Translations under genes and position numbers: made by a program | The notes under the pieces: model-generated | Database searches by the model: none | The model's input: only the letters and a program-made list of their open reading frames with translations | Told to the model about the DNA's origin: nothing | Part shown: positions 1-64,000 of the stretch, in pieces | Numbering within the stretch: the stretch's first letter is position 1 | Layout: each line of letters starts with the position of its first letter | Source of the DNA: Dolichospermum sp. DET69 | GTDB lineage: Bacteria; Cyanobacteriota; Cyanobacteriia; Cyanobacteriales; Nostocaceae | DNA: 64,000 nt | Direction: 5' to 3' | Assembly: GCA_017355425.1 (NCBI GenBank) | Contig: CP070233.1 | Location: forward strand, 970,501 to 1,034,500

Positions 1-1124
1 TTATTTTAAAACAGAATCTAATCATCTTTATCACCAAAATCAAACAAATCACAGTTCAGACAATTTCATCATCTCACTCACAAGAAATATCAGTCTGAAC
101 TATGATTCTTGTGATAAAGATGATTTTGATGATTTATTTTAAAACACAATCTAATCATCTTTATCACCAAAATCAAACAAATCACAGTTCAGACAATTTC
201 ATCATCTCACTCACAAGAAATATCAGTCTGAACTATGATTCTTGTGATAAAGATGATTTTGATGATTTATTTTAAAACAAAATCTAATCATCTTTATCAC
301 CAAAATCAAACAAATCACAGTTCAGACAATTTCATCATCTCACTAATAAGAAATATCAGTCTGAACTATGATTCTTGTGATAAAGATGATTTTGATGATT
401 TATTTTAAAACACAATCTAATCATCTTTATCACCAAAATCAAACAAATCACAGTTCAGACAATTTCATCATCTCACTCACAAGAAATATCAGTCTGAACT
501 ATGATTCTTGTGATAAAGATGATTTTGATGATTTATTTTAAAACACAATCTAATCATCTTTATCACCAAAATCAAACAAATCACAGTTCAGACAATTTCA
601 TCATCTCACTCACAAGAAATATCAGTCTGAACTATGATTCTTGTGATAAAGATGATTTTGATGATTTATTTTAAAACAGAATCTAATCATCTTTATCACC
701 AAAATCAAACAAATCACAGTTCAGACAATTTCATCATCTCACTCACAAGAAATATCAGTCTGAACTATGATTCTTGTGATAAAGATGATTTTGATGATTT
801 ATTTTAAAACACAATCTAATCATCTTTATCACCAAAATCAAACAAATCACAGTTCAGACAATTTCATCATCTCACTCACAAGAAATATCAGTCTGAACTA
901 TGATTCTTGTGATAAAGATGATTTTGATGATTTATTTTAAAACAGAATCTAATCATCTTTATCACCAAAATCAAACAAATCACAGTTCAGACAATTTCAT
1001 CATCTCACTAATAAGAAATATCAGTCTGAACTATGATTCTTGTGATAAAGATGATTTTGATGATTTATTTTAAAACAAAATCTAATCATCTTTATCACCA
1101 AAATCAAACAAATCACAGTTCAGA
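1..1124. repeat. 133-bp tandem repeat array, about 8.4 copies
   Basis: A unit of 133 bp is repeated head to tail, with the shared AAAAC block recurring at 8, 141, 274, 407, 540, 673, 806, 939 and 1072; the last copy breaks off near 1124. Copies differ at only a few sites (cagaat/cacaat/caaaat; ctcac/ctaat). Each unit is itself an imperfect inverted repeat: in copy 1, 20-34 pairs with 111-125 (15 bp) and 53-61 pairs with 93-101 (9 bp). 133 is not a multiple of three, so the array cannot encode a repeated protein in one frame. It begins before the window. Confidence 0.95.
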
Positions 1125-1876
1125 TGTTATAATTGGCGAGTGGGTAGAAAATCAGGGTTATAAAAATGCAAAATGGCGACCAAAATCTGATTATTTTGAT
1201 GATTTATATACTTGTTGTCTATTGGACAATCAATCGGATGATTGAATCTATAGACGATATAGTAAAAGTTGATTTCCAAAAAGGTGCTATTGATGATCAA
1301 TTGAAAGAACAAAATCTGCAAGATACAGTAGGTATTTCTTTTAAAACAAATACTTATGGTTTGGATAAAGTGGAAGATGATCTGAAAGAATTATCAATGA
1401 GTATTGAAAATAAATCAGAGAGTATTGCTATATATGTTGACTGGGATAATAGTTCCTTCGTCGTTGAACATACCCAGCAGTCGCGTCGAGTGATTCGCAA
1501 ATCTCCAGATTTAACCCGCGATTTAGCCATATCCCAAGTTCCAACAATTATTGCTCCTAAAAAGACAATTTCTGAAAATGTCACCGCAGAAGATGTTTTT
1601 CAAAGAGATAAAGATTCAGGTATTTATAAACCAGCTTCACCTTTAATTAATATTGCTGCTGTTAAAAAGGATGATAAGAAAAAGAAGTTATACAAAGACT
1701 TTATAGATGGTAAAAAAGATTTGGAATTTTCATTACAACTGGTGCTGCGAATTTCCGAAATGAGAGTCGGTATTGCGCCGGGGATAAATGTTCCCCCAGT
1801 ATCAATTATTAATTGTCCTTTTACTATTAAAAAGCTCCCTTGGACCTATGCTCTACCTTGGAATAAGAAAAAGTGA
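1125..1876 (+). pseudogene. Unknown protein gene, frameshifted and 5'-truncated at the repeat array
   Basis: I do not recognise the family. Two overlapping frames read like one protein. The first (about 1125-1242) gives IGEWVENQGYKNAKWRP and then YFDDLY before a stop. The second runs from about 1240 to 1876 as a hydrophilic, lysine-rich ~210-residue stretch (IESIDDIVKVDFQKG to PWTYALPWNKKK) with no signal peptide or membrane span. A one-base indel near 1200-1235 would join them. The ATG at 1166 opens the second frame but gives an implausible hydrophobic N-terminus. No start codon with a ribosome site precedes the first frame, because the 133-bp array begins there, so the original 5' end is probably lost. 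What is seen is the two frames; that they are one gene is inference. Confidence 0.5.
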
Positions 1877-1925
1877 TTTGCACGTAACACTACACAGAAT
1901 CCAATTAAAGGTAAACTAGGAAAGG

Positions 1926-2299
1926 AGAGAGTAGGCGTAGGCAGTTGCAGATTAGTCATTAAGACTAGTTTGAGGAAAGTCCGGGCCCCCGAAAGACCAG
2001 ACTTGCTGGATAACGTCCAGTGCGAGTGATCGTGAGGATAGTGCCACAGAAAGATACCGCCAATCAATTCAGCATATTGAATGGTTTGGTAAGGGTGCAA
2101 AGGTGCGGTAAGAGCGCACCAGCAACGTCGAGAGGCGTTGGCTCGGTAAACCCCGGTTGGGAGCAAGGCCGGAGGAACTATGGTTGGTCTTTTACCAGTT
2201 CCGCTGAAAAAGAGCCGCTAGAGGTGTTTGGTAACAAGCATCCCAGATAGATAACTGCCCTCGTAAGAGAACAGAACCCGGCTTACTACCAACTCTCTC
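1926..2299 (+). ncRNA. rnpB: RNase P RNA (catalytic subunit)
   Basis: This is the ribozyme that removes 5' leaders from tRNA precursors. Diagnostic conserved blocks appear in order: GAGGAAAGTCCGGGC near 1973, ACAGAAAGATACCGCC near 2046, GGTAAGGGTGCAAAGGTG near 2088 and GATAACTGCCCTCGTAAG near 2250, then ACAGAACCCGGCTTAC. The ends pair as P1 (AGAGAGT at 1926-1932 with ACTCTCT at 2292-2298), which fixes the limits, and a T-run follows. The bacterial A-type layout is clear. The short reading frame inside it is not a gene. Confidence 0.97.
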
Positions 2300-2313
2300 T
2301 TTTTAAACGGATT

Positions 2314-3078
2314 ATGGATTTTTTATGTTCCATAGTTCGTTTTTTCAGTAAATATAAAACAATAGAAATTGAACCTGAAAGTCTGACTTGCATTCTACCT
2401 GCACACCCAAGACATCAAATTATTAGGGAATTACAAGAAATTCAAGATAAAATTATTTTCCACAAATATCAAGAAGCTAAAAATCAAGTTTTGACACTCC
2501 TGGGAAAAGACTTGTACAATTTTAGATCGTTAGATTTGTATTGTGAAATTATTGCTAAACTAAAACTTTCTAATGAACTTTATCATTTTCTGGAAACAAA
2601 AAAACTAGATTTTTATCTAGTTAATCCCAGCACACTCATAAATATTGCTGATATCCTAGCTTTTGATAAAGATAATATTCAATATCAAAATATAGCAAAT
2701 AGAGCCTTGTCTGTGGCTATGTCAGGTAAAATTGAAGAAGGTCAAATTGCCAAAGCTGTTGTTAATCTTAACAAAATAGGCGAACCAGAAGATATGATCA
2801 AATTTGTGAGTGAATCTATAGTGAAATATCCTAATCTTGCTCAAAATTCCCCACTTTTGGAAAAACGGGCAACAGCTAAGATGGATATGGCAAAAAAGTC
2901 TATAAAGACAGCAAGAGACTACAAAAGCAAGCCAAAAACAAAAGCAAGGGCATGGGAAATGTGTCGAGAATTGTTGGTAGAAGCAGAAAGAGATTTAAAT
3001 TTGGCGTTAGAAAATGCAGAAAATACTAATAAAAAATTTTTTATTGAAAAAGATATTAATTTCTGGAACGAATTATAA
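2314..3078 (+). CDS. Hypothetical alpha-helical (TPR-like) protein
   Basis: A 254-residue protein of unknown function starting 14 bases after rnpB ends. The sequence is almost entirely helical, with repeats of roughly 34-40 residues of alternating large and small hydrophobics (e.g. EGQIAKAVVNLNKIGEPEDM), which suggests degenerate tetratricopeptide repeats. A lysine-rich C-terminal helix follows (AKKSIKTARDYKSKPKTKAR). There is no clear signal peptide. Its position suggests it could be read from the rnpB promoter. TPR identity is inference from composition; no catalytic motif is visible. Confidence 0.7.
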   Translation: MDFLCSIVRFFSKYKTIEIEPESLTCILPAHPRHQIIRELQEIQDKIIFHKYQEAKNQVLTLLGKDLYNFRSLDLYCEIIAKLKLSNELYHFLETKKLDFYLVNPSTLINIADILAFDKDNIQYQNIANRALSVAMSGKIEEGQIAKAVVNLNKIGEPEDMIKFVSESIVKYPNLAQNSPLLEKRATAKMDMAKKSIKTARDYKSKPKTKARAWEMCRELLVEAERDLNLALENAENTNKKFFIEKDINFWNEL

Positions 3079-3182
3079 AATACTTCCAGAAAACCATCAA
3101 ATAAATAGTTTGCCTGGTATTTATACACTATAATTTAATGCTAAGTTAAGAGTTATTAGCCCTTTTTTCCCTACTTATCCTA

Positions 3183-3908
3183 ATGTCCAGCGTTTATCCC
3201 CGCCGTCAACGGCAGCTTGAAAGTTTAGTCCAAAAGTTCGGTTTGCCACTAGATGCACCTATAAAGTGGGAATTGTTAGATTTGGCACTGACTCATCCTA
3301 CCGTCTCTGATTCTGCAAATTATGAACAACTAGAGTTTGTTGGCGATGCGGTGGTACGTCTAGTAGCGGCTGTGATATTATGGGAACATTATGCCGATTG
3401 CTCAGTTGGCGATTTCGCCGCTATTCGTTCAGTTTTAGTCAGCGATCGCATTCTTGCCCAATTAGCAAGAGAATATGGTTTAGAATTATACTTATTAGTG
3501 GCTGGTAGTGCCACCGCTGATCATGTTGGCCAAGAGTCACGATTAGCAGACTCTTTTGAAGCAGTTCTAGGGGCGCTTTACCTTAGCACTAACAACCTCA
3601 ACCTAATTCGTCCTTGGTTAGATTCCCATTTTCAACAGCTAACCACAGAAATTCGGCTTGATCCTGCCAGACTAAACTATAAAGCAGCTTTACAAGAGTG
3701 GACTCAAGCGCAATTCAAAGTTCTCCCAGAATATCGAGTTTTGGAAGTCAGTCAACCCCACCGCACGCATGAACGCTTCTTTGCTGAAGTTTGGCTACAT
3801 GAAAAAATGTTAGGACAAGGCAAGGGACGCTCCATTAAAGCTGCTGAACAAGCCGCTGCGAAAGTTGCCTATTTAGCAATTAACGCCCAGGTGACAGATG
3901 AGTCATAA
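3183..3908 (+). CDS. rnc: Ribonuclease III
   Basis: A double-strand-specific endoribonuclease that matures rRNA and processes structured RNAs. The 241-residue length fits the family. The N-terminal RNase III domain carries the signature YEQLEFVGDAVV at about residues 47-58, with the metal-binding Glu and Asp, and the second acidic site in DSFEAVLGALYL near 124. The C-terminal double-stranded RNA-binding domain (about 160-235) starts at NYKAALQEW and ends with the conserved KAAEQAAAKVA helix. It lies on the same strand as rnpB, placing two RNA-processing genes within 2 kb. The ATG at 3183 follows a short A/T-rich leader with no strong Shine-Dalgarno. Confidence 0.95.
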   Translation: MSSVYPRRQRQLESLVQKFGLPLDAPIKWELLDLALTHPTVSDSANYEQLEFVGDAVVRLVAAVILWEHYADCSVGDFAAIRSVLVSDRILAQLAREYGLELYLLVAGSATADHVGQESRLADSFEAVLGALYLSTNNLNLIRPWLDSHFQQLTTEIRLDPARLNYKAALQEWTQAQFKVLPEYRVLEVSQPHRTHERFFAEVWLHEKMLGQGKGRSIKAAEQAAAKVAYLAINAQVTDES

Positions 3909-4469
3909 TAAACACTTAGATTGTTGTTATTAAGACATTAATAGATAACCTGTTACGCAGCTAAATTTTATAATTATAATTTAGTTTAACTCTGTGGTGC
4001 GGGCAAAATGCCCGCAACCATTATACAAACTAAATGCACAACAGCTTAAGGAAACTTTCTCCACAATAAGATTTTATTCCGCTCGGACGTTCACATCAGA
4101 AGCCTGACTAGTCACAAAATTGGCGGATACCCTGAACAGCTTATGTCAGCTTTCGCTGCTGACTCTTGAGTGCAGACTGTGGGTTATAAGGGATTGTTCA
4201 ATTTATACTAGACTTTATGATTACTATTTCTTAGTGATCATAGTCACTGTTGTTTCTTCATTAAAAGTTTAAGATTACACAGTAAAGATTTATGTTCACT
4301 TCATATTTGGCTCTCCGTAAAGTCCTATCTAGTGTGGTAAAATATTTATAACAGTATTTGACTAACTCGTCCAAACTAGACAATATTCCTCAAATCGGGT
4401 TTGTATGGTTAATCATTTTCAAAAAACATATAAAAAATTACATTTACTCCAGGTTGTAGGTAATGAAAA
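3909..4469. other. Intergenic region with a GC-rich hairpin
   Basis: No convincing gene. A 7-bp stem (GCGGGCA at 3999-4005 with TGCCCGC at 4009-4015) lies 90 bases after rnc and may act as its terminator or be a copy of a common cyanobacterial palindrome; it lacks a T-tract. A second small stem (GTCAGC/GCTGCTGAC) occurs near 4144-4162. The rest is AT-rich. Confidence 0.55.
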
Positions 4470-5831
4470 GTGAGAAACATAATTGATCCTAACCCAGAGA
4501 AAGCAATTCTCCAAAAACATTCGACGAACATAATCGGGCGGAAATTGGACTATGATCATTGTTATCATGACTGTTATCATCAAGAACAGTTAATCTATCA
4601 GCACTTATTACACTTGGTGCAAAAAGAATCTGCTGACCAAATGCTTAATAGATTTCGGTCGCTATTTATTGAAAGAGCGAATTATCCCGAACCAGAAATT
4701 CTGTCAATTTTAGATAAAATTACCGCATCTAAGAGCGCACCTGAAGAATTTAAATTTTTCCTCAATCGCTGTTGTCATATTCTCATCAACTACTGGCACA
4801 TGAACTCCCTACTTCATAGTGCAATTGCTGATTTAATCAGTTTATTTTCTGCTATACCTACTACTTATAAAGTTAATAATTTACGTTCCCGCGAAATTAA
4901 CCGTCTACGTGAATTGGTTAAACAGTTTGTTGACAGTGAACAGTATTTAATTTTATTACGATTTACTCAGGTAGTAAATGAAAATCAACCTGTAGCAAAG
5001 AGGCAAGATAATCAGCCACTGATGACCTTAATTCGCCGTTATCCTTATCTATATGAACATTGTTTAATGAGCGACGACTCTACTCAGGAGCAAAAAGAAA
5101 CTGTTAGACATTTTCAATCACAGGTACAGAAAAAATTTGAAATTGACTTATCACAATATGTAACTTATAAAATGCGGCGAATTCAGATGTTGAAAAACAC
5201 TTCAATTGCTGAAGCCAATCGAATTTTGCGCCCTATAAATAATCCTACATTGTTAACTGATGGTGAATTATACACCACCTTAAAGCATTTTGTTGGTAAA
5301 GTCGAACATGGCAATACATATCATGAATCAGCCCAACAGTTCATAAAATATGGCGGACAAGCTGCGAATTTCCGCAATTTTAAAGATGATTTATATAAAT
5401 ATTTGATATCTTCTGTAGATGCACAATACGGGAAAAAACAATTTAATCAAAAACTATATAAATATTTACAAAATATTTTGCCTCAAGCCGATGAGCAAAA
5501 AGTTAATGATCTATTATTAGTGAGAACTTGTAGTAATTTATTAAACTTTCTAGTTGTTAATAATCAATCATCACCACAGCACTTTGTTTTCTTAGATTTA
5601 ATTAGTAATCAAGGAACAGTACCCACAATGGGCTTATTATTAAAAATTGTCCTGATTTGTGGAAAAGTTAAACCATATCTAGAAAGAAAATTTGCAATTT
5701 TATTTAATCACTATGAAGCTTCCAATACTAATACTGTTGGCTGGTTAGTAGGAACTTTGGAACAATTGAATATTGCTTTTAGTATTAATTTTGGTGGTAT
5801 TGATTTATCATTCTTTAAGAGATTTTGTTAA
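4470..5831 (+). CDS. Hypothetical protein, 453 residues, GTG start
   Basis: A large soluble protein of unknown function. It opens with GTG; an ATG just upstream is in another frame. It is Leu-, His- and Gln-rich and mostly helical, with no transmembrane span or signal. Noticeable features are a His/Cys cluster near residues 27-38 (YDHCYHDCYHQEQ) and a Cys pair in FFLNRCCHILINYW. It stands alone, with long AT-rich gaps on both sides, and is followed by a purine-only tract. I recall similar proteins only as conserved cyanobacterial hypotheticals; no function is proposed. Confidence 0.75.
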   Translation: MRNIIDPNPEKAILQKHSTNIIGRKLDYDHCYHDCYHQEQLIYQHLLHLVQKESADQMLNRFRSLFIERANYPEPEILSILDKITASKSAPEEFKFFLNRCCHILINYWHMNSLLHSAIADLISLFSAIPTTYKVNNLRSREINRLRELVKQFVDSEQYLILLRFTQVVNENQPVAKRQDNQPLMTLIRRYPYLYEHCLMSDDSTQEQKETVRHFQSQVQKKFEIDLSQYVTYKMRRIQMLKNTSIAEANRILRPINNPTLLTDGELYTTLKHFVGKVEHGNTYHESAQQFIKYGGQAANFRNFKDDLYKYLISSVDAQYGKKQFNQKLYKYLQNILPQADEQKVNDLLLVRTCSNLLNFLVVNNQSSPQHFVFLDLISNQGTVPTMGLLLKIVLICGKVKPYLERKFAILFNHYEASNTNTVGWLVGTLEQLNIAFSINFGGIDLSFFKRFC

Positions 5832-5837
5832 AAATAA

Positions 5838-5958
5838 ACGTCAGGAGTCAGGAGAAAGAAAGGAGTCAGGAGTCAGGAGTCAGGAGAAAGAAAGAAAGAA
5901 GAAAGAAGAAAGAAGAAGGAAGGAAGGAAGAAGGAAGAAGGAAGAAGGAAGAAGGAAA
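5838..5958. repeat. Polypurine short-tandem-repeat tract
   Basis: About 120 bases that are nearly all A and G on the + strand, starting as GTCAGGA repeats (GGAGTCAGGAGTCAGGAG) and continuing as GAAAGAAAGAA and GGAAGAAGGAAGAA runs. It lies directly after the stop of the preceding gene. The open frame through it (Lys/Glu/Arg only) is a composition artefact. Confidence 0.9.
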
Positions 5959-6219
5959 GTTCGTCAATGATTACTCAAATTTACCCGGTTATTGAAGAGT
6001 AAAAATGCAAGGGTTTTCAACATTTATTGTCAATAATCTTGTACTTGTTTGTGTTTGCTGATAAAACTCTGTAAGCCTGTATCTATCAACGCTTTTGCTT
6101 TCTTTTATGCAATAGCGTAGCACTTCAACCATGGGGTCAGCTCTGTTACCAGTCAGGAATCTTCTGGAAAATTTGAGAGTCAGCACAATTTCATGAATTA
6201 AAGCGGTAATATATCCATT

Positions 6220-6245
6220 AAAAAAGACAGAGATTTCCTCTGTCC
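6220..6245 (-). terminator. Rho-independent terminator of the RRM gene
   Basis: On the minus strand a 7-bp stem GACAGAG/CTCTGTC with a 5-base loop is followed by TTTTTT. It lies 36 bases past the RRM gene stop codon. Confidence 0.85.
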
Positions 6246-6280
6246 TAAAAATATGATAATTGGAGTCTTAATGGTAAAAC

Positions 6281-6595
6281 TTAGTAACGGTCGCGTCCAC
6301 CGCCACCACCACCATATCCACCTCGTCCACCACCACCACCACCACCACGATCTTCTTTGGGTTTAGCTTTGTTAACTTTTAAGTTACGTCCCATCCATTC
6401 AGCGCCGTCAAGGGCTTCAATTGCTACTGCCTCTTCTGCGTCTGAACCCATTTCTACAAAGGCAAAACCTCTTTTACGACCAGTTTCCCGGTCAGTAGGT
6501 AGTTGGACTCTTTTAACATTCCCATATTCTGCGAAAACCCCAGTAAGGTCGTTTTCAGCAACGTCATAGGACAAATTACCAACGTAAATTGACAT
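6281..6595 (-). CDS. Glycine-rich RRM RNA-binding protein (Rbp family)
   Basis: A small single-RRM protein of the cyanobacterial Rbp family, which bind RNA and are usually cold-inducible. The chosen start gives MSIYVGNLSYD; the frame extends 20 codons upstream but that part is unrelated to the fold, and GGAG sits just before this ATG. RNP2 is IYVGNL (residues 3-8) and RNP1 is KRGFAFVEM (41-49). From about residue 82 the tail is Gly/Arg-rich, ending GGGGGGRDRY. The long AT-rich leader fits post-transcriptional cold control in this family (inference). A strong terminator follows. Confidence 0.95.
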   Translation of the reverse strand: MSIYVGNLSYDVAENDLTGVFAEYGNVKRVQLPTDRETGRKRGFAFVEMGSDAEEAVAIEALDGAEWMGRNLKVNKAKPKEDRGGGGGGGRGGYGGGGGGRDRY

Positions 6596-6748
6596 TAAAT
6601 AGCTCCAGAAATTAAAAAGTGAATTTTTGCAATACGAACATGAGGAACGCCTCAAGTATATAATACCCGTAATTAAGCTTTATTTTTTAATTTAGGATAA
6701 AATTTTTTTCCCAGCAGCGTAACCGCAGCCTAGATCACCAAATACGAC

Positions 6749-7618
6749 TCACGAAGATGTTGGGGAAGGGTGAGATTTTGTAATGGGCATTGCATAAGAC
6801 TTTGGTTGTTTTAACTGGGCGAATTCACAGATAGAACTAAAAGCACAAAACCGACAATGATTACCGGGATTCGGGGGAAATATTTGACTGAAGTTGCTAT
6901 TTTTAGCTTCATATTGTTGCAGATCTTCTTGATGTTGATGGGCAATATTAGCCAATTGAGATTCTAAAGATTTAAACTCACTATTAGTAATAGTAATTAA
7001 TTCCGATTTTTTGCAAATTTCCAAATTATAAAAAGATGCAACTGCGGTTTTCCCAGGATAAAGATAACGGGCTGCAAGTAAGTAAACAAAGGCTTGTCTG
7101 TGATCAAAGGCAGATCTACCAGTTTTAAAATCTAAAATATGTAAGGTGCTATCAGACTCGATAAATATACAGTCCATAGCTGCATATAACCGAAAGCAAT
7201 AATCTTGTTTTTCAATCAAAATCGGCTTGGGAAAACCTTCATCACCCGCCGTCAATTCCAGAATCCGCTTCCCTAATAATAAAGGGGCATTTTGATATTT
7301 TCGTAAAATTTGTAATACCCGATATTTAACTGTTTCATGAGTCTGACTCAATCCCAATAACCGGGCAACTTTTTCCACACCATCAACCTGAGTTAACCAT
7401 TGCAGGTGATGATGAAACTCATATACACCCTTTTGGGCAAGAATGCCAATGCGCTGCGGTGGGGTAGCGGTTGCCAACAAAGCTTTGACTTGTGGTTCAT
7501 GTTGTCGCGCTTTAATAAATCCTCTTCTCATTTGGCAATGCCAATGTTCCTGTCCCCGGCTGGGGGCAAATAAAGACCAAAGGTGGTAACTAACAAAGGG
7601 TCTATCGGGGGTTGACAT
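6749..7618 (-). CDS. PD-(D/E)XK nuclease-family protein with Cys cluster
   Basis: A RecB/Cas4-like nuclease-fold protein of 289 residues. The core shows AMDCIFIE (Asp149) followed by LHILDFKTGRSA (Asp163, Lys165), the D-(D/E)xK arrangement, and a downstream FVYLLAARYL helix. Cys28 near the N-terminus and C255-x2-C258-x5-C264 near the C-terminus could form the four-Cys iron-sulfur site seen in AddB/Cas4 relatives. No cas genes lie nearby, so it is more likely a stand-alone DNA-repair or accessory nuclease. The substrate is unknown. It runs divergently from the phosphohexomutase gene. Confidence 0.8.
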   Translation of the reverse strand: MSTPDRPFVSYHLWSLFAPSRGQEHWHCQMRRGFIKARQHEPQVKALLATATPPQRIGILAQKGVYEFHHHLQWLTQVDGVEKVARLLGLSQTHETVKYRVLQILRKYQNAPLLLGKRILELTAGDEGFPKPILIEKQDYCFRLYAAMDCIFIESDSTLHILDFKTGRSAFDHRQAFVYLLAARYLYPGKTAVASFYNLEICKKSELITITNSEFKSLESQLANIAHQHQEDLQQYEAKNSNFSQIFPPNPGNHCRFCAFSSICEFAQLKQPKSYAMPITKSHPSPTSS

Positions 7619-7740
7619 TGCTCATGTAGAGTGAGAGAAATTACCTTGGGGATACTTGCGGCTTAGTGGCTATTCCACGGCCTTGCGGGATGCTTCCTAA
7701 TCGTAAATAGCAATAATCATGCACGGGAGAGAGTGGCAAT

Positions 7741-9168
7741 ATGAGTAACCCTAGCAATTCCGGTGAGATCAAGTTTGGTACTGATGGATGGCGCGGAATT
7801 ATTGCTGATGATTTTACTTTCCCAAATGTGCGGAAAGTAACCAGGGCGATCGCTAGTTATCTGGAAACTGCCTATAGTAAAGACAAACCTGTTTTAATTG
7901 CCTACGATACGCGGTTTTTAGCTGACGAGTTTGCCCGGACATCTGCCGCTGTTTTGGCGGATTTGGGCTGGAATGTAAAAATTACTGATCGGGATTGTCC
8001 CACTCCAGTAATTGCCTACAATGCCCGGCTCCTGAATTCCGCAGGGGCTTTGATGTTTACTGCTAGTCATAATCCTGCACCTTATTGTGGGATTAAATAT
8101 ATTCCTGATTATGCGGGACCCGCGACTCCAGAAATTACTGATACTATTGTGGCCAATATCGAAACGTCATCGGACGAGTTACCTGGAAGTAACCCATCTG
8201 GGACAATTTCTACTTTTGATCCTAAGCCCGATTATCTGAATTTTATCTACACCTTATTGGATGTGGAAAAAATTAAAAGTGCAAATTTAAAGGTCAAGTA
8301 CGATGCCCTTTATTCTACCTCGCGTGGCTATTTAGATGAAGTCTTGCAACACTGTGGTTGTCAATTAGAAAGTTTCCACGATTGGCGGGATGTGCTTTTT
8401 GGCGGTGGTATGCCTGAACCCAAAGGGGAACAGTTAGTTGAGTTGGTGGCAGCGGTGAAGGCTGATCAGGCGGATTTGGGTTTGGCTACCGATGGTGATA
8501 GCGATCGCTTTGGTATTGTTGATGAACAAGGTAATGTCCTGACTCCCAATACAGTGCTGTTAGTTCTAGCACGGCATTTGATTAAAAACAAGGGTAAGAG
8601 CGGTGCAATTGTTAGGACTGTGGCAACTACGCATTTATTAGATAATTTTGCTGCTAAGTATGGCTTGCAAATTTATGAAACTGCGGTAGGTTTTAAATAC
8701 ATTGGTGAGAAAATGCGGGAAACCGCTGTTTTGATTGGTGGAGAAGAATCCGGTGGTTTAAGTATCATTGGCCATATTCCTGAAAAAGATGGGGTTTTAG
8801 CAGATATGCTAGTAGCTGAGGCGATCGCTTATGAAGGTAAGCCTTTAAGTCAGTTGGTACAGGAAGCGATCACCGAAGCTGATGGGCCTTTGTATAACAA
8901 TCGCTTAGATTTACACCTAACTGAAGCTCACAAGGTGGCTGTGATTAATTCCTACACCCAAAATCCACCTTCTGTCGTGGCAGGAATCAAGGTGAAAGAG
9001 GTGGGCAGGAAAGATGGTATTAAACTGTATTTAGAAGAGGGTAGCTGGGTGTTGCTGCGCCCTTCTGGAACAGAACCTTTGGTGAGAGTGTATATGGAAA
9101 CTAACTCACCAGAAAAACTTAGTCAGATTGCTAAATTCATGGAAGGTGAAATTGCTAAGTTAGGATAG
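7741..9168 (+). CDS. Phosphoglucomutase/phosphomannomutase
   Basis: An alpha-D-phosphohexomutase that interconverts hexose 1- and 6-phosphates for glycogen, cell-wall or exopolysaccharide precursors. All four signature loops are present: phosphoserine loop TASHNP (Ser109), metal loop DGDSDR (about 251-256), sugar loop GEESGG (about 334-339) and phosphate loop RPSGTEP (about 440-446). The 475-residue length is normal. The frame opens with FGTDGWRG, as in the PGM/PMM family. Whether glucose or mannose phosphate is preferred cannot be decided. The stop is followed at once by a C-rich repeat into which a miniature transposon has inserted. Confidence 0.93.
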   Translation: MSNPSNSGEIKFGTDGWRGIIADDFTFPNVRKVTRAIASYLETAYSKDKPVLIAYDTRFLADEFARTSAAVLADLGWNVKITDRDCPTPVIAYNARLLNSAGALMFTASHNPAPYCGIKYIPDYAGPATPEITDTIVANIETSSDELPGSNPSGTISTFDPKPDYLNFIYTLLDVEKIKSANLKVKYDALYSTSRGYLDEVLQHCGCQLESFHDWRDVLFGGGMPEPKGEQLVELVAAVKADQADLGLATDGDSDRFGIVDEQGNVLTPNTVLLVLARHLIKNKGKSGAIVRTVATTHLLDNFAAKYGLQIYETAVGFKYIGEKMRETAVLIGGEESGGLSIIGHIPEKDGVLADMLVAEAIAYEGKPLSQLVQEAITEADGPLYNNRLDLHLTEAHKVAVINSYTQNPPSVVAGIKVKEVGRKDGIKLYLEEGSWVLLRPSGTEPLVRVYMETNSPEKLSQIAKFMEGEIAKLG

Positions 9169-9186
9169 AACCCCACCCCTAACCCC

Positions 9187-9404
9187 CTGACAGGTGTAGG
9201 TTTTTTACAATTGGGTGAGGACAGGACTTGGAAGACAAGGCAGACAAGGTGACAAGGGAGGAAAACCGGACAAGAAATGGATGATTGGTCATAAAACAAA
9301 CCATAAATTGGGTATTTTATGGATAAAATCTTCCTTGTCTACTATCCCTCCTTGTCTTCCTGGTCTTGCCTTTACAGAGAATATTAAAAACCTACACCTG
9401 TCAG
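9187..9404. mobile_element. MITE, copy A (218 bp)
   Basis: The ends are perfect 19-bp inverted repeats, CTGACAGGTGTAGGTTTTT at 9187-9205 and its complement at 9386-9404. An 11-bp direct repeat, CCCCTAACCCC, flanks it on both sides (9176-9186 and 9405-9415) and is read as the target duplication. Internal sequence matches the copies at 32.1 kb and 38.8 kb but in the opposite orientation. No transposase is encoded, so it would depend on one supplied in trans. It inserted between the phosphohexomutase and lapA-like genes. Confidence 0.92.
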
Positions 9405-9460
9405 CCCCTAACCCCTCCCCGCAAGCGAGGAGGGGAACTAAATTTTAAAATTTTAAAGTT

Positions 9461-9736
9461 ATGGTTTTCAAAATATTGGTAAATTTCTTGATATCGCTAA
9501 TTTTAGCTGTTTGGGTAGTGGCGATCGCTCTAATTTCTGTCCAAAATGCCACTCCTGTATCTTTGCGGTTTTTGGGTTTTCAATCAATCCAAATTCCCTT
9601 TGGATTAATGTTAGCTTTTAGTGTGGCTGTGGGTTTGTTAGGTACAGCAGTTTTGCAGCCGCTTTGGGGATTAGGAGAATCGCAATTTAAGGGAGATGAA
9701 GATGCAGAATTTTTTATTGATGATGAAGATTTTTAA
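9461..9736 (+). CDS. LapA-domain (DUF1049) membrane protein
   Basis: A 91-residue protein with two transmembrane helices (about residues 6-28 and 45-68) joined by the family-typical QNATPVSLRFL segment, where in other bacteria LapA/LapB sits at the inner membrane and is linked to envelope lipopolysaccharide assembly. The C-terminal tail is strongly acidic (GDEDAEFFIDDEDF). The membrane topology and motif support the family call; the cellular role in cyanobacteria is unknown. The ATG is preceded by an AT-rich leader after copy A of the miniature transposon. Confidence 0.85.
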   Translation: MVFKILVNFLISLILAVWVVAIALISVQNATPVSLRFLGFQSIQIPFGLMLAFSVAVGLLGTAVLQPLWGLGESQFKGDEDAEFFIDDEDF

Positions 9737-9766
9737 ACAAAGACGCAAAAACGCAAATTTATGACT

Positions 9767-9817
9767 AGTCGGTTTTAACCGACTTTTGCTATTAGACAGG
9801 GAATTTATTCCCTGGCT
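9767..9817 (-). repeat. Double-hairpin (REP-like) repeat, copy R1
   Basis: Two palindromes, AGTCGGTT/AACCGACT and CAGGGAAT/ATTCCCTG, are joined by a short spacer. It is nearly identical to the copy at 15.7 kb and shares its layout with the copy at 15.5 kb. Orientation is given relative to the latter. Confidence 0.85.
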
Positions 9818-9920
9818 ATTCTTTATCTCGCATTATATTATAGCGGTTATCGTTCGGATGCAATACAATTTAGGGCGGGGAAACCCCTACAGGTTTTGAA
9901 ATTTAATCACTGTATCTCAT

Positions 9921-10823
9921 TCAAGAGAATTTATTCCCTGAATACTTTTCTAAAATAATGGCGGTGCTAGGGTCTATTTTGCCTTCACTACTTAAAACTG
10001 GAGTCTCAATAATTTCTCTCAATACTTTGATTAGAAGATTACCTTGCTCCCAAATATTACTATCTAATGGCTGTGATTCAAGTTGGTTAAGTGTTGTAGT
10101 TGCACAATTATTTAATTCATTGATTAGATAAGTTAAATCTCTTATTATTTGACGCAATTGTTTCAGAAAATCCATAACTTGTTTAATTTCGTGAACTGCT
10201 TTGCTTACCTGTTCCTTATACTTTTTAGCTTGTTTTAAAGCCTTTTTTCCTTCCCCAACCAACATCAAACTACCAACTGTCAAAGCTGCGGTAATACTAA
10301 TACCTCCCAGTAGTAAAGTTCCCAGTGCCATACCACCCCCTCCAGAAGCAAGAGAACCACCCCCTAGCCATGCTAAAGTTGCACTCCAACCTGCTGCACC
10401 ACTGAGTTCAGAAATTGCTGTTCCTGTACTCGCTACTCCTACTGATGAAATTAAACCTGTAAGAATTTGACTAGTTGTTACTCCGGCAATTACTATTGTT
10501 AAGCTGCTAGTTACTAATTTTTCTGATTTAATATCTTGAGATTTATAATTTTTTAATGTCCCAGCCGAAATATTCACAGGTTCTAAAAAATCCATATTTT
10601 CCTGAGAAGATAGCTTAATTAAATTATTTGTTAACTTGATAAACTTACTAATTGTGTGGTTTTGGATAACAGTTTGGATTTGAGCATAGGATTCTGCTAC
10701 TTTCTCAGTTTTTTCCCAATCCCTTTTTAATTCTTTGCAATAATGTTTATATCGTTGTTCAGCTTTATTCCCAATATCTTTTGCTTTATTTAAGTTAACA
10801 ATATCGTCAACAATTGAAAACAT
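9921..10823 (-). CDS. Hypothetical protein with coiled coils flanking a Gly-rich hydrophobic hairpin
   Basis: A 300-residue protein I cannot assign. Residues about 1-75 are charged and helical. About 100-190 is a long hydrophobic, glycine/alanine-rich stretch (SSLTIVIAGVTTSQILTGLI, then AWLGGGSLASGGGGMALG and SITAALTVGSLMLVG). About 195-255 is again amphipathic helix with a Lys-rich start. This helix / hydrophobic hairpin / helix plan resembles alpha-pore-forming toxins and related membrane-active proteins, but that is shape analogy only. No signal peptide is seen. It is isolated, with a 344-base gap before the next gene. Confidence 0.65.
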   Translation of the reverse strand: MFSIVDDIVNLNKAKDIGNKAEQRYKHYCKELKRDWEKTEKVAESYAQIQTVIQNHTISKFIKLTNNLIKLSSQENMDFLEPVNISAGTLKNYKSQDIKSEKLVTSSLTIVIAGVTTSQILTGLISSVGVASTGTAISELSGAAGWSATLAWLGGGSLASGGGGMALGTLLLGGISITAALTVGSLMLVGEGKKALKQAKKYKEQVSKAVHEIKQVMDFLKQLRQIIRDLTYLINELNNCATTTLNQLESQPLDSNIWEQGNLLIKVLREIIETPVLSSEGKIDPSTAIILEKYSGNKFS

Positions 10824-11167
10824 AAAATACTCCTGATCTTGATTAGCTGTAGCTTGTTAAGTATTTAAATATAGGGCTACTATTTGATTTTTGAACAAGC
10901 TGTAAACCGTAAACCCCATCGAATCAACGATTGAGTCTCAGTATAATGAACAACAATCAAACCGGATTCATATATTAAATTAACATAGCCTAGCCAAAAG
11001 TCGTAACCGTAAAAATACTGTTTTGTCGCAATATTAAACTACATATAAACACGAATTTAAAGGTAACATACATCAATAGTATTGATTAAAATAGAAAAAC
11101 CAACCAACCTTTAACTACAGTAAAATAATTACAAAGCCCTATTTACACCAGCTTAACATTTATCACT
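10824..11167. other. AT-rich intergenic region
   Basis: The shared upstream region of two divergent genes. No repeat, RNA or reading frame of note is seen; it presumably holds both promoters. Confidence 0.5.
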
Positions 11168-11494
11168 ATGACAAACCAAGAATTAGAAACCCAACTCCTA
11201 GCATTAACCCCAACAGAAAAAGCCCAAGCCATACAAATATTAACTCAAACCTTAAATCAAAGCTCATATCGCATTACTAAAACCCCTGGTGTTTGTGGTG
11301 GTGAAGCCTGTATTGCTAATACTCGCATTCCTATTTGGTTGTTAGTAGAATCTCGGCGTTTAGGAATTAGTGAAGCACAAATTTTAGATGATTATCCTCA
11401 TTTAACTGCTGCTGATTTAGTGAATGCTTGGGCTTATGCAAATGCACATCCAGAAGAAATTGAAACAGCAATTCAAAAAAATGAGGCGGCTTAA
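11168..11494 (+). CDS. DUF433-family antitoxin
   Basis: A 108-residue protein whose residues about 36-100 match the DUF433 pattern: TPGVCGGEACIANTRIPIW, then LLVESRRLGISEAQILDDYP and LTAADLVNAWAYANAHPEEI. This winged-helix-like domain is the usual antitoxin partner of DUF5615 PIN-like toxins. An N-terminal helix of ~35 residues precedes it (TPTEKAQAIQILTQTL). The partner gene starts three bases after the stop but is interrupted, so the antitoxin may now have no active toxin here. It is expected to repress its own operon (known for such pairs, not shown here). Confidence 0.88.
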   Translation: MTNQELETQLLALTPTEKAQAIQILTQTLNQSSYRITKTPGVCGGEACIANTRIPIWLLVESRRLGISEAQILDDYPHLTAADLVNAWAYANAHPEEIETAIQKNEAA

Positions 11495-11497
11495 ATT

Positions 11498-11839
11498 GTG
11501 GTACGTCTTTATGCAGATGAACAATTTCCTCGCATATTCAGCGAATTATTACGCAATTTTGGTCATGATGTGTTGACAGTGCAAGAAGCAGGAAAAGGAA
11601 ATCAAGGTATTCCTGATGAAGAAGTATTAAATTTTGCTATTCAAGAATAACGAGCAATTTTAACACTAAATCGCTATGATTTTATTCAATTACACCGCTT
11701 ACAACCAAATCATTCAGGTATTATTGTTTGTACAAATGATAGTAATAGAAATAGAATGTCAGAACGCCTTCATGAAGCTATTTGTAAAGAAGGAAATTTA
11801 GTAGGAAAACTCATTAGAGTGGTTCGTCCTTCTATGTAA
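11498..11839 (+). pseudogene. DUF5615 PIN-like toxin, interrupted by an in-frame stop
   Basis: Starting with GTG, the frame reads MVRLYADEQFPRIFSELLR, then FGHDVLTVQEAGKGNQGIPDE and VLNFAIQE, then a TAA at 11648-11650, and resumes RAILTLNRYDFIQLHR, HSGIIVCTNDSN to the stop at 11837-11839. The resumed part carries the family's conserved RAILTLNRxDF segment with an acidic active-site residue. Homologous toxins normally read a polar residue where the TAA stands, so one substitution explains the break. The full length of 113 codons is normal. Without read-through only the first 50 residues would be made, so it is probably inactive. Confidence 0.8.
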
Positions 11840-11949
11840 ATCCTTACTTTCCTTTTTTGTGTCTTTGCACCTTTGCGTGAAACAAAAAAAAGAGCGATTA
11901 CTAGGTTGTACTTCATAACACCGGGAAGTTCTGTATCCCTATTCCTGAA

Positions 11950-11980
11950 TATCATAAAGCCCACCTGAGTGGGCTAATGA
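11950..11980 (-). terminator. Terminator-like hairpin after the cyanophycinase-family gene
   Basis: A 7-bp stem, AGCCCAC at 11958-11964 with GTGGGCT at 11969-11975 and a 4-base loop; on the minus strand it is followed by TTATGATATTC. It lies 31 bases beyond the stop codon of the upstream gene. Confidence 0.65.
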
Positions 11981-12005
11981 GGATGATTTGTGCAGAGAAA
12001 TGGTA

Positions 12006-13052
12006 TTAATAAGGATCTGAATCAAATTTTCCGCGCTTCACACTCCTGAAATAATAACCTCGTGACGGTGGTTTATTTAAGTCGAATGTGTCACCTTTGG
12101 GAACTCTCCAAATTTTGTAGTCGTGATAGGTGAGAGGAATTCCCTTTTGGCAAATTTCTGGGGAATGATCTCCTAAAACAAAATAGGCTGAACCTTTACC
12201 CATAACCTTGGCAATACCGTATTTATCAACTAGTAAAGATGTCTGTTCACTAATTGCTATACCTAAGGCTTTTGTAGAGACACCATCTTGAATTTGTCGG
12301 GCAATAAAAACCATAATTCTTCCCATTCTTTTGCGTTCATCAAAGTGGGTATCAATGATAGTTCCGCGCAAATGTTTCCACTGGAAAAAGTTATAGGTAA
12401 AGGTAATATTACCGTAGGGATCATCAAGGGCTTCATGAGTTTCAATGCTATCTTCACAAGCACAAGAATCATAAACATATTCACTTTGAATCATTGCCCC
12501 AGCACTTGTACCCCCAATAGCGCCGCCCCGATCATAAACTGACTTGATAGCAACTTCTAATTTAGTGTTTTTCCAGTGGCGAATATATTCACATTGATCA
12601 CCACCAGCAAAGAAAATTACGCCAGCATTTCTGACTTTATCAAAAATATCTGTTCTGTTGGCTTCTTGACGGTTACGAATAATGAGAGTTTCTACATATT
12701 TAACACCTCTCATGCGATAGATTAGCTGATTATAATCATCGTTACCAGCAGCCCGAATGACTAAAACATTAACTTTATTGTCACTGTTACTACTGCCTCT
12801 AACTTGATTAATCATCCATTGAATAGCGTCATCAACATCAGGACCACCACCACCTAAGTTATGAACAGGACCAGCTAATTTAGGTAATTGATAAGCTGGT
12901 TTAGAGGTGGGAGTCTGGCTATCGGCGATGATATCCTGAAAGAACCGCCTTAACTTGGCTGTTATCCGGTCTATGATTCGGTTTACCATCTTCAACAAGC
13001 TGTTTTTTGCATTCTGCAAACGCCTGGATGTATTTAGGAATGCCTTTGTCAT
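12006..13052 (-). CDS. Cyanophycinase-family (S51) serine peptidase
   Basis: A peptidase S51 protein. Cyanophycinases release beta-Asp-Arg dipeptides from the nitrogen store cyanophycin. The nucleophile elbow GGTSAGAM (Ser183) is clear, preceded by FFAGGDQCEY (about 148-156) and followed by DTHFDERKRMGR (about 235), both typical of cyanophycinase. At 348 residues it is longer than the ~270-residue core, because an N-terminal ~60-residue basic, helical extension (TSRRLQNAKNSLLK) precedes GPVHNLGGGGPD. This extension and the divergence suggest a paralogue rather than the main CphB, so the exact substrate is uncertain. No cphA is adjacent. Confidence 0.82.
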   Translation of the reverse strand: MTKAFLNTSRRLQNAKNSLLKMVNRIIDRITAKLRRFFQDIIADSQTPTSKPAYQLPKLAGPVHNLGGGGPDVDDAIQWMINQVRGSSNSDNKVNVLVIRAAGNDDYNQLIYRMRGVKYVETLIIRNRQEANRTDIFDKVRNAGVIFFAGGDQCEYIRHWKNTKLEVAIKSVYDRGGAIGGTSAGAMIQSEYVYDSCACEDSIETHEALDDPYGNITFTYNFFQWKHLRGTIIDTHFDERKRMGRIMVFIARQIQDGVSTKALGIAISEQTSLLVDKYGIAKVMGKGSAYFVLGDHSPEICQKGIPLTYHDYKIWRVPKGDTFDLNKPPSRGYYFRSVKRGKFDSDPY

Positions 13053-13216
13053 ATTAAAATCTTGTCAAGCAAACAGCAATCATTTCTAACTTTCGCATTT
13101 CCCAGGGCTAAATTCCCAGCGTACAGGGTTTGTACTGTTTTTTTACGGCAATCATCGGAGTATTCTTTAATTCTCATTATTACTCTAGGAAAATCTCCTG
13201 TTTATGCCGTTTTTTA

Positions 13217-14404
13217 CTACCAAACAATTTCTACTCGCTCGTTAACTACTCTTTCATAAACCATTTCTGTTTGCTTACTTAATTTTGGCCAGCTAAATCT
13301 TTTTTCTAAATCTGCATAAGCGTTATCTACCAACCATTGACAGTAATTTGGGTTTTGCAAAACTTCTAAAATTCCCCAAGCTACAGAGTCAGCGTTGTTT
13401 ACTAAAGTGGTAATTCCCGTTCTTGTATGTTGAACTACTTCAGGAAAACCACCAGTATCGGAAACTATCACTGGCACGCGAGAGGCAAAACTCTCTAAGG
13501 CAACAATACCAAAGGGTTCATAAAAACTGGGGAAAACTGCACAGTCCGCGATGGTTTGAAATTTATCCAAGTATTCATCAGCAAGGAAACCAGTAAAGTA
13601 ACACTTGTCCCAAATTCCTAAATCCCAAGCTTGACGTTGGAGATGGTCAGTATTACCACCACCGACTATGACAAACTTAACATTACCCCCCATTTCCGAA
13701 AGCACCTTGGGAGCAGCATTAAGTAATACTGGTACGCCTTTTTCATAGGTCATACGACCAAGATAATAAACAATTTTTTCATAATCTGCGGCAAATTGAC
13801 GGCGAAAATCTTGAGCATGAAAATTCCCATGATGGATTTTCTTTTCTGGGCGAATACCATTATAAATTACGTCAATTTTATCACCAGGAAGATTTAGCGA
13901 TCGCTGCAATTCTTGACGCATATATTCACTGCAAACAATCACCCGCCAAGCATTTTCGGCTAGTGTATATTCTTTATCATGAATATAGCGTTGGGTATCA
14001 TTGTGAATACCGTTATAACGTCCATGTTCTGTGGCGTGAATTGTGGTAATTAAGGGAATTTTAAAGGTATGCTTGAGAGCGATCGCCGCATCACCAACTA
14101 ACCAATCATGGGCATGAATCAGATCAAATGGCCCCTTTTCTGCTAATAACTTACCGCCATACTCTCCCATCTTCTCATTTAAGTTCACCACCCAATGAAA
14201 AAAATCGTTACTGGCAGGTACTTCTACACGGTGGATATGAATTCCTTCCACCACTTCATACAAGGATGCTGGCCCAAATTCTGGTGTAATCAGATGGATA
14301 TCATGGCCTAACTTAATTAATTCCGGGTACAACTCAGCAACGTGACGAGCAATTCCGCCAACTATCCTCGGTGGAAATTCCCAACTCAGCACTAATATCT
14401 TCAT
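13217..14404 (-). CDS. GT4-family glycosyltransferase
   Basis: A retaining, GT-B-fold glycosyltransferase of 395 residues. The N-terminal domain opens MKILVLSWEFPPRIVGGIARH, as in glycogen-synthase-like GT4 enzymes with the GGI(A) loop. The C-terminal donor domain shows YYLGRMTYEKGVPVLL and the E-x7-E motif in FYEPFGIVALES. The donor is probably UDP- or ADP-glucose, but sequence alone does not show this. It is transcribed towards the cyanophycinase-like gene, with a 164-base gap between them. Confidence 0.88.
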   Translation of the reverse strand: MKILVLSWEFPPRIVGGIARHVAELYPELIKLGHDIHLITPEFGPASLYEVVEGIHIHRVEVPASNDFFHWVVNLNEKMGEYGGKLLAEKGPFDLIHAHDWLVGDAAIALKHTFKIPLITTIHATEHGRYNGIHNDTQRYIHDKEYTLAENAWRVIVCSEYMRQELQRSLNLPGDKIDVIYNGIRPEKKIHHGNFHAQDFRRQFAADYEKIVYYLGRMTYEKGVPVLLNAAPKVLSEMGGNVKFVIVGGGNTDHLQRQAWDLGIWDKCYFTGFLADEYLDKFQTIADCAVFPSFYEPFGIVALESFASRVPVIVSDTGGFPEVVQHTRTGITTLVNNADSVAWGILEVLQNPNYCQWLVDNAYADLEKRFSWPKLSKQTEMVYERVVNERVEIVW

Positions 14405-14625
14405 TGACTTGACTCCCCGATGATTGACAAAAAGTTAAAATATATAAAAACTATATTTATAGCAGGTAACAGGGAATTAAAAATTAAAAATTCCAGAAAA
14501 CTCTTAGCAATACTACTCGCGGCTTATTTGCGAGAGAGTAAAACATAGCATCAACTTTTGGTGGCTAAACTTTTTCAGGAAACCCTAAGTATATAAGTAA
14601 TCAGACAAAATTAATGTCCAGGTAC

Positions 14626-15221
<596 letters not shown>

Positions 15222-15520
15222 TCAAACTTTTTGGTAGTTGGTAGTTCATAGAGTTTTGGCTTCATTCATTATGGCTCATCTTGGGAGTATAGTGGTTAGC
15301 GGCTGACTGTAGCGATAGCGAAGCGCGACCTAGCGATCGCTCTCTTGACATTCTGTTAGTAATATTTGTGTGAAATCAATATATAAGTTAAATCTATTAC
15401 CATGCCATTACTGTTTAAGCATATCTGGATTAGAATTGGTAAAGATTTGGTAGGGGTAAAGCATGAGCTTATTGGTGTCAACTTATATTAGAAATGGCTT
15501 ATCTGTTTGCTTCCACACCC

Positions 15521-15570
15521 GCCCGGAACTCAAGTTCCGGTCTAAAAGCTTAAGTGCGTTAAAACGCACT
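15521..15570 (+). repeat. Double-hairpin (REP-like) repeat, copy R3
   Basis: The layout is stem CCGGAACT/AGTTCCGG, linker TCTAAAAGCTTA, stem AGTGCGTT/AACGCACT. Compared with R1 and R2 the linker is conserved while both stems differ by paired, compensating changes (CG/CG to GC/GC in the second stem). Confidence 0.85.
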
Positions 15571-15602
15571 CTGGTTAACTCAAAATCAAAAATTATCCTA
15601 TT

Positions 15603-15744
15603 TATGCTGAAATCAGCAATTCTCATTTTGAAACGAGTTTGCATCATTCCAGTAATCTCCAGATTTGTTAAGAATTGTAAACTCCTTGTACTGTAAGGGT
15701 TTAAATGTCATGAAACCTTAAAATGAGAATTGCTGTGCTGAAAT
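15603..15744. repeat. Inverted 16-bp repeats linking R3 and R2
   Basis: CAGCAATTCTCATTTT (within 15612-15630) is repeated as its reverse complement AAAATGAGAATTGCTG near 15719-15735. It lies between the oppositely oriented double-hairpin repeats R3 and R2, making 15521-15795 one large composite palindrome. Confidence 0.8.
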
Positions 15745-15795
15745 AGTCGGTTTTAACCGACTTTAGCTTTTAGACAGGGAATAAATTCCCTGGCT
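15745..15795 (-). repeat. Double-hairpin (REP-like) repeat, copy R2
   Basis: AGTCGGTT/AACCGACT and CAGGGAAT/ATTCCCTG palindromes, about 95% identical to R1 at 9.8 kb and inverted relative to R3. Confidence 0.88.
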
Positions 15796-15870
15796 GGCTG
15801 GCTTGAAGGGACATCAATTTACGTTAAGTTGACTTTCTTGTTCAGTTAATCAGCAATAACAATATCATAA

Positions 15871-15915
15871 GACCTAAGATCCCCGACTTCTTAAAGAAGT
15901 CGGGGATCTTAGGTC
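15871..15915. repeat. Long perfect hairpin (ATCCCCGACTTCT type)
   Basis: A 21-bp perfect stem with a 3-base loop, containing AGATCCCCGACTTCT and its complement. A related 13-bp version occurs at 55.0 kb. It is a dispersed palindrome that may terminate transcription in both directions, although no T-tract is present. Confidence 0.85.
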
Positions 15916-16102
15916 TTAGGTGTTGACAACAAGTTTTAAATATGTTATGCTAAAGTTGACAAGGAAGAACTATCTTGCAATAATTAAATATTGATAATTA
16001 GGGATAAAACAATCATCTTCATCCTGGAAATCCTTAAATCCTGGAAATCCTGATTCAGACAAAATATTGATTTATCTATCTAGATTAGATTTGGTAGAGG
16101 TT

Positions 16103-16209
16103 TTGATGGCGGGGAATTAGTTCTTTGAGTGTTTCTGCCATAGCTCATCCATCACCCGGAAATAAACAATTATACCTCGGTAACTATCATAGTAACTATC
16201 AAAAATTAA
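16103..16209 (-). pseudogene. Relic of lepA (two internal fragments fused)
   Basis: 16103-16146 matches the intact lepA gene at 24033-24076 with two mismatches, and 16146-16209 matches 24962-25025 with two mismatches. The 885 bases between these parts are missing. Orientation equals that of intact lepA, 7.8 kb away on the far side of the NRPS gene. The relic is far too short to encode EF4. Confidence 0.9.
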
Positions 16210-16516
16210 TATCCATTACCCACAAATTTCTTAACATAAACATTGACAAAAGCCAGAAATTGTGATTATATATACTAATATCCAAAAATAGAATGATAGT
16301 ACGTTCGCTCATTTTTAATTGGAAAGCTCAGACTTCAGCCCCAAGCAAGTCTAAGTAGTTTACACAATAGTTGTGAATAATTTATAAAATTTATGTCAAT
16401 AAATCCTAAATATGAACTGCATAAAAAATTGTATTTCTGGGAATAATTTATCACAGTTAAACCCATCCTCACAATTCATTTAGTTTATTATCATCAACCA
16501 ACACTAACAAGTTATA

Positions 16517-19500
16517 ATGGAAGCTATAAAAATTAAAGGGTACCTGAATATTGATGCTTTAGAACAAGCCTTAACCACAATTATAGAACGGCATGAGTCT
16601 CTGCGTACCCAGTTTATTGTTAATAACGAAGTTCCAATTCAGGTAATTACTCAAGAATGGGTTTTTAAAATGCCCTTGATCAACCTGAGTAATTTATCAA
16701 ATCAAGAACAGTCTGTCGCTTTACAATCTATTTTACAAGAAGAATCAAAACACACCTTTAAACTAACATTAGATTTGATGTTACGGGCTAGTTTGATTAA
16801 GTTAAATGAATCTGAGCATATTTTGCTGATAGTGATACACCATACTACCTTTGATGGTTGGTCAATGGGAGTATTTTACAGTGAATTATCTACTCTTTAT
16901 CAAGACTTTAATAATGGTAAATCTTCTTCATTACCACCTTTAGCAATTCAATATGCAGACTTTGCCCAATGGCAACGGAATTGGTTACAGGGTGCAGTTT
17001 TAGAATCTCAACTATCTTATTGGCAAGAACAATTAGGCGGTATTCTTCCCGTTTTACAACTAGCTACAGATTATCCCCGTCCACCAATTCAAACTTATAA
17101 TGGTGCGTCTGTATCTGTAGAAATTTCCCCGGTTCTAACCACTCAACTTAACGCTTTGAGTCAGCAAGAAGGGGTGACATTATTTATGACTCTACTGGCG
17201 GCATTTCAAATATTATTATATCGCTACAGTGGGCAGGAAGATATTATTGTGGGAACAGCGATCGCTAATCGTAATCGCCAAGAAATCGAGTCTTTAATTG
17301 GTTTCTTTGTCAATACCTTAGCACTGAGAATCAATTTTTCTAATCATCCCAGTTTTCAAGAATTATTAGTAAAAGTGAAAGAAATATGTTTGGATGCCTA
17401 TAGTCATCAAGATATACCATTTGAAAAATTAGTGGAGGAACTACAACCAGAAAGAAATTTCAGTCATAATCCAATATTTCAAGTGATGTTTGTCTTGCAA
17501 AATACACCGCAAGAAACCATAAAAATTCCAAATTTAACCATTGAACAAATTAATTTAAAAAGTCAAACTACTAAGGTTGATCTAACTCTATCACTAACAG
17601 AAACCACCAATGGATTAATTGGAACGTGGAAATATAATACAGATTTATTTGCAGATGCCACGATTAACAGAATGAGTGGACATTTTCAACAATTATTAAC
17701 AGAAATTGTAGCTAATCTTCAAATTCCGGTAACAAAGTTATCAATTCTCACAGCTAGAGAGAGACATCAATTATTAATAGAATGGAATCAAACTCAAACA
17801 AATTATCAAAATGATAAATGTATTCATCAGTTATTTGAAGAACAGGCAGAAAGAACACCGAATCAGGTTGCTGTTGTTTTTGAAGAGCAAGAACTAACTT
17901 ATTTAGAACTTAATCAACGTGCTAATCAACTAGCCCACTATTTGCAAAAACTGGGAGTAAAACCAGACGTATTGGTGGGAATTTGTGTAGAGCGATCGCT
18001 GGAAATGATTATTGGGTTATTAGGAATATTAAAAGCCGGAGGTGCTTATGTTCCTTTAGATCCTAACTATCCTCAAGAGCGTCTTGCCTTCATGTTAGAT
18101 GACTCTCAAATATCCATCTTATTAACTCAAACATCACTAATTGAGAAACTACCATCAAATAAAGCTCATGTAATTTTCCTTAATACTGATTGGAAAAAAA
18201 TTAATTGTGAGAGCAAGAAAAACCTCAATAGCGAGGCAAAGCCAAACAACTTAGCATACCTGATATACACATCCGGTTCTACAGGCAAACCCAAGGGAAT
18301 CCTCTTGAATCACAAACCCCTGGTAAATCTTTTGGAATGGCAATTGCAAAACTCCAGTATAGGTTTAGGAGGCAAAACACTGCAATTTACACCAATTAGT
18401 TTTGATGTGTCGTTTCAAGAAATATTTTCAACCTGTTTAGCTGGTGGCACTCTCATATTGATTTCTGACGAAACGCGCAAAGACGCAGTTGCATTATTAC
18501 AGTTCTTGCATGATCAAGAGATAGAACGACTATTTTTACCTTTCATTGCACTACAAAACCTTGCAGAAATTGCTAAAAGTCAGGAGCAATCATGCCCATC
18601 TCTAAGAGAAATAATTACCGCAGGAGAGCAATTGCAGATTACACCATCCATTGCTAATTGGTTTACCCAACATCCCAAATGTATATTGCATAATCACTAT
18701 GGACCATCGGAAAGTCATGTGGTTACAGCTTATACATTGATTGGCAATCCTCAAACTTGGAAAACCTTACCTCCCATTGGTCATGCTATTCAAAATGTTC
18801 AGATTTTTATCCTAGATATCCATCTTCAGCCCTTACCTATTGGGGTTATCGGCGAATTATTTATTGGTGTTGATGATCCAATTCGAGGATATATAAATCG
18901 TCCAGATTTGACGAGTACCCGATTTATTTCTAATCCATTCAGTTCTGATCCTAATGCACGCCTTTATAAAACAGGAGACTTGGCTCGCTACCTAGCAGAT
19001 GGCAATATTGAATATATTGGACGTATTGATCATCAAGTCAAAATTCGGGGTTTTCGCATTGAGTTAGGAGAAATTGAAGCTATTTTAAATCAACATCCCG
19101 ATATTTCAAATGCAGTAGCTATAGTTCGTGAAGACAATCCGGGAGACAAAAGAATAATTGCCTACATTACTTCTGAAAACCAAGCAAAATTAACTCAATC
19201 AGAATTACGTCAATTTGTTAAACAGAAATTACCAGATTACATGATTCCATCGGTATTTGTCACACTGGAAATTTTTCCCATCACACCCAATGGAAAAGTA
19301 GATCGTCGCGCTCTGCCAAAACCAGAATTATTGAGAGAAACAAAATTTATTCCTCCCAGTAGTCTCACCGAAGAAATCATCATCTTAATTTGGAGTAATA
19401 TACTCAGAATTTCCGCAATCAGTCGAGAAGATAATTTCTTTGAAATAGGAGGACATTCAATTTTAGCTACCCAAGTTATTTCCCGTTTACAAGAAGCCTT

Positions 19501-22500
19501 TAAACAAGAAATTCCCATAAAAACTTTATTGAAATATCCTACTCCTGCTGAATTAGCTAAAGTAATTGAGCAAAAATATTATCCAGAAAAAAATTTAACA
19601 ATTATAGAAACTCTCAAAAAAAGAGAAAATCTGCCGTTATCTTTTGCCCAACTGAGGATGTGGTTTCTCTATCAATTAGAAGGAAAAAGTGCCACATATA
19701 ATGTAGCATTCGCTTTGCAACTAGAAGGTAAACTAAACCAAAGTTCTCTCGAAAAAGCTTTCCAGAAGATTATAGAAAGGCACGAAATTTTACGAACAAG
19801 TTTTATTGCAATTGATGGTTCACCTGTACAAGTTATTACTCCAGCTTTAAATTTTGCTCTATCTGTAGTTGATTTAGAGGCACAAAAACAAATAGAAGAG
19901 TTAGTCAAAACAGAAGTAAATTTGCCATTTGATTTAACCGTTAGTCCGTTGTTTAGAGCTAAAATATTACGGCTGACAAAAACCAGTCATATTTTATTAA
20001 TAACCTTTCATCATATCATTATTGATGGTTGGTCAATGGGAGTATTTCACAGTGAATTATCTACTCTTTATCAAGACTTTAATAATGGTAAATCGTCTTC
20101 ATTACCACCTTTAGCAATTCAATATGCAGACTTTGCTCAATGGCAACGGAATTGGTTACAGGGTGCAGTTTTAGAATCTCAACTATCTTATTGGCAAGAA
20201 CAATTAGGCGGTATTCTTCCCGTTTTACAACTAGCTACAGATTATCCCCGTCCACCAATTCAAACTTATAGTGGTGCGTCTGTATCTGTAGAAATTTCCC
20301 CGGTTCTCACCAATCAACTAAAAGCCTTGAGTCAGCAAGAAGGGGTGACATTGTTTATGACTCTACTGGCGGCATTTCAAATATTATTATATCGCTACAC
20401 TGGGCAGGAAGATATTATTGTAGGAACAGCTATTGCTAATCGTAATCGCCAAGAAATCGAGTCTTTAATTGGTTTCTTTGTCAATACCTTAGCACTGAGA
20501 ATCAATTTTTCTAATCATCCCAGTTTTCAGGAATTATTAATAAAAGTGAAAGAAATATGTTTGGATGCCTATAGTCATCAAGATATACCATTTGAAAAAT
20601 TAGTGGAGGAACTACAACCAGAAAGAAATTTCAGTCATAATCCAATATTTCAAGTGATGTTTGTCTTGCAAAATACACCGCAAGAAACCATAAAAATTCC
20701 AGATTTAACCATTGAATCAATTAATTTAAACAACCAAACAAGCAAATTTGATCTAACTCTATCATTAACAGAAACCACTAATGGATTAATTGGAACGTGG
20801 GAATATAATACAGATTTATTTGCAGATGCCACGATTAACAGAATAAGTGGACATTTTCAACAATTATTAACAGGAATTGTAGCTAATCCTGAAATTTCGA
20901 TAACAAATTTATCAATTCTCACAACTAGAGAGAGGCATCAATTATTAATAGAATGGAATCAAACTCAAGCAAATTATCCAAATGATAAATGTATTCATCA
21001 GTTATTTGAAGAACAGGTAGAAAGAACACCGAATCAGGTTGCTGTTGTTTTTGAAGAGCAAGAATTAACTTATTTAGAACTTAATCAACGTGCTAATCAA
21101 CTAGCCCATTATTTGCAAAAACTGGGAGTAAAACCAGAAGTATTGGTAGGAATTTGTGTAGAGCGATCTCTGGAAATGATCATTGGATTATTAGGAATAT
21201 TAAAAGCCGGAGGTGCTTATGTTCCTTTAGATCCTAACTATCCTCAAGAGCGTCTTGCTTTTATGTTAGATGACTCTCAAATATCCATCTTATTAACTCA
21301 AACATCACTAATTGAGAAACTACCATCAAATAAAGCTCATATCCTTTGTTTAAAATCTAATACCCAAATCATTAGCTGTGAGAGTAATGATAACCCCATT
21401 TGTCATGGCAATGCTGATAATCTTGCTTACATCACCTATACCTCTGGTTCAACAGGTCAGCCTAAAGGGGTTTGCATCATCCATCAGGGAGTTGTGCGGT
21501 TAGTAAAAAACAATAATTACGCCAACTTAAATTCAGAACAAACTTTTCTCCAATTAGCTCCTATTTCCTTTGATGCCTCAACTTTTGAAATTTGGGGTAG
21601 TTTACTCAACGGAGCAAAATTAGTTATTTTTTCGGCATATACTCCCTCATTAATAGAACTAGGACAAGCTATCCGACGTTACCAAATTACGACTCTGTGG
21701 CTGACGGCCGGACTATTCCATCTGATGGTAGATGAGCGAGTAGACGATTTAAAGTCTTTACATCAACTGTTAGCAGGTGGTGATGTTTTATCTATTTCTC
21801 ATGTGCAGAAGCTTCATCAAATTGCCGAGAATTGCCAAATTATTAACGGTTATGGTCCAACGGAAAATACCACTTTTACCTGTTGTTACCCGATCCCAGA
21901 ATTAGCACAACTGGATAACTCTGTCCCTATCGGTAGACCAATTAATAACACCCAAGTTTACATTCTTGATCAACATCTTAATCCCGTTCCCATTGCTGTA
22001 CCAGGTGAACTTTATATTAGCGGTGATGGATTGGCAAGAGGTTATCTTAACCAACCAGAATTAACCAAAGAAAAATTTATTACTAATCCATTTAGAGAAG
22101 GAAAATTATATAAAACAGGGGACTTGGCTCGCTACTTACCCGATGGCAATATTGAATATATTGGACGCATTGATCATCAAGTCAAAATTCGGGGCTTTCG
22201 CATTGAGTTAGGGGAAATTGAAGCTATTTTAAATCAACATCCTGATATCTCAAATGCAGTAGCTATAGTTCGTGAAGACAATCCGGGAGACAAAAGAATA
22301 ATTGCCTACATTACTTCTGAAAACCAAGCAAAATTAACTCAATCAGAATTACGTCAATTTGTTAAACCGAAATTACCAGAGTACATGATTCCATCGGTAT
22401 TTGTCACACTGGAAACATTACCCCTTACACCCAATGGCAAAGTAGATCGTCGCGCTCTGCCCATTCCTGAGCAAATTCGGCATGAAACAGAGGAAACCTT

Positions 22501-23548
22501 TGTTACCCCGCGCAATGAATTAGAACAGCAACTGACAAAAATTTGGGAAGTAATTTTGGGGATTCAACCAATTAGCATCAAAGATAATTTCTTTGACCTG
22601 GGGGGACACTCACTCTTAGCTGTCAGGTTACTTGCCCAAATTGAAAAAACATTCAGCATAAATTTACCCCTAGCTGCGATCTTCCAGTCACCAACGATTG
22701 AGGAACTAGCCAATATTCTTGATTCCCAAGGATGGTCATCACCCTGGTATTCTCTTGTGCCTCTGCAACCAAAAGGTTCTCGTCCCCTTTTATTTGGCAT
22801 CCATCATTTTTATTCCCAAGACTTAATCCGTCATTTGGGAGAAGAACAGCCCATTTATTCGCTCCATTATGGTATGGCAGCACCAGTAAATCAGCCACTG
22901 ACTTTACCTAAAATGGAAGACTTGGCAGCCCATTATATTCAAGAAATGCGATCGCTTCAACCACAAGGTCCTTACTTTTTAATGGGTTCTTCTTTCGGTG
23001 GTGTACTTGCTTACGAAATGGCTCAACAGCTTTTCGCTCAAGGTCAACAGGTATCCCTACTAGCGTTGTTTGACAGTTCTATACAGAAGAGTAATCTCAA
23101 ACTCTTATCCTTCTCCCATTGGCTAACTTTACTATGGAATCTAGGATTTTCAGAATTTTGGAAAAAAGCCAAATTTCGCATGAAAAGTAAATTCAGTCAA
23201 CTTATTTCTCGATATCTTTCCCCGATGAACAGGACAAACCCCTTTGATTCTCAGTATTTTCCTCATATTTTTAATGAGGATCTAATAAAGGCGACTTGGA
23301 ATGATTACACCCCCAAATCTTATTCAGGTCGAGTGGTTTTGTTTAAGGCAATTAATATTGTTGATGTTAGTACTTCTATTATCTATAGCGTTGAGCCACC
23401 GGAAGTGGTATGGAGAAAATTTGTCAATGGAGAGTTAGTAGTTCATGAAGTTCCTGGTAATCACACTACTATTTTAGAAGATCCTAATGTTCAGATAATA
23501 GCTGAAACATTAACCCAGTATATTGATGAAGCCAAGGTTTCATCATGA
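16517..23548 (+). CDS. Nonribosomal peptide synthetase, C-A-T-C-A-T-TE, 5'-truncated condensation domain
   Basis: A 2343-residue two-module synthetase. C1 keeps HHTTFDG (about 108-114) but starts inside the domain and lacks the LSFAQxRxWFL opening that C2 has at about 1039. A1 (about 425-925; YTSGSTGKPKG near 582) gives the ten-residue code D-V-Q-F-I-A-H-V-V-K, typical of proline (or methylproline). T1 has DNFFEIGGHS (near 971). C2 has HHIIIDG (near 1165). A2 (YTSGSTGQPKG near 1640) gives D-A-F-W-L-G-G-T-F-K, typical of valine. T2 has DNFFDLGGHS (near 2023). The thioesterase has GSSFGG (near 2156) and His in PGNHTT (near 2313). A stop codon lies in frame four codons upstream, so the missing N-terminus is not simply a misplaced start. 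No tailoring, transport or PPTase gene is adjacent. The product would end in Pro-Val if an upstream partner supplies the donor. Confidence 0.93.
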   Translation: MEAIKIKGYLNIDALEQALTTIIERHESLRTQFIVNNEVPIQVITQEWVFKMPLINLSNLSNQEQSVALQSILQEESKHTFKLTLDLMLRASLIKLNESEHILLIVIHHTTFDGWSMGVFYSELSTLYQDFNNGKSSSLPPLAIQYADFAQWQRNWLQGAVLESQLSYWQEQLGGILPVLQLATDYPRPPIQTYNGASVSVEISPVLTTQLNALSQQEGVTLFMTLLAAFQILLYRYSGQEDIIVGTAIANRNRQEIESLIGFFVNTLALRINFSNHPSFQELLVKVKEICLDAYSHQDIPFEKLVEELQPERNFSHNPIFQVMFVLQNTPQETIKIPNLTIEQINLKSQTTKVDLTLSLTETTNGLIGTWKYNTDLFADATINRMSGHFQQLLTEIVANLQIPVTKLSILTARERHQLLIEWNQTQTNYQNDKCIHQLFEEQAERTPNQVAVVFEEQELTYLELNQRANQLAHYLQKLGVKPDVLVGICVERSLEMIIGLLGILKAGGAYVPLDPNYPQERLAFMLDDSQISILLTQTSLIEKLPSNKAHVIFLNTDWKKINCESKKNLNSEAKPNNLAYLIYTSGSTGKPKGILLNHKPLVNLLEWQLQNSSIGLGGKTLQFTPISFDVSFQEIFSTCLAGGTLILISDETRKDAVALLQFLHDQEIERLFLPFIALQNLAEIAKSQEQSCPSLREIITAGEQLQITPSIANWFTQHPKCILHNHYGPSESHVVTAYTLIGNPQTWKTLPPIGHAIQNVQIFILDIHLQPLPIGVIGELFIGVDDPIRGYINRPDLTSTRFISNPFSSDPNARLYKTGDLARYLADGNIEYIGRIDHQVKIRGFRIELGEIEAILNQHPDISNAVAIVREDNPGDKRIIAYITSENQAKLTQSELRQFVKQKLPDYMIPSVFVTLEIFPITPNGKVDRRALPKPELLRETKFIPPSSLTEEIIILIWSNILRISAISREDNFFEIGGHSILATQVISRLQEAFKQEIPIKTLLKYPTPAELAKVIEQKYYPEKNLTIIETLKKRENLPLSFAQLRMWFLYQLEGKSATYNVAFALQLEGKLNQSSLEKAFQKIIERHEILRTSFIAIDGSPVQVITPALNFALSVVDLEAQKQIEELVKTEVNLPFDLTVSPLFRAKILRLTKTSHILLITFHHIIIDGWSMGVFHSELSTLYQDFNNGKSSSLPPLAIQYADFAQWQRNWLQGAVLESQLSYWQEQLGGILPVLQLATDYPRPPIQTYSGASVSVEISPVLTNQLKALSQQEGVTLFMTLLAAFQILLYRYTGQEDIIVGTAIANRNRQEIESLIGFFVNTLALRINFSNHPSFQELLIKVKEICLDAYSHQDIPFEKLVEELQPERNFSHNPIFQVMFVLQNTPQETIKIPDLTIESINLNNQTSKFDLTLSLTETTNGLIGTWEYNTDLFADATINRISGHFQQLLTGIVANPEISITNLSILTTRERHQLLIEWNQTQANYPNDKCIHQLFEEQVERTPNQVAVVFEEQELTYLELNQRANQLAHYLQKLGVKPEVLVGICVERSLEMIIGLLGILKAGGAYVPLDPNYPQERLAFMLDDSQISILLTQTSLIEKLPSNKAHILCLKSNTQIISCESNDNPICHGNADNLAYITYTSGSTGQPKGVCIIHQGVVRLVKNNNYANLNSEQTFLQLAPISFDASTFEIWGSLLNGAKLVIFSAYTPSLIELGQAIRRYQITTLWLTAGLFHLMVDERVDDLKSLHQLLAGGDVLSISHVQKLHQIAENCQIINGYGPTENTTFTCCYPIPELAQLDNSVPIGRPINNTQVYILDQHLNPVPIAVPGELYISGDGLARGYLNQPELTKEKFITNPFREGKLYKTGDLARYLPDGNIEYIGRIDHQVKIRGFRIELGEIEAILNQHPDISNAVAIVREDNPGDKRIIAYITSENQAKLTQSELRQFVKPKLPEYMIPSVFVTLETLPLTPNGKVDRRALPIPEQIRHETEETFVTPRNELEQQLTKIWEVILGIQPISIKDNFFDLGGHSLLAVRLLAQIEKTFSINLPLAAIFQSPTIEELANILDSQGWSSPWYSLVPLQPKGSRPLLFGIHHFYSQDLIRHLGEEQPIYSLHYGMAAPVNQPLTLPKMEDLAAHYIQEMRSLQPQGPYFLMGSSFGGVLAYEMAQQLFAQGQQVSLLALFDSSIQKSNLKLLSFSHWLTLLWNLGFSEFWKKAKFRMKSKFSQLISRYLSPMNRTNPFDSQYFPHIFNEDLIKATWNDYTPKSYSGRVVLFKAINIVDVSTSIIYSVEPPEVVWRKFVNGELVVHEVPGNHTTILEDPNVQIIAETLTQYIDEAKVSS
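16853..18172 (+). repeat. NRPS internal direct repeat, copy 1 (C-A junction)
   Basis: About 1.32 kb running from the C1 HHxxxDG motif through the first third of A1. It is nearly identical at DNA level to 20024-21343 in module 2. Identity ends abruptly after AAAGCTCAT. Confidence 0.92.
20024..21343 (+). repeat. NRPS internal direct repeat, copy 2
   Basis: Partner of the repeat beginning at 16853 (offset 3171). A second near-identical block pairs about 18967-19270 with 22111-22414 (offset 3144), covering the C-terminal part of each A domain. The DNA between the blocks, which encodes the substrate-binding core, is clearly different in the two modules. Confidence 0.9.
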
Positions 23549-23587
23549 GCTATATAATCGCCAAAGGACAGGTTTAGCTTAAACAGT

Positions 23588-23624
23588 AGAAGCCTCTCAC
23601 CTACCCGATAGGGAGGTGATGAGA
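23588..23624. repeat. Hairpin resembling an IS200/IS605 end
   Basis: GAAGCC is followed by an imperfect stem (CTCTCACCTACCC / GGGAGGTGATGAG). The GAAGCC-plus-hairpin form resembles the TnpB-side end at 27.0 kb. No transposase remnant is seen next to it, so the identity is tentative. Confidence 0.35.
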
Positions 23625-23807
23625 TGAATACGCCTGAGTGAAGAATTGACCAACGAGCAAAATTGAGCATAGCGAAATCAGCAATGTTGGTCAATGTGTG
23701 GACTTTGTTTATGTAAATGTGTATCGCTAAAGCGAAAACTCTGCTAAGGCGGAGCGTGCCGGAGGCATCTTTCTAATCGTCACAGCTTGTTTCTCAAAAT
23801 ATGGTAA

Positions 23808-25619
23808 TTAGTCTTTATCTAACCGCAACACAGCCATAAAAGCCTCCTGGGGTACATCTACAGTACCTATAGACTTCATCCGTTTTTTACCTTTGGCTTG
23901 CTTTTTCAACAGTTTCTTCTTCCGGCTGATGTCGCCCCCGTAGCATTTAGCCAGGACATCTTTCCGCATCGCCGATATACTTTCACTGGCAATAACTTTT
24001 GAGCCAATAGAAGCTTGAATGGGGACTTTAAATTGATGGCGGGGAATTAGTTCTTTGAGTTTTTCCGCCATAGCTCTACCGACATTGTAAGCCTTATCCC
24101 TATGGACAATCATGGCTAGGGAATCCACTGGATCACCGTTAATCAGAATATCCAATTTCACCAAAGGATTTTCTCGGTAGCCAATCAGATGATATTCCAT
24201 ACTGGCGTAACCACGAGAACGAGATTTCATTTGATCAAAAAAGTCGGTGACAACTTCAGCCAAAGGTAACTCATAAGTTAGTGTAGTCCGTCCTTGGGTG
24301 AGATATTTCATATCTTTGAAGACTCCCCGGCGATTTTGCGACAACTCCATTAAAGAACCGACGTAGGTTTCTGGAGTAATCATTTCGACTTTGACATAGG
24401 GTTCTTCGATTCTGTCGCGCTCATTCGGTTCAGGTAAGCGGCTAGGATTATCAATGTATAGTTCTTCACCCTTATTGGTGACAACTTTGTAAACTACGGA
24501 TGGTGCGGTAATGATTAAATCTAGGTTATACTCGCGCTCCAAGCGTTCCTGAACAATTTCCATGTGCAGTAACCCCAAAAACCCGCACCGGAAACCAAAA
24601 CCCATAGCACTAGAGGTTTCTGGTTCATAATGTAATGCGGCATCATTGAGTTCCAGTTTTTCTAAAGCTTCCCGCAAGTCTTCAAACTGATCTGCATCTA
24701 TGGGGAACATCCCACAAAATACCATGGGATTTGCTTCTGCGTAGCCAGGTAAGGCTTCGGTAGCTTTGTTTTTACACAGTGTAAGGGTATCACCTACCCG
24801 GGCATCAGCCACAGCCCTAATTGATGCTCCTAAATAACCTACTTCTCCAGCATGAAGTTCTTCAACTTGCTTTTGACTAGGAGAGAGAACGCCTAATTCT
24901 TCAATGACATATTCTTTACCGGATGCCATCAAGTAAATGCGATCGCCTTTTTTAACAGTGCCATCCATCACTCGGAAATAAACAATTACACCTCGGTAAC
25001 TATCATAGTAACTATCAAAAATTAACGCCCTAAGCTTCTCATTTACAGTATCAGCAGGTGGTGGAACTCGTTCGACAATTGTTTCTAAAATTTCAGCAAT
25101 GCCAATTCCCTCTTTAGCTGAAGCCAAAATTGCCCGACTGCAATCTAAACCAATAATTTCTTCAATTTCGCCAATTACTCGTTCTGGTTCTGCCCCTGGT
25201 AAATCAATTTTATTTAAAACAGGGATAATTTCTAGATTACTCTCTAGGGCTAAATAGACATTTGCTAATGTTTGCGCTTCTACACCTTGGGACGCATCCA
25301 CAACCAATAATGCCCCTTCACAAGCAACAAGAGAACGTGAAACTTCATAGGAAAAATCCACGTGTCCAGGAGTATCAATTAAATTGAGAACGTACTGCTG
25401 ACCATCCTTAGCAGTATAATTCATCCGGGCAGCTTGCAGCTTAATTGTAATGCCGCGCTCCCGTTCCAAATCCATGTTATCAAGAAACTGCTCTTTCATC
25501 TGTCTATTTTCTACAGTTCCAGTAGCCTGTAGTAAACGATCAGCGAGAGTAGATTTTCCGTGATCAATGTGAGCAATAATACAAAAATTGCGAATGCGAG
25601 ATGCGGGAACGTCAGTCAT
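23808..25619 (-). CDS. lepA: Elongation factor 4 (back-translocase GTPase)
   Basis: A 603-residue translational GTPase acting on stalled or mistranslocated ribosomes, associated with the inner membrane under some conditions. G1 is AHIDHGKST (16-24), G3 is DTPGHVDF, G4 is NKID, and the switch region RERGITIK is complete. The C-terminal LepA-specific domain ends with [18 protein letters not shown]. The length is normal and no frame break is seen. It faces the NRPS gene, convergently. A relic of its own sequence lies upstream of the NRPS gene. Confidence 0.97.
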
Positions 25620-26151
25620 ATACTATTTTTGCTTAAAGCAAACCAAAGTGAAAGCTATTTACTTCATGTATTTTAATGCTTTCTGAGGTAATAAGGCAAA
25701 AGGTAAAAGGCAAGAAGCCAGATGTACGGAACATGAAAAAAATTTTCTTCTTTCTTCTGACTCCTGTATAGCATCGCTTCTAGGACGACTTTATCTTGTG
25801 TTTTAACCCCCTCAGAGAACTCCACAAAAAAAATGAACTGCTTGCAGCAGCGCTAGTTCCCTCCGGGACGCTCTCGCGTTCGCTATCCAATGGTATCTGG
25901 TCCCTCCTTGTATTATTAGGGGACTTTTCGGCCCGCACTACAAGAAATTTTGGGATATTTTTTAAATTGGAAGTCTCTAATCAGTTCTCTTAGCACGTCC
26001 GACTTAGTTCTGCCGACTTTCTGCAATCCCTGCTTGATTCCAGAATCCCCACGCCTTTAGGCTGGGAAGTATGTCAAAATTAAATAGACAAAAATTATAA
26101 ATAACAGCTTGACAACGGTTTCATATAAACAACTTCAGAGTATTTAAAACC
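25620..26151. other. Intergenic region with IS200/IS605-end relic
   Basis: No real gene. It contains a pyrimidine-rich STRR patch (TTTCTTCTGACTCCTG near 25750), a GC-rich dispersed motif (CTCCGGGACGCTCTCGCG near 25860) and, at about 26035-26076, a segment ending CTGGGAAGTATGTCA. That end matches the minus-strand end of the IS element at 27.0 kb (GTGGAGTATGTCA), so it is probably a solo right end. Confidence 0.6.
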
Positions 26152-26388
26152 ATGATTATGCAAGAACAACCTAACGGTGCAGATGATAAACGCGCTGAAA
26201 AAACAGAAATCGCGCTCAATCTAGATTCTGAATTAATCGAGCAAATTCAACATCTCACTAATGACCCGAGTAAAGTGATTGAGGTGGCTATTCGTCAATG
26301 GTTGCGTGGTGATTTTACCAGAGATGATGACTTAACACGTTCCCCTCTCCGTACACCTGTTCCACCTCGTGGTGAATGGAATGATTAG
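26152..26388 (+). CDS. Small putative antitoxin / ribbon-helix-helix-like protein
   Basis: A 78-residue protein. Residues about 20-53 (IALNLDSELIEQIQHLTND, then PSKVIEVAIRQWLRG) have the strand-helix-helix layout of CcdA/RHH antitoxins, followed by a charged disordered tail (TRDDDLTRSPLRTPVPP). No toxin gene follows; the next gene is 167 bases away. It could be an orphan antitoxin or a small DNA-binding regulator. A second ATG lies two codons later (26158). Confidence 0.55.
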   Translation: MIMQEQPNGADDKRAEKTEIALNLDSELIEQIQHLTNDPSKVIEVAIRQWLRGDFTRDDDLTRSPLRTPVPPRGEWND

Positions 26389-26554
26389 TATCAGCTAATG
26401 ATAAGAAATGTAAAATTTAATGCTTTGAATGTCAGTAAACTCAAAAATCCACAATAGAAAAAGGTGAAAGTTATAAAAGTTTATGCAAGAATTTAATTAG
26501 CTTTAGCTTGAGTATAAGCACGGTAGAAAGCTCTTTGTCTATCCAACTCGATTA

Positions 26555-26990
26555 ATGCGTATTACTGCCAATACCCAATTTCCCAATATAATTGCTCAAA
26601 ATCTGGAATTTCTTACCCTCATGAGGGATAGTTCATCAGCAACTCTGGGGGCGGAGTTAGTATATACACAAGATGGTTCCGGGCGCTATCTGACTTTTTA
26701 TTGGCAGCACAGCGAATACTTAGGTTGTGATCCTGAGAAAATAGTTGATGTCCTCAATGAAAATGATAGCTTTGCTCCTGTAGATAAGGTTGTTTATCTA
26801 GAACATTTACACCGGATTTTGAGCAGTTCTGTGCCAGAAAGGGTGAAATGTTGGTTTAAATGCCCCAATATTGAGTTATTAGAGTTGGAATTGACAATTA
26901 CGCCGATTCTGCCGCGATTTGGTTACCCGACAACTACAGTTTTGGTAATAGGTAGGCTGTTACCATCAAAAATTAATCCTCAAGAAGGTG
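26555..26990 (+). pseudogene. 5' part of a disrupted sensor gene (PAS-like region)
   Basis: The N-terminal ~145 residues read as a sensory domain: YTQDGSGRYLTFYWQHSEYL, then LGCDPEKIVDVLNEN and ELELTITPILPRFGYP, a PAS-like pattern. The frame then runs into the IS200/IS605 end and stops with ILHTLPFG encoded by the element (stop at 27019). The continuation lies on the other side of the element at 28.8 kb. Confidence 0.7.
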
Positions 26991-26991
26991 A

Positions 26992-27120
26992 CATACTCCA
27001 CACACTCCCCTTCGGGTGAGTGTGGGCTTCTCAGCGACTCTTCTATGAAGACATTGACTGAGCTTTAAGACCGTGTGTCCCACGGTTCTTGATATTAATT
27101 GAAGCATTTAGATCACGGCA
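26992..27120 (-). ncRNA. Candidate omega RNA (reRNA) at the tnpB 3' end
   Basis: In IS200/IS605 elements the transcript covering the 3' end of tnpB and the right end forms the guide RNA of TnpB. Here that segment ends with the hairpin AGCCCACACTC/GGAGTGTGTGG and GTATGTCA; the guide would come from the next ~20 bases of the disrupted sensor gene. This is placement by family knowledge; the limits are not visible in the sequence. Confidence 0.45.
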
Positions 27121-28269
27121 CAAACTGACCTTACAGTTAGGGCAATTGTGCGTTCTTTCTGATAGCGGCTTTTTAACTTTGTGACCACAACTAGAACATT
27201 CTTGGCTTGTCCCGCTGGGATTTACAGCGATTACTTTGAGTCCAGCATTTTCGGCTTTGACTGTTAGTATCGAAATAAATTGTCCCCAGCCGGCATCATG
27301 AATACTTTTTGCCAACCATGTTCTAGCGAGTCCTTTTATGTTCAACTTTTCAACAGCAATTACATCATACTTTTTGAGTAGATTGTTTGCTGTTTTAAAG
27401 TGAAAATCTTTGCGGGTATCCGATACTTTTTTATGTTGAATACCCAGTTTTTTAATAGCTTTTTTACGACGATTAGATCCTTTCTTCCTACGAGATACGC
27501 GACGCTGTGCAGATTTTAATTTGCGTTCAGCCTTGCGTAAAAACTTAGGGGCTGCAATTCTTTCATCGTCTGAGGTGACAATAAAATCAATTAAACCTAC
27601 ATCAATACCAACGATATTATTAGCATTAAAATCAGGTTTAACCGTTGGAACTGTTTTGTCGTCAAGGCTTAGGGTTACATAGTAGCCATCGGCTTTCTTG
27701 GTGACAGACACAGTTTTAATCTCAAATCCATCGGGTATTTGACGATGAACAATTACCTTAATATCACCTATTTTTGATAACGTAATTCTGTTATTAGTAA
27801 AGTGATGTTGCTTGAATTGGGGGAAAGTAAATGTTTTATATTGCCCCGCACCTTTAAATCTAGGCTTACCTGATTTTTTACCATTAACATCACCTTTTAG
27901 CCATCGGTCAAAGGCTAATTCAACTTTTTTTGGGACTTCTTGTAGCACCTGAGAGTGTATATCTTTGTACCAAGGGCGGTCTTTTTTAAGTTGGGTTAAT
28001 GATGCTTTCTGGCTGTAATAATTCGGTTTATCCTTGAGTTCTGGTAAATGACAAACGAAAATGGAACATCTATCAATAGGAGAACGGCACTGTTCGTACC
28101 AATTAAACCGTTGAGCAAGCAAATAATTGTATTGATAACGCAATTTTTCTAGCGTTTCATCAATCTTTTCAGCTTGCTCTTTCGTCGGTTTCAATTTGTA
28201 TTGGTAGGATGTCCGCACCTGATTATTGCCTTTTTCTGGTGTTGGTGTTACTATTTTAGTATACACCAA
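27043..28269 (-). CDS. tnpB: TnpB, RNA-guided nuclease of IS200/IS605 element
   Basis: A 408-residue TnpB with an intact RuvC site: Asp223 in VGIDVGLID, Glu307 in IAVEKLNIKGL and Asp386 in LCRDLNASINI. The zinc ribbon is C358-x2-C361 / C376-x2-C379 (SSCGHK, CPNC). The N-terminal domain begins SYQYKLKPTKEQ, as usual. Family members are programmable DNA nucleases guided by omega RNA and help retain the element. No frame damage is seen, although the partner transposase tnpA is broken, so this copy could cut but not move itself. Confidence 0.95.
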   Translation of the reverse strand: MVYTKIVTPTPEKGNNQVRTSYQYKLKPTKEQAEKIDETLEKLRYQYNYLLAQRFNWYEQCRSPIDRCSIFVCHLPELKDKPNYYSQKASLTQLKKDRPWYKDIHSQVLQEVPKKVELAFDRWLKGDVNGKKSGKPRFKGAGQYKTFTFPQFKQHHFTNNRITLSKIGDIKVIVHRQIPDGFEIKTVSVTKKADGYYVTLSLDDKTVPTVKPDFNANNIVGIDVGLIDFIVTSDDERIAAPKFLRKAERKLKSAQRRVSRRKKGSNRRKKAIKKLGIQHKKVSDTRKDFHFKTANNLLKKYDVIAVEKLNIKGLARTWLAKSIHDAGWGQFISILTVKAENAGLKVIAVNPSGTSQECSSCGHKVKKPLSERTHNCPNCKVSLCRDLNASINIKNRGTHGLKAQSMSS

Positions 28270-28294
28270 TTACTAGAGATATGGCAAGAGGCTT

Positions 28295-28709
28295 ATGAAA
28301 AATGATTTTGTGTCTAAGGGAAGGTCGGTCAGTGACTTAAAAGTACATCTAGTTTTAACGACAAAATATAGACGCAAAGCCTTTACTGGAGAGATGTTAC
28401 AGCGGCTGCACGTCATTTGAGAAGAACTATTGGTTAAATGGGATTGCAAACTTGTGGAGTTCAACTCCAGAAGAAGATCATATCCATTGCCTGTTCCAGT
28501 ACCACCCGGACTTAGAATTAAGCAAACTGATAAATAATCTTAAATCAGTTTCTTCTAGGAAATTACGCCAAGAATTTTCAGAACATTTAGCCAAAATTTA
28601 CTGGAAAGATGTTTTTTGGAACGGGTCTTATTTTGTTGCTAGTTGTGGCGGGGTAACTATCTCAACGTTACGAAAATATATTGAAAATCAAAATTCACCG
28701 GAAGAATAA
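28295..28709 (+). pseudogene. tnpA (Y1 transposase), stop codon and frameshift
   Basis: Start MKNDFVSKGRSVSDLKVHLV and LTTKYRRKAFTGEMLQRLHVI, then TGA at 28418-28420, then a frame change near 28465 into EDHIHCLFQYHPDLELSKLI and VSSRKLRQEF. The HUH motif is present as HIH and the catalytic Tyr lies in LRKYIENQ, so only the stop and the frameshift inactivate it. The full length of ~138 residues is normal for TnpA. Confidence 0.88.
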
Positions 28710-28840
28710 GAAAGTGTTCGTTTCCGACCTGTTCCCTTCTTTCGTGCTACGCACATTAGTCAGGGAACTGTCGTCAACTCACGCGCCATTCATCCCACGC
28801 TCCGGTATAGTGAGACGTGGGGCTTCTGTCGGTTAAGCTA

Positions 28841-29452
28841 AAACCGCCGACAGCACTTGAGTTAGCTTTGCGGTTGCAGCGACACCAGAAATTATTAAAC
28901 AGAATCACCAGAAATATTCGCCGAACCCTAGACTTAGATATTATTTGGCAGCAAACAGTTGATAGTTTGGGAAAAAAACTCAACCTAGAACGCTGTATTA
29001 TCTGCCCTTATCAACCGTCTAGTAACAAGGTTTGGGTAATTGCTGAGTATCGTCGGCCAGAACAAAGTTCTATCCTTGGCTCAGAAATAGATATATCTTC
29101 TGAGCCAAGTTTTGCTGAGGCATTAGCTACTTTAGAGCCTGTCATCATGACAGTTTCATCTAATCAGCAATCTTCTGGATCCAAGGTTCTGGTTGTTGCT
29201 ACTTGTTATAAAGATCAAGCTAATAGTTTAGTTGCTCTTAGTTTTGTTAATCCATGTCATCCATTAACTCAAGCAGAATTAGAATTAGCTAAGGAAGTAG
29301 CAGATCAGTTAGGAACAGTAACAATATCCCAAAAGCTGATAGAAGCAATGGGTGGTGAGGTACATTTCTATAGTCTTGGTGAAGGACTGGGTTCAACGGT
29401 GACTTTTACTGTGCCACTATATCAACAACCATTGATGGTTATTGGTCATTAG
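28841..29452 (+). pseudogene. 3' part of the disrupted sensor gene (GAF plus kinase stub)
   Basis: It resumes PPTALELALRLQRHQKLLN, then a GAF-like domain (DLDIIWQQTVDSLGKKLNLE to LELAKEVADQLGT). The reading then jumps straight to the last kinase box (LIEAMGGEVHFYS then GLGSTVTFTVPLY). The histidine-phosphoacceptor helix and most of the ATPase domain are missing, so an internal deletion of several hundred residues occurred in addition to the IS insertion. An ATG at 28817 exists, but its first residues derive from the element. Confidence 0.75.
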
Positions 29453-29471
29453 TTAGTTGTCAGTTGTCAGA

Positions 29472-29720
29472 TTATTTGTTTTCGATAGCATTTATTTCTT
29501 GTAAAGTTTGCCACCCAGCGTACCATTGAGAATTATCTTGTAATAATTTAGCATTTAACCAAAAGCGGACTTGGGGATCACAGGCTGCTACCATTTCCGC
29601 ATATACCCATTTACCCTGATTTTTTCGGTTCACAACCTGAAAATGTCGCCAACCATCAACTTTCTGCTGTGCTGTCCATTTAGAACCCAGTAAGTAAGGA
29701 AATTTTTGTTTTTTAGTCAT
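29472..29720 (-). CDS. TIGR02450-type Trp-rich protein
   Basis: An 82-residue protein with the family pattern: LLGSKWTAQQKVDGWRHFQV, WVYAEMVAACDP, RFWLNAKLLQDNSQW and WYAGWQTL. Six Trp are spaced through it. It is conserved in cyanobacteria and marine bacteria; its function is unknown. It is convergent with the sensor remnant, and short GTCAGTTGT repeats flank both sides. Confidence 0.85.
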   Translation of the reverse strand: MTKKQKFPYLLGSKWTAQQKVDGWRHFQVVNRKNQGKWVYAEMVAACDPQVRFWLNAKLLQDNSQWYAGWQTLQEINAIENK

Positions 29721-30363
29721 TTGTTTCTTAGTCAGTTGTCAGTTGTCAGTGGGTAAGAACTTTTTTCCTCATACCAATTACTAATTACCCATGACTTATT
29801 AAGTTTTATATCAGATATTTTCTAATTTAATAAATATTTACTAATCCATTATTGATGCTAATTATCAGAGAAGCGATCGCTGATAAAATTTCTGCATTGT
29901 CAATTTTACTCCTGAATCAGAACTCCTGATGAATCTCATCTCAACATCTCGCCTTTATTTACAACGTAGTGCTGACAATGCTTTTCTGGTTGCACACACC
30001 GTAAATACTTGCAATATAGTCAATAGCAACAAGAATAAGCAGATATTATGGAATTCATAGATTTTTATCTATTATATTTTTTTTGTTTTTTGAAACTATT
30101 TTTATAAAAATAATTAATAAAAATATTAAAAATATTCTTTTTAGAGTTTTTTAGAGCAATTAAAGTCTTAATAGTTCAAAAATAATATATTTATTTCCTT
30201 AAATGGCTGATATCAGTATTTTTCAGACTCCAGACCCCCTTTCCTTTTCAGAGGATTTGCATAATAATGGCATTCACATCCCTCAAACATCCCCGAATCA
30301 ATGTAGATACAGGCAAATGTTTGAGCTAAGAGTTGATTAAAAAACTATAAGAGAGGCAAAAAA
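29721..30363. other. Long leader/promoter region of chlL
   Basis: 643 bases without a gene. It has GTCAGTTGT repeats near 29732-29750, one HIP1 site near 29873, and a very AT-rich stretch (30050-30200) likely to contain the chlL promoter. The ribosome site GAGAGG lies eight bases before the chlL ATG. No clear NtcA-type GTA-N8-TAC site was found. Confidence 0.5.
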
Positions 30364-31230
30364 ATGAAACTAGCAGTTTATGGAAAAGGTGGAATCGGCA
30401 AATCTACAACCAGTTGTAATATCTCTGTCGCTCTAGCTAAACGGGGTAAGAAGGTACTACAAATTGGCTGTGATCCTAAACATGACAGCACCTTTACCCT
30501 GACTGGGTTTTTGATTCCTACCATTATTGACACCTTGAAAGAAAAAAATTATCACTATGAAGATGTTTGGTCAGAGGATGTAATTTACAAAGGATATGGC
30601 GGTGTTGATTGCGTTGAAGCAGGTGGACCTCCAGCTGGTGCTGGTTGTGGTGGCTATGTAGTTGGGGAAACAGTTAAATTATTAAAAGAACTTAATGCTT
30701 TTGATGAGTACGACATAATTTTATTTGATGTCCTGGGTGACGTTGTTTGTGGTGGTTTTGCCGCACCGTTAAATTATGCAGATTATTGTCTAATTGTTAC
30801 AGATAATGGCTTTGATGCCTTATTTGCTGCTAACCGGATTGCAGCTTCCGTCCGTGAAAAAGCCCGGACTCATCCCTTACGTCTAGCGGGGTTAATTGGT
30901 AATCGAACTTCTAAGCGTGACTTAATTGAGAAATATATAGAAGCCGTACCCATGCCTGTTTTAGAGGTATTACCTTTAATTGAAGATATCCGCGTTTCTC
31001 GCGTCAAAGGCAAAACTCTGTTTGAAATGGCAGAGTCAGATCCTTCTCTGCTCTATGTTTGCGACTATTACCTAAGTATTGCCGATCAAATTCTCGCTCA
31101 ACCTGAAGGTGTCGTTCCTAACGATGTTCCTGATCGTGAACTTTTTTCTCTATTGTCAGATTTTTATCTCAATCCAGTAAAAGTACAACCCAGAAATGCA
31201 GAAGAGGAATTAGACTTGATGATTGTATAA
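30364..31230 (+). CDS. chlL: Light-independent protochlorophyllide reductase, ATP-binding subunit
   Basis: ChlL is the nitrogenase-Fe-protein-like dimer that passes electrons, with ATP hydrolysis, to ChlN-ChlB during dark chlorophyll synthesis. The P-loop GKGGIGKST is at residues 7-15. The two Cys that hold the shared 4Fe-4S cluster are C95 (GAGCGG) and C129 (VVCGGF). The switch region DPKHDSTF follows at 37-44. The length of 288 is standard. It is followed by DUF5331 and chlN on the same strand, the usual cyanobacterial order. Confidence 0.97.
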
Positions 31231-31256
31231 AACTTTGTACCTCTGGGGATAGACTT

Positions 31257-32090
31257 ATGGCTTTCTTTGATAGTTTTACCGATTCGATCAAACAAAAGTG
31301 GTTGCAATTCTTTCAAGCAAATCGTGAATGGATTACGCTCCAGATGACAGTTGAATCAGTTTATACTCCTGATGGCGGCAAGCGTCCGTCTTCTTACCTT
31401 ATCCTGGGAGTCATCAATGCTCTAGAACCGAAATTAGCCCAGCTAATGTTTCCCTTTGCCAAGCTGAATCCAGATGCGGATGCTTTAATTGAAGTTCTGG
31501 ATTTACATTTTGACCCCGATATTGCCCTTGGTAATCGTCTTAGTCCCACAGTAGAACCAGAAATGTACTTCCGTCAACCGGCTGTGGTCATGGCAGATAT
31601 TTCTGAACCAGAAACACAGTCTTTCCCTGTCTCTGGTATCGGTTTTAATGACTTGGGAAACGAGACACAAGCAACTTGGGCTAGAGAGAGAGATGATGAT
31701 GGCTTTGGTGATATTTCCTTATCTGATGAAGATATTGCCCAGGATTCAGAAAGATTATCCAGTTTAGAAGCAATGGATAATTTCGGTCATGCCTCCTTTG
31801 CTCCCATTTCTTTGACTGATGAAAGCGATGATCAGAAATTTAATCTCCTCGCTTCAGTTGATGAAAATGCCTTTGGGGAAATACCTGATGATGCTTTTAC
31901 TGGGCTAGATCTATCGGAAGAAAGTTCATTTAATGAACTGAATACATCTGAAGAAAATGGATTTAATGATGTAGTTTCGGACATCTGGGGTGATGAAACT
32001 TCGTTGCTCAATGGTGACGACAATTTGGAAGAACTGCCATCTGAGGTTTTTAATGAATCAGAAATGGCTCGTCTCTTCCCTAACAATTAA
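31257..32090 (+). CDS. DUF5331 protein of the chlL-chlN locus
   Basis: A 277-residue protein starting 26 bases after chlL. The N-terminal ~95 residues (MAFFDSFTDSIKQKWLQFFQ, SSYLILGVINALEP, LNPDADALIEVLDLHFDPD) match the DUF5331 domain known between chlL and chlN in cyanobacteria. The rest is highly acidic, Ser/Phe/Asn-rich and low in complexity (DESDDQK, EENGFNDVVSDIWGD), probably disordered. The role is unknown; the position suggests a part in dark protochlorophyllide reduction or its regulation. Confidence 0.85.
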   Translation: MAFFDSFTDSIKQKWLQFFQANREWITLQMTVESVYTPDGGKRPSSYLILGVINALEPKLAQLMFPFAKLNPDADALIEVLDLHFDPDIALGNRLSPTVEPEMYFRQPAVVMADISEPETQSFPVSGIGFNDLGNETQATWARERDDDGFGDISLSDEDIAQDSERLSSLEAMDNFGHASFAPISLTDESDDQKFNLLASVDENAFGEIPDDAFTGLDLSEESSFNELNTSEENGFNDVVSDIWGDETSLLNGDDNLEELPSEVFNESEMARLFPNN

Positions 32091-32124
32091 TTGTTGAAAG
32101 CGTGTGAGAGGGGGCAGGAGGAGC

Positions 32125-32343
32125 CTGACAGGTGTAGGTTTTTAATATTCTCTGTAAAGGCCAGACCGGGAAGACAAGGAAGGATAGTAGACAAGGAGGA
32201 TTTTATCCACAAAATACTCAATTCATGGGTTGTTTTGTTACTAATCATCCATTCATTTGTCCGGTTTTCCTCCCTTGTCACCTTGTCCACCTTGTCCACC
32301 AAGTCTTGTCCTCAAGACAATGTAAAAAACCTACACTTGTCAG
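32125..32343. mobile_element. MITE, copy B (219 bp), between DUF5331 and chlN
   Basis: Left end CTGACAGGTGTAGGTTTTT, right end AAAAAACCTACACTTGTCAG (one mismatch). It is flanked by GCAGGAGGAGC at 32114-32124 and GCAGGAGGGGC at 32344-32354, an 11-bp target duplication with one difference. The interior is inverted relative to copy A and co-oriented with copy C. It separates chlN from its upstream genes. Confidence 0.92.
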
Positions 32344-32440
32344 GCAGGAGGGGCAGGGAGCAGGGAAAGAAATGTATATAATTCTTACCCATTACCTATT
32401 ACCTATCCCCAATCATCTATTTTCCAATTTAAAAAATTAA

Positions 32441-33859
<1,419 letters not shown>

Positions 33860-33875
33860 GTTTTTTCGTAGTTTT

Positions 33876-33908
33876 AAGGACGGGCTTTCGGGTTCGTCCT
33901 TTTTTTTG
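33876..33908 (+). terminator. Rho-independent terminator of chlN
   Basis: Stem AAGGACG (33876-33882) with CGTCCTT (33895-33901), 12-base loop, then a run of T. It lies 16 bases after the chlN stop. Confidence 0.88.
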
Positions 33909-33979
33909 GACGCAGAGACGCAAAGAGAAGAGGAATGTTATAATTGGTAAGTTATGCTTTTGATTTAGTGGATAGAGCT

Positions 33980-34411
33980 ATGTCAGTAACTCAGCCCTAA
34001 AGGGACTGAGCTTGTAAGAAATTGCCAGCTGTACTGACCAGTCTAAGTCTTCACTGACTACGTTTTTTGAGTCACGACACCCCGGAATGCGTAGCTAGTT
34101 CCCTGCTCTGTCATTTGCAATTAAACAGTTTTAAAGTCACTGAAACAGTGTTGCAAGTTTAAAAAGCTCTTAAAACATTGACGAAGCTAACATCACCCCG
34201 AAAGGGAGGCACATCGCGTGCAACACATTATGCGTACAGAGTTGGGAATTTTGAATCGGTAATTGTCCCGTTGAAAGTACATTACAAAAGTACACCGAAT
34301 TTACCAACTCCAAGGCGGTAATGAAAAAATATTCAAGGCGGTTAAAACCGCACGAGTCGTTTCCCTCTCAGCACGCTTTGTGTCTGAGTTTCCCACTTAC
34401 CGGGTATTTTT
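33980..34411 (+). ncRNA. Structured RNA X, HEARO/omega-RNA-like, directly before a DUF29 gene
   Basis: The 5' hairpin CTCAG-CCCT-AA-AGGG-A-CTGAG (33990-34010) is followed by CTTGTAAGAA. The 3' part reads GTCGTTTCCCTCTCAG, a hairpin CTCAG-CAC/GTG-CTGAG (34367-34388), then TTTCCC and ACCGGG, and ends at ATGAAT. RNA Y at 59.8-60.2 kb has the same two ends with compensating changes. Other stems are visible inside, e.g. GCGGTT/AACCGC near 34340. The layout and the ATGA boundary recall HEARO/IscB omega RNAs, but no IscB gene follows. The family name is inference; the structure is seen. Confidence 0.6.
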
Positions 34412-34888
34412 ATGAATCATCAACTATATGAACAAGATTTTAATCTTTGGCGAGAAACAATCATTACACAAATCAAAGAAAAACATTTTAATGATATTGA
34501 TTGGGAACATTTACTATTAGAACTGGATGATATGGGTAAATCGGAAAAACGGTCTTTCTTGAGTAATTTAACAATTTTAATTGCTCACTTACTCAAGTTA
34601 ACTGTTCAAGCTGATGCTCCTGAAATGATGAAAGGAAGTTGGTACAGTTCTATTACTGAACATCGTTTTAGAATTAAAAAAGATTTACAAGAAAATCCTT
34701 CTTTTAGAAATTATTTTTATGAAGTAATTTTCATAGCTTATGCTGATGCTAGAAAACTGGCAATTAAAGAAAGCAAAAATGCTAAGTTAGGAGTGAGAAA
34801 ACCAGATGAATCAGAATATCCTCTTGATTTACCTTTTACTTTAGAGCAGTTATTAGATGAAGATTTTTATGGAGATATAGTTGAATAG
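34412..34888 (+). CDS. DUF29 family protein
   Basis: A 158-residue DUF29 protein: YEQDFNLWRETIITQIKEKH, DIDWEHLLLELDDMGKSEKR, then a helical LIAHLLKLTVQ segment and a C-terminal LPFTLEQLLDEDFYGD. The family is abundant in cyanobacteria and its function is not established. The ATG directly abuts structured RNA X, so expression may depend on the RNA or on read-through. A related gene lies at 56.7 kb. Confidence 0.88.
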   Translation: MNHQLYEQDFNLWRETIITQIKEKHFNDIDWEHLLLELDDMGKSEKRSFLSNLTILIAHLLKLTVQADAPEMMKGSWYSSITEHRFRIKKDLQENPSFRNYFYEVIFIAYADARKLAIKESKNAKLGVRKPDESEYPLDLPFTLEQLLDEDFYGDIVE

Positions 34889-34939
34889 TTGGTTGGTTTG
34901 AGGAAATGTGGCATGATTGCAATTGATACAAATATATTT

Positions 34940-35767
34940 TTATTTTTTTGTCATATCAATGTACATTTGACGTATAAACCAATTGACTGCTTCTAATATT
35001 CCATCATAATTATTTTCTACATTATTCTCTTTTATATATCGGTTGTTTCGCAGTTTTTTAAGTTCGTTTTGTTGTCTTTCTTTATTAGTCTTGTTATGTA
35101 CAATAATATTACGAAATTTTTGAGCAGCATCTATAAGAAAATAAAAATCCTTTCTCAAAGGTTCAACGGAAGAAGCTATTCTAGGACTTGGTTTCTTTAA
35201 TGCTTTAGAAGATGTTAGAGAATTAACATTATGAGATATGTGATAACGGTTATTATGACAACAAATTTGTGCTAAAACTGTTGAAACTTCAGGGTTTAAA
35301 GCATACGGTAATGCCATGAACATTCCTCTTACTCTGCCAAAATTAATAGAAACAAAAAAATCTTTTAGATCAAAATTCAGTACATAACGCTTACCAACAT
35401 GAGCTTTTGCATTAGTTACAATATTTTTACCTTTTACAAATCCATGAACTGAAGGCTTGACTTGATAGACACACTGTAAAACTTGATTAAGTTTTTTTTG
35501 AATTAATTTCAAAGATGTTGCAGGAGTTGATATGATACGTTCTCCTCCCAATTTTTTCTTTATAGCGAAAGTTATATATCTAAATTTATAAGGAATTACA
35601 TACAAATAATAGACTAAATCTCCATAGGGAATTTCCAGAAGTCTTGCTACATCTCTTCCACTTCTTAAAGAGTAAAATTTTTTAATTAATTCATCACAAT
35701 TTTTATCCAAACTGGGACTAAGAGCCTTTTTTATAAATAGACTCGTTGTTTCGCCATTTTCAGACAT
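34940..35767 (-). pseudogene. Retron-type reverse transcriptase lacking the catalytic palm
   Basis: The N-terminal half is a clear retron RT: RDVARLLEIPYGDLVYYLY, GGERIISTPATSLKLIQKKL (RT1), VHGFVKGKNIVTNAKAHVGK (RT2), LNFDLKDFFVSINFGRVRG (RT3, first catalytic Asp) and VLAQICCHN. The next expected blocks, LPQGAPTSP and YADD, and the retron VTG motif are absent. The frame continues into an unrelated basic helical tail (KNCDE-free, rich in N and K; NKTNKERQQNELKKLRNNR) of about 100 residues. At 275 residues it is shorter than the usual ~300-330 despite the extra tail. An internal deletion is the simplest reading; DNA synthesis by this protein is not expected. Confidence 0.82.
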
Positions 35768-35863
35768 TGTTCAAACCCTTATATTTAATAATAAATAATG
35801 TATATTATTATGGTTATTTACGACCTAATTTAATTAGGAATAAACTACTCTGAAAAAAATTGT

Positions 35864-35996
35864 GGAGATATTTAGGGCATTATTCCCACTTTCTCGAAAA
35901 AACACGTCTAATACGTCTAATATGTGTAAAGCTGACTTTACGGCTGACCGTCGCAGGATCAACAACGGCAATCAATAAGGCTCGCTAAATATCTCC
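35864..35996 (-). ncRNA. Candidate retron msr-msd RNA
   Basis: Read on the minus strand, GGAGATATTTAG (a1, 35985-35996) is matched by its exact complement CTAAATATCTCC (a2, 35864-35875), 12 bp, enclosing 109 bases. After a1 comes CGAGCC, the position where retrons have the branching guanosine region. Stems inside include TGCCGT/ACGG, GTAAAG/CTTTAC and ACAC/GTGT. It lies 97 bases upstream of the RT on the same strand, the normal retron order. The msd hairpin is not obvious, so the call is moderate. Confidence 0.65.
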
Positions 35997-36272
35997 TTGT
36001 ATAAAAATATATGTTTTAGGCTTTACTGTCAAGCTAGTTATAAAAACTTCAGTAGCTTCATAGCTAACTATAAATTTTTACATTGAAACACATAACAATG
36101 CTTAGTTAATTATCCTGATTGTGTTGTATCTTGACAACATGGTGAAATATTTTGTAACGTTTGCGTAGCGTGTTGGATAAATATCGAAAAGGACATAAAA
36201 GAGCGATCGCTCTTTACTTATCTATTAATATTTTATAGTTACAATAGAAGATAAAACTCTCATTTTTGCAAA
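35997..36272. other. AT-rich gap beside the retron RNA
   Basis: It carries one HIP1 site in AAGAGCGATCGCTCTT near 36199-36214 and presumably the promoters of the retron RNA (minus) and of the next gene (plus). Nothing else is seen. Confidence 0.5.
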
Positions 36273-36635
36273 ATGTCTCAAATGATCACCCTCCAATTAC
36301 CTGATACACTGGCACAAAAAGCCAAAGCAATCGCTGCTTTTAGCGATCGCCGCCTAGAAGATGTATTATTAGAATGGATTGACCGCGCTAGTAGTGAAAT
36401 ACCTGTAGAATCGCTACCAAATGAGCAAGTTTTGACCTTGTGTGATTTGCAAATGGAAACTCAACAGCAAGAAGTTTTTAGTGACTTGTTAGCACGTCAG
36501 CGAGAAGGACAGCTAAACGATACAGAAAATAGCCAACTAGATGAACTCATGCAAGTTTACCGACGTGGTTTAGTCCGTAAAGCCAAAGCCTTAAAAGTGG
36601 CTGTTGAACGTGGTTTAAAACCAGCACTAAATTAA
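36273..36635 (+). CDS. Hypothetical protein preceding an HNH gene
   Basis: A 120-residue helical protein. The N-terminus (MITLQLPDTLAQKAKAIAAF, RRLEDVLLEWIDRAS) looks like a ribbon-helix-helix or antitoxin-type dimer domain, followed by a Gln/Glu-rich helical part with DLLARQREGQLNDTENSQLD and a basic end. The HNH gene starts five bases after its stop, so the two form an operon. I recall this pairing in other cyanobacteria, which suggests a linked function, but no function is proven. Confidence 0.72.
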   Translation: MSQMITLQLPDTLAQKAKAIAAFSDRRLEDVLLEWIDRASSEIPVESLPNEQVLTLCDLQMETQQQEVFSDLLARQREGQLNDTENSQLDELMQVYRRGLVRKAKALKVAVERGLKPALN

Positions 36636-36640
36636 CAGTC

Positions 36641-36922
36641 ATGGCTCGTTTTTACATTCCTGTTGAAATAGAACGTCGTGTTCGGAAAGATGCTCAAAAT
36701 CGTTGTGGCTATTGTTTAAGTCCTCAACGGTTAGTAATGGCACGTTTGGAAATTGAACATATTATTCCTATAGCCAATGAAAAAATTCCAGTTAACCCAG
36801 AATTTTTTCAAGAAACCGAAAATTTATTAACTCTTAAAAACCCTTTTCCAGCAACTAAATTAAAAGAAATAACTACTACTAACAACTCACAACTGCCGCA
36901 CTTCTTAACCCTTGAACAGTAG
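36641..36922 (+). pseudogene. HNH endonuclease, C-terminally truncated
   Basis: The first ~50 residues are typical of small cyanobacterial HNH proteins: IPVEIERRVRKDAQNRCGYC, LSPQRLVMARLEIEHIIP, with the first CxxC (RCGYC) and the HxxP of the HNH site. The rest of the domain (second CxxC and the final N/H) is absent; the frame continues into unrelated sequence and runs 44 bases into the 3' end of the convergent cysteine desulfurase gene. The active site is incomplete. Confidence 0.75.
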
Positions 36923-38048
36923 AAATTACCTGTTTGGCAACTTGATCAATTTCTTCAACTGTATTAAATCTGCCAATGCCAAACCGGACCGAAGCATAAG
37001 CTAATTTATCTGAATGTCCCAAAGCTTTCAACACATAAGAAGGGGCAACATTATTAGAAGAACAAGCAGAACCAGAAGATACAGCTACTACTGATTGTAA
37101 ACCTAAAGAAAGTGCCGCACCATCAACACCTTCAACACTAATATTTAAGTTTCCTGCTAATCGGTTTTGAGGATGTCCATTTAAATAAATTCCTCCTAAA
37201 CTAGATAACTGTTGCCACAATCTTGCTCTTAATTCTATTAATCGTTGATTTTCTGTTTCTTGTTCGGCTATTGCAATTTCTACAGCTTTCCCAAAACCAA
37301 CAATTTGCGGTGTATATAACGTCCCCGAACGCATTCCTCTTTCATGTCCTCCCCCATGTTGTTGGCAAGCCAGTTTGACTCTAGGGTTACGTCTGCGGAC
37401 ATATAAAGCCCCAATTCCTTTTGGCCCATAGACTTTATGTGCGGTTAAAGACATTAAATCAATATTCATCTCTTCCACATCTAAAGGTATTTTACCAATA
37501 GCTTGGGCTGCGTCTGTATGCAAAATAATTTGTCTTTGCCGGCACATTTCCCCAATTTTGGCTATTGGTTGTAAAACCCCAATTTCGTTATTTGCAGTCA
37601 TGATTGATACTAAAATTGTATCATGACGCAAAGCTTTTTCTAACTGATCTAAATCAATTAATCCATCTTTTTGCACAGGTAAAACTGTGATTTCAAAACC
37701 GAGACTTTTTAAATATTCACAAGGATCTAAAACTGCTTTATGTTCCGTAGTAATAGTAACAATATGTTGACCTTTTTGGAAATAAGCTTCGGCAATACCT
37801 TTAATAGCTAAATTATTGGCTTCCGTTGCCCCACTGGTAAAAACAATTTCTTCGGGTGTAGCATTGATTGCGTCTGCTAAAATTTCCCGTGTTTGTTTAA
37901 CAGCAGCTTCAGATTCCCAGCCGTAAACGTGACTAATACTAGCTGCATTACCAAACTTTTCTGTAAAGTAGGGAATCATTGCAGCCATTACCCTTTCATC
38001 AACGGGGGTGGTAGAATGACAATCGAGGTAGATAGGACGAATGGACAT
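36879..38048 (-). CDS. Cysteine desulfurase (IscS/NifS type)
   Basis: A PLP enzyme that takes sulfur from cysteine for Fe-S cluster and thiolation pathways. PLP-lysine is K205 in TAHKVYGPKG, and the persulfide Cys is C329 in SSGSACSS, the long-loop class I form. His104 in TTEHKAVL and ISVEGVDG near 303 fit IscS/NifS. At 389 residues it is complete. No nif genes are adjacent, so housekeeping IscS is more likely than NifS. Its 3' end overlaps the truncated HNH frame. Confidence 0.93.
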   Translation of the reverse strand: MSIRPIYLDCHSTTPVDERVMAAMIPYFTEKFGNAASISHVYGWESEAAVKQTREILADAINATPEEIVFTSGATEANNLAIKGIAEAYFQKGQHIVTITTEHKAVLDPCEYLKSLGFEITVLPVQKDGLIDLDQLEKALRHDTILVSIMTANNEIGVLQPIAKIGEMCRQRQIILHTDAAQAIGKIPLDVEEMNIDLMSLTAHKVYGPKGIGALYVRRRNPRVKLACQQHGGGHERGMRSGTLYTPQIVGFGKAVEIAIAEQETENQRLIELRARLWQQLSSLGGIYLNGHPQNRLAGNLNISVEGVDGAALSLGLQSVVAVSSGSACSSNNVAPSYVLKALGHSDKLAYASVRFGIGRFNTVEEIDQVAKQVISTVQGLRSAAVVSC

Positions 38049-38061
38049 AATTAATTCAGAG

Positions 38062-38688
38062 TTAATTTAAAATTTGACCTAGTTTTTTTAAGATGCGGAA
38101 AACTTGATAAAGTTCGTTTTCTCGCTTCCAAAGTGTAAATTGATTAGATAAACTATATTGGGGTTGATTGATTTGTGATATTTTTAGAAAAATAAAATCA
38201 CTTCCATTCATTACCAATCCAAACACAGGTTTTGTAGGATGAGGATTACTCAGCATATAAGTAAGTGCTTGAGGTATGGCTTCTGAAAGCGAAAAAGCAC
38301 TTCGTTTAGATTCAATTACTAATAACCATAATTGTTGCTGAATTACTAAAACATCAATTCTGCCTCTGATAATTGTTTCTTTATCTTCTACGGTAATTTC
38401 TGTTGATGATTCACTTCTAATAAAGAAAGGTTCATCATAAAATCCAGCTAAACTGAGTAAGGGAGATAAAACTACTAATTTTACTGTTTCTTCCGATAAA
38501 GGAGGATATTTAACTAACCGGAGAAAATGAGATTTCACTTTATCTAGATACTGTTTTTCTAAATCAGAGATTTCTGGTAAATTTTCCCACCATTCAGTAA
38601 AGAACGCTTCATTATCAGTTTGTTCTAAACTGAATCTTTCTTCTAAATAGGCAATACCTACATTTTGCGCTTGGATGACTTGAACCAT
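38062..38688 (-). CDS. PD-(D/E)XK-like restriction-type protein
   Basis: The start is set at MVQVIQAQNVG; the frame extends 19 codons upstream with no homologous look. Of 208 residues, the central part reads IIRGRIDVLVIQQQLWLLVIESKRSAFSL, a D-x(n)-ExK arrangement of the HsdR_N-like nuclease fold (Asp in RGRIDVL, Glu and Lys in IESKR). It resembles stand-alone restriction-subunit-like proteins common in cyanobacteria. No methylase or specificity subunit lies near, so it is probably not part of a full restriction system. It is 13 bases upstream of the cysteine desulfurase start, on the same strand. Confidence 0.75.
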   Translation of the reverse strand: MVQVIQAQNVGIAYLEERFSLEQTDNEAFFTEWWENLPEISDLEKQYLDKVKSHFLRLVKYPPLSEETVKLVVLSPLLSLAGFYDEPFFIRSESSTEITVEDKETIIRGRIDVLVIQQQLWLLVIESKRSAFSLSEAIPQALTYMLSNPHPTKPVFGLVMNGSDFIFLKISQINQPQYSLSNQFTLWKRENELYQVFRILKKLGQILN

Positions 38689-38785
38689 AATACAAATAAT
38701 AGAATTGATATTTCTATTGTATAAGAGGATGAATGAACAATTCACTTATATTGTATCAAATATTGTTTTACCCCTCCCTAACCCT

Positions 38786-39006
38786 CTGACAGGTGTAGGT
38801 TTTTAATATTCTCTGTAAAGGCAAGACCAACTGATGACAAGGAAGGAAAGTAGACAAGGAGGATTTTATCCACAAAATACTCAATTCATGGGTTGTTTTG
38901 TTACTAATTATACATTCATTTGTCCGGTTTTCCTCCCTTGTCACCTTGTCTACCTTGTCCACCAAGTCTTGTCCTCAAGACAATGTAAAAAACCTACACT
39001 TGTCAG
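38786..39006. mobile_element. MITE, copy C (221 bp)
   Basis: Ends CTGACAGGTGTAGGTTTTT and AAAAAACCTACACTTGTCAG. Flanked by a perfect 11-bp duplication TCCCTAACCCT (38775-38785 and 39007-39017). The interior is nearly identical to copy B. As with copy A, the target is a C-rich CCCTAACCC tract. Confidence 0.93.
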
Positions 39007-39050
39007 TCCCTAACCCTCCCCTTAGAAAGGGGAGGGGACTTGATTTTCTG

Positions 39051-39298
39051 TTATCCCCCCTTTCTAAGCTATCCATTACCGGGATCTTTCTTAACATTCG
39101 ATAAGAGCGATCGCTCTCAAACCCCAAACCTTAATCCTCCGTTGATGATTCTCAGTAAAATAAGGGTTTTATCAAGAAGAATAAGGTACATTTTGTCAAG
39201 ATTAGGGAAATTTTCAAGCGTTGAAACCGTTGCCACATAAATGTTTCAAGATTGTTAAGAAAGATGTGGGTAATGGATAGCTTAAAAAGGGGGGGTAA
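39051..39298. mobile_element. ~248-bp element with ~45-bp imperfect inverted ends
   Basis: AAGCTATCCATTACC within the left arm (39051-39097) is mirrored by GGTAATGGATAGCTT in the right arm (about 39251-39298), and TCTTTCTTAACA by TGTTAAGAAAGA. C/G runs close both tips. The interior has no transposase. No clear target duplication was identified, so it is a MITE-like or foldback element, adjoining MITE C. Confidence 0.7.
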
Positions 39299-39441
39299 AC
39301 AATCATACCTGATATTACTTTATGGCTTCGCTTCGCTATCAAACATCCTCTAAGGTTTGAATGGTAATACTATTTCATTAACAGAATTCGGTAAAGGAAA
39401 CTTTAAATTAATTAACATTTAGAAAATTGCAGTTATATCCA

Positions 39442-39464
39442 GATAGTCCGATTATCGGACTATC
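39442..39464 (-). terminator. Palindrome after prxQ, possible terminator
   Basis: GATAGTCCG (39442-39450) and CGGACTATC (39456-39464) with a 5-base loop, six bases beyond the PrxQ stop. There is no T-tract, so activity as an intrinsic terminator is uncertain. Confidence 0.5.
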
Positions 39465-39469
39465 AAAGG

Positions 39470-39946
39470 TTAAATAGCGGCTAATTCCTGGATTTTCTTA
39501 TATACAGATTCAGCATGACCTTTAGTTTTGACATTAGGCCAAACGTGAGCGATGATTTTATCAGGTGAAATCAGAAAAGTTGAACGAGCAACTCCCATAT
39601 ATTCCTTACCCATAAACTTCTTTAAACGCCATGCACCATAGGCTGCTATTAATTGATGTTCAGGATCTGTTAATAGAGTAATTGATAAATTATATTTGTC
39701 TATAAATTTGCAATGAGATGTGGCAGAATCAGGACTAACACCGATGATATTTGCTCCCAATGTGATAAATTCCGAGGACAATTCTGTAAAGTCTTGAGCT
39801 TCAGTGGTGCAACCAGGTGTATTATCTTTAGGATAAAAATAGAGAACTATCCACTGATTTAGATCAGTAAGGTTGACTAAATTATTATTTTGGTCTGGGG
39901 TGGAAAAACCCGGTGCAGGTTGTCCAATTTGGGGAATATTGCTCAT
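39470..39946 (-). CDS. Peroxiredoxin Q / BCP family
   Basis: A 158-residue thiol peroxidase. The peroxidatic Cys46 is in YPKDNTPGCTTEAQDF. The resolving Cys often found five residues later is replaced by Gln51; the only other Cys is C79 (SHCKF), which may take that role from the next helix. The conserved Arg is in GVARSTFLIS. It detoxifies peroxides using thioredoxin. It lies 46 bases downstream of RNase Z on the same strand and may share its transcript. Confidence 0.92.
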   Translation of the reverse strand: MSNIPQIGQPAPGFSTPDQNNNLVNLTDLNQWIVLYFYPKDNTPGCTTEAQDFTELSSEFITLGANIIGVSPDSATSHCKFIDKYNLSITLLTDPEHQLIAAYGAWRLKKFMGKEYMGVARSTFLISPDKIIAHVWPNVKTKGHAESVYKKIQELAAI

Positions 39947-39992
39947 AATTTAGATTGGCAGAAATTAGGAATAAGTCAAAATTATAGCAAAT

Positions 39993-40949
39993 TTAAGCGC
40001 TCACACTTAACTCAATTTCCCGTCTCCTAGGGACATCATAAACCATAAAATCATGAGCCATAATTGTTTTCGGAAAAATCGCTCGTGCTTCTTTGAGTAA
40101 ATCTTTTAATTCGATAGTATTACCTGGAGCATAACGAGGACTGAAATGGGTCATAATCAGCTTGCGAACTCCTGCCCTGTAAGCTGTTTGCGCGGCCATT
40201 GTGGTTGTGGAATGTAGCCGCTGAAAAGCCATTTCTGAATCTTGATGAGCAAAAGTTGCTTCATGAATTAATACATCTGCATCTTCTGCTAATTGCACCG
40301 CACCATCACAATAAACCGTATCTGTGCAATAGGCAATTTTGCGCCCAATTTCTATTGGTCCACATAATTCACTCCCATTAATTACTCTTCCGTCTTCGAG
40401 GGTGACAGTTTCACCCCGCTTGAGTTGTCCATAAACTGGACCTGAAGGAATTTCTAAGGTTTTAGCTTTGTCTATATCAAAACGTCCGGTTCTATCTTTT
40501 TCGGCTATTCGGTAGCCAAAAGCCGGAATTCGGTGATGTAAAAGACCACAACTAACAGTAAATTCATCATTTTCATAAATTACCCCCGGTTGAACAGTAT
40601 GCACTTTTATGGGGTAAGAAAAATGGGTATGAGAGTAACGGGAAGCGGCTTGTAAGTATTCGTTTAATCCTGATGGACCATAAATATCAATTTTGTCTAC
40701 ATTACCTGCTAAACCGCAACTAGCAAGCAATCCCATTAAGCCAAAAATATGATCACCGTGCATATGGGTGACAAAAATTCGGGATAGTTGGCTAACTTTT
40801 AAGTCACTCCGTAAAATTTGATGCTGAGTTCCCTCACCACAGTCAAACAACCACAATTCCGCCCGTTGTGGCAACCTCAGTGCCACGCTGGAAACATTGC
40901 GTGATCTTGTCGGTACACCGGAACTCGTCCCTAAAAATGTAATCTGCAC
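39993..40949 (-). CDS. rnz: Ribonuclease Z (tRNA 3' endonuclease)
   Basis: A metallo-beta-lactamase-fold endonuclease that trims tRNA 3' trailers. The zinc motif HMHGDHIFG is at 62-70, with further ligands in the region of YCTDTVYCDG, HEATFAHQDSE and MTHFSPRY. The exosite sequence GPVYGQLKRGE is typical of bacterial RNase Z. At 318 residues it is full length. Together with rnpB and rnc, it is the third RNA-processing gene in the window, though far from the others. Confidence 0.96.
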   Translation of the reverse strand: MQITFLGTSSGVPTRSRNVSSVALRLPQRAELWLFDCGEGTQHQILRSDLKVSQLSRIFVTHMHGDHIFGLMGLLASCGLAGNVDKIDIYGPSGLNEYLQAASRYSHTHFSYPIKVHTVQPGVIYENDEFTVSCGLLHHRIPAFGYRIAEKDRTGRFDIDKAKTLEIPSGPVYGQLKRGETVTLEDGRVINGSELCGPIEIGRKIAYCTDTVYCDGAVQLAEDADVLIHEATFAHQDSEMAFQRLHSTTTMAAQTAYRAGVRKLIMTHFSPRYAPGNTIELKDLLKEARAIFPKTIMAHDFMVYDVPRRREIELSVSA

Positions 40950-41147
40950 GGCGTTTTTTAGCTTTCCTTTTGCTCAATATAATCCTTGATTCTCTATCTT
41001 GGCACAGTATTGGTACTGTCAGCTATTTGAGCATAATATGGGCAGGCTAGAAGCCCAGCCCACAATCAGTATAATATTCTTGTGGGGTGGGCGTTTGGAC
41101 CCCCAAGAGTCAATAATATTATTTTGATATTATTTTAGTTTATCTAG

Positions 41148-42116
41148 TTATTGCCACCAGAAAGAATTTGACAAAGGCCAGGATAACTCACAAAGAGTAC
41201 CTTGGGGATAAAGGGAAACTCGCCGAAATTTACCTTTAATTTGTTGTGCTACATTTTTAAATTGTTTTGTTCCCCAACCTTCTCTTAATGAATGAATTCC
41301 TAAACCATTATCTATAATACTCAGAGTGTAAATTCTTTCACCTTCAGACAAAGAATAAGTAACTTGTAGACAAGTTATGCCGGTGGCGTGTTTACCAATA
41401 TTGCATAAAGCTTCTTCTAAAAATCGGCATAATCCTCGCTTATTTTCAATACTTAAACTATTTTCATTTATAGGTTCAAAATTATGGATTTTCAGTTTAA
41501 GGCTTTTAAAGCAGGGAAAATCCCGTTCTAAGGTGTGGCTATAAACTTGATAAAGAATTTCATGCAAAGGGTTTCGCAAATCTATAACTACGTTATTTCC
41601 TAGGTAAAGGCTAGTATCTTGAGCCAGAGTTTCTTGTTGCCAAAAATCACACATTCCCCGTAGATCTTGATTCAACTCTTCAAGTTCTTGTTCAATTAAA
41701 GGGAGTAATTTATGACTTGGTAGATCTTGCCCTTTAATTAAACGTAAAACTTTTGCCAAACTTTGCAAAGGACCATTATGAATTGTTTCAAAAGTAGTTT
41801 CAATCATGATTTTACGAATTTCAATTCTAGATTCAATAGTTTGGTTATATTGATACAAGCCTATAAGAAAGATGCAATTAATCGCTACCAGGATAATTGT
41901 TGGTATGACAATTATTGGCAAATTCCCAATTAATAAGAAATGACTAGCTAAGACTATTCCTAATAAAGTAATGATGATTTCTAATAACTTTTCAACAGAA
42001 ACAAAATAAATTTCTCTTGGCAGTTTTTTCCAAAATTTAGTTTGCATAAGCTTTGATTTTAGTCTCAACATCTTAATTATGGAAAACACATTATTGATTT
42101 TAAGTTTATTAATCAA
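41148..42116 (-). CDS. Sensor histidine kinase (HisKA_3 / NarL-partner type)
   Basis: A 322-residue membrane kinase. Two transmembrane helices (about 43-63 and 67-88) have almost no periplasmic loop, so the signal is probably sensed in the membrane or cytoplasm. The phosphoacceptor His113 lies in TIHNGPLQSLAKVLR. The ATPase boxes are FLEEALCNIGKHA (N), IDNGLGI (G1) and EGWGTKQFKNVAQQI (G2). The gene overlaps the end of the response-regulator gene by 8 bases, so the two are translationally coupled. It is the last gene of the bacteriocin block, suggesting that it senses the peptide or an envelope signal (inference). Confidence 0.88.
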   Translation of the reverse strand: MINKLKINNVFSIIKMLRLKSKLMQTKFWKKLPREIYFVSVEKLLEIIITLLGIVLASHFLLIGNLPIIVIPTIILVAINCIFLIGLYQYNQTIESRIEIRKIMIETTFETIHNGPLQSLAKVLRLIKGQDLPSHKLLPLIEQELEELNQDLRGMCDFWQQETLAQDTSLYLGNNVVIDLRNPLHEILYQVYSHTLERDFPCFKSLKLKIHNFEPINENSLSIENKRGLCRFLEEALCNIGKHATGITCLQVTYSLSEGERIYTLSIIDNGLGIHSLREGWGTKQFKNVAQQIKGKFRRVSLYPQGTLCELSWPLSNSFWWQ

Positions 42117-42786
42117 TTAATCCTTCGGCTCTAGCTTTGATTTCTGTTTTAATACGAATGTTTTTACCTTCTTCCGGGTAAACATTTAAAACGTCTTGTA
42201 ATTTACTCCAATAATGACGCACCATGCGTTCAGATATGCACATATTTTCAGCAATTGCTTTATCTTGTAATCCTTCTTCAAAGGCTAAGTTCAGGACTTT
42301 CAACCACTTTGGTTTCACATCTAAACCTGAATGAATTCCTTTGATATCTTTTGTGTGAGTTAATCCCTGTAATGCCCAATCAACTCTAGTTAACATTTCT
42401 TGGGTAGAAAGACTTTTATCAGCGATAGTAAAGCCTCCTTGATGATTATCAATATAAGGACGAATCCGTACTAATGTTTTCACGTGGACACTTTGAATAA
42501 CAAGATTTAAATGGGAATAATTTTCCATCAAAGCCTTAAGAAGTTGAATACCTGTATCAACTCGTGCTGTCATTTCTGATTTTTCTGGTATGGAAAGATC
42601 CATCACTAATAAATTAGGTTGATAACTAATAATTTGCTCAAAAGCATAACTAGCATTTGTAGCAATATTAAAATCAGCACTAGGATAGGTTTTCCTTAAT
42701 ATTTCCACTGTTCCGTTTAAAACTGATTCGTGATCATCAATAATCATGAATTTTAAAATTGATTTTTCTGATGAAACTTGTTGCAT
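42109..42786 (-). CDS. NarL/LuxR-type response regulator
   Basis: A 225-residue receiver plus DNA-binding domain. Receiver residues: FMIIDDHE (acid pair), phospho-Asp63 in LLVMDLSIPE, Ser in LVIQSVHV and Lys in FTIADKSLS. An insert (SEMTARVDTG) follows the Asp. The C-terminal helix-turn-helix (about 165-215; GLQDKAIAENMCISERMVRH, YWSKLQDVLNVY) is a variant LuxR form. It precedes its kinase with overlapping ends. A 20-bp dyad about 100 bases upstream could be its operator. Confidence 0.9.
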   Translation of the reverse strand: MQQVSSEKSILKFMIIDDHESVLNGTVEILRKTYPSADFNIATNASYAFEQIISYQPNLLVMDLSIPEKSEMTARVDTGIQLLKALMENYSHLNLVIQSVHVKTLVRIRPYIDNHQGGFTIADKSLSTQEMLTRVDWALQGLTHTKDIKGIHSGLDVKPKWLKVLNLAFEEGLQDKAIAENMCISERMVRHYWSKLQDVLNVYPEEGKNIRIKTEIKARAEGLID

Positions 42787-43212
42787 ATCTAATAACTGTC
42801 CTAATAGTTATACACCTGATAAATTTTGTATAGAACTCCGGTTTCATTCCTAATAGCTTATTTAGAGTAAATGCGCGTATGGCTACACTTACTGTAGTAG
42901 TGTACTGGAGGCATCAGGAATAACTTAGAGCATTAAGATGTAAATTTTTAAGCACAAACTACGCTCACAAAAATCAAATAAGCGTCCTATATATACTGCT
43001 ATTAATTAGTTTTTCTAGATGCTATTAGTTATAACTTATTTACCATGAAAGATATCACCCTCATTCCCTGAAGTTTATTAGAAAATACTGATATTATGAA
43101 GTTTGTATATAACAATAATAAATATGTTTATTTCCCAATAATTTAGGATTAATCGGAGTTTTAACAGATATAGTGCTTGGTACTATAGGAGATATTAAGT
43201 AATAGAAAATAC
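42787..43212. other. Upstream region of the two-component pair
   Basis: AT-rich and without a gene. It holds the dyad listed next. Its length suggests the regulator pair has its own promoter, separate from the export genes. Confidence 0.55.
42884..42904. promoter_or_regulatory. Dyad, candidate operator of the response regulator
   Basis: TACACTTACT and AGTAGTGTA form an almost perfect inverted repeat around GT, 98 bases before the response-regulator start. Position and symmetry only; no known site matches. Confidence 0.3.
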
Positions 43213-43860
43213 TCACCAATAAAAGTGCCAGATTGACATAAGGTTTTTGTTAAAGTAGGAGCATTTACCTGAGATTAAGAACTTAAAGCTATTGTAAAGA
43301 TGCTCTAATTCTGGCAAATGAGAATAAAAAATCAGAGTAGATATATCAGGATAAGAAATTTTTACGGACAATAGCCCGATACTGTGTATTTGTTTGAGAG
43401 TAATATGAATATAAATAGGGAGTAAAATTTCTGTTTCTGGCAAGGTTAGTATCAGTAATTCTTCTAAAATTCTGATAATTATCCAACTCTGTTCAGGTGG
43501 TTCAATTCGCCAATAAATTGGCATATTAATCTGAAAATCTAAATGGGGATGGGAATTAGACCAAGGTTCTAATAAACACTCAATAGATAAAGGTAAGCTG
43601 TCTTGAATAGATATCGGACACAAGCGATCGCTTAATTGTCCCAAGGAGTGATGAAATCTATCAATTTTTTGGATATATGCCTGAATTTTCGTCACCGATA
43701 AACTCAGATTATCTCTAGTTAATAAATCTAAATTACGCCGGATTGTAAAAGATTCTTGTAATAGATCATCACGGATTTTTTCGGACTCCAGAAATAATTT
43801 CCAGAATTCTCTATAAAACCACCACTGCAATGCTTGCTGAATTCTTTGGTCAGATGTCAT
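43213..43860 (-). CDS. Kinase-like hypothetical protein in the export block
   Basis: A 215-residue soluble protein. The N-terminal two-helix part (QWWFYREFWKLFLESEKIRD then LLQESFTIRRNLDLL) and a following LEELLILTL segment with WIIIRI resemble a reduced histidine-kinase layout (dimerisation helices plus N-box-like helix). However, no phosphoacceptor His in a normal context and no glycine boxes are seen. It may be a degenerate kinase or adaptor protein. It lies 66 bases after the HlyD gene, on the same strand, between the exporter and the true two-component pair. Confidence 0.6.
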   Translation of the reverse strand: MTSDQRIQQALQWWFYREFWKLFLESEKIRDDLLQESFTIRRNLDLLTRDNLSLSVTKIQAYIQKIDRFHHSLGQLSDRLCPISIQDSLPLSIECLLEPWSNSHPHLDFQINMPIYWRIEPPEQSWIIIRILEELLILTLPETEILLPIYIHITLKQIHSIGLLSVKISYPDISTLIFYSHLPELEHLYNSFKFLISGKCSYFNKNLMSIWHFYW

Positions 43861-43926
43861 AAACGGTATTATAGTTATGACGTTAATAAATTAGATATAG
43901 CAGAGAATATTATATTCAATGACTAT

Positions 43927-45324
43927 TCATAAATCACTAATTAGTCTAGCTTTTCTTAACATAAATTGCAATGCTGTTTCTTCCCTGGAAATAATTTCGG
44001 CTGTAGCGTTCATTCCTACTTGTAATAGACATTGATGATGATTATTTCCAAATGAATTGTTTTCGGGTTGAATCGTGACTTCAAAGTAGCCAACACCAGA
44101 AGAATTTGTAGCAGCATCTTTACTTTGAGATGTAATCGCATCTGGAGCGATGGTTTTAACAATGCCTTTTGCAATTCCATAATCAGGATAGGGACAAGCA
44201 TCAATACGAAGTTGGACTTTTTGTCCAATGGCAATTTTATTAATTTCCGCACTGGGAATCATGGCTTTAGTTACTAGAGAAGCACCATTAGGTACAACCT
44301 CAGCAACAGATTCACCAGCCCGTAAAAATTGACCAGAATTTCGTAAATTGAGTTTAAAGATAATGCCATTACTAGTGGCAAGAATTATACTAATTTTTCG
44401 TTGATTTTCGACTTGTTGAAGTTCTTTTTGTGATTGTTTGATTTGGGTTCGTATTTCCACTAATCGCTGAATTAAGCCTTGTCTTTCTTTATTTAGAGCC
44501 GCTATAGTGGCTTCACCTTTAGCAATTTCTTGAGCAATACGTTCTTCTGCCATTTTCACTATTGCGGTAGTGGGATTAACCGCAGCTTGATTAGATTTAA
44601 TTTTTATTCTAGCGATATCAACTGCTTTTTTTGCAGATTTTAGTGTTAAGGTTGTCTGCTGAACAACTAGCTTTTTTTGCTCAAATTCTCGATTGCTAAT
44701 TGCGCCAATTTTAGATAACTGTTCATAACGATCTCTATCTACTTTGGCAAATTCTAAATCAGCTTGAGCTTTTTCTAAATCTACTAATTCTTTTTGGATA
44801 TTTATTTCTGCTGTCATTAATTCACTTTCAGTATTGATTTTTCGCTCTTCATATTCCCTTTTGGTTTTTAATAAGTCTTCTTTAGCAGCAATAACAATCC
44901 TTTCTAGAACTCTTTTTTCCGCCATAATTTGATTATTTAAAGTCTGGTTTTGAGCATAGATTTGGAATATTTGTAATTTACTTTGTTGAATATTTTCTTC
45001 TAGTTGGCTTTTTCTAATTAGCAATGCTTCAGTATCTAAAAGAGCGATTATATCTCCTTGTTTAACAACTTGATTTTCTTTCACTTCGATAGTTTTAACA
45101 GTCCCTTCTATCTTTGATTGAACTATACGAGTTTCACCTATGGGACGAATAATAGCAGCAGCTTTTACAGTGACATTATATTTCACCCATGAGGATAAAG
45201 AAATACTAGCAATCACAGTTCCAATCAGAAATACACCTACTAAAGATGTCCAAATACTTATAGGTGGAAGTGAATTATCATTTTCAATTATAGAATTCAA
45301 TTCTTGATTATGAATGTAAAACAT
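43927..45324 (-). CDS. HlyD-family membrane fusion protein
   Basis: A 465-residue adaptor that links the inner-membrane ABC exporter to an outer-membrane channel. One N-terminal transmembrane helix (about 24-46; SLVGVFLIGTVIASISLSS), a biotinyl-lipoyl half (GTVKTIEVKENQVVKQGDII), a long coiled-coil hairpin (about 95-300, KAQADLEFAKVDRDRYEQLS), then the second lipoyl half (SNGIIFKLNLRNSGQFLRAG) and beta-barrel (IGQKVQLRIDACPYPDYGI). Length and order are complete. It follows the peptidase-ABC gene by 74 bases. Confidence 0.93.
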   Translation of the reverse strand: MFYIHNQELNSIIENDNSLPPISIWTSLVGVFLIGTVIASISLSSWVKYNVTVKAAAIIRPIGETRIVQSKIEGTVKTIEVKENQVVKQGDIIALLDTEALLIRKSQLEENIQQSKLQIFQIYAQNQTLNNQIMAEKRVLERIVIAAKEDLLKTKREYEERKINTESELMTAEINIQKELVDLEKAQADLEFAKVDRDRYEQLSKIGAISNREFEQKKLVVQQTTLTLKSAKKAVDIARIKIKSNQAAVNPTTAIVKMAEERIAQEIAKGEATIAALNKERQGLIQRLVEIRTQIKQSQKELQQVENQRKISIILATSNGIIFKLNLRNSGQFLRAGESVAEVVPNGASLVTKAMIPSAEINKIAIGQKVQLRIDACPYPDYGIAKGIVKTIAPDAITSQSKDAATNSSGVGYFEVTIQPENNSFGNNHHQCLLQVGMNATAEIISREETALQFMLRKARLISDL

Positions 45325-45378
45325 AATTTTCTTAACAATGAATATAGGACAAATATTTAATTTTTAAAATATACTTTT

Positions 45379-45398
45379 GGTGGGCATTGTCCACCCTA
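45379..45398. repeat. GGTGGGCATTGTCCACCC hairpin
   Basis: A short palindrome in the gap between the exporter and HlyD genes. The same GTGGGCATTGCCCAC motif appears near 62250, so it is a dispersed repeat; it might attenuate transcription between the two genes. Confidence 0.7.
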
Positions 45399-47549
45399 CT
45401 AAGGAATTATAAAATCTAAATGATCTCCTGATTTAGTGCGTAAATCTTCTAAAGATCCTGCTAATTTCAACCTACCTTGATCTATCAAAACAATCCAGTC
45501 AGCACGATTAATTACTTTAGGTCTATGACTAATAAAAATAGTTGTTTTCCCTTGACGATGTTGAAATAATTGGTCTAAAACTTGGGTTTCACTAACTGGA
45601 TCAAGTCCACTGGTGGATTCATCTAAAATCAGGATTGCTGGATCCATAATAAGCGCTCTAGCTATGGCTAATCTTTGTCTTTGTCCACCGGAAATATTCG
45701 CTCCAAATTCACCTAAGATAGTTTGATATGTTTCTGGAAATTTACTGATAAATTCATCAGCACCAGCAATTTGACAAGCTTGCACAATCTGCTCAAAGGT
45801 AGCATAAGGTGATCCTAAGCGGAAGTTTTCCACAATAGAACGATTCCAAAAATGAGCATCTTGAGGAACAAGAACAATCTGTTGCCGGAGAGATTCTAAA
45901 GAAAGGTCTTGAAGATTATAAAGCCCAATTCTAATATTACCAGATTGGAGTTGATATAAACCAGAAATTAATTTAGCTAAGGTGCTTTTACCACATCCAG
46001 ATTTACCAATAAGAGCAATATTTTTACTTCCAGGAATTGTTAAAGAAAAATCTTCTAATAAGTCAACACGACCAGGATAATGAAAGGTTAAATTTGTACA
46101 AATAATATCGGCATGATCGGAAATTGTGGCAAAAGGCTTTTTACCATCATCTTCCTCTTCAGGAGTGGCATCAATAACTTCTGTTAAGCGTCTGGTAGCA
46201 GTTTTAGCACGGGTAAATTCATCAACAAAATGAATAACTGTACTAATTAAAGATATAAAGTTACCATTCATGGAATTAAAAGCTAGTAATTGCCCAATAC
46301 TCAAGTTTTCAGCCGGATTAATTACTAAATAGCCACCAAACCAGAGCAAAGTTACACTACCAATTCCAGAAATAAAGCCAGAAAATGTATTATTAATAAT
46401 TCCGATTTGTATTGTCCGAAATGTTAACGCAGCTAGACGATTAAACCGACTGTCTAATTCATCTTTAAATTGTCTACCTGATGCTGTTGTTTTGAGGGTT
46501 AATGCACCTTTGAATGTTTCGACTAAAACCCCTTGTGTTTCCGCTTCTGTAATTAATAATTCATTGGTTTTTTGTTGTAATGTGGGTTGAAAAATAAATG
46601 TAGATATGGTCATTACCATAGAAATTAATAAAGCAGTTAAGCTGAGTTTCCAGCTATAAAAAAACATGAAGCCTAAAGAAATAATCGCAATAAAAAATTG
46701 ACTGGGTAAACCGACAACAACTTGAGCAACTAATTGATTAATTTGGTCAATATCTCGCAGCCGACTCACAATTTCACCACTGCGACGAGTTTCATAATAG
46801 GTTAATGGTAAACGCAGAATTTGTCTCCCGAATTCTAGAACTAGACCTAATTGCAGTCGTTGAGCAAAATGAGCAATTAAGTTAGACTGAACAAATGAAA
46901 GACTATTAGAAATAATATTCATGACTACTACAGAAATAACTACTGTAGTCAGTAATTTTGTATCACCTCTGAGCAATACATCATCAGTGAGAATTTGCAA
47001 CAGGAATGGAGAAGTTAAGGACAATAAACCCAAGACTAAATTAAGTGGTAAAGCTTGGAATAAAATGCCACGATAAATCCAAACCCGTTTAAAAAAACGC
47101 CAAAAACCACCTTCTTTATCTTGCTTTTGAGCAAAAAACCGGATAGGGTCTGGTTCTACTAATAATAATAACCAATCTGTCCAAGCTGCTTCTACATCTT
47201 TTTGAGAAAGATAACGCATTCCAATTGCGGGGTCTGCAATCAGAAAGTTTTTCCCTTTTTTACCATATAAAACTACCCAATGATTTCCCTGCCAATGAAT
47301 GATTGCTGGTAAGGGGGCTTCATTGATTTTTTCAAATATTTGTGGAGAAGTCTTGACTGGATTGGCTTTAAAACCCAGAATTTCTGCTCCTCGTTTTAAT
47401 CCTAATAATGTAGTTCCAAATTGTCCGGTTCCGACGGCTTCCCGAATTCGACTAATAGTAAAGGTCTGACCGTAATGTTTGGCAATTGCAGCTAAACAAG
47501 CTGCACCACAATCTTCTTCACTATGTTGTTTAACGAATTGGTATTTCAT
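45399..47549 (-). CDS. Peptidase C39-containing ABC exporter (PCAT/SunT type)
   Basis: A 716-residue transporter that cleaves double-glycine leaders and exports the peptide. The C39 domain has Cys14 (EEDCGAACLA), His90 (WQGNHWVVL) and Asp106 (ADPAIG), a full catalytic triad. Six transmembrane helices lie at about 155-440. The ATPase has Walker A GKSGCGKST (about 515-523), signature SGGQRQR (about 617) and Walker B AILILDE. It is upstream of the HlyD gene and 149 bases downstream of a gene for a GG-leader peptide, its likely substrate. Confidence 0.95.
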   Translation of the reverse strand: MKYQFVKQHSEEDCGAACLAAIAKHYGQTFTISRIREAVGTGQFGTTLLGLKRGAEILGFKANPVKTSPQIFEKINEAPLPAIIHWQGNHWVVLYGKKGKNFLIADPAIGMRYLSQKDVEAAWTDWLLLLVEPDPIRFFAQKQDKEGGFWRFFKRVWIYRGILFQALPLNLVLGLLSLTSPFLLQILTDDVLLRGDTKLLTTVVISVVVMNIISNSLSFVQSNLIAHFAQRLQLGLVLEFGRQILRLPLTYYETRRSGEIVSRLRDIDQINQLVAQVVVGLPSQFFIAIISLGFMFFYSWKLSLTALLISMVMTISTFIFQPTLQQKTNELLITEAETQGVLVETFKGALTLKTTASGRQFKDELDSRFNRLAALTFRTIQIGIINNTFSGFISGIGSVTLLWFGGYLVINPAENLSIGQLLAFNSMNGNFISLISTVIHFVDEFTRAKTATRRLTEVIDATPEEEDDGKKPFATISDHADIICTNLTFHYPGRVDLLEDFSLTIPGSKNIALIGKSGCGKSTLAKLISGLYQLQSGNIRIGLYNLQDLSLESLRQQIVLVPQDAHFWNRSIVENFRLGSPYATFEQIVQACQIAGADEFISKFPETYQTILGEFGANISGGQRQRLAIARALIMDPAILILDESTSGLDPVSETQVLDQLFQHRQGKTTIFISHRPKVINRADWIVLIDQGRLKLAGSLEDLRTKSGDHLDFIIP

Positions 47550-47697
47550 AGGTAAAACCCGGTAGAAAAGAAGAGAAATAAAAATTATCTGTCAATAGAT
47601 TAATATGTTTTTTTATTTTTTTGATTGCTGTTAAACACTGGAAATATCATCCAAATAGTGATATAAAAAATGATGTGATACTTATTCTGATTTAGTG

Positions 47698-48024
47698 CTA
47701 GAAGAAACTAAATAATCTCCCTAAGAAGCTATTACTTCGTCTTCGTTTATTGCGACTGCTACCACCACCACCACCGAACATTGAAGCTAGAATAAAGGTG
47801 GTTTGAGAAAAACGATATTCAGTTTCATTTCTCACAGAGCCGCTAGAATTTCCTTGAGAAATATTCATTTCACTCATTCCCCTAGTGTATATATCTGTAG
47901 TTTGGAAGAACATATAAGACATTCCAAAGGGTAAAGATAATCCGCCCCCAGATACAGACTCTTGTTCCTTTTCTGGTATACCTATAAATAGGTCAGAGTT
48001 TTTGATTTTTATTTTTTCAGACAT
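47698..48024 (-). CDS. Double-glycine-leader precursor peptide (putative bacteriocin)
   Basis: The start is set at MSEKIKIKNSD; an ATG 14 codons upstream gives an unlikely leader. The N-terminal 24 residues, DLFIGIPEKEQESVSGG, form a typical leader with conserved hydrophobics and a GG cut site. The core (about 84 residues) starts GLSLPFGMSYMFFQ, carries a Gly run (FGGGGGSS) and ends with a strongly basic, aromatic tail (RNKRRRSNSFLGRLFSFF). There is no Cys, so it is not a lanthipeptide or disulfide type. A neighbouring C39 exporter supports export. Antibacterial activity is inference. Confidence 0.8.
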   Translation of the reverse strand: MSEKIKIKNSDLFIGIPEKEQESVSGGGLSLPFGMSYMFFQTTDIYTRGMSEMNISQGNSSGSVRNETEYRFSQTTFILASMFGGGGGSSRNKRRRSNSFLGRLFSFF

Positions 48025-48228
48025 GGTAAAACTTCTTTTTTCTAAAAAATAAGATTTATGTATCATTTTTTGTGATACATAAATCTTTTCCTAACTTGTT
48101 ACTAAAAGTGGTAAGTCTAAAACATTGATAATCATCTCATAATGTTTGATGGCTTGATGTTTTTATTCTCTTTGACCACTTCTATTCAACAGGTAGAATA
48201 TTTTAACTACCTACTTAATTAAATGGGT

Positions 48229-48483
48229 TTATAATACCCCTACGAATGGTAATGGGGTGAATGTAATTGCTGGAGCATTATTGAAATTCACTTGCTGACC
48301 AGCAGTATTAACTCTCAGAGAACCTTGCCTACCTGTAGTAGTGCTACCTGGGAAGCCTGAGGTGGAAGTCCCTGTTTGCCCAAGTTGTTGACCACTAAAG
48401 AAAGTATTATTTAATGTACCATCAACTCCACCAGTTACGATTTCTTGTTGCTCAACAGATACTGCGGTAAATAAGTTAGACAT
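48229..48483 (-). CDS. CTB-family bacteriocin precursor
   Basis: The start is set at MSNLFTAVSVEQQEIVTGG, the hallmark leader of the cyanobacterial CTB bacteriocin family, with the GG cut site at about 18-19; the longer frame upstream is not peptide-like. The core of ~65 residues is Gly/Thr/Ser/Asn-rich (GTLNNTFFSGQQLGQTG) and ends FTPLPFVGVL. No Cys is present. It is the first gene of the minus-strand block, 205 bases upstream of the second precursor, and shares the exporter with it. Confidence 0.88.
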   Translation of the reverse strand: MSNLFTAVSVEQQEIVTGGVDGTLNNTFFSGQQLGQTGTSTSGFPGSTTTGRQGSLRVNTAGQQVNFNNAPAITFTPLPFVGVL

Positions 48484-48606
48484 GACTGAATTCTCCTTGA
48501 TTTGTGTTAGGGCTGGGAGTTGTGGGCTGCTTGTGTGCCGCTTTCCCCCTCCCTTGTTAATAGAATATCGAGAAGTCATTAGATAATTCATTCTCATTTT
48601 CTGCAA

Positions 48607-49515
48607 ACTTAATTACCAGATTTAGAACTAGCTATTTCCGAAAAATACACGCCAATTTGGCTCAATTATTTTTACGAAATCGAAAATATCTGCTATCTTT
48701 ATTCATTACATATTCTTAATACCTCAATGTATGTTATTCAGAAATATTGTAGAGACGTTCTATGGAACATCCCTACATTTTTACAAGTAAGTCGAGATTA
48801 TGCAGCACTTCCTGCTGTTATGAGGTACGTCATAGCCCCCTCCTTGCTTGCTACAGTGTACACACAAGTCTTCTAGAGTTGCCCCACAACGTTTAGATCC
48901 CCCCAACCCCCCTTAAAAAGGGGGGCTAAATTCTTCAAAGTCCCCCTTTTTAAGGGGGATTTAGGGGGATCGGATCACGTTTAGCATTCTGTCTAGAGAT
49001 GTGTGTACACCGTAGCCTTAAAAAGGGGGGCTAAATTCTTCAAAGTCCCCCTTTTTAAGGGAGATTTAGGGGGATCGGATCACGTTTAGCATCCTGTCTA
49101 GAGATGTGTGTACACCGTAGGCTTGCGGGGAGGGGGTTGGGGGTGGGGTTCATGTACCTCATTCAATCAAGAACCGCTGTATCCACCGATTAAAGGATGA
49201 ACAGGATAAAAACATGGATTTCATCACCAATTACCAACCTCAATTAGAGGATGTTTGATAGTGAAGCGTGGCGTAGCCATAAAGTAATACGTTGTGATTT
49301 TTTACCCCTCTTAATCCCCCTTATGAATTCTATGGTCTTGAGGGGAGGGGAGATTTTGCTCCTTCAAAAGCGGGGTGGGATTCTTCTAAATTGATGGGTA
49401 CATGAGAAAGTTTGATTTAATATCATTAAAAGGCCTTTATATTAGACATTGCCAATTTGACACTGGAGGTCTTTCAAACTTCCCGTGATTGCCTGTAAAC
49501 TAAAAAGAATATGCT
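48607..49515. other. Long intergenic region with tandem 105-bp repeat
   Basis: No gene. It includes the upstream region of the bacteriocin block, the tandem repeat at 48911-49120, and near 49245-49290 a motif shared (inverted) with 39316-39351, containing TTAGAGGATGTTTGA, which also occurs at 57868. Confidence 0.6.
48911..49120. repeat. 105-bp palindromic unit, two tandem copies
   Basis: Units 48911-49015 and 49016-49120 differ at only a couple of positions. Each begins CCTTAAAAAGGGGGG, whose complement lies ~35 bases later (CCCCCTTTTTAAGG), giving a strong hairpin, and ends GTGTGTACACCGTAG. Confidence 0.93.
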
Positions 49516-49539
49516 ATGGTGCAAATACTGATAAGAAAT

Positions 49540-50472
49540 ATGTCGTTAAAAATAGATGGTGGATTATTTACCTATGATTTCATAGATCATCACGCAATCT
49601 TATGTGTGCCAGTTGATGCTGACTTTAAAGAAATCCGTAAACGTTATTTGCAAATTGCTCGAAGATTGCACCCAGATAGTTCTAATCTAGGGGACGAATC
49701 GGACAAACAAAAAGCTAATAAATTGTTATCAAGGCTAGTTAATCCAGCTTATGAGAAATTTTCTGCAGAACAGAATCGGGCTGAATATGCGTTTATTTTG
49801 TTGCAAATGGGCAAGCGATTTGCACAAGAGCCAGGAGAAGTCAGACTCAAGACAGAAATGGCCAGACAACTGTTATCTGCACCTAATTTTAGTCTATTCT
49901 ACAGGGAAGCGATCGCTAAAATCGCCGAAACTCAATATGCAGATTTGCAACAAGCACAAATAATCATTGCTGAAGTTAGTGAGCTAAATCTAGTTTACCT
50001 GATGCGGATGGCAGGACAGTCAATAAATCAGCCCCCATCTCATCAACCTCAAAATTCCCCCCCCAATTCACCAACCACCCCACCTCCAGTGCCGAAAGAA
50101 GAATCGGTAGTAGAGCAATACCTACATCGCGCTCAAAATTTACTGGAAAAAAACCAATTGTCCCTAGCCAAAGTAGAATTACAGGATGCCTTAAAGTTAG
50201 AACCTAGAAATAGTCATTGCCATAGTTTGATTGCAATGGTATATTTACGGCAAAATCAACTGAAAATGGCAAAAGTTCACTTTGATAACGCCCTCAAGTT
50301 AAATCCCGATGAAAAAATCGCTTTGGAATGGAAATCCAAGGTAGACAAAGCTTTAGGAATTACGAGTAGTGCTTCTCAAGTGAGTTCCTCTTCTAAAACG
50401 GAAGAGAATCTTCCAGATAAGTCTGGAAAAAGTGGTTTGTTTGGCGGTTTGTTTGGTGGGAAGAAAAAATAA
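49540..50472 (+). CDS. J-domain and TPR protein
   Basis: A 310-residue protein (start set at MSLKIDGGLFTYDF; an ATG eight codons earlier is possible). The N-terminal J-domain (about 7-75) has the HPD motif in ARRLHPDSS, the site that stimulates Hsp70 ATPase. A Pro/Ser linker (NSPPNSPTTPPPVPK) follows at about 170, then two or three TPRs (YLHRAQNLLEKNQLSLAKVE, NALKLNPDEKIAL). The tail reads GLFGGLFGGKKK. It is a probable DnaK co-chaperone with its own protein partners. Its stop overlaps the hisZ ATG by one base, so the genes are coupled. Confidence 0.85.
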   Translation: MSLKIDGGLFTYDFIDHHAILCVPVDADFKEIRKRYLQIARRLHPDSSNLGDESDKQKANKLLSRLVNPAYEKFSAEQNRAEYAFILLQMGKRFAQEPGEVRLKTEMARQLLSAPNFSLFYREAIAKIAETQYADLQQAQIIIAEVSELNLVYLMRMAGQSINQPPSHQPQNSPPNSPTTPPPVPKEESVVEQYLHRAQNLLEKNQLSLAKVELQDALKLEPRNSHCHSLIAMVYLRQNQLKMAKVHFDNALKLNPDEKIALEWKSKVDKALGITSSASQVSSSSKTEENLPDKSGKSGLFGGLFGGKKK

Positions 50473-51677
50473 TGGTGTATCAACCAGCAGCGGGAGCAAG
50501 GGATCTATTACCTTTAGATGTGGCGCAAAAACGCTGGATTGAAGATAGATTAGAGCAGGTATTTCACCGTTGGGGATATCACAGGATTATCACCTCAACT
50601 CTGGAAAGAATGGATACCTTAATGGCGGGTGAAGCAATTCAGCGTCACATGGTGATTCAACTCCAAAATGGTCAAAATGAAGAATTGGGTTTGCGTCCAG
50701 AATTGACGGCTTCTATCGCCCGGACAGTGGTAACTCGCATGGCAGATGCGACCTATCCCCAGCGACTATATTACAATGCTAATGTTTTTCGCCGCAATTG
50801 GGAAGGTCGCCATAATCGCCAACAAGAGTATTATCAAGCTGGAGTCGAGTTATTGGGTGCGGGGGGATTATTAGCCAATGCGGAAGTATTGCTGTTGGTA
50901 GCAGATTGTTTAGCAGCATTGGGTTTACAAGGTTGGCGGTTAATTTTAGGAGAAGCGGGAATTACTCGTTCTCTACTGAATGCTTTTCCCCCAGACATCA
51001 GAAATCAAGTCAGAACAGCGATCGCTCACTTAGATTATATCACTCTTGATACCTTACCCTTGAGCGAAGAACTACGCCAACGCGCTAAAATCATGTTGGA
51101 TTTGCGGGGTGATAGTCAAGAAGTTCTCCAAAAAGTCAGCAGTTTACATCTAGAACCAGACCAGGATGAGGCAATAAATAACCTCAAATCCCTAGTAGAA
51201 TTATTAGATGGTAAATTCCCTCTCATCCTTGATCTGAGCTTAATTCAAACCATTGACTATTACACAGGTCTTGTTTTTGAAGTAGTCAGTGAGACAAACT
51301 CCCAAGCACAGATTTTAGGAAGTGGTGGTCGTTATGACCAATTACTCGGTTTATATCATCCCCAAAAGGAAAATATTCCCGGTATCGGCTTTGAATTGAA
51401 TATTGATGGTTTATACGAAATTCTCCTATTAAATCAGCAATTACCCCAGGATATCCCCGCCAGTAATTGGTTAGTAGTCCCAGAAACCCCCGGTGCTGAA
51501 GCTGCGGCTTTTGCCTATGCTGAGAAATTACGTCATTCTCCTAATTTAGTGAGAGTAGAAATAGACCTGGGAGGTAGGGACATAGACGCGATTCGTCAAT
51601 ATGCAAGCGATCGCTCAATAACCCAAATTGCTTGGATTAAATCTGATGGTACACACACCATCGAAGCGGGATGTTAA
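50472..51677 (+). CDS. hisZ: ATP phosphoribosyltransferase regulatory subunit
   Basis: HisZ is a histidyl-tRNA-synthetase-like paralogue that joins the short HisG to form the first enzyme of histidine biosynthesis. It opens AAGARDLLPLDVAQKRWIED and has class II motif 2-like NANVFRRNWEGRHNRQQEYY. The HisRS-type histidine-A motif (LIQTIDYYTGLVFEV) and GSGGRYDQLLGLY are present. At 401 residues it lacks the anticodon-binding domain's usual length, which fits HisZ rather than HisS. A hairpin and a group II intron follow. Confidence 0.93.
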   Translation: MVYQPAAGARDLLPLDVAQKRWIEDRLEQVFHRWGYHRIITSTLERMDTLMAGEAIQRHMVIQLQNGQNEELGLRPELTASIARTVVTRMADATYPQRLYYNANVFRRNWEGRHNRQQEYYQAGVELLGAGGLLANAEVLLLVADCLAALGLQGWRLILGEAGITRSLLNAFPPDIRNQVRTAIAHLDYITLDTLPLSEELRQRAKIMLDLRGDSQEVLQKVSSLHLEPDQDEAINNLKSLVELLDGKFPLILDLSLIQTIDYYTGLVFEVVSETNSQAQILGSGGRYDQLLGLYHPQKENIPGIGFELNIDGLYEILLLNQQLPQDIPASNWLVVPETPGAEAAAFAYAEKLRHSPNLVRVEIDLGGRDIDAIRQYASDRSITQIAWIKSDGTHTIEAGC

Positions 51678-51686
51678 AAAGGAGTA

Positions 51687-51715
51687 GTAGAGGTTTAGCA
51701 ATGCTAAACCCCTAC
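51687..51715 (+). terminator. Hairpin after hisZ
   Basis: GTAG-A-GGTTTAGC / GCTAAACC-C-CTAC with loop AAT, ten bases after the stop. There is no T-tract. The group II intron begins 22 bases further on. Confidence 0.55.
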
Positions 51716-51736
51716 AGGAGTGGAACAAGTGATACC

Positions 51737-53946
51737 GTGCGATTCGTTGTGAGTGAATCACGGTATACAAGTCCGTAAATAACCTCACCAACTTAACCCG
51801 ACAACGGGGAAAGTTGAACTCTCGGTCTGATATGGGTGTAAGTCCCATCTACCAGACTCAGGTATGACTCCCTATCTGCCTACGATGACCCGACTCGGTT
51901 TCGGGAGGTCGAAGCTAGGAACAGGGCGCAATCAGACATCCGTTGTGGGGTGACACTGGTGCTAACGGGGAGTTCCTATGGTGAAACAGAGCCTAGAAAA
52001 GCAACCTACTTGTAAGCAGGACACAACATCAAAAACTTGACTTCATTGGAGTTAATTCCCGCCGCATATTGGTCTCAATAGCGGCAAGAGTCCAGGGAAT
52101 CCAGTAGTTGAATTGGCTACACCTAACGGAACTAACAATCAACCGAGGGAACGAATAAAAACGGACTGAGGGTCTGAGGGCGGTCGAACCCTAAGTAGGC
52201 TGGACGAGCAGCGGAATCCCTTCAATCCGGGTAGGACAGACCGTAATTGGTCTGAGGTGTTCAGAATACACAAACGGTCGCAGAGCATGATTAGACACAG
52301 AGACAACTCTAGTGAATCCTGGAAGAAGTTACCTTGGAAGAAATTCCGCCGTAACCTATTTCGCCTACAAAAGCGCGTGTACAAAGCGGTTCAAGTTGGC
52401 GACAAGCGCAAAGCTAAGTCCCTGCAAAAGCTGATTCTGAAATCTACCGCAGCGAGATTACTGGCAATCCGTCAAGTATCACAGCTAAATGCTGGGAAAA
52501 AGACTGCAGGAATTGATGGCAAAAAGTCTCTTACCTTTAAGGAACGCTTCGAGCTTAATGAACTGCTAAAAGCATCCGTTAGCAACTGGAAACACCAGGA
52601 ACTAAGAGAAATACCAATCCCCAAAAAGGACGGTACTATGAGGATGCTGAAAATCCCCACTATTGCTGATAGGGCTTACCAATGCCTTATCAAATACGCA
52701 TTAGAACCAGCGCACGAGGCAACCTTCCACGCCAGGAGCTACGGGTTTAGGACGGGGCGTTCAGCGCATGACGCGCAGAAAATGCTGTTCCTGAATCTAA
52801 ACTCTCAAGCCAACGGAATAGATAAAAGAGTTATAGAACTCGATATCGAAAAATGCTTTGACAGGATAAACCACACCGCCATCATGGATAAACTCATTGC
52901 TCCTTATAGCATAAGACAGGGAATATTCCGATGTCTCAAAGCCGGAGTTAATCCAGAATTTCCAGAACAAGGAACACCGCAAGGCGGGGTGGTAAGTCCA
53001 CTACTAGCTAACATCGCCTTAAATGGGATTGAAAGTATTCATAGATATCATGTGATACCTAGCTACAGAATTACAGACAAAACCCCAAGGAAAAATATTG
53101 TTGAACCATCTATCCGTTACGCGGATGATATGGTAATAATACTCCGTCCTCAAGACGATGCCACAGATATACTTGACAAAATCAGTCAGTTCCTAGCAGA
53201 GCGGGGAATGAAAGTCAGTGAGAAAAAGACAAAGCTAACCGCCACGACAGATGGATTTGACTTCCTGGGCTGGAATTTCAAAGTCCAGAATAACGGAAAA
53301 TTTAAAAGCGTTCCATCAGTGGACAACTTTAAATCTTTTCGCAAGAAAGTAAAACACATCGTCAACAACTCGAATTATGGTGCTACCACAAAGGCTGAGA
53401 AATTAGCCCCTGTAGTTAGAGGTTGGAGGAACTACCACCGCTTCTGCAAGATGGACGGGTCAAGAAACTCGTTATTCCACATCGAAACAAGAGCTTTCAG
53501 GGTATTCAATAAGGAAACAAAACAGAATCGCCATACCAGTAAACAATTACTAGATAAAGCGTTTCCATCAGTTCCTTACTCCGAAAACAAACATATCAAT
53601 GTTAAAGGTGAGAAATCACCCTATGACGGAGATTTGAGTTATTGGAGCGAGCGTAACAGCAAGCTCTATAACAACGATACCTCTAAAGCCCTCAAACGGC
53701 AAAACCATAAATGTGGTCATTGTGGACTGAAATTGGTTAGTGATGAGAAGGTACACTTACATCATATAGATGGAAACCACCAAAACTGGAAACCTAAAAA
53801 CCTTCTAGCCATTCATGAAAGCTGCCACGATTATATCCATAAGAGCAAAAGCGAAAGCTAAGAACGTCGGAAGCTGGGTGCAGTGAAAGCTGCACGCCCA
53901 GATTTAACAGAGAGGGGCGGGAAATAATATTCCCCCTCGACTCTAC
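51737..53946 (+). mobile_element. Group II intron with its own reverse transcriptase
   Basis: The 5' end GTGCGATTC fits the GUGYG start. A ~520-base structured region precedes the maturase gene. After it, domain V is AGCTGGGTGCAG-TGAAAG-CTGCACGCCCAG (53872-53904) with the AGC triad, and domain VI is an AGAGAGGGG/CCTC-A-CTCT helix with a bulged A (about 53909-53944). The 3' end falls at about CTACCAAC. It lies wholly between hisZ and the ferredoxin gene, in their orientation. The 3' limit is accurate to a few bases. Confidence 0.88.
52287..53861 (+). CDS. Group II intron reverse transcriptase/maturase with HNH domain
   Basis: The intron-encoded protein, ~524 residues from MIRHRDNSSESWKKL (an ATG ten codons earlier is possible). 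RT blocks: KKTAGIDGKKSLTF, IPIPKKDGTMRMLKIPT, DIEKCFDRINH, GTPQGGVVSPLLANI and the active site IRYADDMVI (near 277). The maturase X domain (RGWRNYHRFC) follows. The C-terminal HNH endonuclease has CGHC (near 475), HLHHIDGNHQNWKPKNL and CHDYIH. All motifs are intact, so it may support splicing and retrohoming. The chloroplast-like (CL) class seems likely. Confidence 0.94.
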   Translation: MIRHRDNSSESWKKLPWKKFRRNLFRLQKRVYKAVQVGDKRKAKSLQKLILKSTAARLLAIRQVSQLNAGKKTAGIDGKKSLTFKERFELNELLKASVSNWKHQELREIPIPKKDGTMRMLKIPTIADRAYQCLIKYALEPAHEATFHARSYGFRTGRSAHDAQKMLFLNLNSQANGIDKRVIELDIEKCFDRINHTAIMDKLIAPYSIRQGIFRCLKAGVNPEFPEQGTPQGGVVSPLLANIALNGIESIHRYHVIPSYRITDKTPRKNIVEPSIRYADDMVIILRPQDDATDILDKISQFLAERGMKVSEKKTKLTATTDGFDFLGWNFKVQNNGKFKSVPSVDNFKSFRKKVKHIVNNSNYGATTKAEKLAPVVRGWRNYHRFCKMDGSRNSLFHIETRAFRVFNKETKQNRHTSKQLLDKAFPSVPYSENKHINVKGEKSPYDGDLSYWSERNSKLYNNDTSKALKRQNHKCGHCGLKLVSDEKVHLHHIDGNHQNWKPKNLLAIHESCHDYIHKSKSES

Positions 53947-53970
53947 CAACAAAAGAGGGGAAATCGGAAA

Positions 53971-54198
53971 ATGCCACATACCATAGTTACAGACGTTTGT
54001 GAAGGTGTTGCTGACTGCGTAAATGCTTGTCCTGTAGCTTGCATTCATGAAGGTCCAGGAAAAAATGTCAAAGGTACAGATTGGTACTGGATTGATTTTG
54101 CTACCTGTATTGATTGTGGCATCTGTCTCCAAGTTTGCCCCGTAGAAAATGCGATTTTGGCAGAAGAAAGACCAGAATTGCAGAAAATAAGAGTTTAG
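53971..54198 (+). CDS. Bacterial-type ferredoxin (two Fe-S clusters)
   Basis: A 75-residue 7Fe/8Fe-type ferredoxin. The first cluster motif is C-x7-C-x3-C (DVCEGVADCVNACPVAC), an expanded spacing often seen in 3Fe-4S/4Fe-4S forms, and the second is C-x2-C-x2-C-x3-C (TCIDCGICLQVCPVE). It is a soluble electron carrier; the partner is unknown. It starts ~25 bases after the intron, with GAGGGGAAA as ribosome site, so intron splicing may determine how much read-through reaches it from hisZ. Confidence 0.92.
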   Translation: MPHTIVTDVCEGVADCVNACPVACIHEGPGKNVKGTDWYWIDFATCIDCGICLQVCPVENAILAEERPELQKIRV

Positions 54199-54285
54199 TC
54201 ATTGGTCATTAGTCCTTGGTCATTAGACAACGGACTAATAACTAATAACTAATAACTAATAACTAATAACTAATAACTAATGACT
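54199..54285. repeat. STRR: GTCATTGGTCATTAGTC and heptamer ACTAATA repeats
   Basis: A GTCATTAGTC-like part is followed by about seven tandem copies of TAACTAA/ACTAATA. Such short tandemly repeated sequences are typical of Nostocales. The last copies include the ATG of the following gene. Confidence 0.95.
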
Positions 54286-55008
54286 AATAATTATTTATTA
54301 AAAGTAGAAAATGTCCACGCTGGATATATTAAAGATGTAGATATTTTGCAAGGTGTCAACTTTCACATTGCACCAGGGGAATTAGTCACAGTAATTGGTC
54401 CTAATGGTGCGGGTAAATCCACCTTAGTAAAAACTATTTTTGGACTTTTAACACCCCATACCGGAATAATTACATTTAAAGATAAAAATCTGATTGGTTT
54501 AAAATCAAATCAAATTGTGGAAAAAGGAATGTCCTATGTTCCCCAAATTGCCAATGTTTTTCCATCTTTAACCATAGATGAAAACTTAGAAATGGGAGCT
54601 TTTGTGAGGAATATCCCCTTAAAACCGCTTAAAGATAAAATATATACTATGTTTCCCAGATTGAGCGAGCGTCGTCGTCAACGTGCGGGGACACTTTCCG
54701 GTGGAGAAAGGCAAATGTTAGCAATGGGGAAAGCATTAATGTTAGAACCCAGTTTACTGCTTTTAGATGAACCTTCAGCCGCATTATCTCCCATTTTAGT
54801 AACTCAAGTATTTGAACAAATTAAACAAATTAAAGAATCAGGAACTGCGATAGTTTTAGTCGAACAAAATGCCCGGAAAGCTTTAGAAATGGCAGATCGT
54901 GGTTATGTGTTAGAATCAGGAAAAGATGCTATATCTGGACCCGGTAGAGAACTATTAAATGATCCAAAGGTGGGAGAATTATATTTAGGCGCTGGGAAAG
55001 GACATTAA
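54280..55008 (+). CDS. LivF-type ABC transporter ATPase (branched-chain/neutral amino acid)
   Basis: A 242-residue ATPase. Walker A is GPNGAGKST (about 40-48), Q-loop YVPQIANVFPSLT, signature LSGGERQ (about 139), Walker B LLLLDEPSA, and H-loop equivalent VLVEQNA, as in LivF/NatE proteins that bind EQNxxxAL. Permease and binding-protein genes are not adjacent; in Anabaena the Nat components are scattered, so an isolated ATPase is normal. The start codon lies inside the heptamer repeat and has no Shine-Dalgarno. Confidence 0.9.
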   Translation: MTNNYLLKVENVHAGYIKDVDILQGVNFHIAPGELVTVIGPNGAGKSTLVKTIFGLLTPHTGIITFKDKNLIGLKSNQIVEKGMSYVPQIANVFPSLTIDENLEMGAFVRNIPLKPLKDKIYTMFPRLSERRRQRAGTLSGGERQMLAMGKALMLEPSLLLLDEPSAALSPILVTQVFEQIKQIKESGTAIVLVEQNARKALEMADRGYVLESGKDAISGPGRELLNDPKVGELYLGAGKGH

Positions 55009-55017
55009 TCAAAAATC

Positions 55018-55050
55018 AGATCCCCGACTTCTTTAAAAAGTCGGGGATCT
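55018..55050. terminator. Hairpin AGATCCCCGACTT, after the ATPase gene
   Basis: A 13-bp stem (55018-55030 with 55038-55050) around CTTTAAA, nine bases past the stop. It is a shorter relative of the palindrome at 15.9 kb and probably serves as a terminator. Confidence 0.65.
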
Positions 55051-55075
55051 AAAACATACTAGGAATATAATATTT

Positions 55076-55732
55076 ATGACTACACAAACGATATCATCAC
55101 CGGAAGTATATCAAGGTCAATTTGGAAAGTTTTCAATTACCCAAAGCGATCGCCAAAGTGTGATAATTTATCGCACAGGATTAATGATAGCAGCCCTATG
55201 TTTTGCCATAGGTAGCGGTTTAGTCCTATTTTATCCCCAAACTACTACAATTCAAGCTATTACTCCTCTCTACACCTGTTTTAGTCTTGCACTTGGTGTC
55301 AGTTTATTAACTATTCACATTTATATGGCATCTTTGCACCAAATTCTCCAACTTTTTTGGATAATTGGTAGTATTTCCGCCTTTATTTTTGGACATGGTG
55401 ATAGTCAAGCTTTTGCAATTACTGTTTATGATCAACCATTGACTATATTAGGAATTGGTTTCACATTTGCAGCATTGACAGGAATTTTTTTCAAAGAAGG
55501 TTTTTGTTTCCATCGTTTAGAAACTAAAATCTTAACTCCTCTCGTTCCTTTATTATTATTAGGACATTTAACAGGAATTTTATCAACCCAAGCAGAACGG
55601 GTTTTATTAGGACTTTGGGCAATTTTGTTTCTAGTCTTTGCTATTCGCAAAGTCATTCAAGCTATTCCTCCTGACATTGGAGATAAATCTGTATTTGATT
55701 ATTTGAAAAATCAACATTTAGCAAAAGGTTAA
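55076..55732 (+). CDS. DUF2301 integral membrane protein
   Basis: A 218-residue membrane protein with about six helices (roughly at 33-52, 62-83, 86-103, 120-135, 150-165 and 172-190). The motif FKEGFCFHRLETKILTPLVP matches the cyanobacterial/plastid DUF2301 family. The N-terminal ~30 residues are cytosolic (YQGQFGKFSITQSDRQSVII) and the tail ends VFDYLKNQHLAKG. Function is unknown. It stands after a terminator-like hairpin, so it is probably a separate unit. Confidence 0.85.
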   Translation: MTTQTISSPEVYQGQFGKFSITQSDRQSVIIYRTGLMIAALCFAIGSGLVLFYPQTTTIQAITPLYTCFSLALGVSLLTIHIYMASLHQILQLFWIIGSISAFIFGHGDSQAFAITVYDQPLTILGIGFTFAALTGIFFKEGFCFHRLETKILTPLVPLLLLGHLTGILSTQAERVLLGLWAILFLVFAIRKVIQAIPPDIGDKSVFDYLKNQHLAKG

Positions 55733-55778
55733 ATCTTTTGTAAGGGTTTAGGTTACTCGCTTATATAATTCAGCGCGG

Positions 55779-56159
55779 TTAACGTGCGTAAGGCTGCGCC
55801 ATCCTAAGGTTGGGAACAACTCGATAATGTTTCACGTTAAATGTACATAGTGTTAGACCCCGCCCTACAGCACAAGCAGCAATCAAAGCATCCATTAATC
55901 CTAGACTATTAGACAAATGATAAGCTGTGAAATCCGACAGAGCGCGGATACAGTCAGCTTCAGTTGCCCACACTACAGGTAATGGAGCAACCAGTTGTAG
56001 TGCTTTACGAACTTGTTGCGTATTCTGAGAGTCTTGGACTAGTTCCATGACAACAAAGCCGGGAACGCTGGGTAAATCGGTCAGGCTAGAAAACCAAGTG
56101 ATCGCAGGTGAATGCCCCCGTTGAATATCAATCAAAACATCAGTATCTAACAAATACAT
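55779..56159 (-). CDS. PIN-domain toxin (VapC type)
   Basis: A 126-residue PIN ribonuclease: Asp in YLLDTDVLIDIQRG, Glu in FVVMELVQDS, Asp in SLGLMDALIAACAVG, and a final Asn/His stretch CTFNVKHYRVV. The acidic residues needed for metal binding are present. The antitoxin gene ends nine bases upstream. A complete type II pair. Confidence 0.9.
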   Translation of the reverse strand: MYLLDTDVLIDIQRGHSPAITWFSSLTDLPSVPGFVVMELVQDSQNTQQVRKALQLVAPLPVVWATEADCIRALSDFTAYHLSNSLGLMDALIAACAVGRGLTLCTFNVKHYRVVPNLRMAQPYAR

Positions 56160-56168
56160 AAACGTTTC

Positions 56169-56429
56169 TTATGTCCGTGTTCGTGTTTCAGCCTCATGGC
56201 GCAGATGTCGAGCATGGACTTGACTATCCGTGATTTCAGGTCTTGAATTGATAATACCTTCGCTTTGCCAGTAAGCAACAAGTTCTGCTCCAGTTTTGGG
56301 TGGGTTGCTCAAAACTTGTCTGATTGATAGAACCCGTAGAATGTACTCAGATAAAGGCAGATTTAGCTGCAAGGCTTCGGTGGACAGTTCATTCTCTAAC
56401 TCCGGTGGTAAGTCTAGGCGAATGTTCAT
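56169..56429 (-). CDS. Antitoxin partner of the PIN toxin
   Basis: An 86-residue protein. The N-terminal MNIRLDLPPELENELSTEAL, then LNLPLSEYILRVLSI, is a ribbon-helix-helix-like DNA-binding domain. The C-terminal half (GAELVAYWQSEGIINSRPEI, then SQVHARHLRHEAE) would bind the toxin. It is the first gene of the operon. Confidence 0.85.
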   Translation of the reverse strand: MNIRLDLPPELENELSTEALQLNLPLSEYILRVLSIRQVLSNPPKTGAELVAYWQSEGIINSRPEITDSQVHARHLRHEAETRTRT

Positions 56430-56478
56430 TTCTGCTGTTCCTCATTAATTGAGATTCTAGATCGATAGTAACTAACAT

Positions 56479-56601
56479 TAAGTAGGTGAACACAATAAAA
56501 CCAATCTGTGTAAAGAAAAGTAAAATCGCCCAAACCCTCTTCACTCTTGCCTCTTGCCTCTTGCCTTGCCATAACGACAATTTTTAATGCTAACCTACTT
56601 A
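56479..56601. repeat. ~123-bp dispersed element with TAAGTAGGT ends, copy 1
   Basis: Begins TAAGTAGGTGAACA and ends AACCTACTTA, short inverted ends. It shares GAAAAGTAAAATCGCCCAAA and AACGACAATTTTTAA with the copy at 62.1 kb, but its middle carries TTGCCTCTTGCC repeats instead of CTGTTCCC repeats. Confidence 0.82.
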
Positions 56602-56701
56602 TTTTGAGGGTATTGGTTTTTCTTCCGTCAACCCAACCTACCAGATTAGCGATCAGCTTGCAGCAGTGCTTCGCTATCGCACTGATTAGAATATGACATT
56701 A

Positions 56702-57142
56702 TTAAATCAGAAAATTATCCACAAAATCAGCCGATAATAAATCCGTTAACGAATAGGGACAAGTCTCTGGCAATTCAAGCTCATAATCTAACAAAAGCTG
56801 GCGTTTAGCTCGAAAATAAAGTTCATCTAAATCAATTTTATTTTTAAGAGAAGCTGTCAAAGTATCCGACAATTGATCTTGAAAATTGAAAATTTCCTTG
56901 CACCAATGTTTACGCGGTTCTCGATCAGGCAGATAATTCAATTTTAAACGGTGCATAATAATTTGCTTAATTAAACTGTTAACTGTTCTCAGGTCGGTTC
57001 TTCCCAAGCTTGTTAACTCCTCAATTAAATTTTGACAGTCTATTGTTGATAGATCATAAGCTCGAAGTGCCTCAATTGTTTGCTCTAACCAAAGATGATA
57101 ATCAGCTTCATAAAGGGTTGCTTTAGATTTTAGGGTTATCAT
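56702..57142 (-). CDS. DUF29 family protein
   Basis: A 146-residue DUF29 protein: LYEADYHLWLEQTIEALRAY, LSTIDCQNLIEELTSLGRTD, IMHRLKLNYLP, and C-terminal PYSLTDLLSADFVDNFL. It is a different subgroup from the one at 34.4 kb. Function unknown; it lies among toxin-antitoxin pairs, which fits the suspicion that DUF29 genes belong to accessory modules. Confidence 0.88.
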   Translation of the reverse strand: MITLKSKATLYEADYHLWLEQTIEALRAYDLSTIDCQNLIEELTSLGRTDLRTVNSLIKQIIMHRLKLNYLPDREPRKHWCKEIFNFQDQLSDTLTASLKNKIDLDELYFRAKRQLLLDYELELPETCPYSLTDLLSADFVDNFLI

Positions 57143-57416
57143 CGCTACTACTCCTGGGTGTTTTTCTTTTATTATATTCCTAATAATCTGGCACTTCTAC
57201 CTATTTTTGGTTTACTACCTTGCTCTGCCATGCCACGATATATGAACGATACCGACTGATTTGGCATACATTCAAAAAGTCTCCTTGATGTCTCAAATCT
57301 CAGGTACAATACAAATAGTTTTCCTTGTTGCAAATTTCTGATTCCAGCACCAGACAAGAGCCGTAAAATTTTCAATCGCATAAAATTAAAGACAAAGCTA
57401 CTAGATCCATAATGAT

Positions 57417-57620
57417 ATGCAAATTAAAGAATTGACAGTAGAGCAATTTCGGACCTTAATGCGCGAGGTGGTAATTGAGGTTTTGGAAGAATATATTGAC
57501 TTAGATGAAGGAAAAAAGCTCAAATCTTCTGTTGTAGAGCGGTTACTCAATCAACCAGTTAATAGTATTCCTGCACATCAAGCCATGCAGTCAATCGGAA
57601 TTAACTGGGATGAGCTATAG
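57417..57620 (+). CDS. Antitoxin of RelE-type toxin
   Basis: A 67-residue acidic protein: LTVEQFRTLMREVVIEVLEE, then YIDLDEGKKLKSSVVERLL and a C-terminal IGINWDEL. The pattern is that of short antitoxins preceding cyanobacterial RelE/ParE toxins. Its end overlaps the toxin gene by 11 bases. Confidence 0.85.
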   Translation: MQIKELTVEQFRTLMREVVIEVLEEYIDLDEGKKLKSSVVERLLNQPVNSIPAHQAMQSIGINWDEL

Positions 57621-57870
57621 TATCGAATTTACCTCAGAAGCGATCGCTGATATTGCTAAACTCGATCCCACTAATCAAATACGGATAGCCCGCAAAATCA
57701 AGTGGTTAGGAGAAAACTTGGAGCAGATCACACCTTTACCTCTTACTGGCAATTTATCAGGATTCTTTAAATTAAGAATAGGAGACTATAGGGTGATCTA
57801 TACGATTGATCAAGCCCAACAAACTACTATCATTCATCAAATTGGGCATCGTAGAGAAATCTATGATTAG
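57610..57870 (+). CDS. RelE/ParE-family toxin
   Basis: An 86-residue toxin: IEFTSEAIADIAKLDPTNQI, then PLTGNLSGFFKLRIGDYRVI and a C-terminal IIHQIGHRREIYD with the conserved Arg-Val-Ile core and His-Arg end. RelE members cleave mRNA on the ribosome. The pair with the upstream gene is complete and overlapping, so it looks functional. Confidence 0.92.
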   Translation: MSYSIEFTSEAIADIAKLDPTNQIRIARKIKWLGENLEQITPLPLTGNLSGFFKLRIGDYRVIYTIDQAQQTTIIHQIGHRREIYD

Positions 57871-57932
57871 AGGATGTTTGAAAAGTCATATAGCCTTTCT
57901 TATTGCAAATTATTCTCCTAAACCCTGATAAA

Positions 57933-59051
57933 ATGTCATCTACAGAAGAACGAAAATATTGGTTAGCTTGGTCGCAAATTTACGGTATTGGACCAATATT
58001 ATTACAACGATTACAACAGCATTTTGGTAACTTAGAAACAGCTTGGAAAGCCAGTCCAGGAGAATTACGAAAAGTTGAAGGTTTCGGATTTCAAACCTTA
58101 GAAAAAGTTGTTCAACAAAAAACCCGTTTAAACCCAGAACAACTACTTCAGCAACACCAACAAATAAACCCCCATTTCTGGACACCAGCAGACCCAGAAT
58201 ATCCCCAATTATTGCGAGAAATCCCCAGTCCACCCCCATTATTATATTATCGGGGAGAAGTTGACTTACAGGAAAATTCAGGACAAAAACCCCTAGTAGG
58301 AATTGTGGGAACTCGTCAACCCACAGAATATGGAATTAAATGGACTCGACAAATTAGTACCGCATTAGCCAAAAATGGTTTTACCATTGTTTCTGGTATG
58401 GCCCAAGGAATAGACACCGAAAGTCATGCAGCAGCAATGAAAGCTGGAGGTAGAACAATCGCAGTTGTGGGAACAGGAGTAGATGTTATTTATCCCCATA
58501 AAAACCGAGATTTATATAAAGAGATATTGACATCGGGCATAGTAATCAGTGAATATCCTGCCAAAACCACACCCAATCGCACCCATTTTCCCCGTCGAAA
58601 TCGCATCATTGCCGGTTTAAGTCGTGCAGTATTAGTAATAGAAGCAGGAATAAAATCTGGTGCTTTAATTACAGCTACTTATGCTAATGAATTTTGTCGA
58701 GATGTTTACGCATTACCGGGAAGAGTTGATGATCAACCATCACAAGGTTGTTTAAAATTAATTAGTCAAGGTGCAGGTTTAATTAATCAAGAACTCAGTC
58801 AATTATTAACTCTATTGGGAGCAATTCCCCAAATAGATATAGAAATACCTATAGTTAAATCTCCTCCTCTACCTGATTTATCACCAGAATTACAACAGGT
58901 AATAGACACCTTAACTATTGATGCTTTATCTTTTGATTCTATTATTCAAAAAACAGGGATGAATGCGGCTTTAGTTTCCAGTTCTTTATTACATTTGGAA
59001 CTCATGGGTTTAGTTACCCAACTCCCAGGAATGCGATATCAAAAATGTTAA
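57933..59051 (+). CDS. dprA: DNA-processing protein A (DprA/Smf)
   Basis: DprA binds incoming single-stranded DNA and loads RecA in natural transformation. The start is set at MSSTEERKYWLAW; a TTG ten codons earlier is less likely. Residues about 10-60 form a helix-hairpin-helix-like domain (IYGIGPILLQRLQQHF). The Rossmann-fold core has VGIVGTRQPTEYG, SGMAQGIDTESHAAA, VVGTGVDVIYP and FPRRNRIIAGLS. The C-terminal winged helix (LDSIIQKTG-like FDSIIQKTGMNAA) is present. At 372 residues it is complete. It stands next to a toxin-antitoxin pair. Confidence 0.95.
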   Translation: MSSTEERKYWLAWSQIYGIGPILLQRLQQHFGNLETAWKASPGELRKVEGFGFQTLEKVVQQKTRLNPEQLLQQHQQINPHFWTPADPEYPQLLREIPSPPPLLYYRGEVDLQENSGQKPLVGIVGTRQPTEYGIKWTRQISTALAKNGFTIVSGMAQGIDTESHAAAMKAGGRTIAVVGTGVDVIYPHKNRDLYKEILTSGIVISEYPAKTTPNRTHFPRRNRIIAGLSRAVLVIEAGIKSGALITATYANEFCRDVYALPGRVDDQPSQGCLKLISQGAGLINQELSQLLTLLGAIPQIDIEIPIVKSPPLPDLSPELQQVIDTLTIDALSFDSIIQKTGMNAALVSSSLLHLELMGLVTQLPGMRYQKC

Positions 59052-59076
59052 GGGAATATTTATAACCTTATAAAAT

Positions 59077-59576
59077 TTACTCAAATAGTGACTCTAAATC
59101 TCGATAACCACTAGCAATACGAGTAATATTAATTCCTATTTCCTCTTCTTGAGGATAGTAAAATATAATGTAGTCATCTATAATAAAACCACGAAGATTT
59201 TTTGCTAGTCTTCCATAACTTTTACCCATACTTGGAAAACTAGCAACTAATTTACACTTACTTCTAATTTTATCAAAAAGTTGACTAGCGGCTTTTGGAT
59301 TACTTTCAGAGGGAACAGGGAACGGGCAACTTTCTAACAGGAAAAACTCATGTTTAAAAACATGAGATTGAAATAATGACACTGTTTTTTTCGGGCTACG
59401 CATCTTGTAAAAACATCTTTTTTTTGACTGAAGCTCTAAACTGGTGCAAATGAGTGTTTCTTATCTGTTCCCTGTTCCCTGTTCCCAGTTAAGAGTTCCC
59501 TTCTTCTGTTACCAAGATATTCACAAATTTCTTCTAAATCTTGAATAGCTTCATCAGAAAATGAGTATTTACCCAT
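59077..59576 (-). pseudogene. parE-type toxin gene split by a ~200-bp insertion
   Basis: The gene starts with ATG at 59576, overlapping the antitoxin stop, and reads MGKYSFSDEAIQDLEEICEY and LGNR before entering CTGGGAACAGGGAACAG repeats and a stop at 59436. The rest resumes at about 59310: ESNPKAASQLFDKIRSKCKL, VASFPSMGKSYGRL, DDYIIFYYP and ITRIASGYRDLESLF. Joined, the two parts give ~99 residues, normal for ParE/RelE. The open frame at 59077-59403 includes insert-derived N-terminal residues. Confidence 0.85.
59310..59509. mobile_element. ~200-bp insert bounded by inverted STRR arrays
   Basis: One tip carries CCCGTTCCCTGTTCCCT (near 59312-59330, as read in complement) and the other TGTTCCCTGTTCCCAG near 59465-59490 in the opposite sense, so the insert ends are inverted copies of the heptamer (T)GTTCCC. 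It interrupts the parE-type gene. No transposase is present. Confidence 0.6.
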
Positions 59577-59829
59577 TGTGTAATTCCTCTTCTATTTGTT
59601 TAATTTTCGCTTGTAGTCTAGCAAAAACCACCTCACCATCTGTTACTTGTCCATTATTAATCTGTTCAGTCCCCACCGCTATTTTTTCCTTTAGTTCCTC
59701 CAGTCTTCTTTCTCTACCTAACAGTAAATTAAAAGCCTCATTCACTGCATCTTCTATATTTTCAAATCGCCCAGTGGCAATATAAGCTTGTATTAACTCC
59801 TCTGTTTCCGGTTTCAGTTGAATATTCAT
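59569..59829 (-). CDS. ParD-type antitoxin
   Basis: An 86-residue RHH protein: MNIQLKPETEELIQAYIATG, RFENIEDAVNEAFNLLLGRE, then a helical toxin-binding tail ending KQIEEELHNG. The stop overlaps the toxin start (ATGGGTAA). The toxin is interrupted, so this antitoxin is now effectively orphan. The start codon directly abuts structured RNA Y. Confidence 0.88.
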   Translation of the reverse strand: MNIQLKPETEELIQAYIATGRFENIEDAVNEAFNLLLGRERRLEELKEKIAVGTEQINNGQVTDGEVVFARLQAKIKQIEEELHNG

Positions 59830-60160
59830 AAAACCTCGCGGTATGCGGGAAACTCAGTGGCTTTAGCCGGTGAGAGGGAAGCGACACGAGTGAATTTATT
59901 CACTGTGGTATTTAAATGCTGATTTTTGAATGGATATAATCCCGGGAACCAGCAAACCCGTTCAAGTCCCCTCGCCCAACTAATCCAAAATGTCTTGTCT
60001 TTAACCAACGACTTAACAAACAGTCTTGCAGATAATCCAAACTGGGGAAGTATTCGGAAGTGCGGATCAGGATTAGTCTCAATGGGCTAGTCGCTGCTTG
60101 CGTTGTAAAGTTTGTTCTTTACAAGCTCAATCCCTTTAGGGTTGAGTCAGTGACGATATA
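59830..60160 (-). ncRNA. Structured RNA Y, homologue of RNA X
   Basis: The 5' hairpin (minus strand) is CTCAA-CCCT-AA-AGGG-A-TTGAG (60126-60146) then CTTGTAA. The 3' part is GTCGCTTCCCTCTCA, hairpin CTCA-CC-GGCT-AA-AGCC-AC-TGAG (59853-59874), TTTCCC, then ATGAAT. Relative to RNA X, the closing G-C pair of the 5' hairpin became A-T and the 3' stem changed on both sides. The middle is unrelated in sequence and ~100 bases shorter. Confidence 0.6.
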
Positions 60161-60240
60161 TTTGACCTCTGATTGATAGCCTTAATGCTGTTTTAACAAC
60201 AAATTCACCTTTTCTGCAACAGAGTTAAATTTTGAATTGT

Positions 60241-61779
60241 TTATTGTTGTGGATAATATGGTTGAGTGATCACAGGAGGTGGATAACTACCTACAGGCAT
60301 ATTATTAACCATCCCATTAGGCATATTTGGATTGATCATTGGTGGTTGAATCGGTTGCTGAATAAAGGGTTGAACAGGTGGTTGATAATTAGGAATTGGT
60401 TGAGTAACTGGTTGAGTAACTGGTTGATTATTTGTCGGATTACTGGGTGTAACTGTAGTTTGGCTAAAGTGTTGGTAAGCAGCACTAGAAATAGAACTGA
60501 TTAATTTTGCCGCCCGAGGATCATTATTAGGACGTTTTACCATAATAGCGATGATGTAACGCTTACCCGTAGGAACTTCTATTAAACCCGCATCTGCTAA
60601 CATTGTGCTAATATCACCTGTTTTGTGATAAGCATTTGCGCCCTTTCCTAAGCCCGCAGGGAGGAGATTATCTCTTTCGGTGCGACCCATAATATTAAGC
60701 ATTAAATCACGCGATCGCATACTCACAATATTACCTTGATTCACCATTGAGATTAAATTTCCCAATTCTCTGGGACTAGTAGTATTATTTCCTTCTAAAT
60801 CCGGGAGAGGATTACGAATCATCGTCGTTGTCATTCCCCAACTGCGAAAACGTCCATTTAATGCCTCTTGTCCACCCAATTTAGCAATAAGTATATTTGT
60901 AGCTGTGTTGTCGCTAATTGTAATCATCTTCGTAGCCAGATCAAGAGCCGTATATTTGCTGCCCGGGGTTTGATACTGCATATTTCCAGAACCCCCGACA
61001 ATCATCTCTTTTTGCAAAGTCAACATTTCATCCAGGCGGATTTTACCCGCATCTACATCCTGGAAAAAAGCAATCAAAATTGGGATCTTAATCGTACTAG
61101 CCGCAGCAAAACTTGTATTACTATTAATATCTACATAACCACCATTATCTAAATCTAATAAAAACACCCCTGGTATTAGATCAGAATTAGCTGTGGTGAG
61201 AGTTTGCAAAGAATTTTTTAAAGATATAATTTCCTGGGACAGATATAGGCTCGGATTAGAATTTTGAGGTGATTTTTGAGGTGCTGTAATTTGAGATACC
61301 GACACAACTGAACCAATGCGATTAGCAGGGTCTAGAACTGACAACAATGTACCGACAATCGCACCGACACCGACACCGACAATCAACAACCGCAAGGCAT
61401 ATAACATGGTTCTGGCCATGGGTTTTAACCTTGTCTTGCGAGATCCTTTTCTTTCTATCTTCGGTTTATCCATGCGTACAGTCTTTAACCTCACATTTCC
61501 CTGTGGAGAAATTTGAGTATTTTTCTTGACTGTAGTGACAGGTTTAACACCAGGGGGCATCATTATCCGTGATGCTGGTCTTCGCCCCCCAGCCGAGATC
61601 GGAGCAGGACTGATATGATGATTGAGACGAGCTAATGTGGCAGTTTCTCTTGGGCTAGAAACTGGCTGCTGATTGATAACTTTTTTCTGTCCTGTCTTGG
61701 GGATTGGACGTTTGCGCCGGCGACGCTGTACAGGTTGCCTTTGTAATATAGGTATGAGTTTGTCACTTGTTTCTGACAT
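60241..61779 (-). CDS. Membrane-anchored class A beta-lactamase-like serine hydrolase
   Basis: A 512-residue protein. A basic, disordered N-terminus (1-120; QRRRRKRPIPKTGQKK) precedes a transmembrane helix (about 126-149), placing the catalytic domain outside the plasma membrane. Active-site motifs: Ser228-x-x-Lys231 (AASTIKIP), Ser289-Asp-Asn (ISDNTATN), Glu329-x-x-Asn (EGNN) and Lys386-Thr-Gly (YHKTGD). The C-terminal ~70 residues are Pro/Gln/Asn-rich (VTQPVTQPIPNYQPP). The full motif set allows beta-lactamase activity, but a role in peptidoglycan metabolism is equally possible. No neighbour clarifies it. Confidence 0.9.
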   Translation of the reverse strand: MSETSDKLIPILQRQPVQRRRRKRPIPKTGQKKVINQQPVSSPRETATLARLNHHISPAPISAGGRRPASRIMMPPGVKPVTTVKKNTQISPQGNVRLKTVRMDKPKIERKGSRKTRLKPMARTMLYALRLLIVGVGVGAIVGTLLSVLDPANRIGSVVSVSQITAPQKSPQNSNPSLYLSQEIISLKNSLQTLTTANSDLIPGVFLLDLDNGGYVDINSNTSFAAASTIKIPILIAFFQDVDAGKIRLDEMLTLQKEMIVGGSGNMQYQTPGSKYTALDLATKMITISDNTATNILIAKLGGQEALNGRFRSWGMTTTMIRNPLPDLEGNNTTSPRELGNLISMVNQGNIVSMRSRDLMLNIMGRTERDNLLPAGLGKGANAYHKTGDISTMLADAGLIEVPTGKRYIIAIMVKRPNNDPRAAKLISSISSAAYQHFSQTTVTPSNPTNNQPVTQPVTQPIPNYQPPVQPFIQQPIQPPMINPNMPNGMVNNMPVGSYPPPVITQPYYPQQ

Positions 61780-62421
61780 AGCTACTCCTGGTCACCTTCG
61801 ACCCAGATTATGAATTTATGCACCTTGATACTTAGTTGACCTTGTGGGACTAAGTAGTATTTTTGTCTCTAGTTTACTTTATATTTATGTTTTTGGGTAA
61901 TTATTTAGATATATAATAACCCAAATTAGCGTTTTTAATATTGCGGTTAATCAACGGTGAGAAGGTTTATCTGACATTGTGTAACTTAAAATTGCTGTGG
62001 AGACAGTTGGCATAATCAAAGTTCCCTTCAAGCCTGACCACAGATATATTTAGTCATTTTTAATTTTTAATTGCTGATATATAATTCCCATAAGTAGGTA
62101 GGTGAACAGAAAAATTTAAATGTATGTGAAGAAAAGTAAAATCGCCCAAAACTCTCTTCCTGTTCCCAGTTAAGAGTTCCCTGTTCCCTTGCCCCAACGA
62201 CAATTTTTAACGCCAACCTACTTATTTGATTTTCGAGATATTACGTAGGGTGGGCATTGCCCACGCACTCACACTACTTAAAATTTTACAAATATTATTG
62301 ATAATTTCTGTATATCCAAAATTAATATTATCCGGACTCATAGGCAATAGGCAGAAGTAATTAAATATTCCTGGTACGTGATTATGATGTAAAAATGATT
62401 TGTCCCCTGTAGTCATTATTA
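61780..62421. other. Intergenic region with dispersed repeats
   Basis: Contains the element listed next and, near 62245-62265, a GTGGGCATTGCCCAC hairpin. The rest is AT-rich, presumably promoters of the two divergent genes. No gene is supported. Confidence 0.6.
62091..62224. repeat. ~134-bp dispersed element with TAAGTAGGT ends, copy 2
   Basis: TAAGTAGGTAGGTGAACA at the left and CCAACCTACTTA at the right. It shares two conserved blocks with the copy at 56.5 kb; the centre holds CTGTTCCCAGTTAAGAG and repeats also seen in the parE insert at 59.3-59.5 kb. Confidence 0.82.
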
Positions 62422-63342
62422 ATGATGCATCAAAGTTCTGGTCATTGGCGTTTGGGTCTAGGTTTATCATTGGTAACTGTCTTTTTGTGGGGAGTTTTAC
62501 CTCTAGCTTTAACGATAACGCTACAAGAGTTAGATGTTTTTACCGTTGTTTGGTTTCGCTTTTCAACCGCATTTATTTGTCTAGCAACTTATTTGTTGTT
62601 TCAGAAAAAATTACCAACATTAGCAGAATTACGTGCTACTTCTTGGCAATTATTAGTAGTTGCTACCTTATGTTTGGCTGCTAACTATTTTCTGTTTACA
62701 CAAGGTTTAGGATTAACATCCCCAGGCAATGCTGAAGTTATAATTCAATTATCTGGTGTATTATTAGGTTGCGGAGGATTAGTAATTTTTCATGAACGTT
62801 ATACATTAAATCAATGGCTGGGTGTAGCTGTTCTCACTGTGGGTTTTACATTATTTTTTCATAGTCAATTAGCTAATCTAATGACATCGAAAGGTGAATA
62901 TTTATTAGGTAGTGGCTTGATTGTTTTTGCTTCAATAGCCTGGGCTATCTATGCCTTATCACAAAAACAGTTATTACAATCTTTGTCTTCAGCAAAAATC
63001 ATGTTGATTATTTACGGTGGCTGTGCTTTATTATTTACACCATTTGCAAAAATCAATACTATTTTTACTTTGGATAGGTTTCATTTTTCAATTTTGGTAT
63101 TCTGTGCTTTAAATACCTTTATTGCCTATGGTGCTTTTGCAGAATCTTTAGAACATTGGCAAGCATCACGGGTGAGTTCTGTATTAGCTTTAGCTCCGAT
63201 TATTACTTTAATTTCCGGTTGGCTTATGTCAGTAATTGCTCCTAATATTATCTCTCCAGAAAATATTTCTCTCATGGGAATTATTGGAGCATTTCTAGTT
63301 GTTGCTGGTTCAATATCTATTGCTTTGGGTAAATCTAATTAA
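62422..63342 (+). CDS. EamA/DMT-family transporter
   Basis: A 306-residue ten-helix membrane protein with two internally related EamA halves (about 12-145 and 160-300). The first half has the WGVLPLALTITLQ and WFRFSTAFICL patterns and TSPGNAEVIIQLSGVLLG; the second has WAIYALSQKQLL and EHWQASRVSSVLALAPIITL. DMT members export metabolites or amino acids; the substrate cannot be told. Nothing in the neighbours narrows it. Confidence 0.9.
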   Translation: MMHQSSGHWRLGLGLSLVTVFLWGVLPLALTITLQELDVFTVVWFRFSTAFICLATYLLFQKKLPTLAELRATSWQLLVVATLCLAANYFLFTQGLGLTSPGNAEVIIQLSGVLLGCGGLVIFHERYTLNQWLGVAVLTVGFTLFFHSQLANLMTSKGEYLLGSGLIVFASIAWAIYALSQKQLLQSLSSAKIMLIIYGGCALLFTPFAKINTIFTLDRFHFSILVFCALNTFIAYGAFAESLEHWQASRVSSVLALAPIITLISGWLMSVIAPNIISPENISLMGIIGAFLVVAGSISIALGKSN

Positions 63343-63600
63343 TAGGAATTATTAGCATTATTTAGATTTCATTCATGAGGAAGAATACATAATAAATACT
63401 GATGTAGATCATTAATATATTTATTATCATCTTAAAAGAACTCCTAGTAATTAACAGCAAACTCATCGGAAACAGCCTTCAATTTCGTTTCCTTGGCTTG
63501 TTGTAGGAAATATTTTGAATTTTTGAATTTTTCAACAGGGTGTTTAAATAACTACCAAAATTTGAGCCTCGCTCAACAACATCACCACACAAGTTAAGCG
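63343..63600. other. Intergenic leader
   Basis: AT-rich, with no repeat of note. The start of the following gene is at the end. Confidence 0.45.
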
Positions 63601-64000
63601 ATGAATATTTTTGGTAATTGGGGCAGCACCCTGAGAAAAAATTCTCTATTACTGGTTTTATCAATATTGCTGCCAACATTTGGGATAACTAACTCTGTTA
63701 TGGCAGCAGAACAAGTTCATGCTTCTTATTCAGCACTAGAAATTTCCATCCCTATTAGTGCCTTAGAAAGCTATGCTAAATATGGAATAATTAATGCAGA
63801 TTTAGCAGGGTATTATCAATATATTCCTACAAGTAAACTGCAAGAATTAAAGAAAATTTTAATTCAACCGCTGAAAATTAGTCCGGCTGTAGCTGCTCAA
63901 TTTCTTGACACCCAACAAGGAGAATTTATATTACAAAGGTTAGCAGAATTAATTAAAACTAAATCTGATTATCCAAAATTTGTATCTGGGTCTTTACGCA
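63601..64000 (+). CDS. DUF1400-type alpha/beta hydrolase, partial (3' end outside window)
   Basis: The open frame starts MNIFGNWGSTLRKNSLLL and continues without a stop to the window edge (133 codons). A signal peptide (about 1-35; VLSILLPTFGITNSVMAA) is followed by SALEISIPISALESYAKYG and ISPAVAAQFLDTQQGEFIL, the N-terminal DUF1400 domain found before an alpha/beta hydrolase in cyanobacterial secreted proteins. The hydrolase part lies beyond the window. Export is likely; the substrate is unknown. Confidence 0.82.
   Translation, partial: MNIFGNWGSTLRKNSLLLVLSILLPTFGITNSVMAAEQVHASYSALEISIPISALESYAKYGIINADLAGYYQYIPTSKLQELKKILIQPLKISPAVAAQFLDTQQGEFILQRLAELIKTKSDYPKFVSGSLR

Follow-up and report, generated by a model that had tools for sequence, protein, structure and literature searches.

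Omega-RNA mini-elements without iscB, with a second conserved RNA domain and frequently in front of start codons, in Dolichospermum sp. DET69

The window, i.e., the whole stretch of 64,000 nucleotides of Dolichospermum sp. DET69 that was analyzed, contains a short element directly upstream of a gene encoding a DUF29 protein. This element, designated X, and a second, shorter copy in the same window, designated Y, are compiled with their parts and neighbors in Table 1 (L and G numbers denote loci and genomes). The earlier note on this DNA, which was made from the sequence alone, had described X as a HEARO/omega-RNA-like RNA without IscB that extends from 33980 to 34411 and ends exactly at ATGAAT. 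A covariance search with the Rfam model HEARO (RF02033) confirmed the assignment: the core of X scored 152.9 bits (E 3.2e-32, gathering score 83), and the match was full-length, spanning model positions 1-211 of 211. The right end had been placed correctly, with ATGAAT following from 34412 on, whereas the left end lies two bases further in, at 33982. The element of 430 bp contains no iscB, and the claim that a nuclease gene is missing was thus right for X, but not for the genome, which has seven guided_IscB matches above the cut-off.

Table 1. Positions of the features in the window, and loci of related element types
Feature	Position or loci	Strand	Remarks
TATAAT	33939..33944	+	Candidate -10 box of a promoter that would drive guide and omega-RNA
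Left flank of X, 16 nt	33966..33981	+	Expected omega-RNA guide, by analogy
Mini-element X	33982..34411	+	430 bp; bounded by left and right end, with omega-RNA core and second RNA domain in between
HEARO/omega-RNA core of X	33982..34196	+	RF02033 match; covariation over 33 copies
Left-end hairpin CTCAGCCCTAAAGGGACTGAG of X	33990..34010	+	5' RNA hairpin, presumably the left hairpin for TnpA; read from the sequence
Second conserved RNA domain of X	34197..34323	+	Alignment-based fold; 3' border approximate
Hairpin GCGGTTAAAACCGC of X	34338..34351	+	Both-side changes in 3 of 5 pairs
Right end of X	34367..34411	+	Hairpin 34367-34388, then tail TTTCCCACTTACCGGGTATTTTT
ATGA	34412..34415	+	Insertion target/expected TAM, also start codon of the DUF29 gene
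DUF29 gene	34412..34888	+	Start codon directly 3' of X; PF01724, 138.4 bits
ParD-like antitoxin gene	59572..59829	-	Directly after Y
Copy Y	59830..60154	-	325 bp; HEARO below gathering score; blastn to L090-L092
Solo omega-RNA elements with other spacer	L033, L036, L038, L042, L043, L045, L057, L064-L067
Micro-elements	L227, L233, L241, L250, L257; L096, L100, L124, L142
Elements with reverse-transcriptase-like ORF	L089, L091-L094 (RNA side); L228, L232, L235, L238 (isrB side)

Hairpins are present close to the ends on both sides of X, as is the case for mini-elements of the IS200/IS605 type. The left-end hairpin is helix 2 in the covariation analysis of the HEARO cores. In this analysis, for which 33 of the 43 copies were given, 13 of 66 pairs had changed on both sides, and 63 cells with both-side changes were found, compared with at most 15 in slid controls. 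Most of these copies are solo, and their covariation favors the mechanism proposed below; covariation among solo copies may, on the other hand, have been inherited from ancestors that carried iscB. The right-end hairpins (30 of 43 copies given, 28 of them distinct) had both-side changes in six of 13 pairs and in 34 cells, compared with at most 16 in slid controls, in agreement with the compensating change in the 3' hairpin that had been claimed before. Further pair types were above shuffles neither in the right-end hairpins nor in the HEARO core (99 and 82 of 500, respectively, were as high). The conserved ends are also transposon ends, nearly like those of elements with an IS200-type tnpA. 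The earlier note had named the lack of a HEARO hit, or ends of a known DNA transposon, as refuting its reading; these two conditions are not true alternatives, as the HEARO match is strong and the ends are transposon ends as well. Both of these ends have been retained in X, together with the entire omega-RNA core, and the second RNA domain lies where iscB would be.

X was found to be mobile. Three further elements (L029, L030, L031) share 425 of 426 aligned bases with X and have different flanks (blastn). In G005, a genome of the same genus, the left flank is present with 30 of 30 identical bases and joins straight into ATGAACCATCAAC; this is a precise empty site without duplicated target bases, and the DUF29 homologue begins at the same ATG without X. 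In 10 other genomes of the genus, a right end was found in front of this ATG in none of 10 loci (L188-L197, matched from the first base of the gene). It follows from the exact empty site that the ATGA next to X is the insertion target and also provides the start codon. X is a mobile mini-transposon and a recent insertion, since near-identical elements are present at other sites and the empty site is precise. The proposal that X might be a domesticated leader of the downstream gene is not supported by these results and is unlikely for X itself.

The second copy, Y, occupies positions 60154-59830 of the minus strand and shares both ends with X, as had been observed before. In the 5' hairpin, the change from G-C to A-T was also verified (CTCAG..CTGAG in X, CTCAA..TTGAG in Y). 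Y matched RF02033 with 39.2 bits (E 9.6e-7) and missed the gathering score of 83. It is 86% identical with L092 over 197 nt and 92% identical with L090/L091 over 134 nt (blastn) and is, judged by these similarities, a diverged solo omega-RNA of the IsrB type. The ParD-like gene that follows scored 38.5 bits against TIGR02606 (E 9e-10), under the cut-off of 46.2. Again, the orthologous site was found without the element, in this case in four genomes (L309-L312; 23 of 30 left-flank bases identical). From the empty sites for X and Y it follows that the ATG was already a start codon before the insertion.

With a limit of E<=0.001, HEARO was matched 70 times in the genome of strain DET69 (6.04 Mb, two contigs), and 53 of these matches exceed the cut-off. 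The right end of 43 distinct HEARO places resembles that of X (L052 led to the end of L066 and was left out as a duplicate), and these 43 copies have 43 different 16-nt left flanks. The only carrier of iscB among them is L027 with 1609 bp, while the remaining 42 have sizes of 358-614 bp. The right-end pattern, with up to three mismatches, was found 90 times in the genome, and a reversed control pattern was not found at all. Pattern search and HEARO loci together yielded 94 distinct right ends, which are followed by ATGA in 87 cases, ATAA in five, and GTGA and GTAA in one case each. In other genomes, for which 72 loci were retrieved with a pattern free of ATGA, the right end adjoins ATGA in 71 of 73 cases, CTGA in one and GTGA in another. 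The main hosts of this family of right ends are Dolichospermum, Anabaena, Nostoc, and a small number of further cyanobacteria. Weinberg and colleagues are said to have noted a preference of HEARO for ATGA/GTGA sites in 2009; the earlier note had mentioned the same, and the counts are in line with it.

Several related element types were seen. A second solo type has another conserved spacer of 64 nt (about 60-80 nt) with a hairpin resembling CAGGTTT..AAACCTG and element sizes of 358-406 bp. In micro-elements of 52-53 bp, the left end is joined to the right end via one hairpin; they adjoin ATGA, with the exceptions of GTGA (L124, L233) and GTAA (L257). In a further HEARO group (L072-L087), most members have a core ending with GTTGAAGCAAACTTTACTTAGAAATAA and other ends; some of its members adjoin IscBs of 425-436 aa, some stand alone.

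As each of the seven IscB matches, one of which has an internal stop, adjoins a HEARO match by coordinates, 63 of the 70 HEARO places have no such iscB alongside. The IscB of L027 scored 451.6 bits, and its RuvC and HNH motifs are intact by eye. Its omega-RNA core is identical with that of X at 192 of 215 positions (89%), and near its right end 79 bases match X at 87%. The second RNA domain was not found in L027, neither with blastn nor in the search with a model of the domain (R1).

The situation is different for the transposase. In L244 and L253, an IS200-type tnpA lies directly in front of a right end that is nearly identical with that of X (two mismatches to the X pattern) and has the same kind of hairpin, with TTTTACGC in place of TTTCCCGC. 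The target is ATAA, not ATGA, and two more right ends of this type (L251, L252) likewise face ATAA; all four have TTTTAC instead of TTTCCC. In the IS200/IS605 family the target is recognized by the end sequence, and the joint change of end and target fits this. A tnpA with exactly the end of X was not found in the genome, and because the tnpA elements that were found have the variant end and ATAA, the use of TnpA in trans is proposed for X by analogy only: most likely, it is in this way that a TnpA moves X. Remains of a Y1 transposase gene were also seen in the window at 28325-28691, in two overlapping pieces with a TGA inside one, i.e., a broken tnpA.

The IsrB-type elements are variable in their gene content. 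Several carry an ORF of 524-534 aa between omega-RNA and isrB that resembles a group II intron reverse transcriptase by eye; such an ORF was also seen behind a broken iscB (L243). L090 is of the IsrB type without this ORF. A match to a group II intron (52.7 bits) is located at 53869-53946 of the window.

The second RNA domain of X, with about 127 nt, was not part of the earlier note, nor was the genome-wide bias described below. It is conserved in 42 aligned copies, from 44 that passed the filters, with a mean column identity of 88%. Two small hairpins are followed by a closing stem (CATTAT.GCG...CGG.TAATG), by a stem of AGTTGGG and CCCAACT, and by a pair of inner hairpins. RNAalifold predicted 28 pairs for the 42 copies, six of them with both-side changes, and X alone folds only moderately better than its own shuffles (z -1.98). 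With 20 longer loci, both-side changes were seen in 11 of the 28 pairs and in 35 cells, compared with at most six in slid controls, in an alignment that was fitted to the R1 model and thus leans towards it. Two rows of this alignment (L288, L289) are truncated; without them there were still 11 of 28 pairs, with 30 cells. Within the class, R1 matched in at least 12 of the 291 genomes and in at least seven of 131 genera, values that are lower bounds because of strict filters and the scoring of 10 candidates per genome. In 15 of the 20 longer loci the domain follows a HEARO above threshold, within 1 nt in 14 cases and after 26 nt in one; the other five, one of which is cut by a contig end, have no such HEARO. 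The HEARO cores of solo elements in other genera scored 118-156 bits.

Other interpretations of the domain were rejected. That it is part of a longer IscB omega-RNA was contradicted by tblastn with three query proteins at E<=0.001, which revealed no IscB or IsrB near the domain in 40 distinct places of the 61 matches listed (30 loci with flanks of about 1.5 kb and the 20 longer ones, with an overlap of 10); the same queries do detect IscB/IsrB in other loci. That it is a known RNA was not supported, as no match was obtained in Rfam 15 even at E<=5. L288 and L289 (38-40 bits) had been candidates for ancestors of the domain, but they are truncated copies in front of a gene identified by eye as dnaK. 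Domain-bearing elements were seen near a match to NsiR1 (L275) and near matches to PsrR1 (L296, L299).

A tree of the cores also spoke against a separate solo lineage: cores with the domain (58), with a short spacer (19), and with iscB (6) are intermixed, in a tree whose bootstrap was not settled, which contains an outlier row (L152), and from which L139, L159, and other elements above 700 bp without IscB were excluded. Because of this intermixing, solo cores stay close to IscB-adjacent cores. The intermixing also suggests that 3' modules are exchanged among copies that stay compatible. In nine of the 12 domain-bearing genomes an IscB is present above the cut-off. The exceptions are G290, which is 99% complete and has three copies of the domain, G273, which is 85% complete, and G284, in which IscB pieces are just under the cut-off.

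An omega-RNA of IscB carries a guide at its 5' end, 16 nt of which are enough, and a TAM is needed (PMC9640706). When 16 genomes were searched for the 16-nt left flank of X followed by ATGA, the only site without mismatch was the empty site in G005. With up to three mismatches, the only other site was the filled one (two mismatches, ATGA changed to GTCA); matches at three mismatches do arise by chance, as a reversed control pattern matched twice in the 16 genomes. An IscB loaded with the RNA of X would, therefore, cut the empty allele alone, because only there do guide and ATGA match, and the filled allele would be safe, because the ATGA next to the guide became GTCA.

These observations can be combined into a proposed mechanism. 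A Y1 transposase, TnpA, would move X in trans via the end hairpins. The host gene's own promoter would yield an RNA that runs from the left flank, the guide, through the omega-RNA into the downstream gene. For X, the TATAAT at 33939 would start transcription about 30 nt in front of the element and after a terminator-like hairpin (33876-33901); the same bases precede the G005 empty site, and the box was not called in a promoter scan. IscB from another locus would load the RNA of X and cut the empty allele at guide plus ATGA, and repair from the filled copy would restore X. Insertion at the ATGA of a start codon would leave the reading frame intact and place the RNA within the transcribed 5' leader. 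Thus, X is probably a non-autonomous element of the IscB-type branch of IS200/IS605 that borrows TnpA, and possibly IscB, in trans. That IscB uses the RNA of X to cut empty sites may be the case. The idea of a stand-alone guide used in trans, already voiced in the earlier note, is plausible, because the genome holds an IscB whose omega-RNA core is 89% identical with that of X; the three of 12 domain-bearing genomes without IscB above the cut-off count against it.

The same three genomes also fit another explanation, in which X is a plain MITE or PATE, i.e., merely a substrate of TnpA, and omega-RNA and second domain are passengers that recent common descent and recombination have preserved, without any role of IscB. 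It would also account for the 39 of 87 ATGA ends in the genome that have no HEARO match within 4 kb upstream and for the 52 bp fusions of left and right end, which sit at ATGA as well. However, the solo elements in other genera have kept strong HEARO cores, and the second domain covaries there in 11 of 28 pairs, a signal that passenger drift should erase. We regard this explanation as unlikely.

The position of X in front of a start codon was found to be common in the family. An end was called start-like when its ATGA opens an ORF of at least 60 aa. This was true for 41 of 87 ends in the genome, compared with 505 of 3388 background ATGA sites. The comparable background, in which the left neighbor lies outside ORFs of at least 100 aa, had 120 of 828 (14.5%; p 4e-13 versus 41/87); it was taken from 20 stretches of 20 kb without their edges and is a proxy built on these ORFs. 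When, in addition, the rejoined empty site had to contain an in-frame stop no more than 35 codons upstream, the values were 22 of 42 HEARO-bearing copies versus 85 of 609, and stratification by the base in front of ATGA gave 22 observed versus 7.0 expected. Also in other genomes the excess was seen, with 23 of 64 ends being start-like compared with 189 of 1266 background sites (p 2.8e-5), after two ends not at ATGA, one with less than 320 bases of flank, and six shared with strain DET69 had been dropped. In addition to the 22 of 42 HEARO-bearing ends, 19 of the remaining 45 are start-like: two of six with a HEARO within 4 kb upstream and 17 of 39 without. The omega-RNA is, therefore, not the cause of the excess.

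Two further causes were considered and rejected. For a target longer than ATGA, the preceding base was considered. It is a T in 17 of the 22 start-like copies and in five of 20 others, and it thus reflects the start codons rather than a choice of target. A ribosome-binding site carried by the element was not supported by the tails, as ends with GAGGT were start-like in 25 of 53 cases, with GTATT in 12 of 22, and with others in four of 12 (GAGGT versus GTATT, Fisher p 0.62).

The excess could also be due to survival only, i.e., insertions elsewhere were lost and those in front of an ATG were tolerated, which would be compatible with the rest of the explanation preferred here. The present counts, with their proxy background, do not separate target choice from survival. 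Survival only is harder to reconcile with an excess that persists against ATGA sites outside ORFs of at least 100 aa and after stratification by the preceding base, and intergenic sites without a start codon should be no more harmful. It is a serious possibility, if not the one that we favor.

Fifteen of the 22 start-like ORFs have a Pfam family above its cut-off, including a glutamyl-tRNA reductase (hemA), an S41 peptidase, a PspA-like protein, and an OppC-like permease. For the P-II gene at L059 the true start may be further downstream, because the family match begins 17 codons later. At the hemA ATG, an element is located at exactly the same base in strain DET69 and in G011 (L056, L330), while 14 of 16 genomes of the genus, with strain DET69 counted among the 16, have no element there. 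The two elements belong to different subfamilies and are 82-91% alike (two blastn pieces), whereas the element of strain DET69 is 97-98% identical with two other copies in its own genome. Based on these degrees of similarity, the two insertions are most likely independent. In two species, a HEARO element that lacks its 3' half was seen in front of dnaK, a gene identified by eye (L288 in G011, L289 in G006, about 1013-1430), with cores still at 141 and 160 bits; these are candidates for immobilized copies.

The dnaK and hemA examples, together with the 41 of 87 ends in front of start-like ORFs, would be expected if solo elements at start codons altered downstream expression and were kept for this host role. 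This is very improbable for several reasons. X and Y are missing from orthologous sites in relatives, the hemA site is mostly empty, near-identical copies of X are found at unrelated places, and the tail type had no effect on the start-like fraction.

As an iscB-less element with an RNA that may act in trans, X can be compared with several known systems. It resembles HEARO RNA (RF02033) in the full-length model match, the 5' flank in guide position, and the ATGA on the right as expected TAM, but it differs by the absence of iscB and by the covarying domain after the core. With the IscB-bearing ISC element L027 it shares ends of the same kind, the target ATGA, and most of the core; in contrast, L027 has iscB between core and right end and no second domain. 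PATEs and MITEs are terms for short, non-autonomous derivatives of IS200/IS605. X is likewise short and non-autonomous, with end hairpins, an exact target, and many copies, but it has a complete guide RNA and an extra RNA domain and often stands in front of start codons. The IsrB-type elements (L090 and others) have a core in common with Y, whereas X is on the IscB side; the protein of L090 has no HNH stretch by eye. In TnpB homing, as outlined in PMC12477157, a guide RNA directs the cut of the empty site after excision, and repair restores the element. The same logic is proposed for X by analogy, with the difference that X would use IscB, and in trans.

No prior reports of stand-alone omega-RNA elements or of a start-codon bias were found in a literature that was covered in part. 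The second domain, seen only in solo elements among the places covered, and the start-codon bias look new, and an earlier report in Weinberg 2009, Altae-Tran 2021, or Kapitonov 2016 is possible. Judged by Rfam 15, the second domain is a structured RNA without earlier description. A bolder and rather doubtful extension is that omega-RNA elements without nuclease form a lasting class in heterocystous cyanobacteria, with a bipartite RNA made up of the omega-RNA core and the new domain, which would use TnpA and IscB in trans and home to start-codon ATGA, with the promoters of dozens of host genes driving the guides and the domain aiding downstream expression or RNA stability. With two different elements at the same base in two species, the hemA case allows a direct test of the insertion preference and of its effect on a tetrapyrrole synthesis gene. 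If true, IscB-type guide RNAs would persist as independent selfish elements with a conserved RNA architecture of their own, and the target motif ATGA would make the start codons of the host frequent homes for them.
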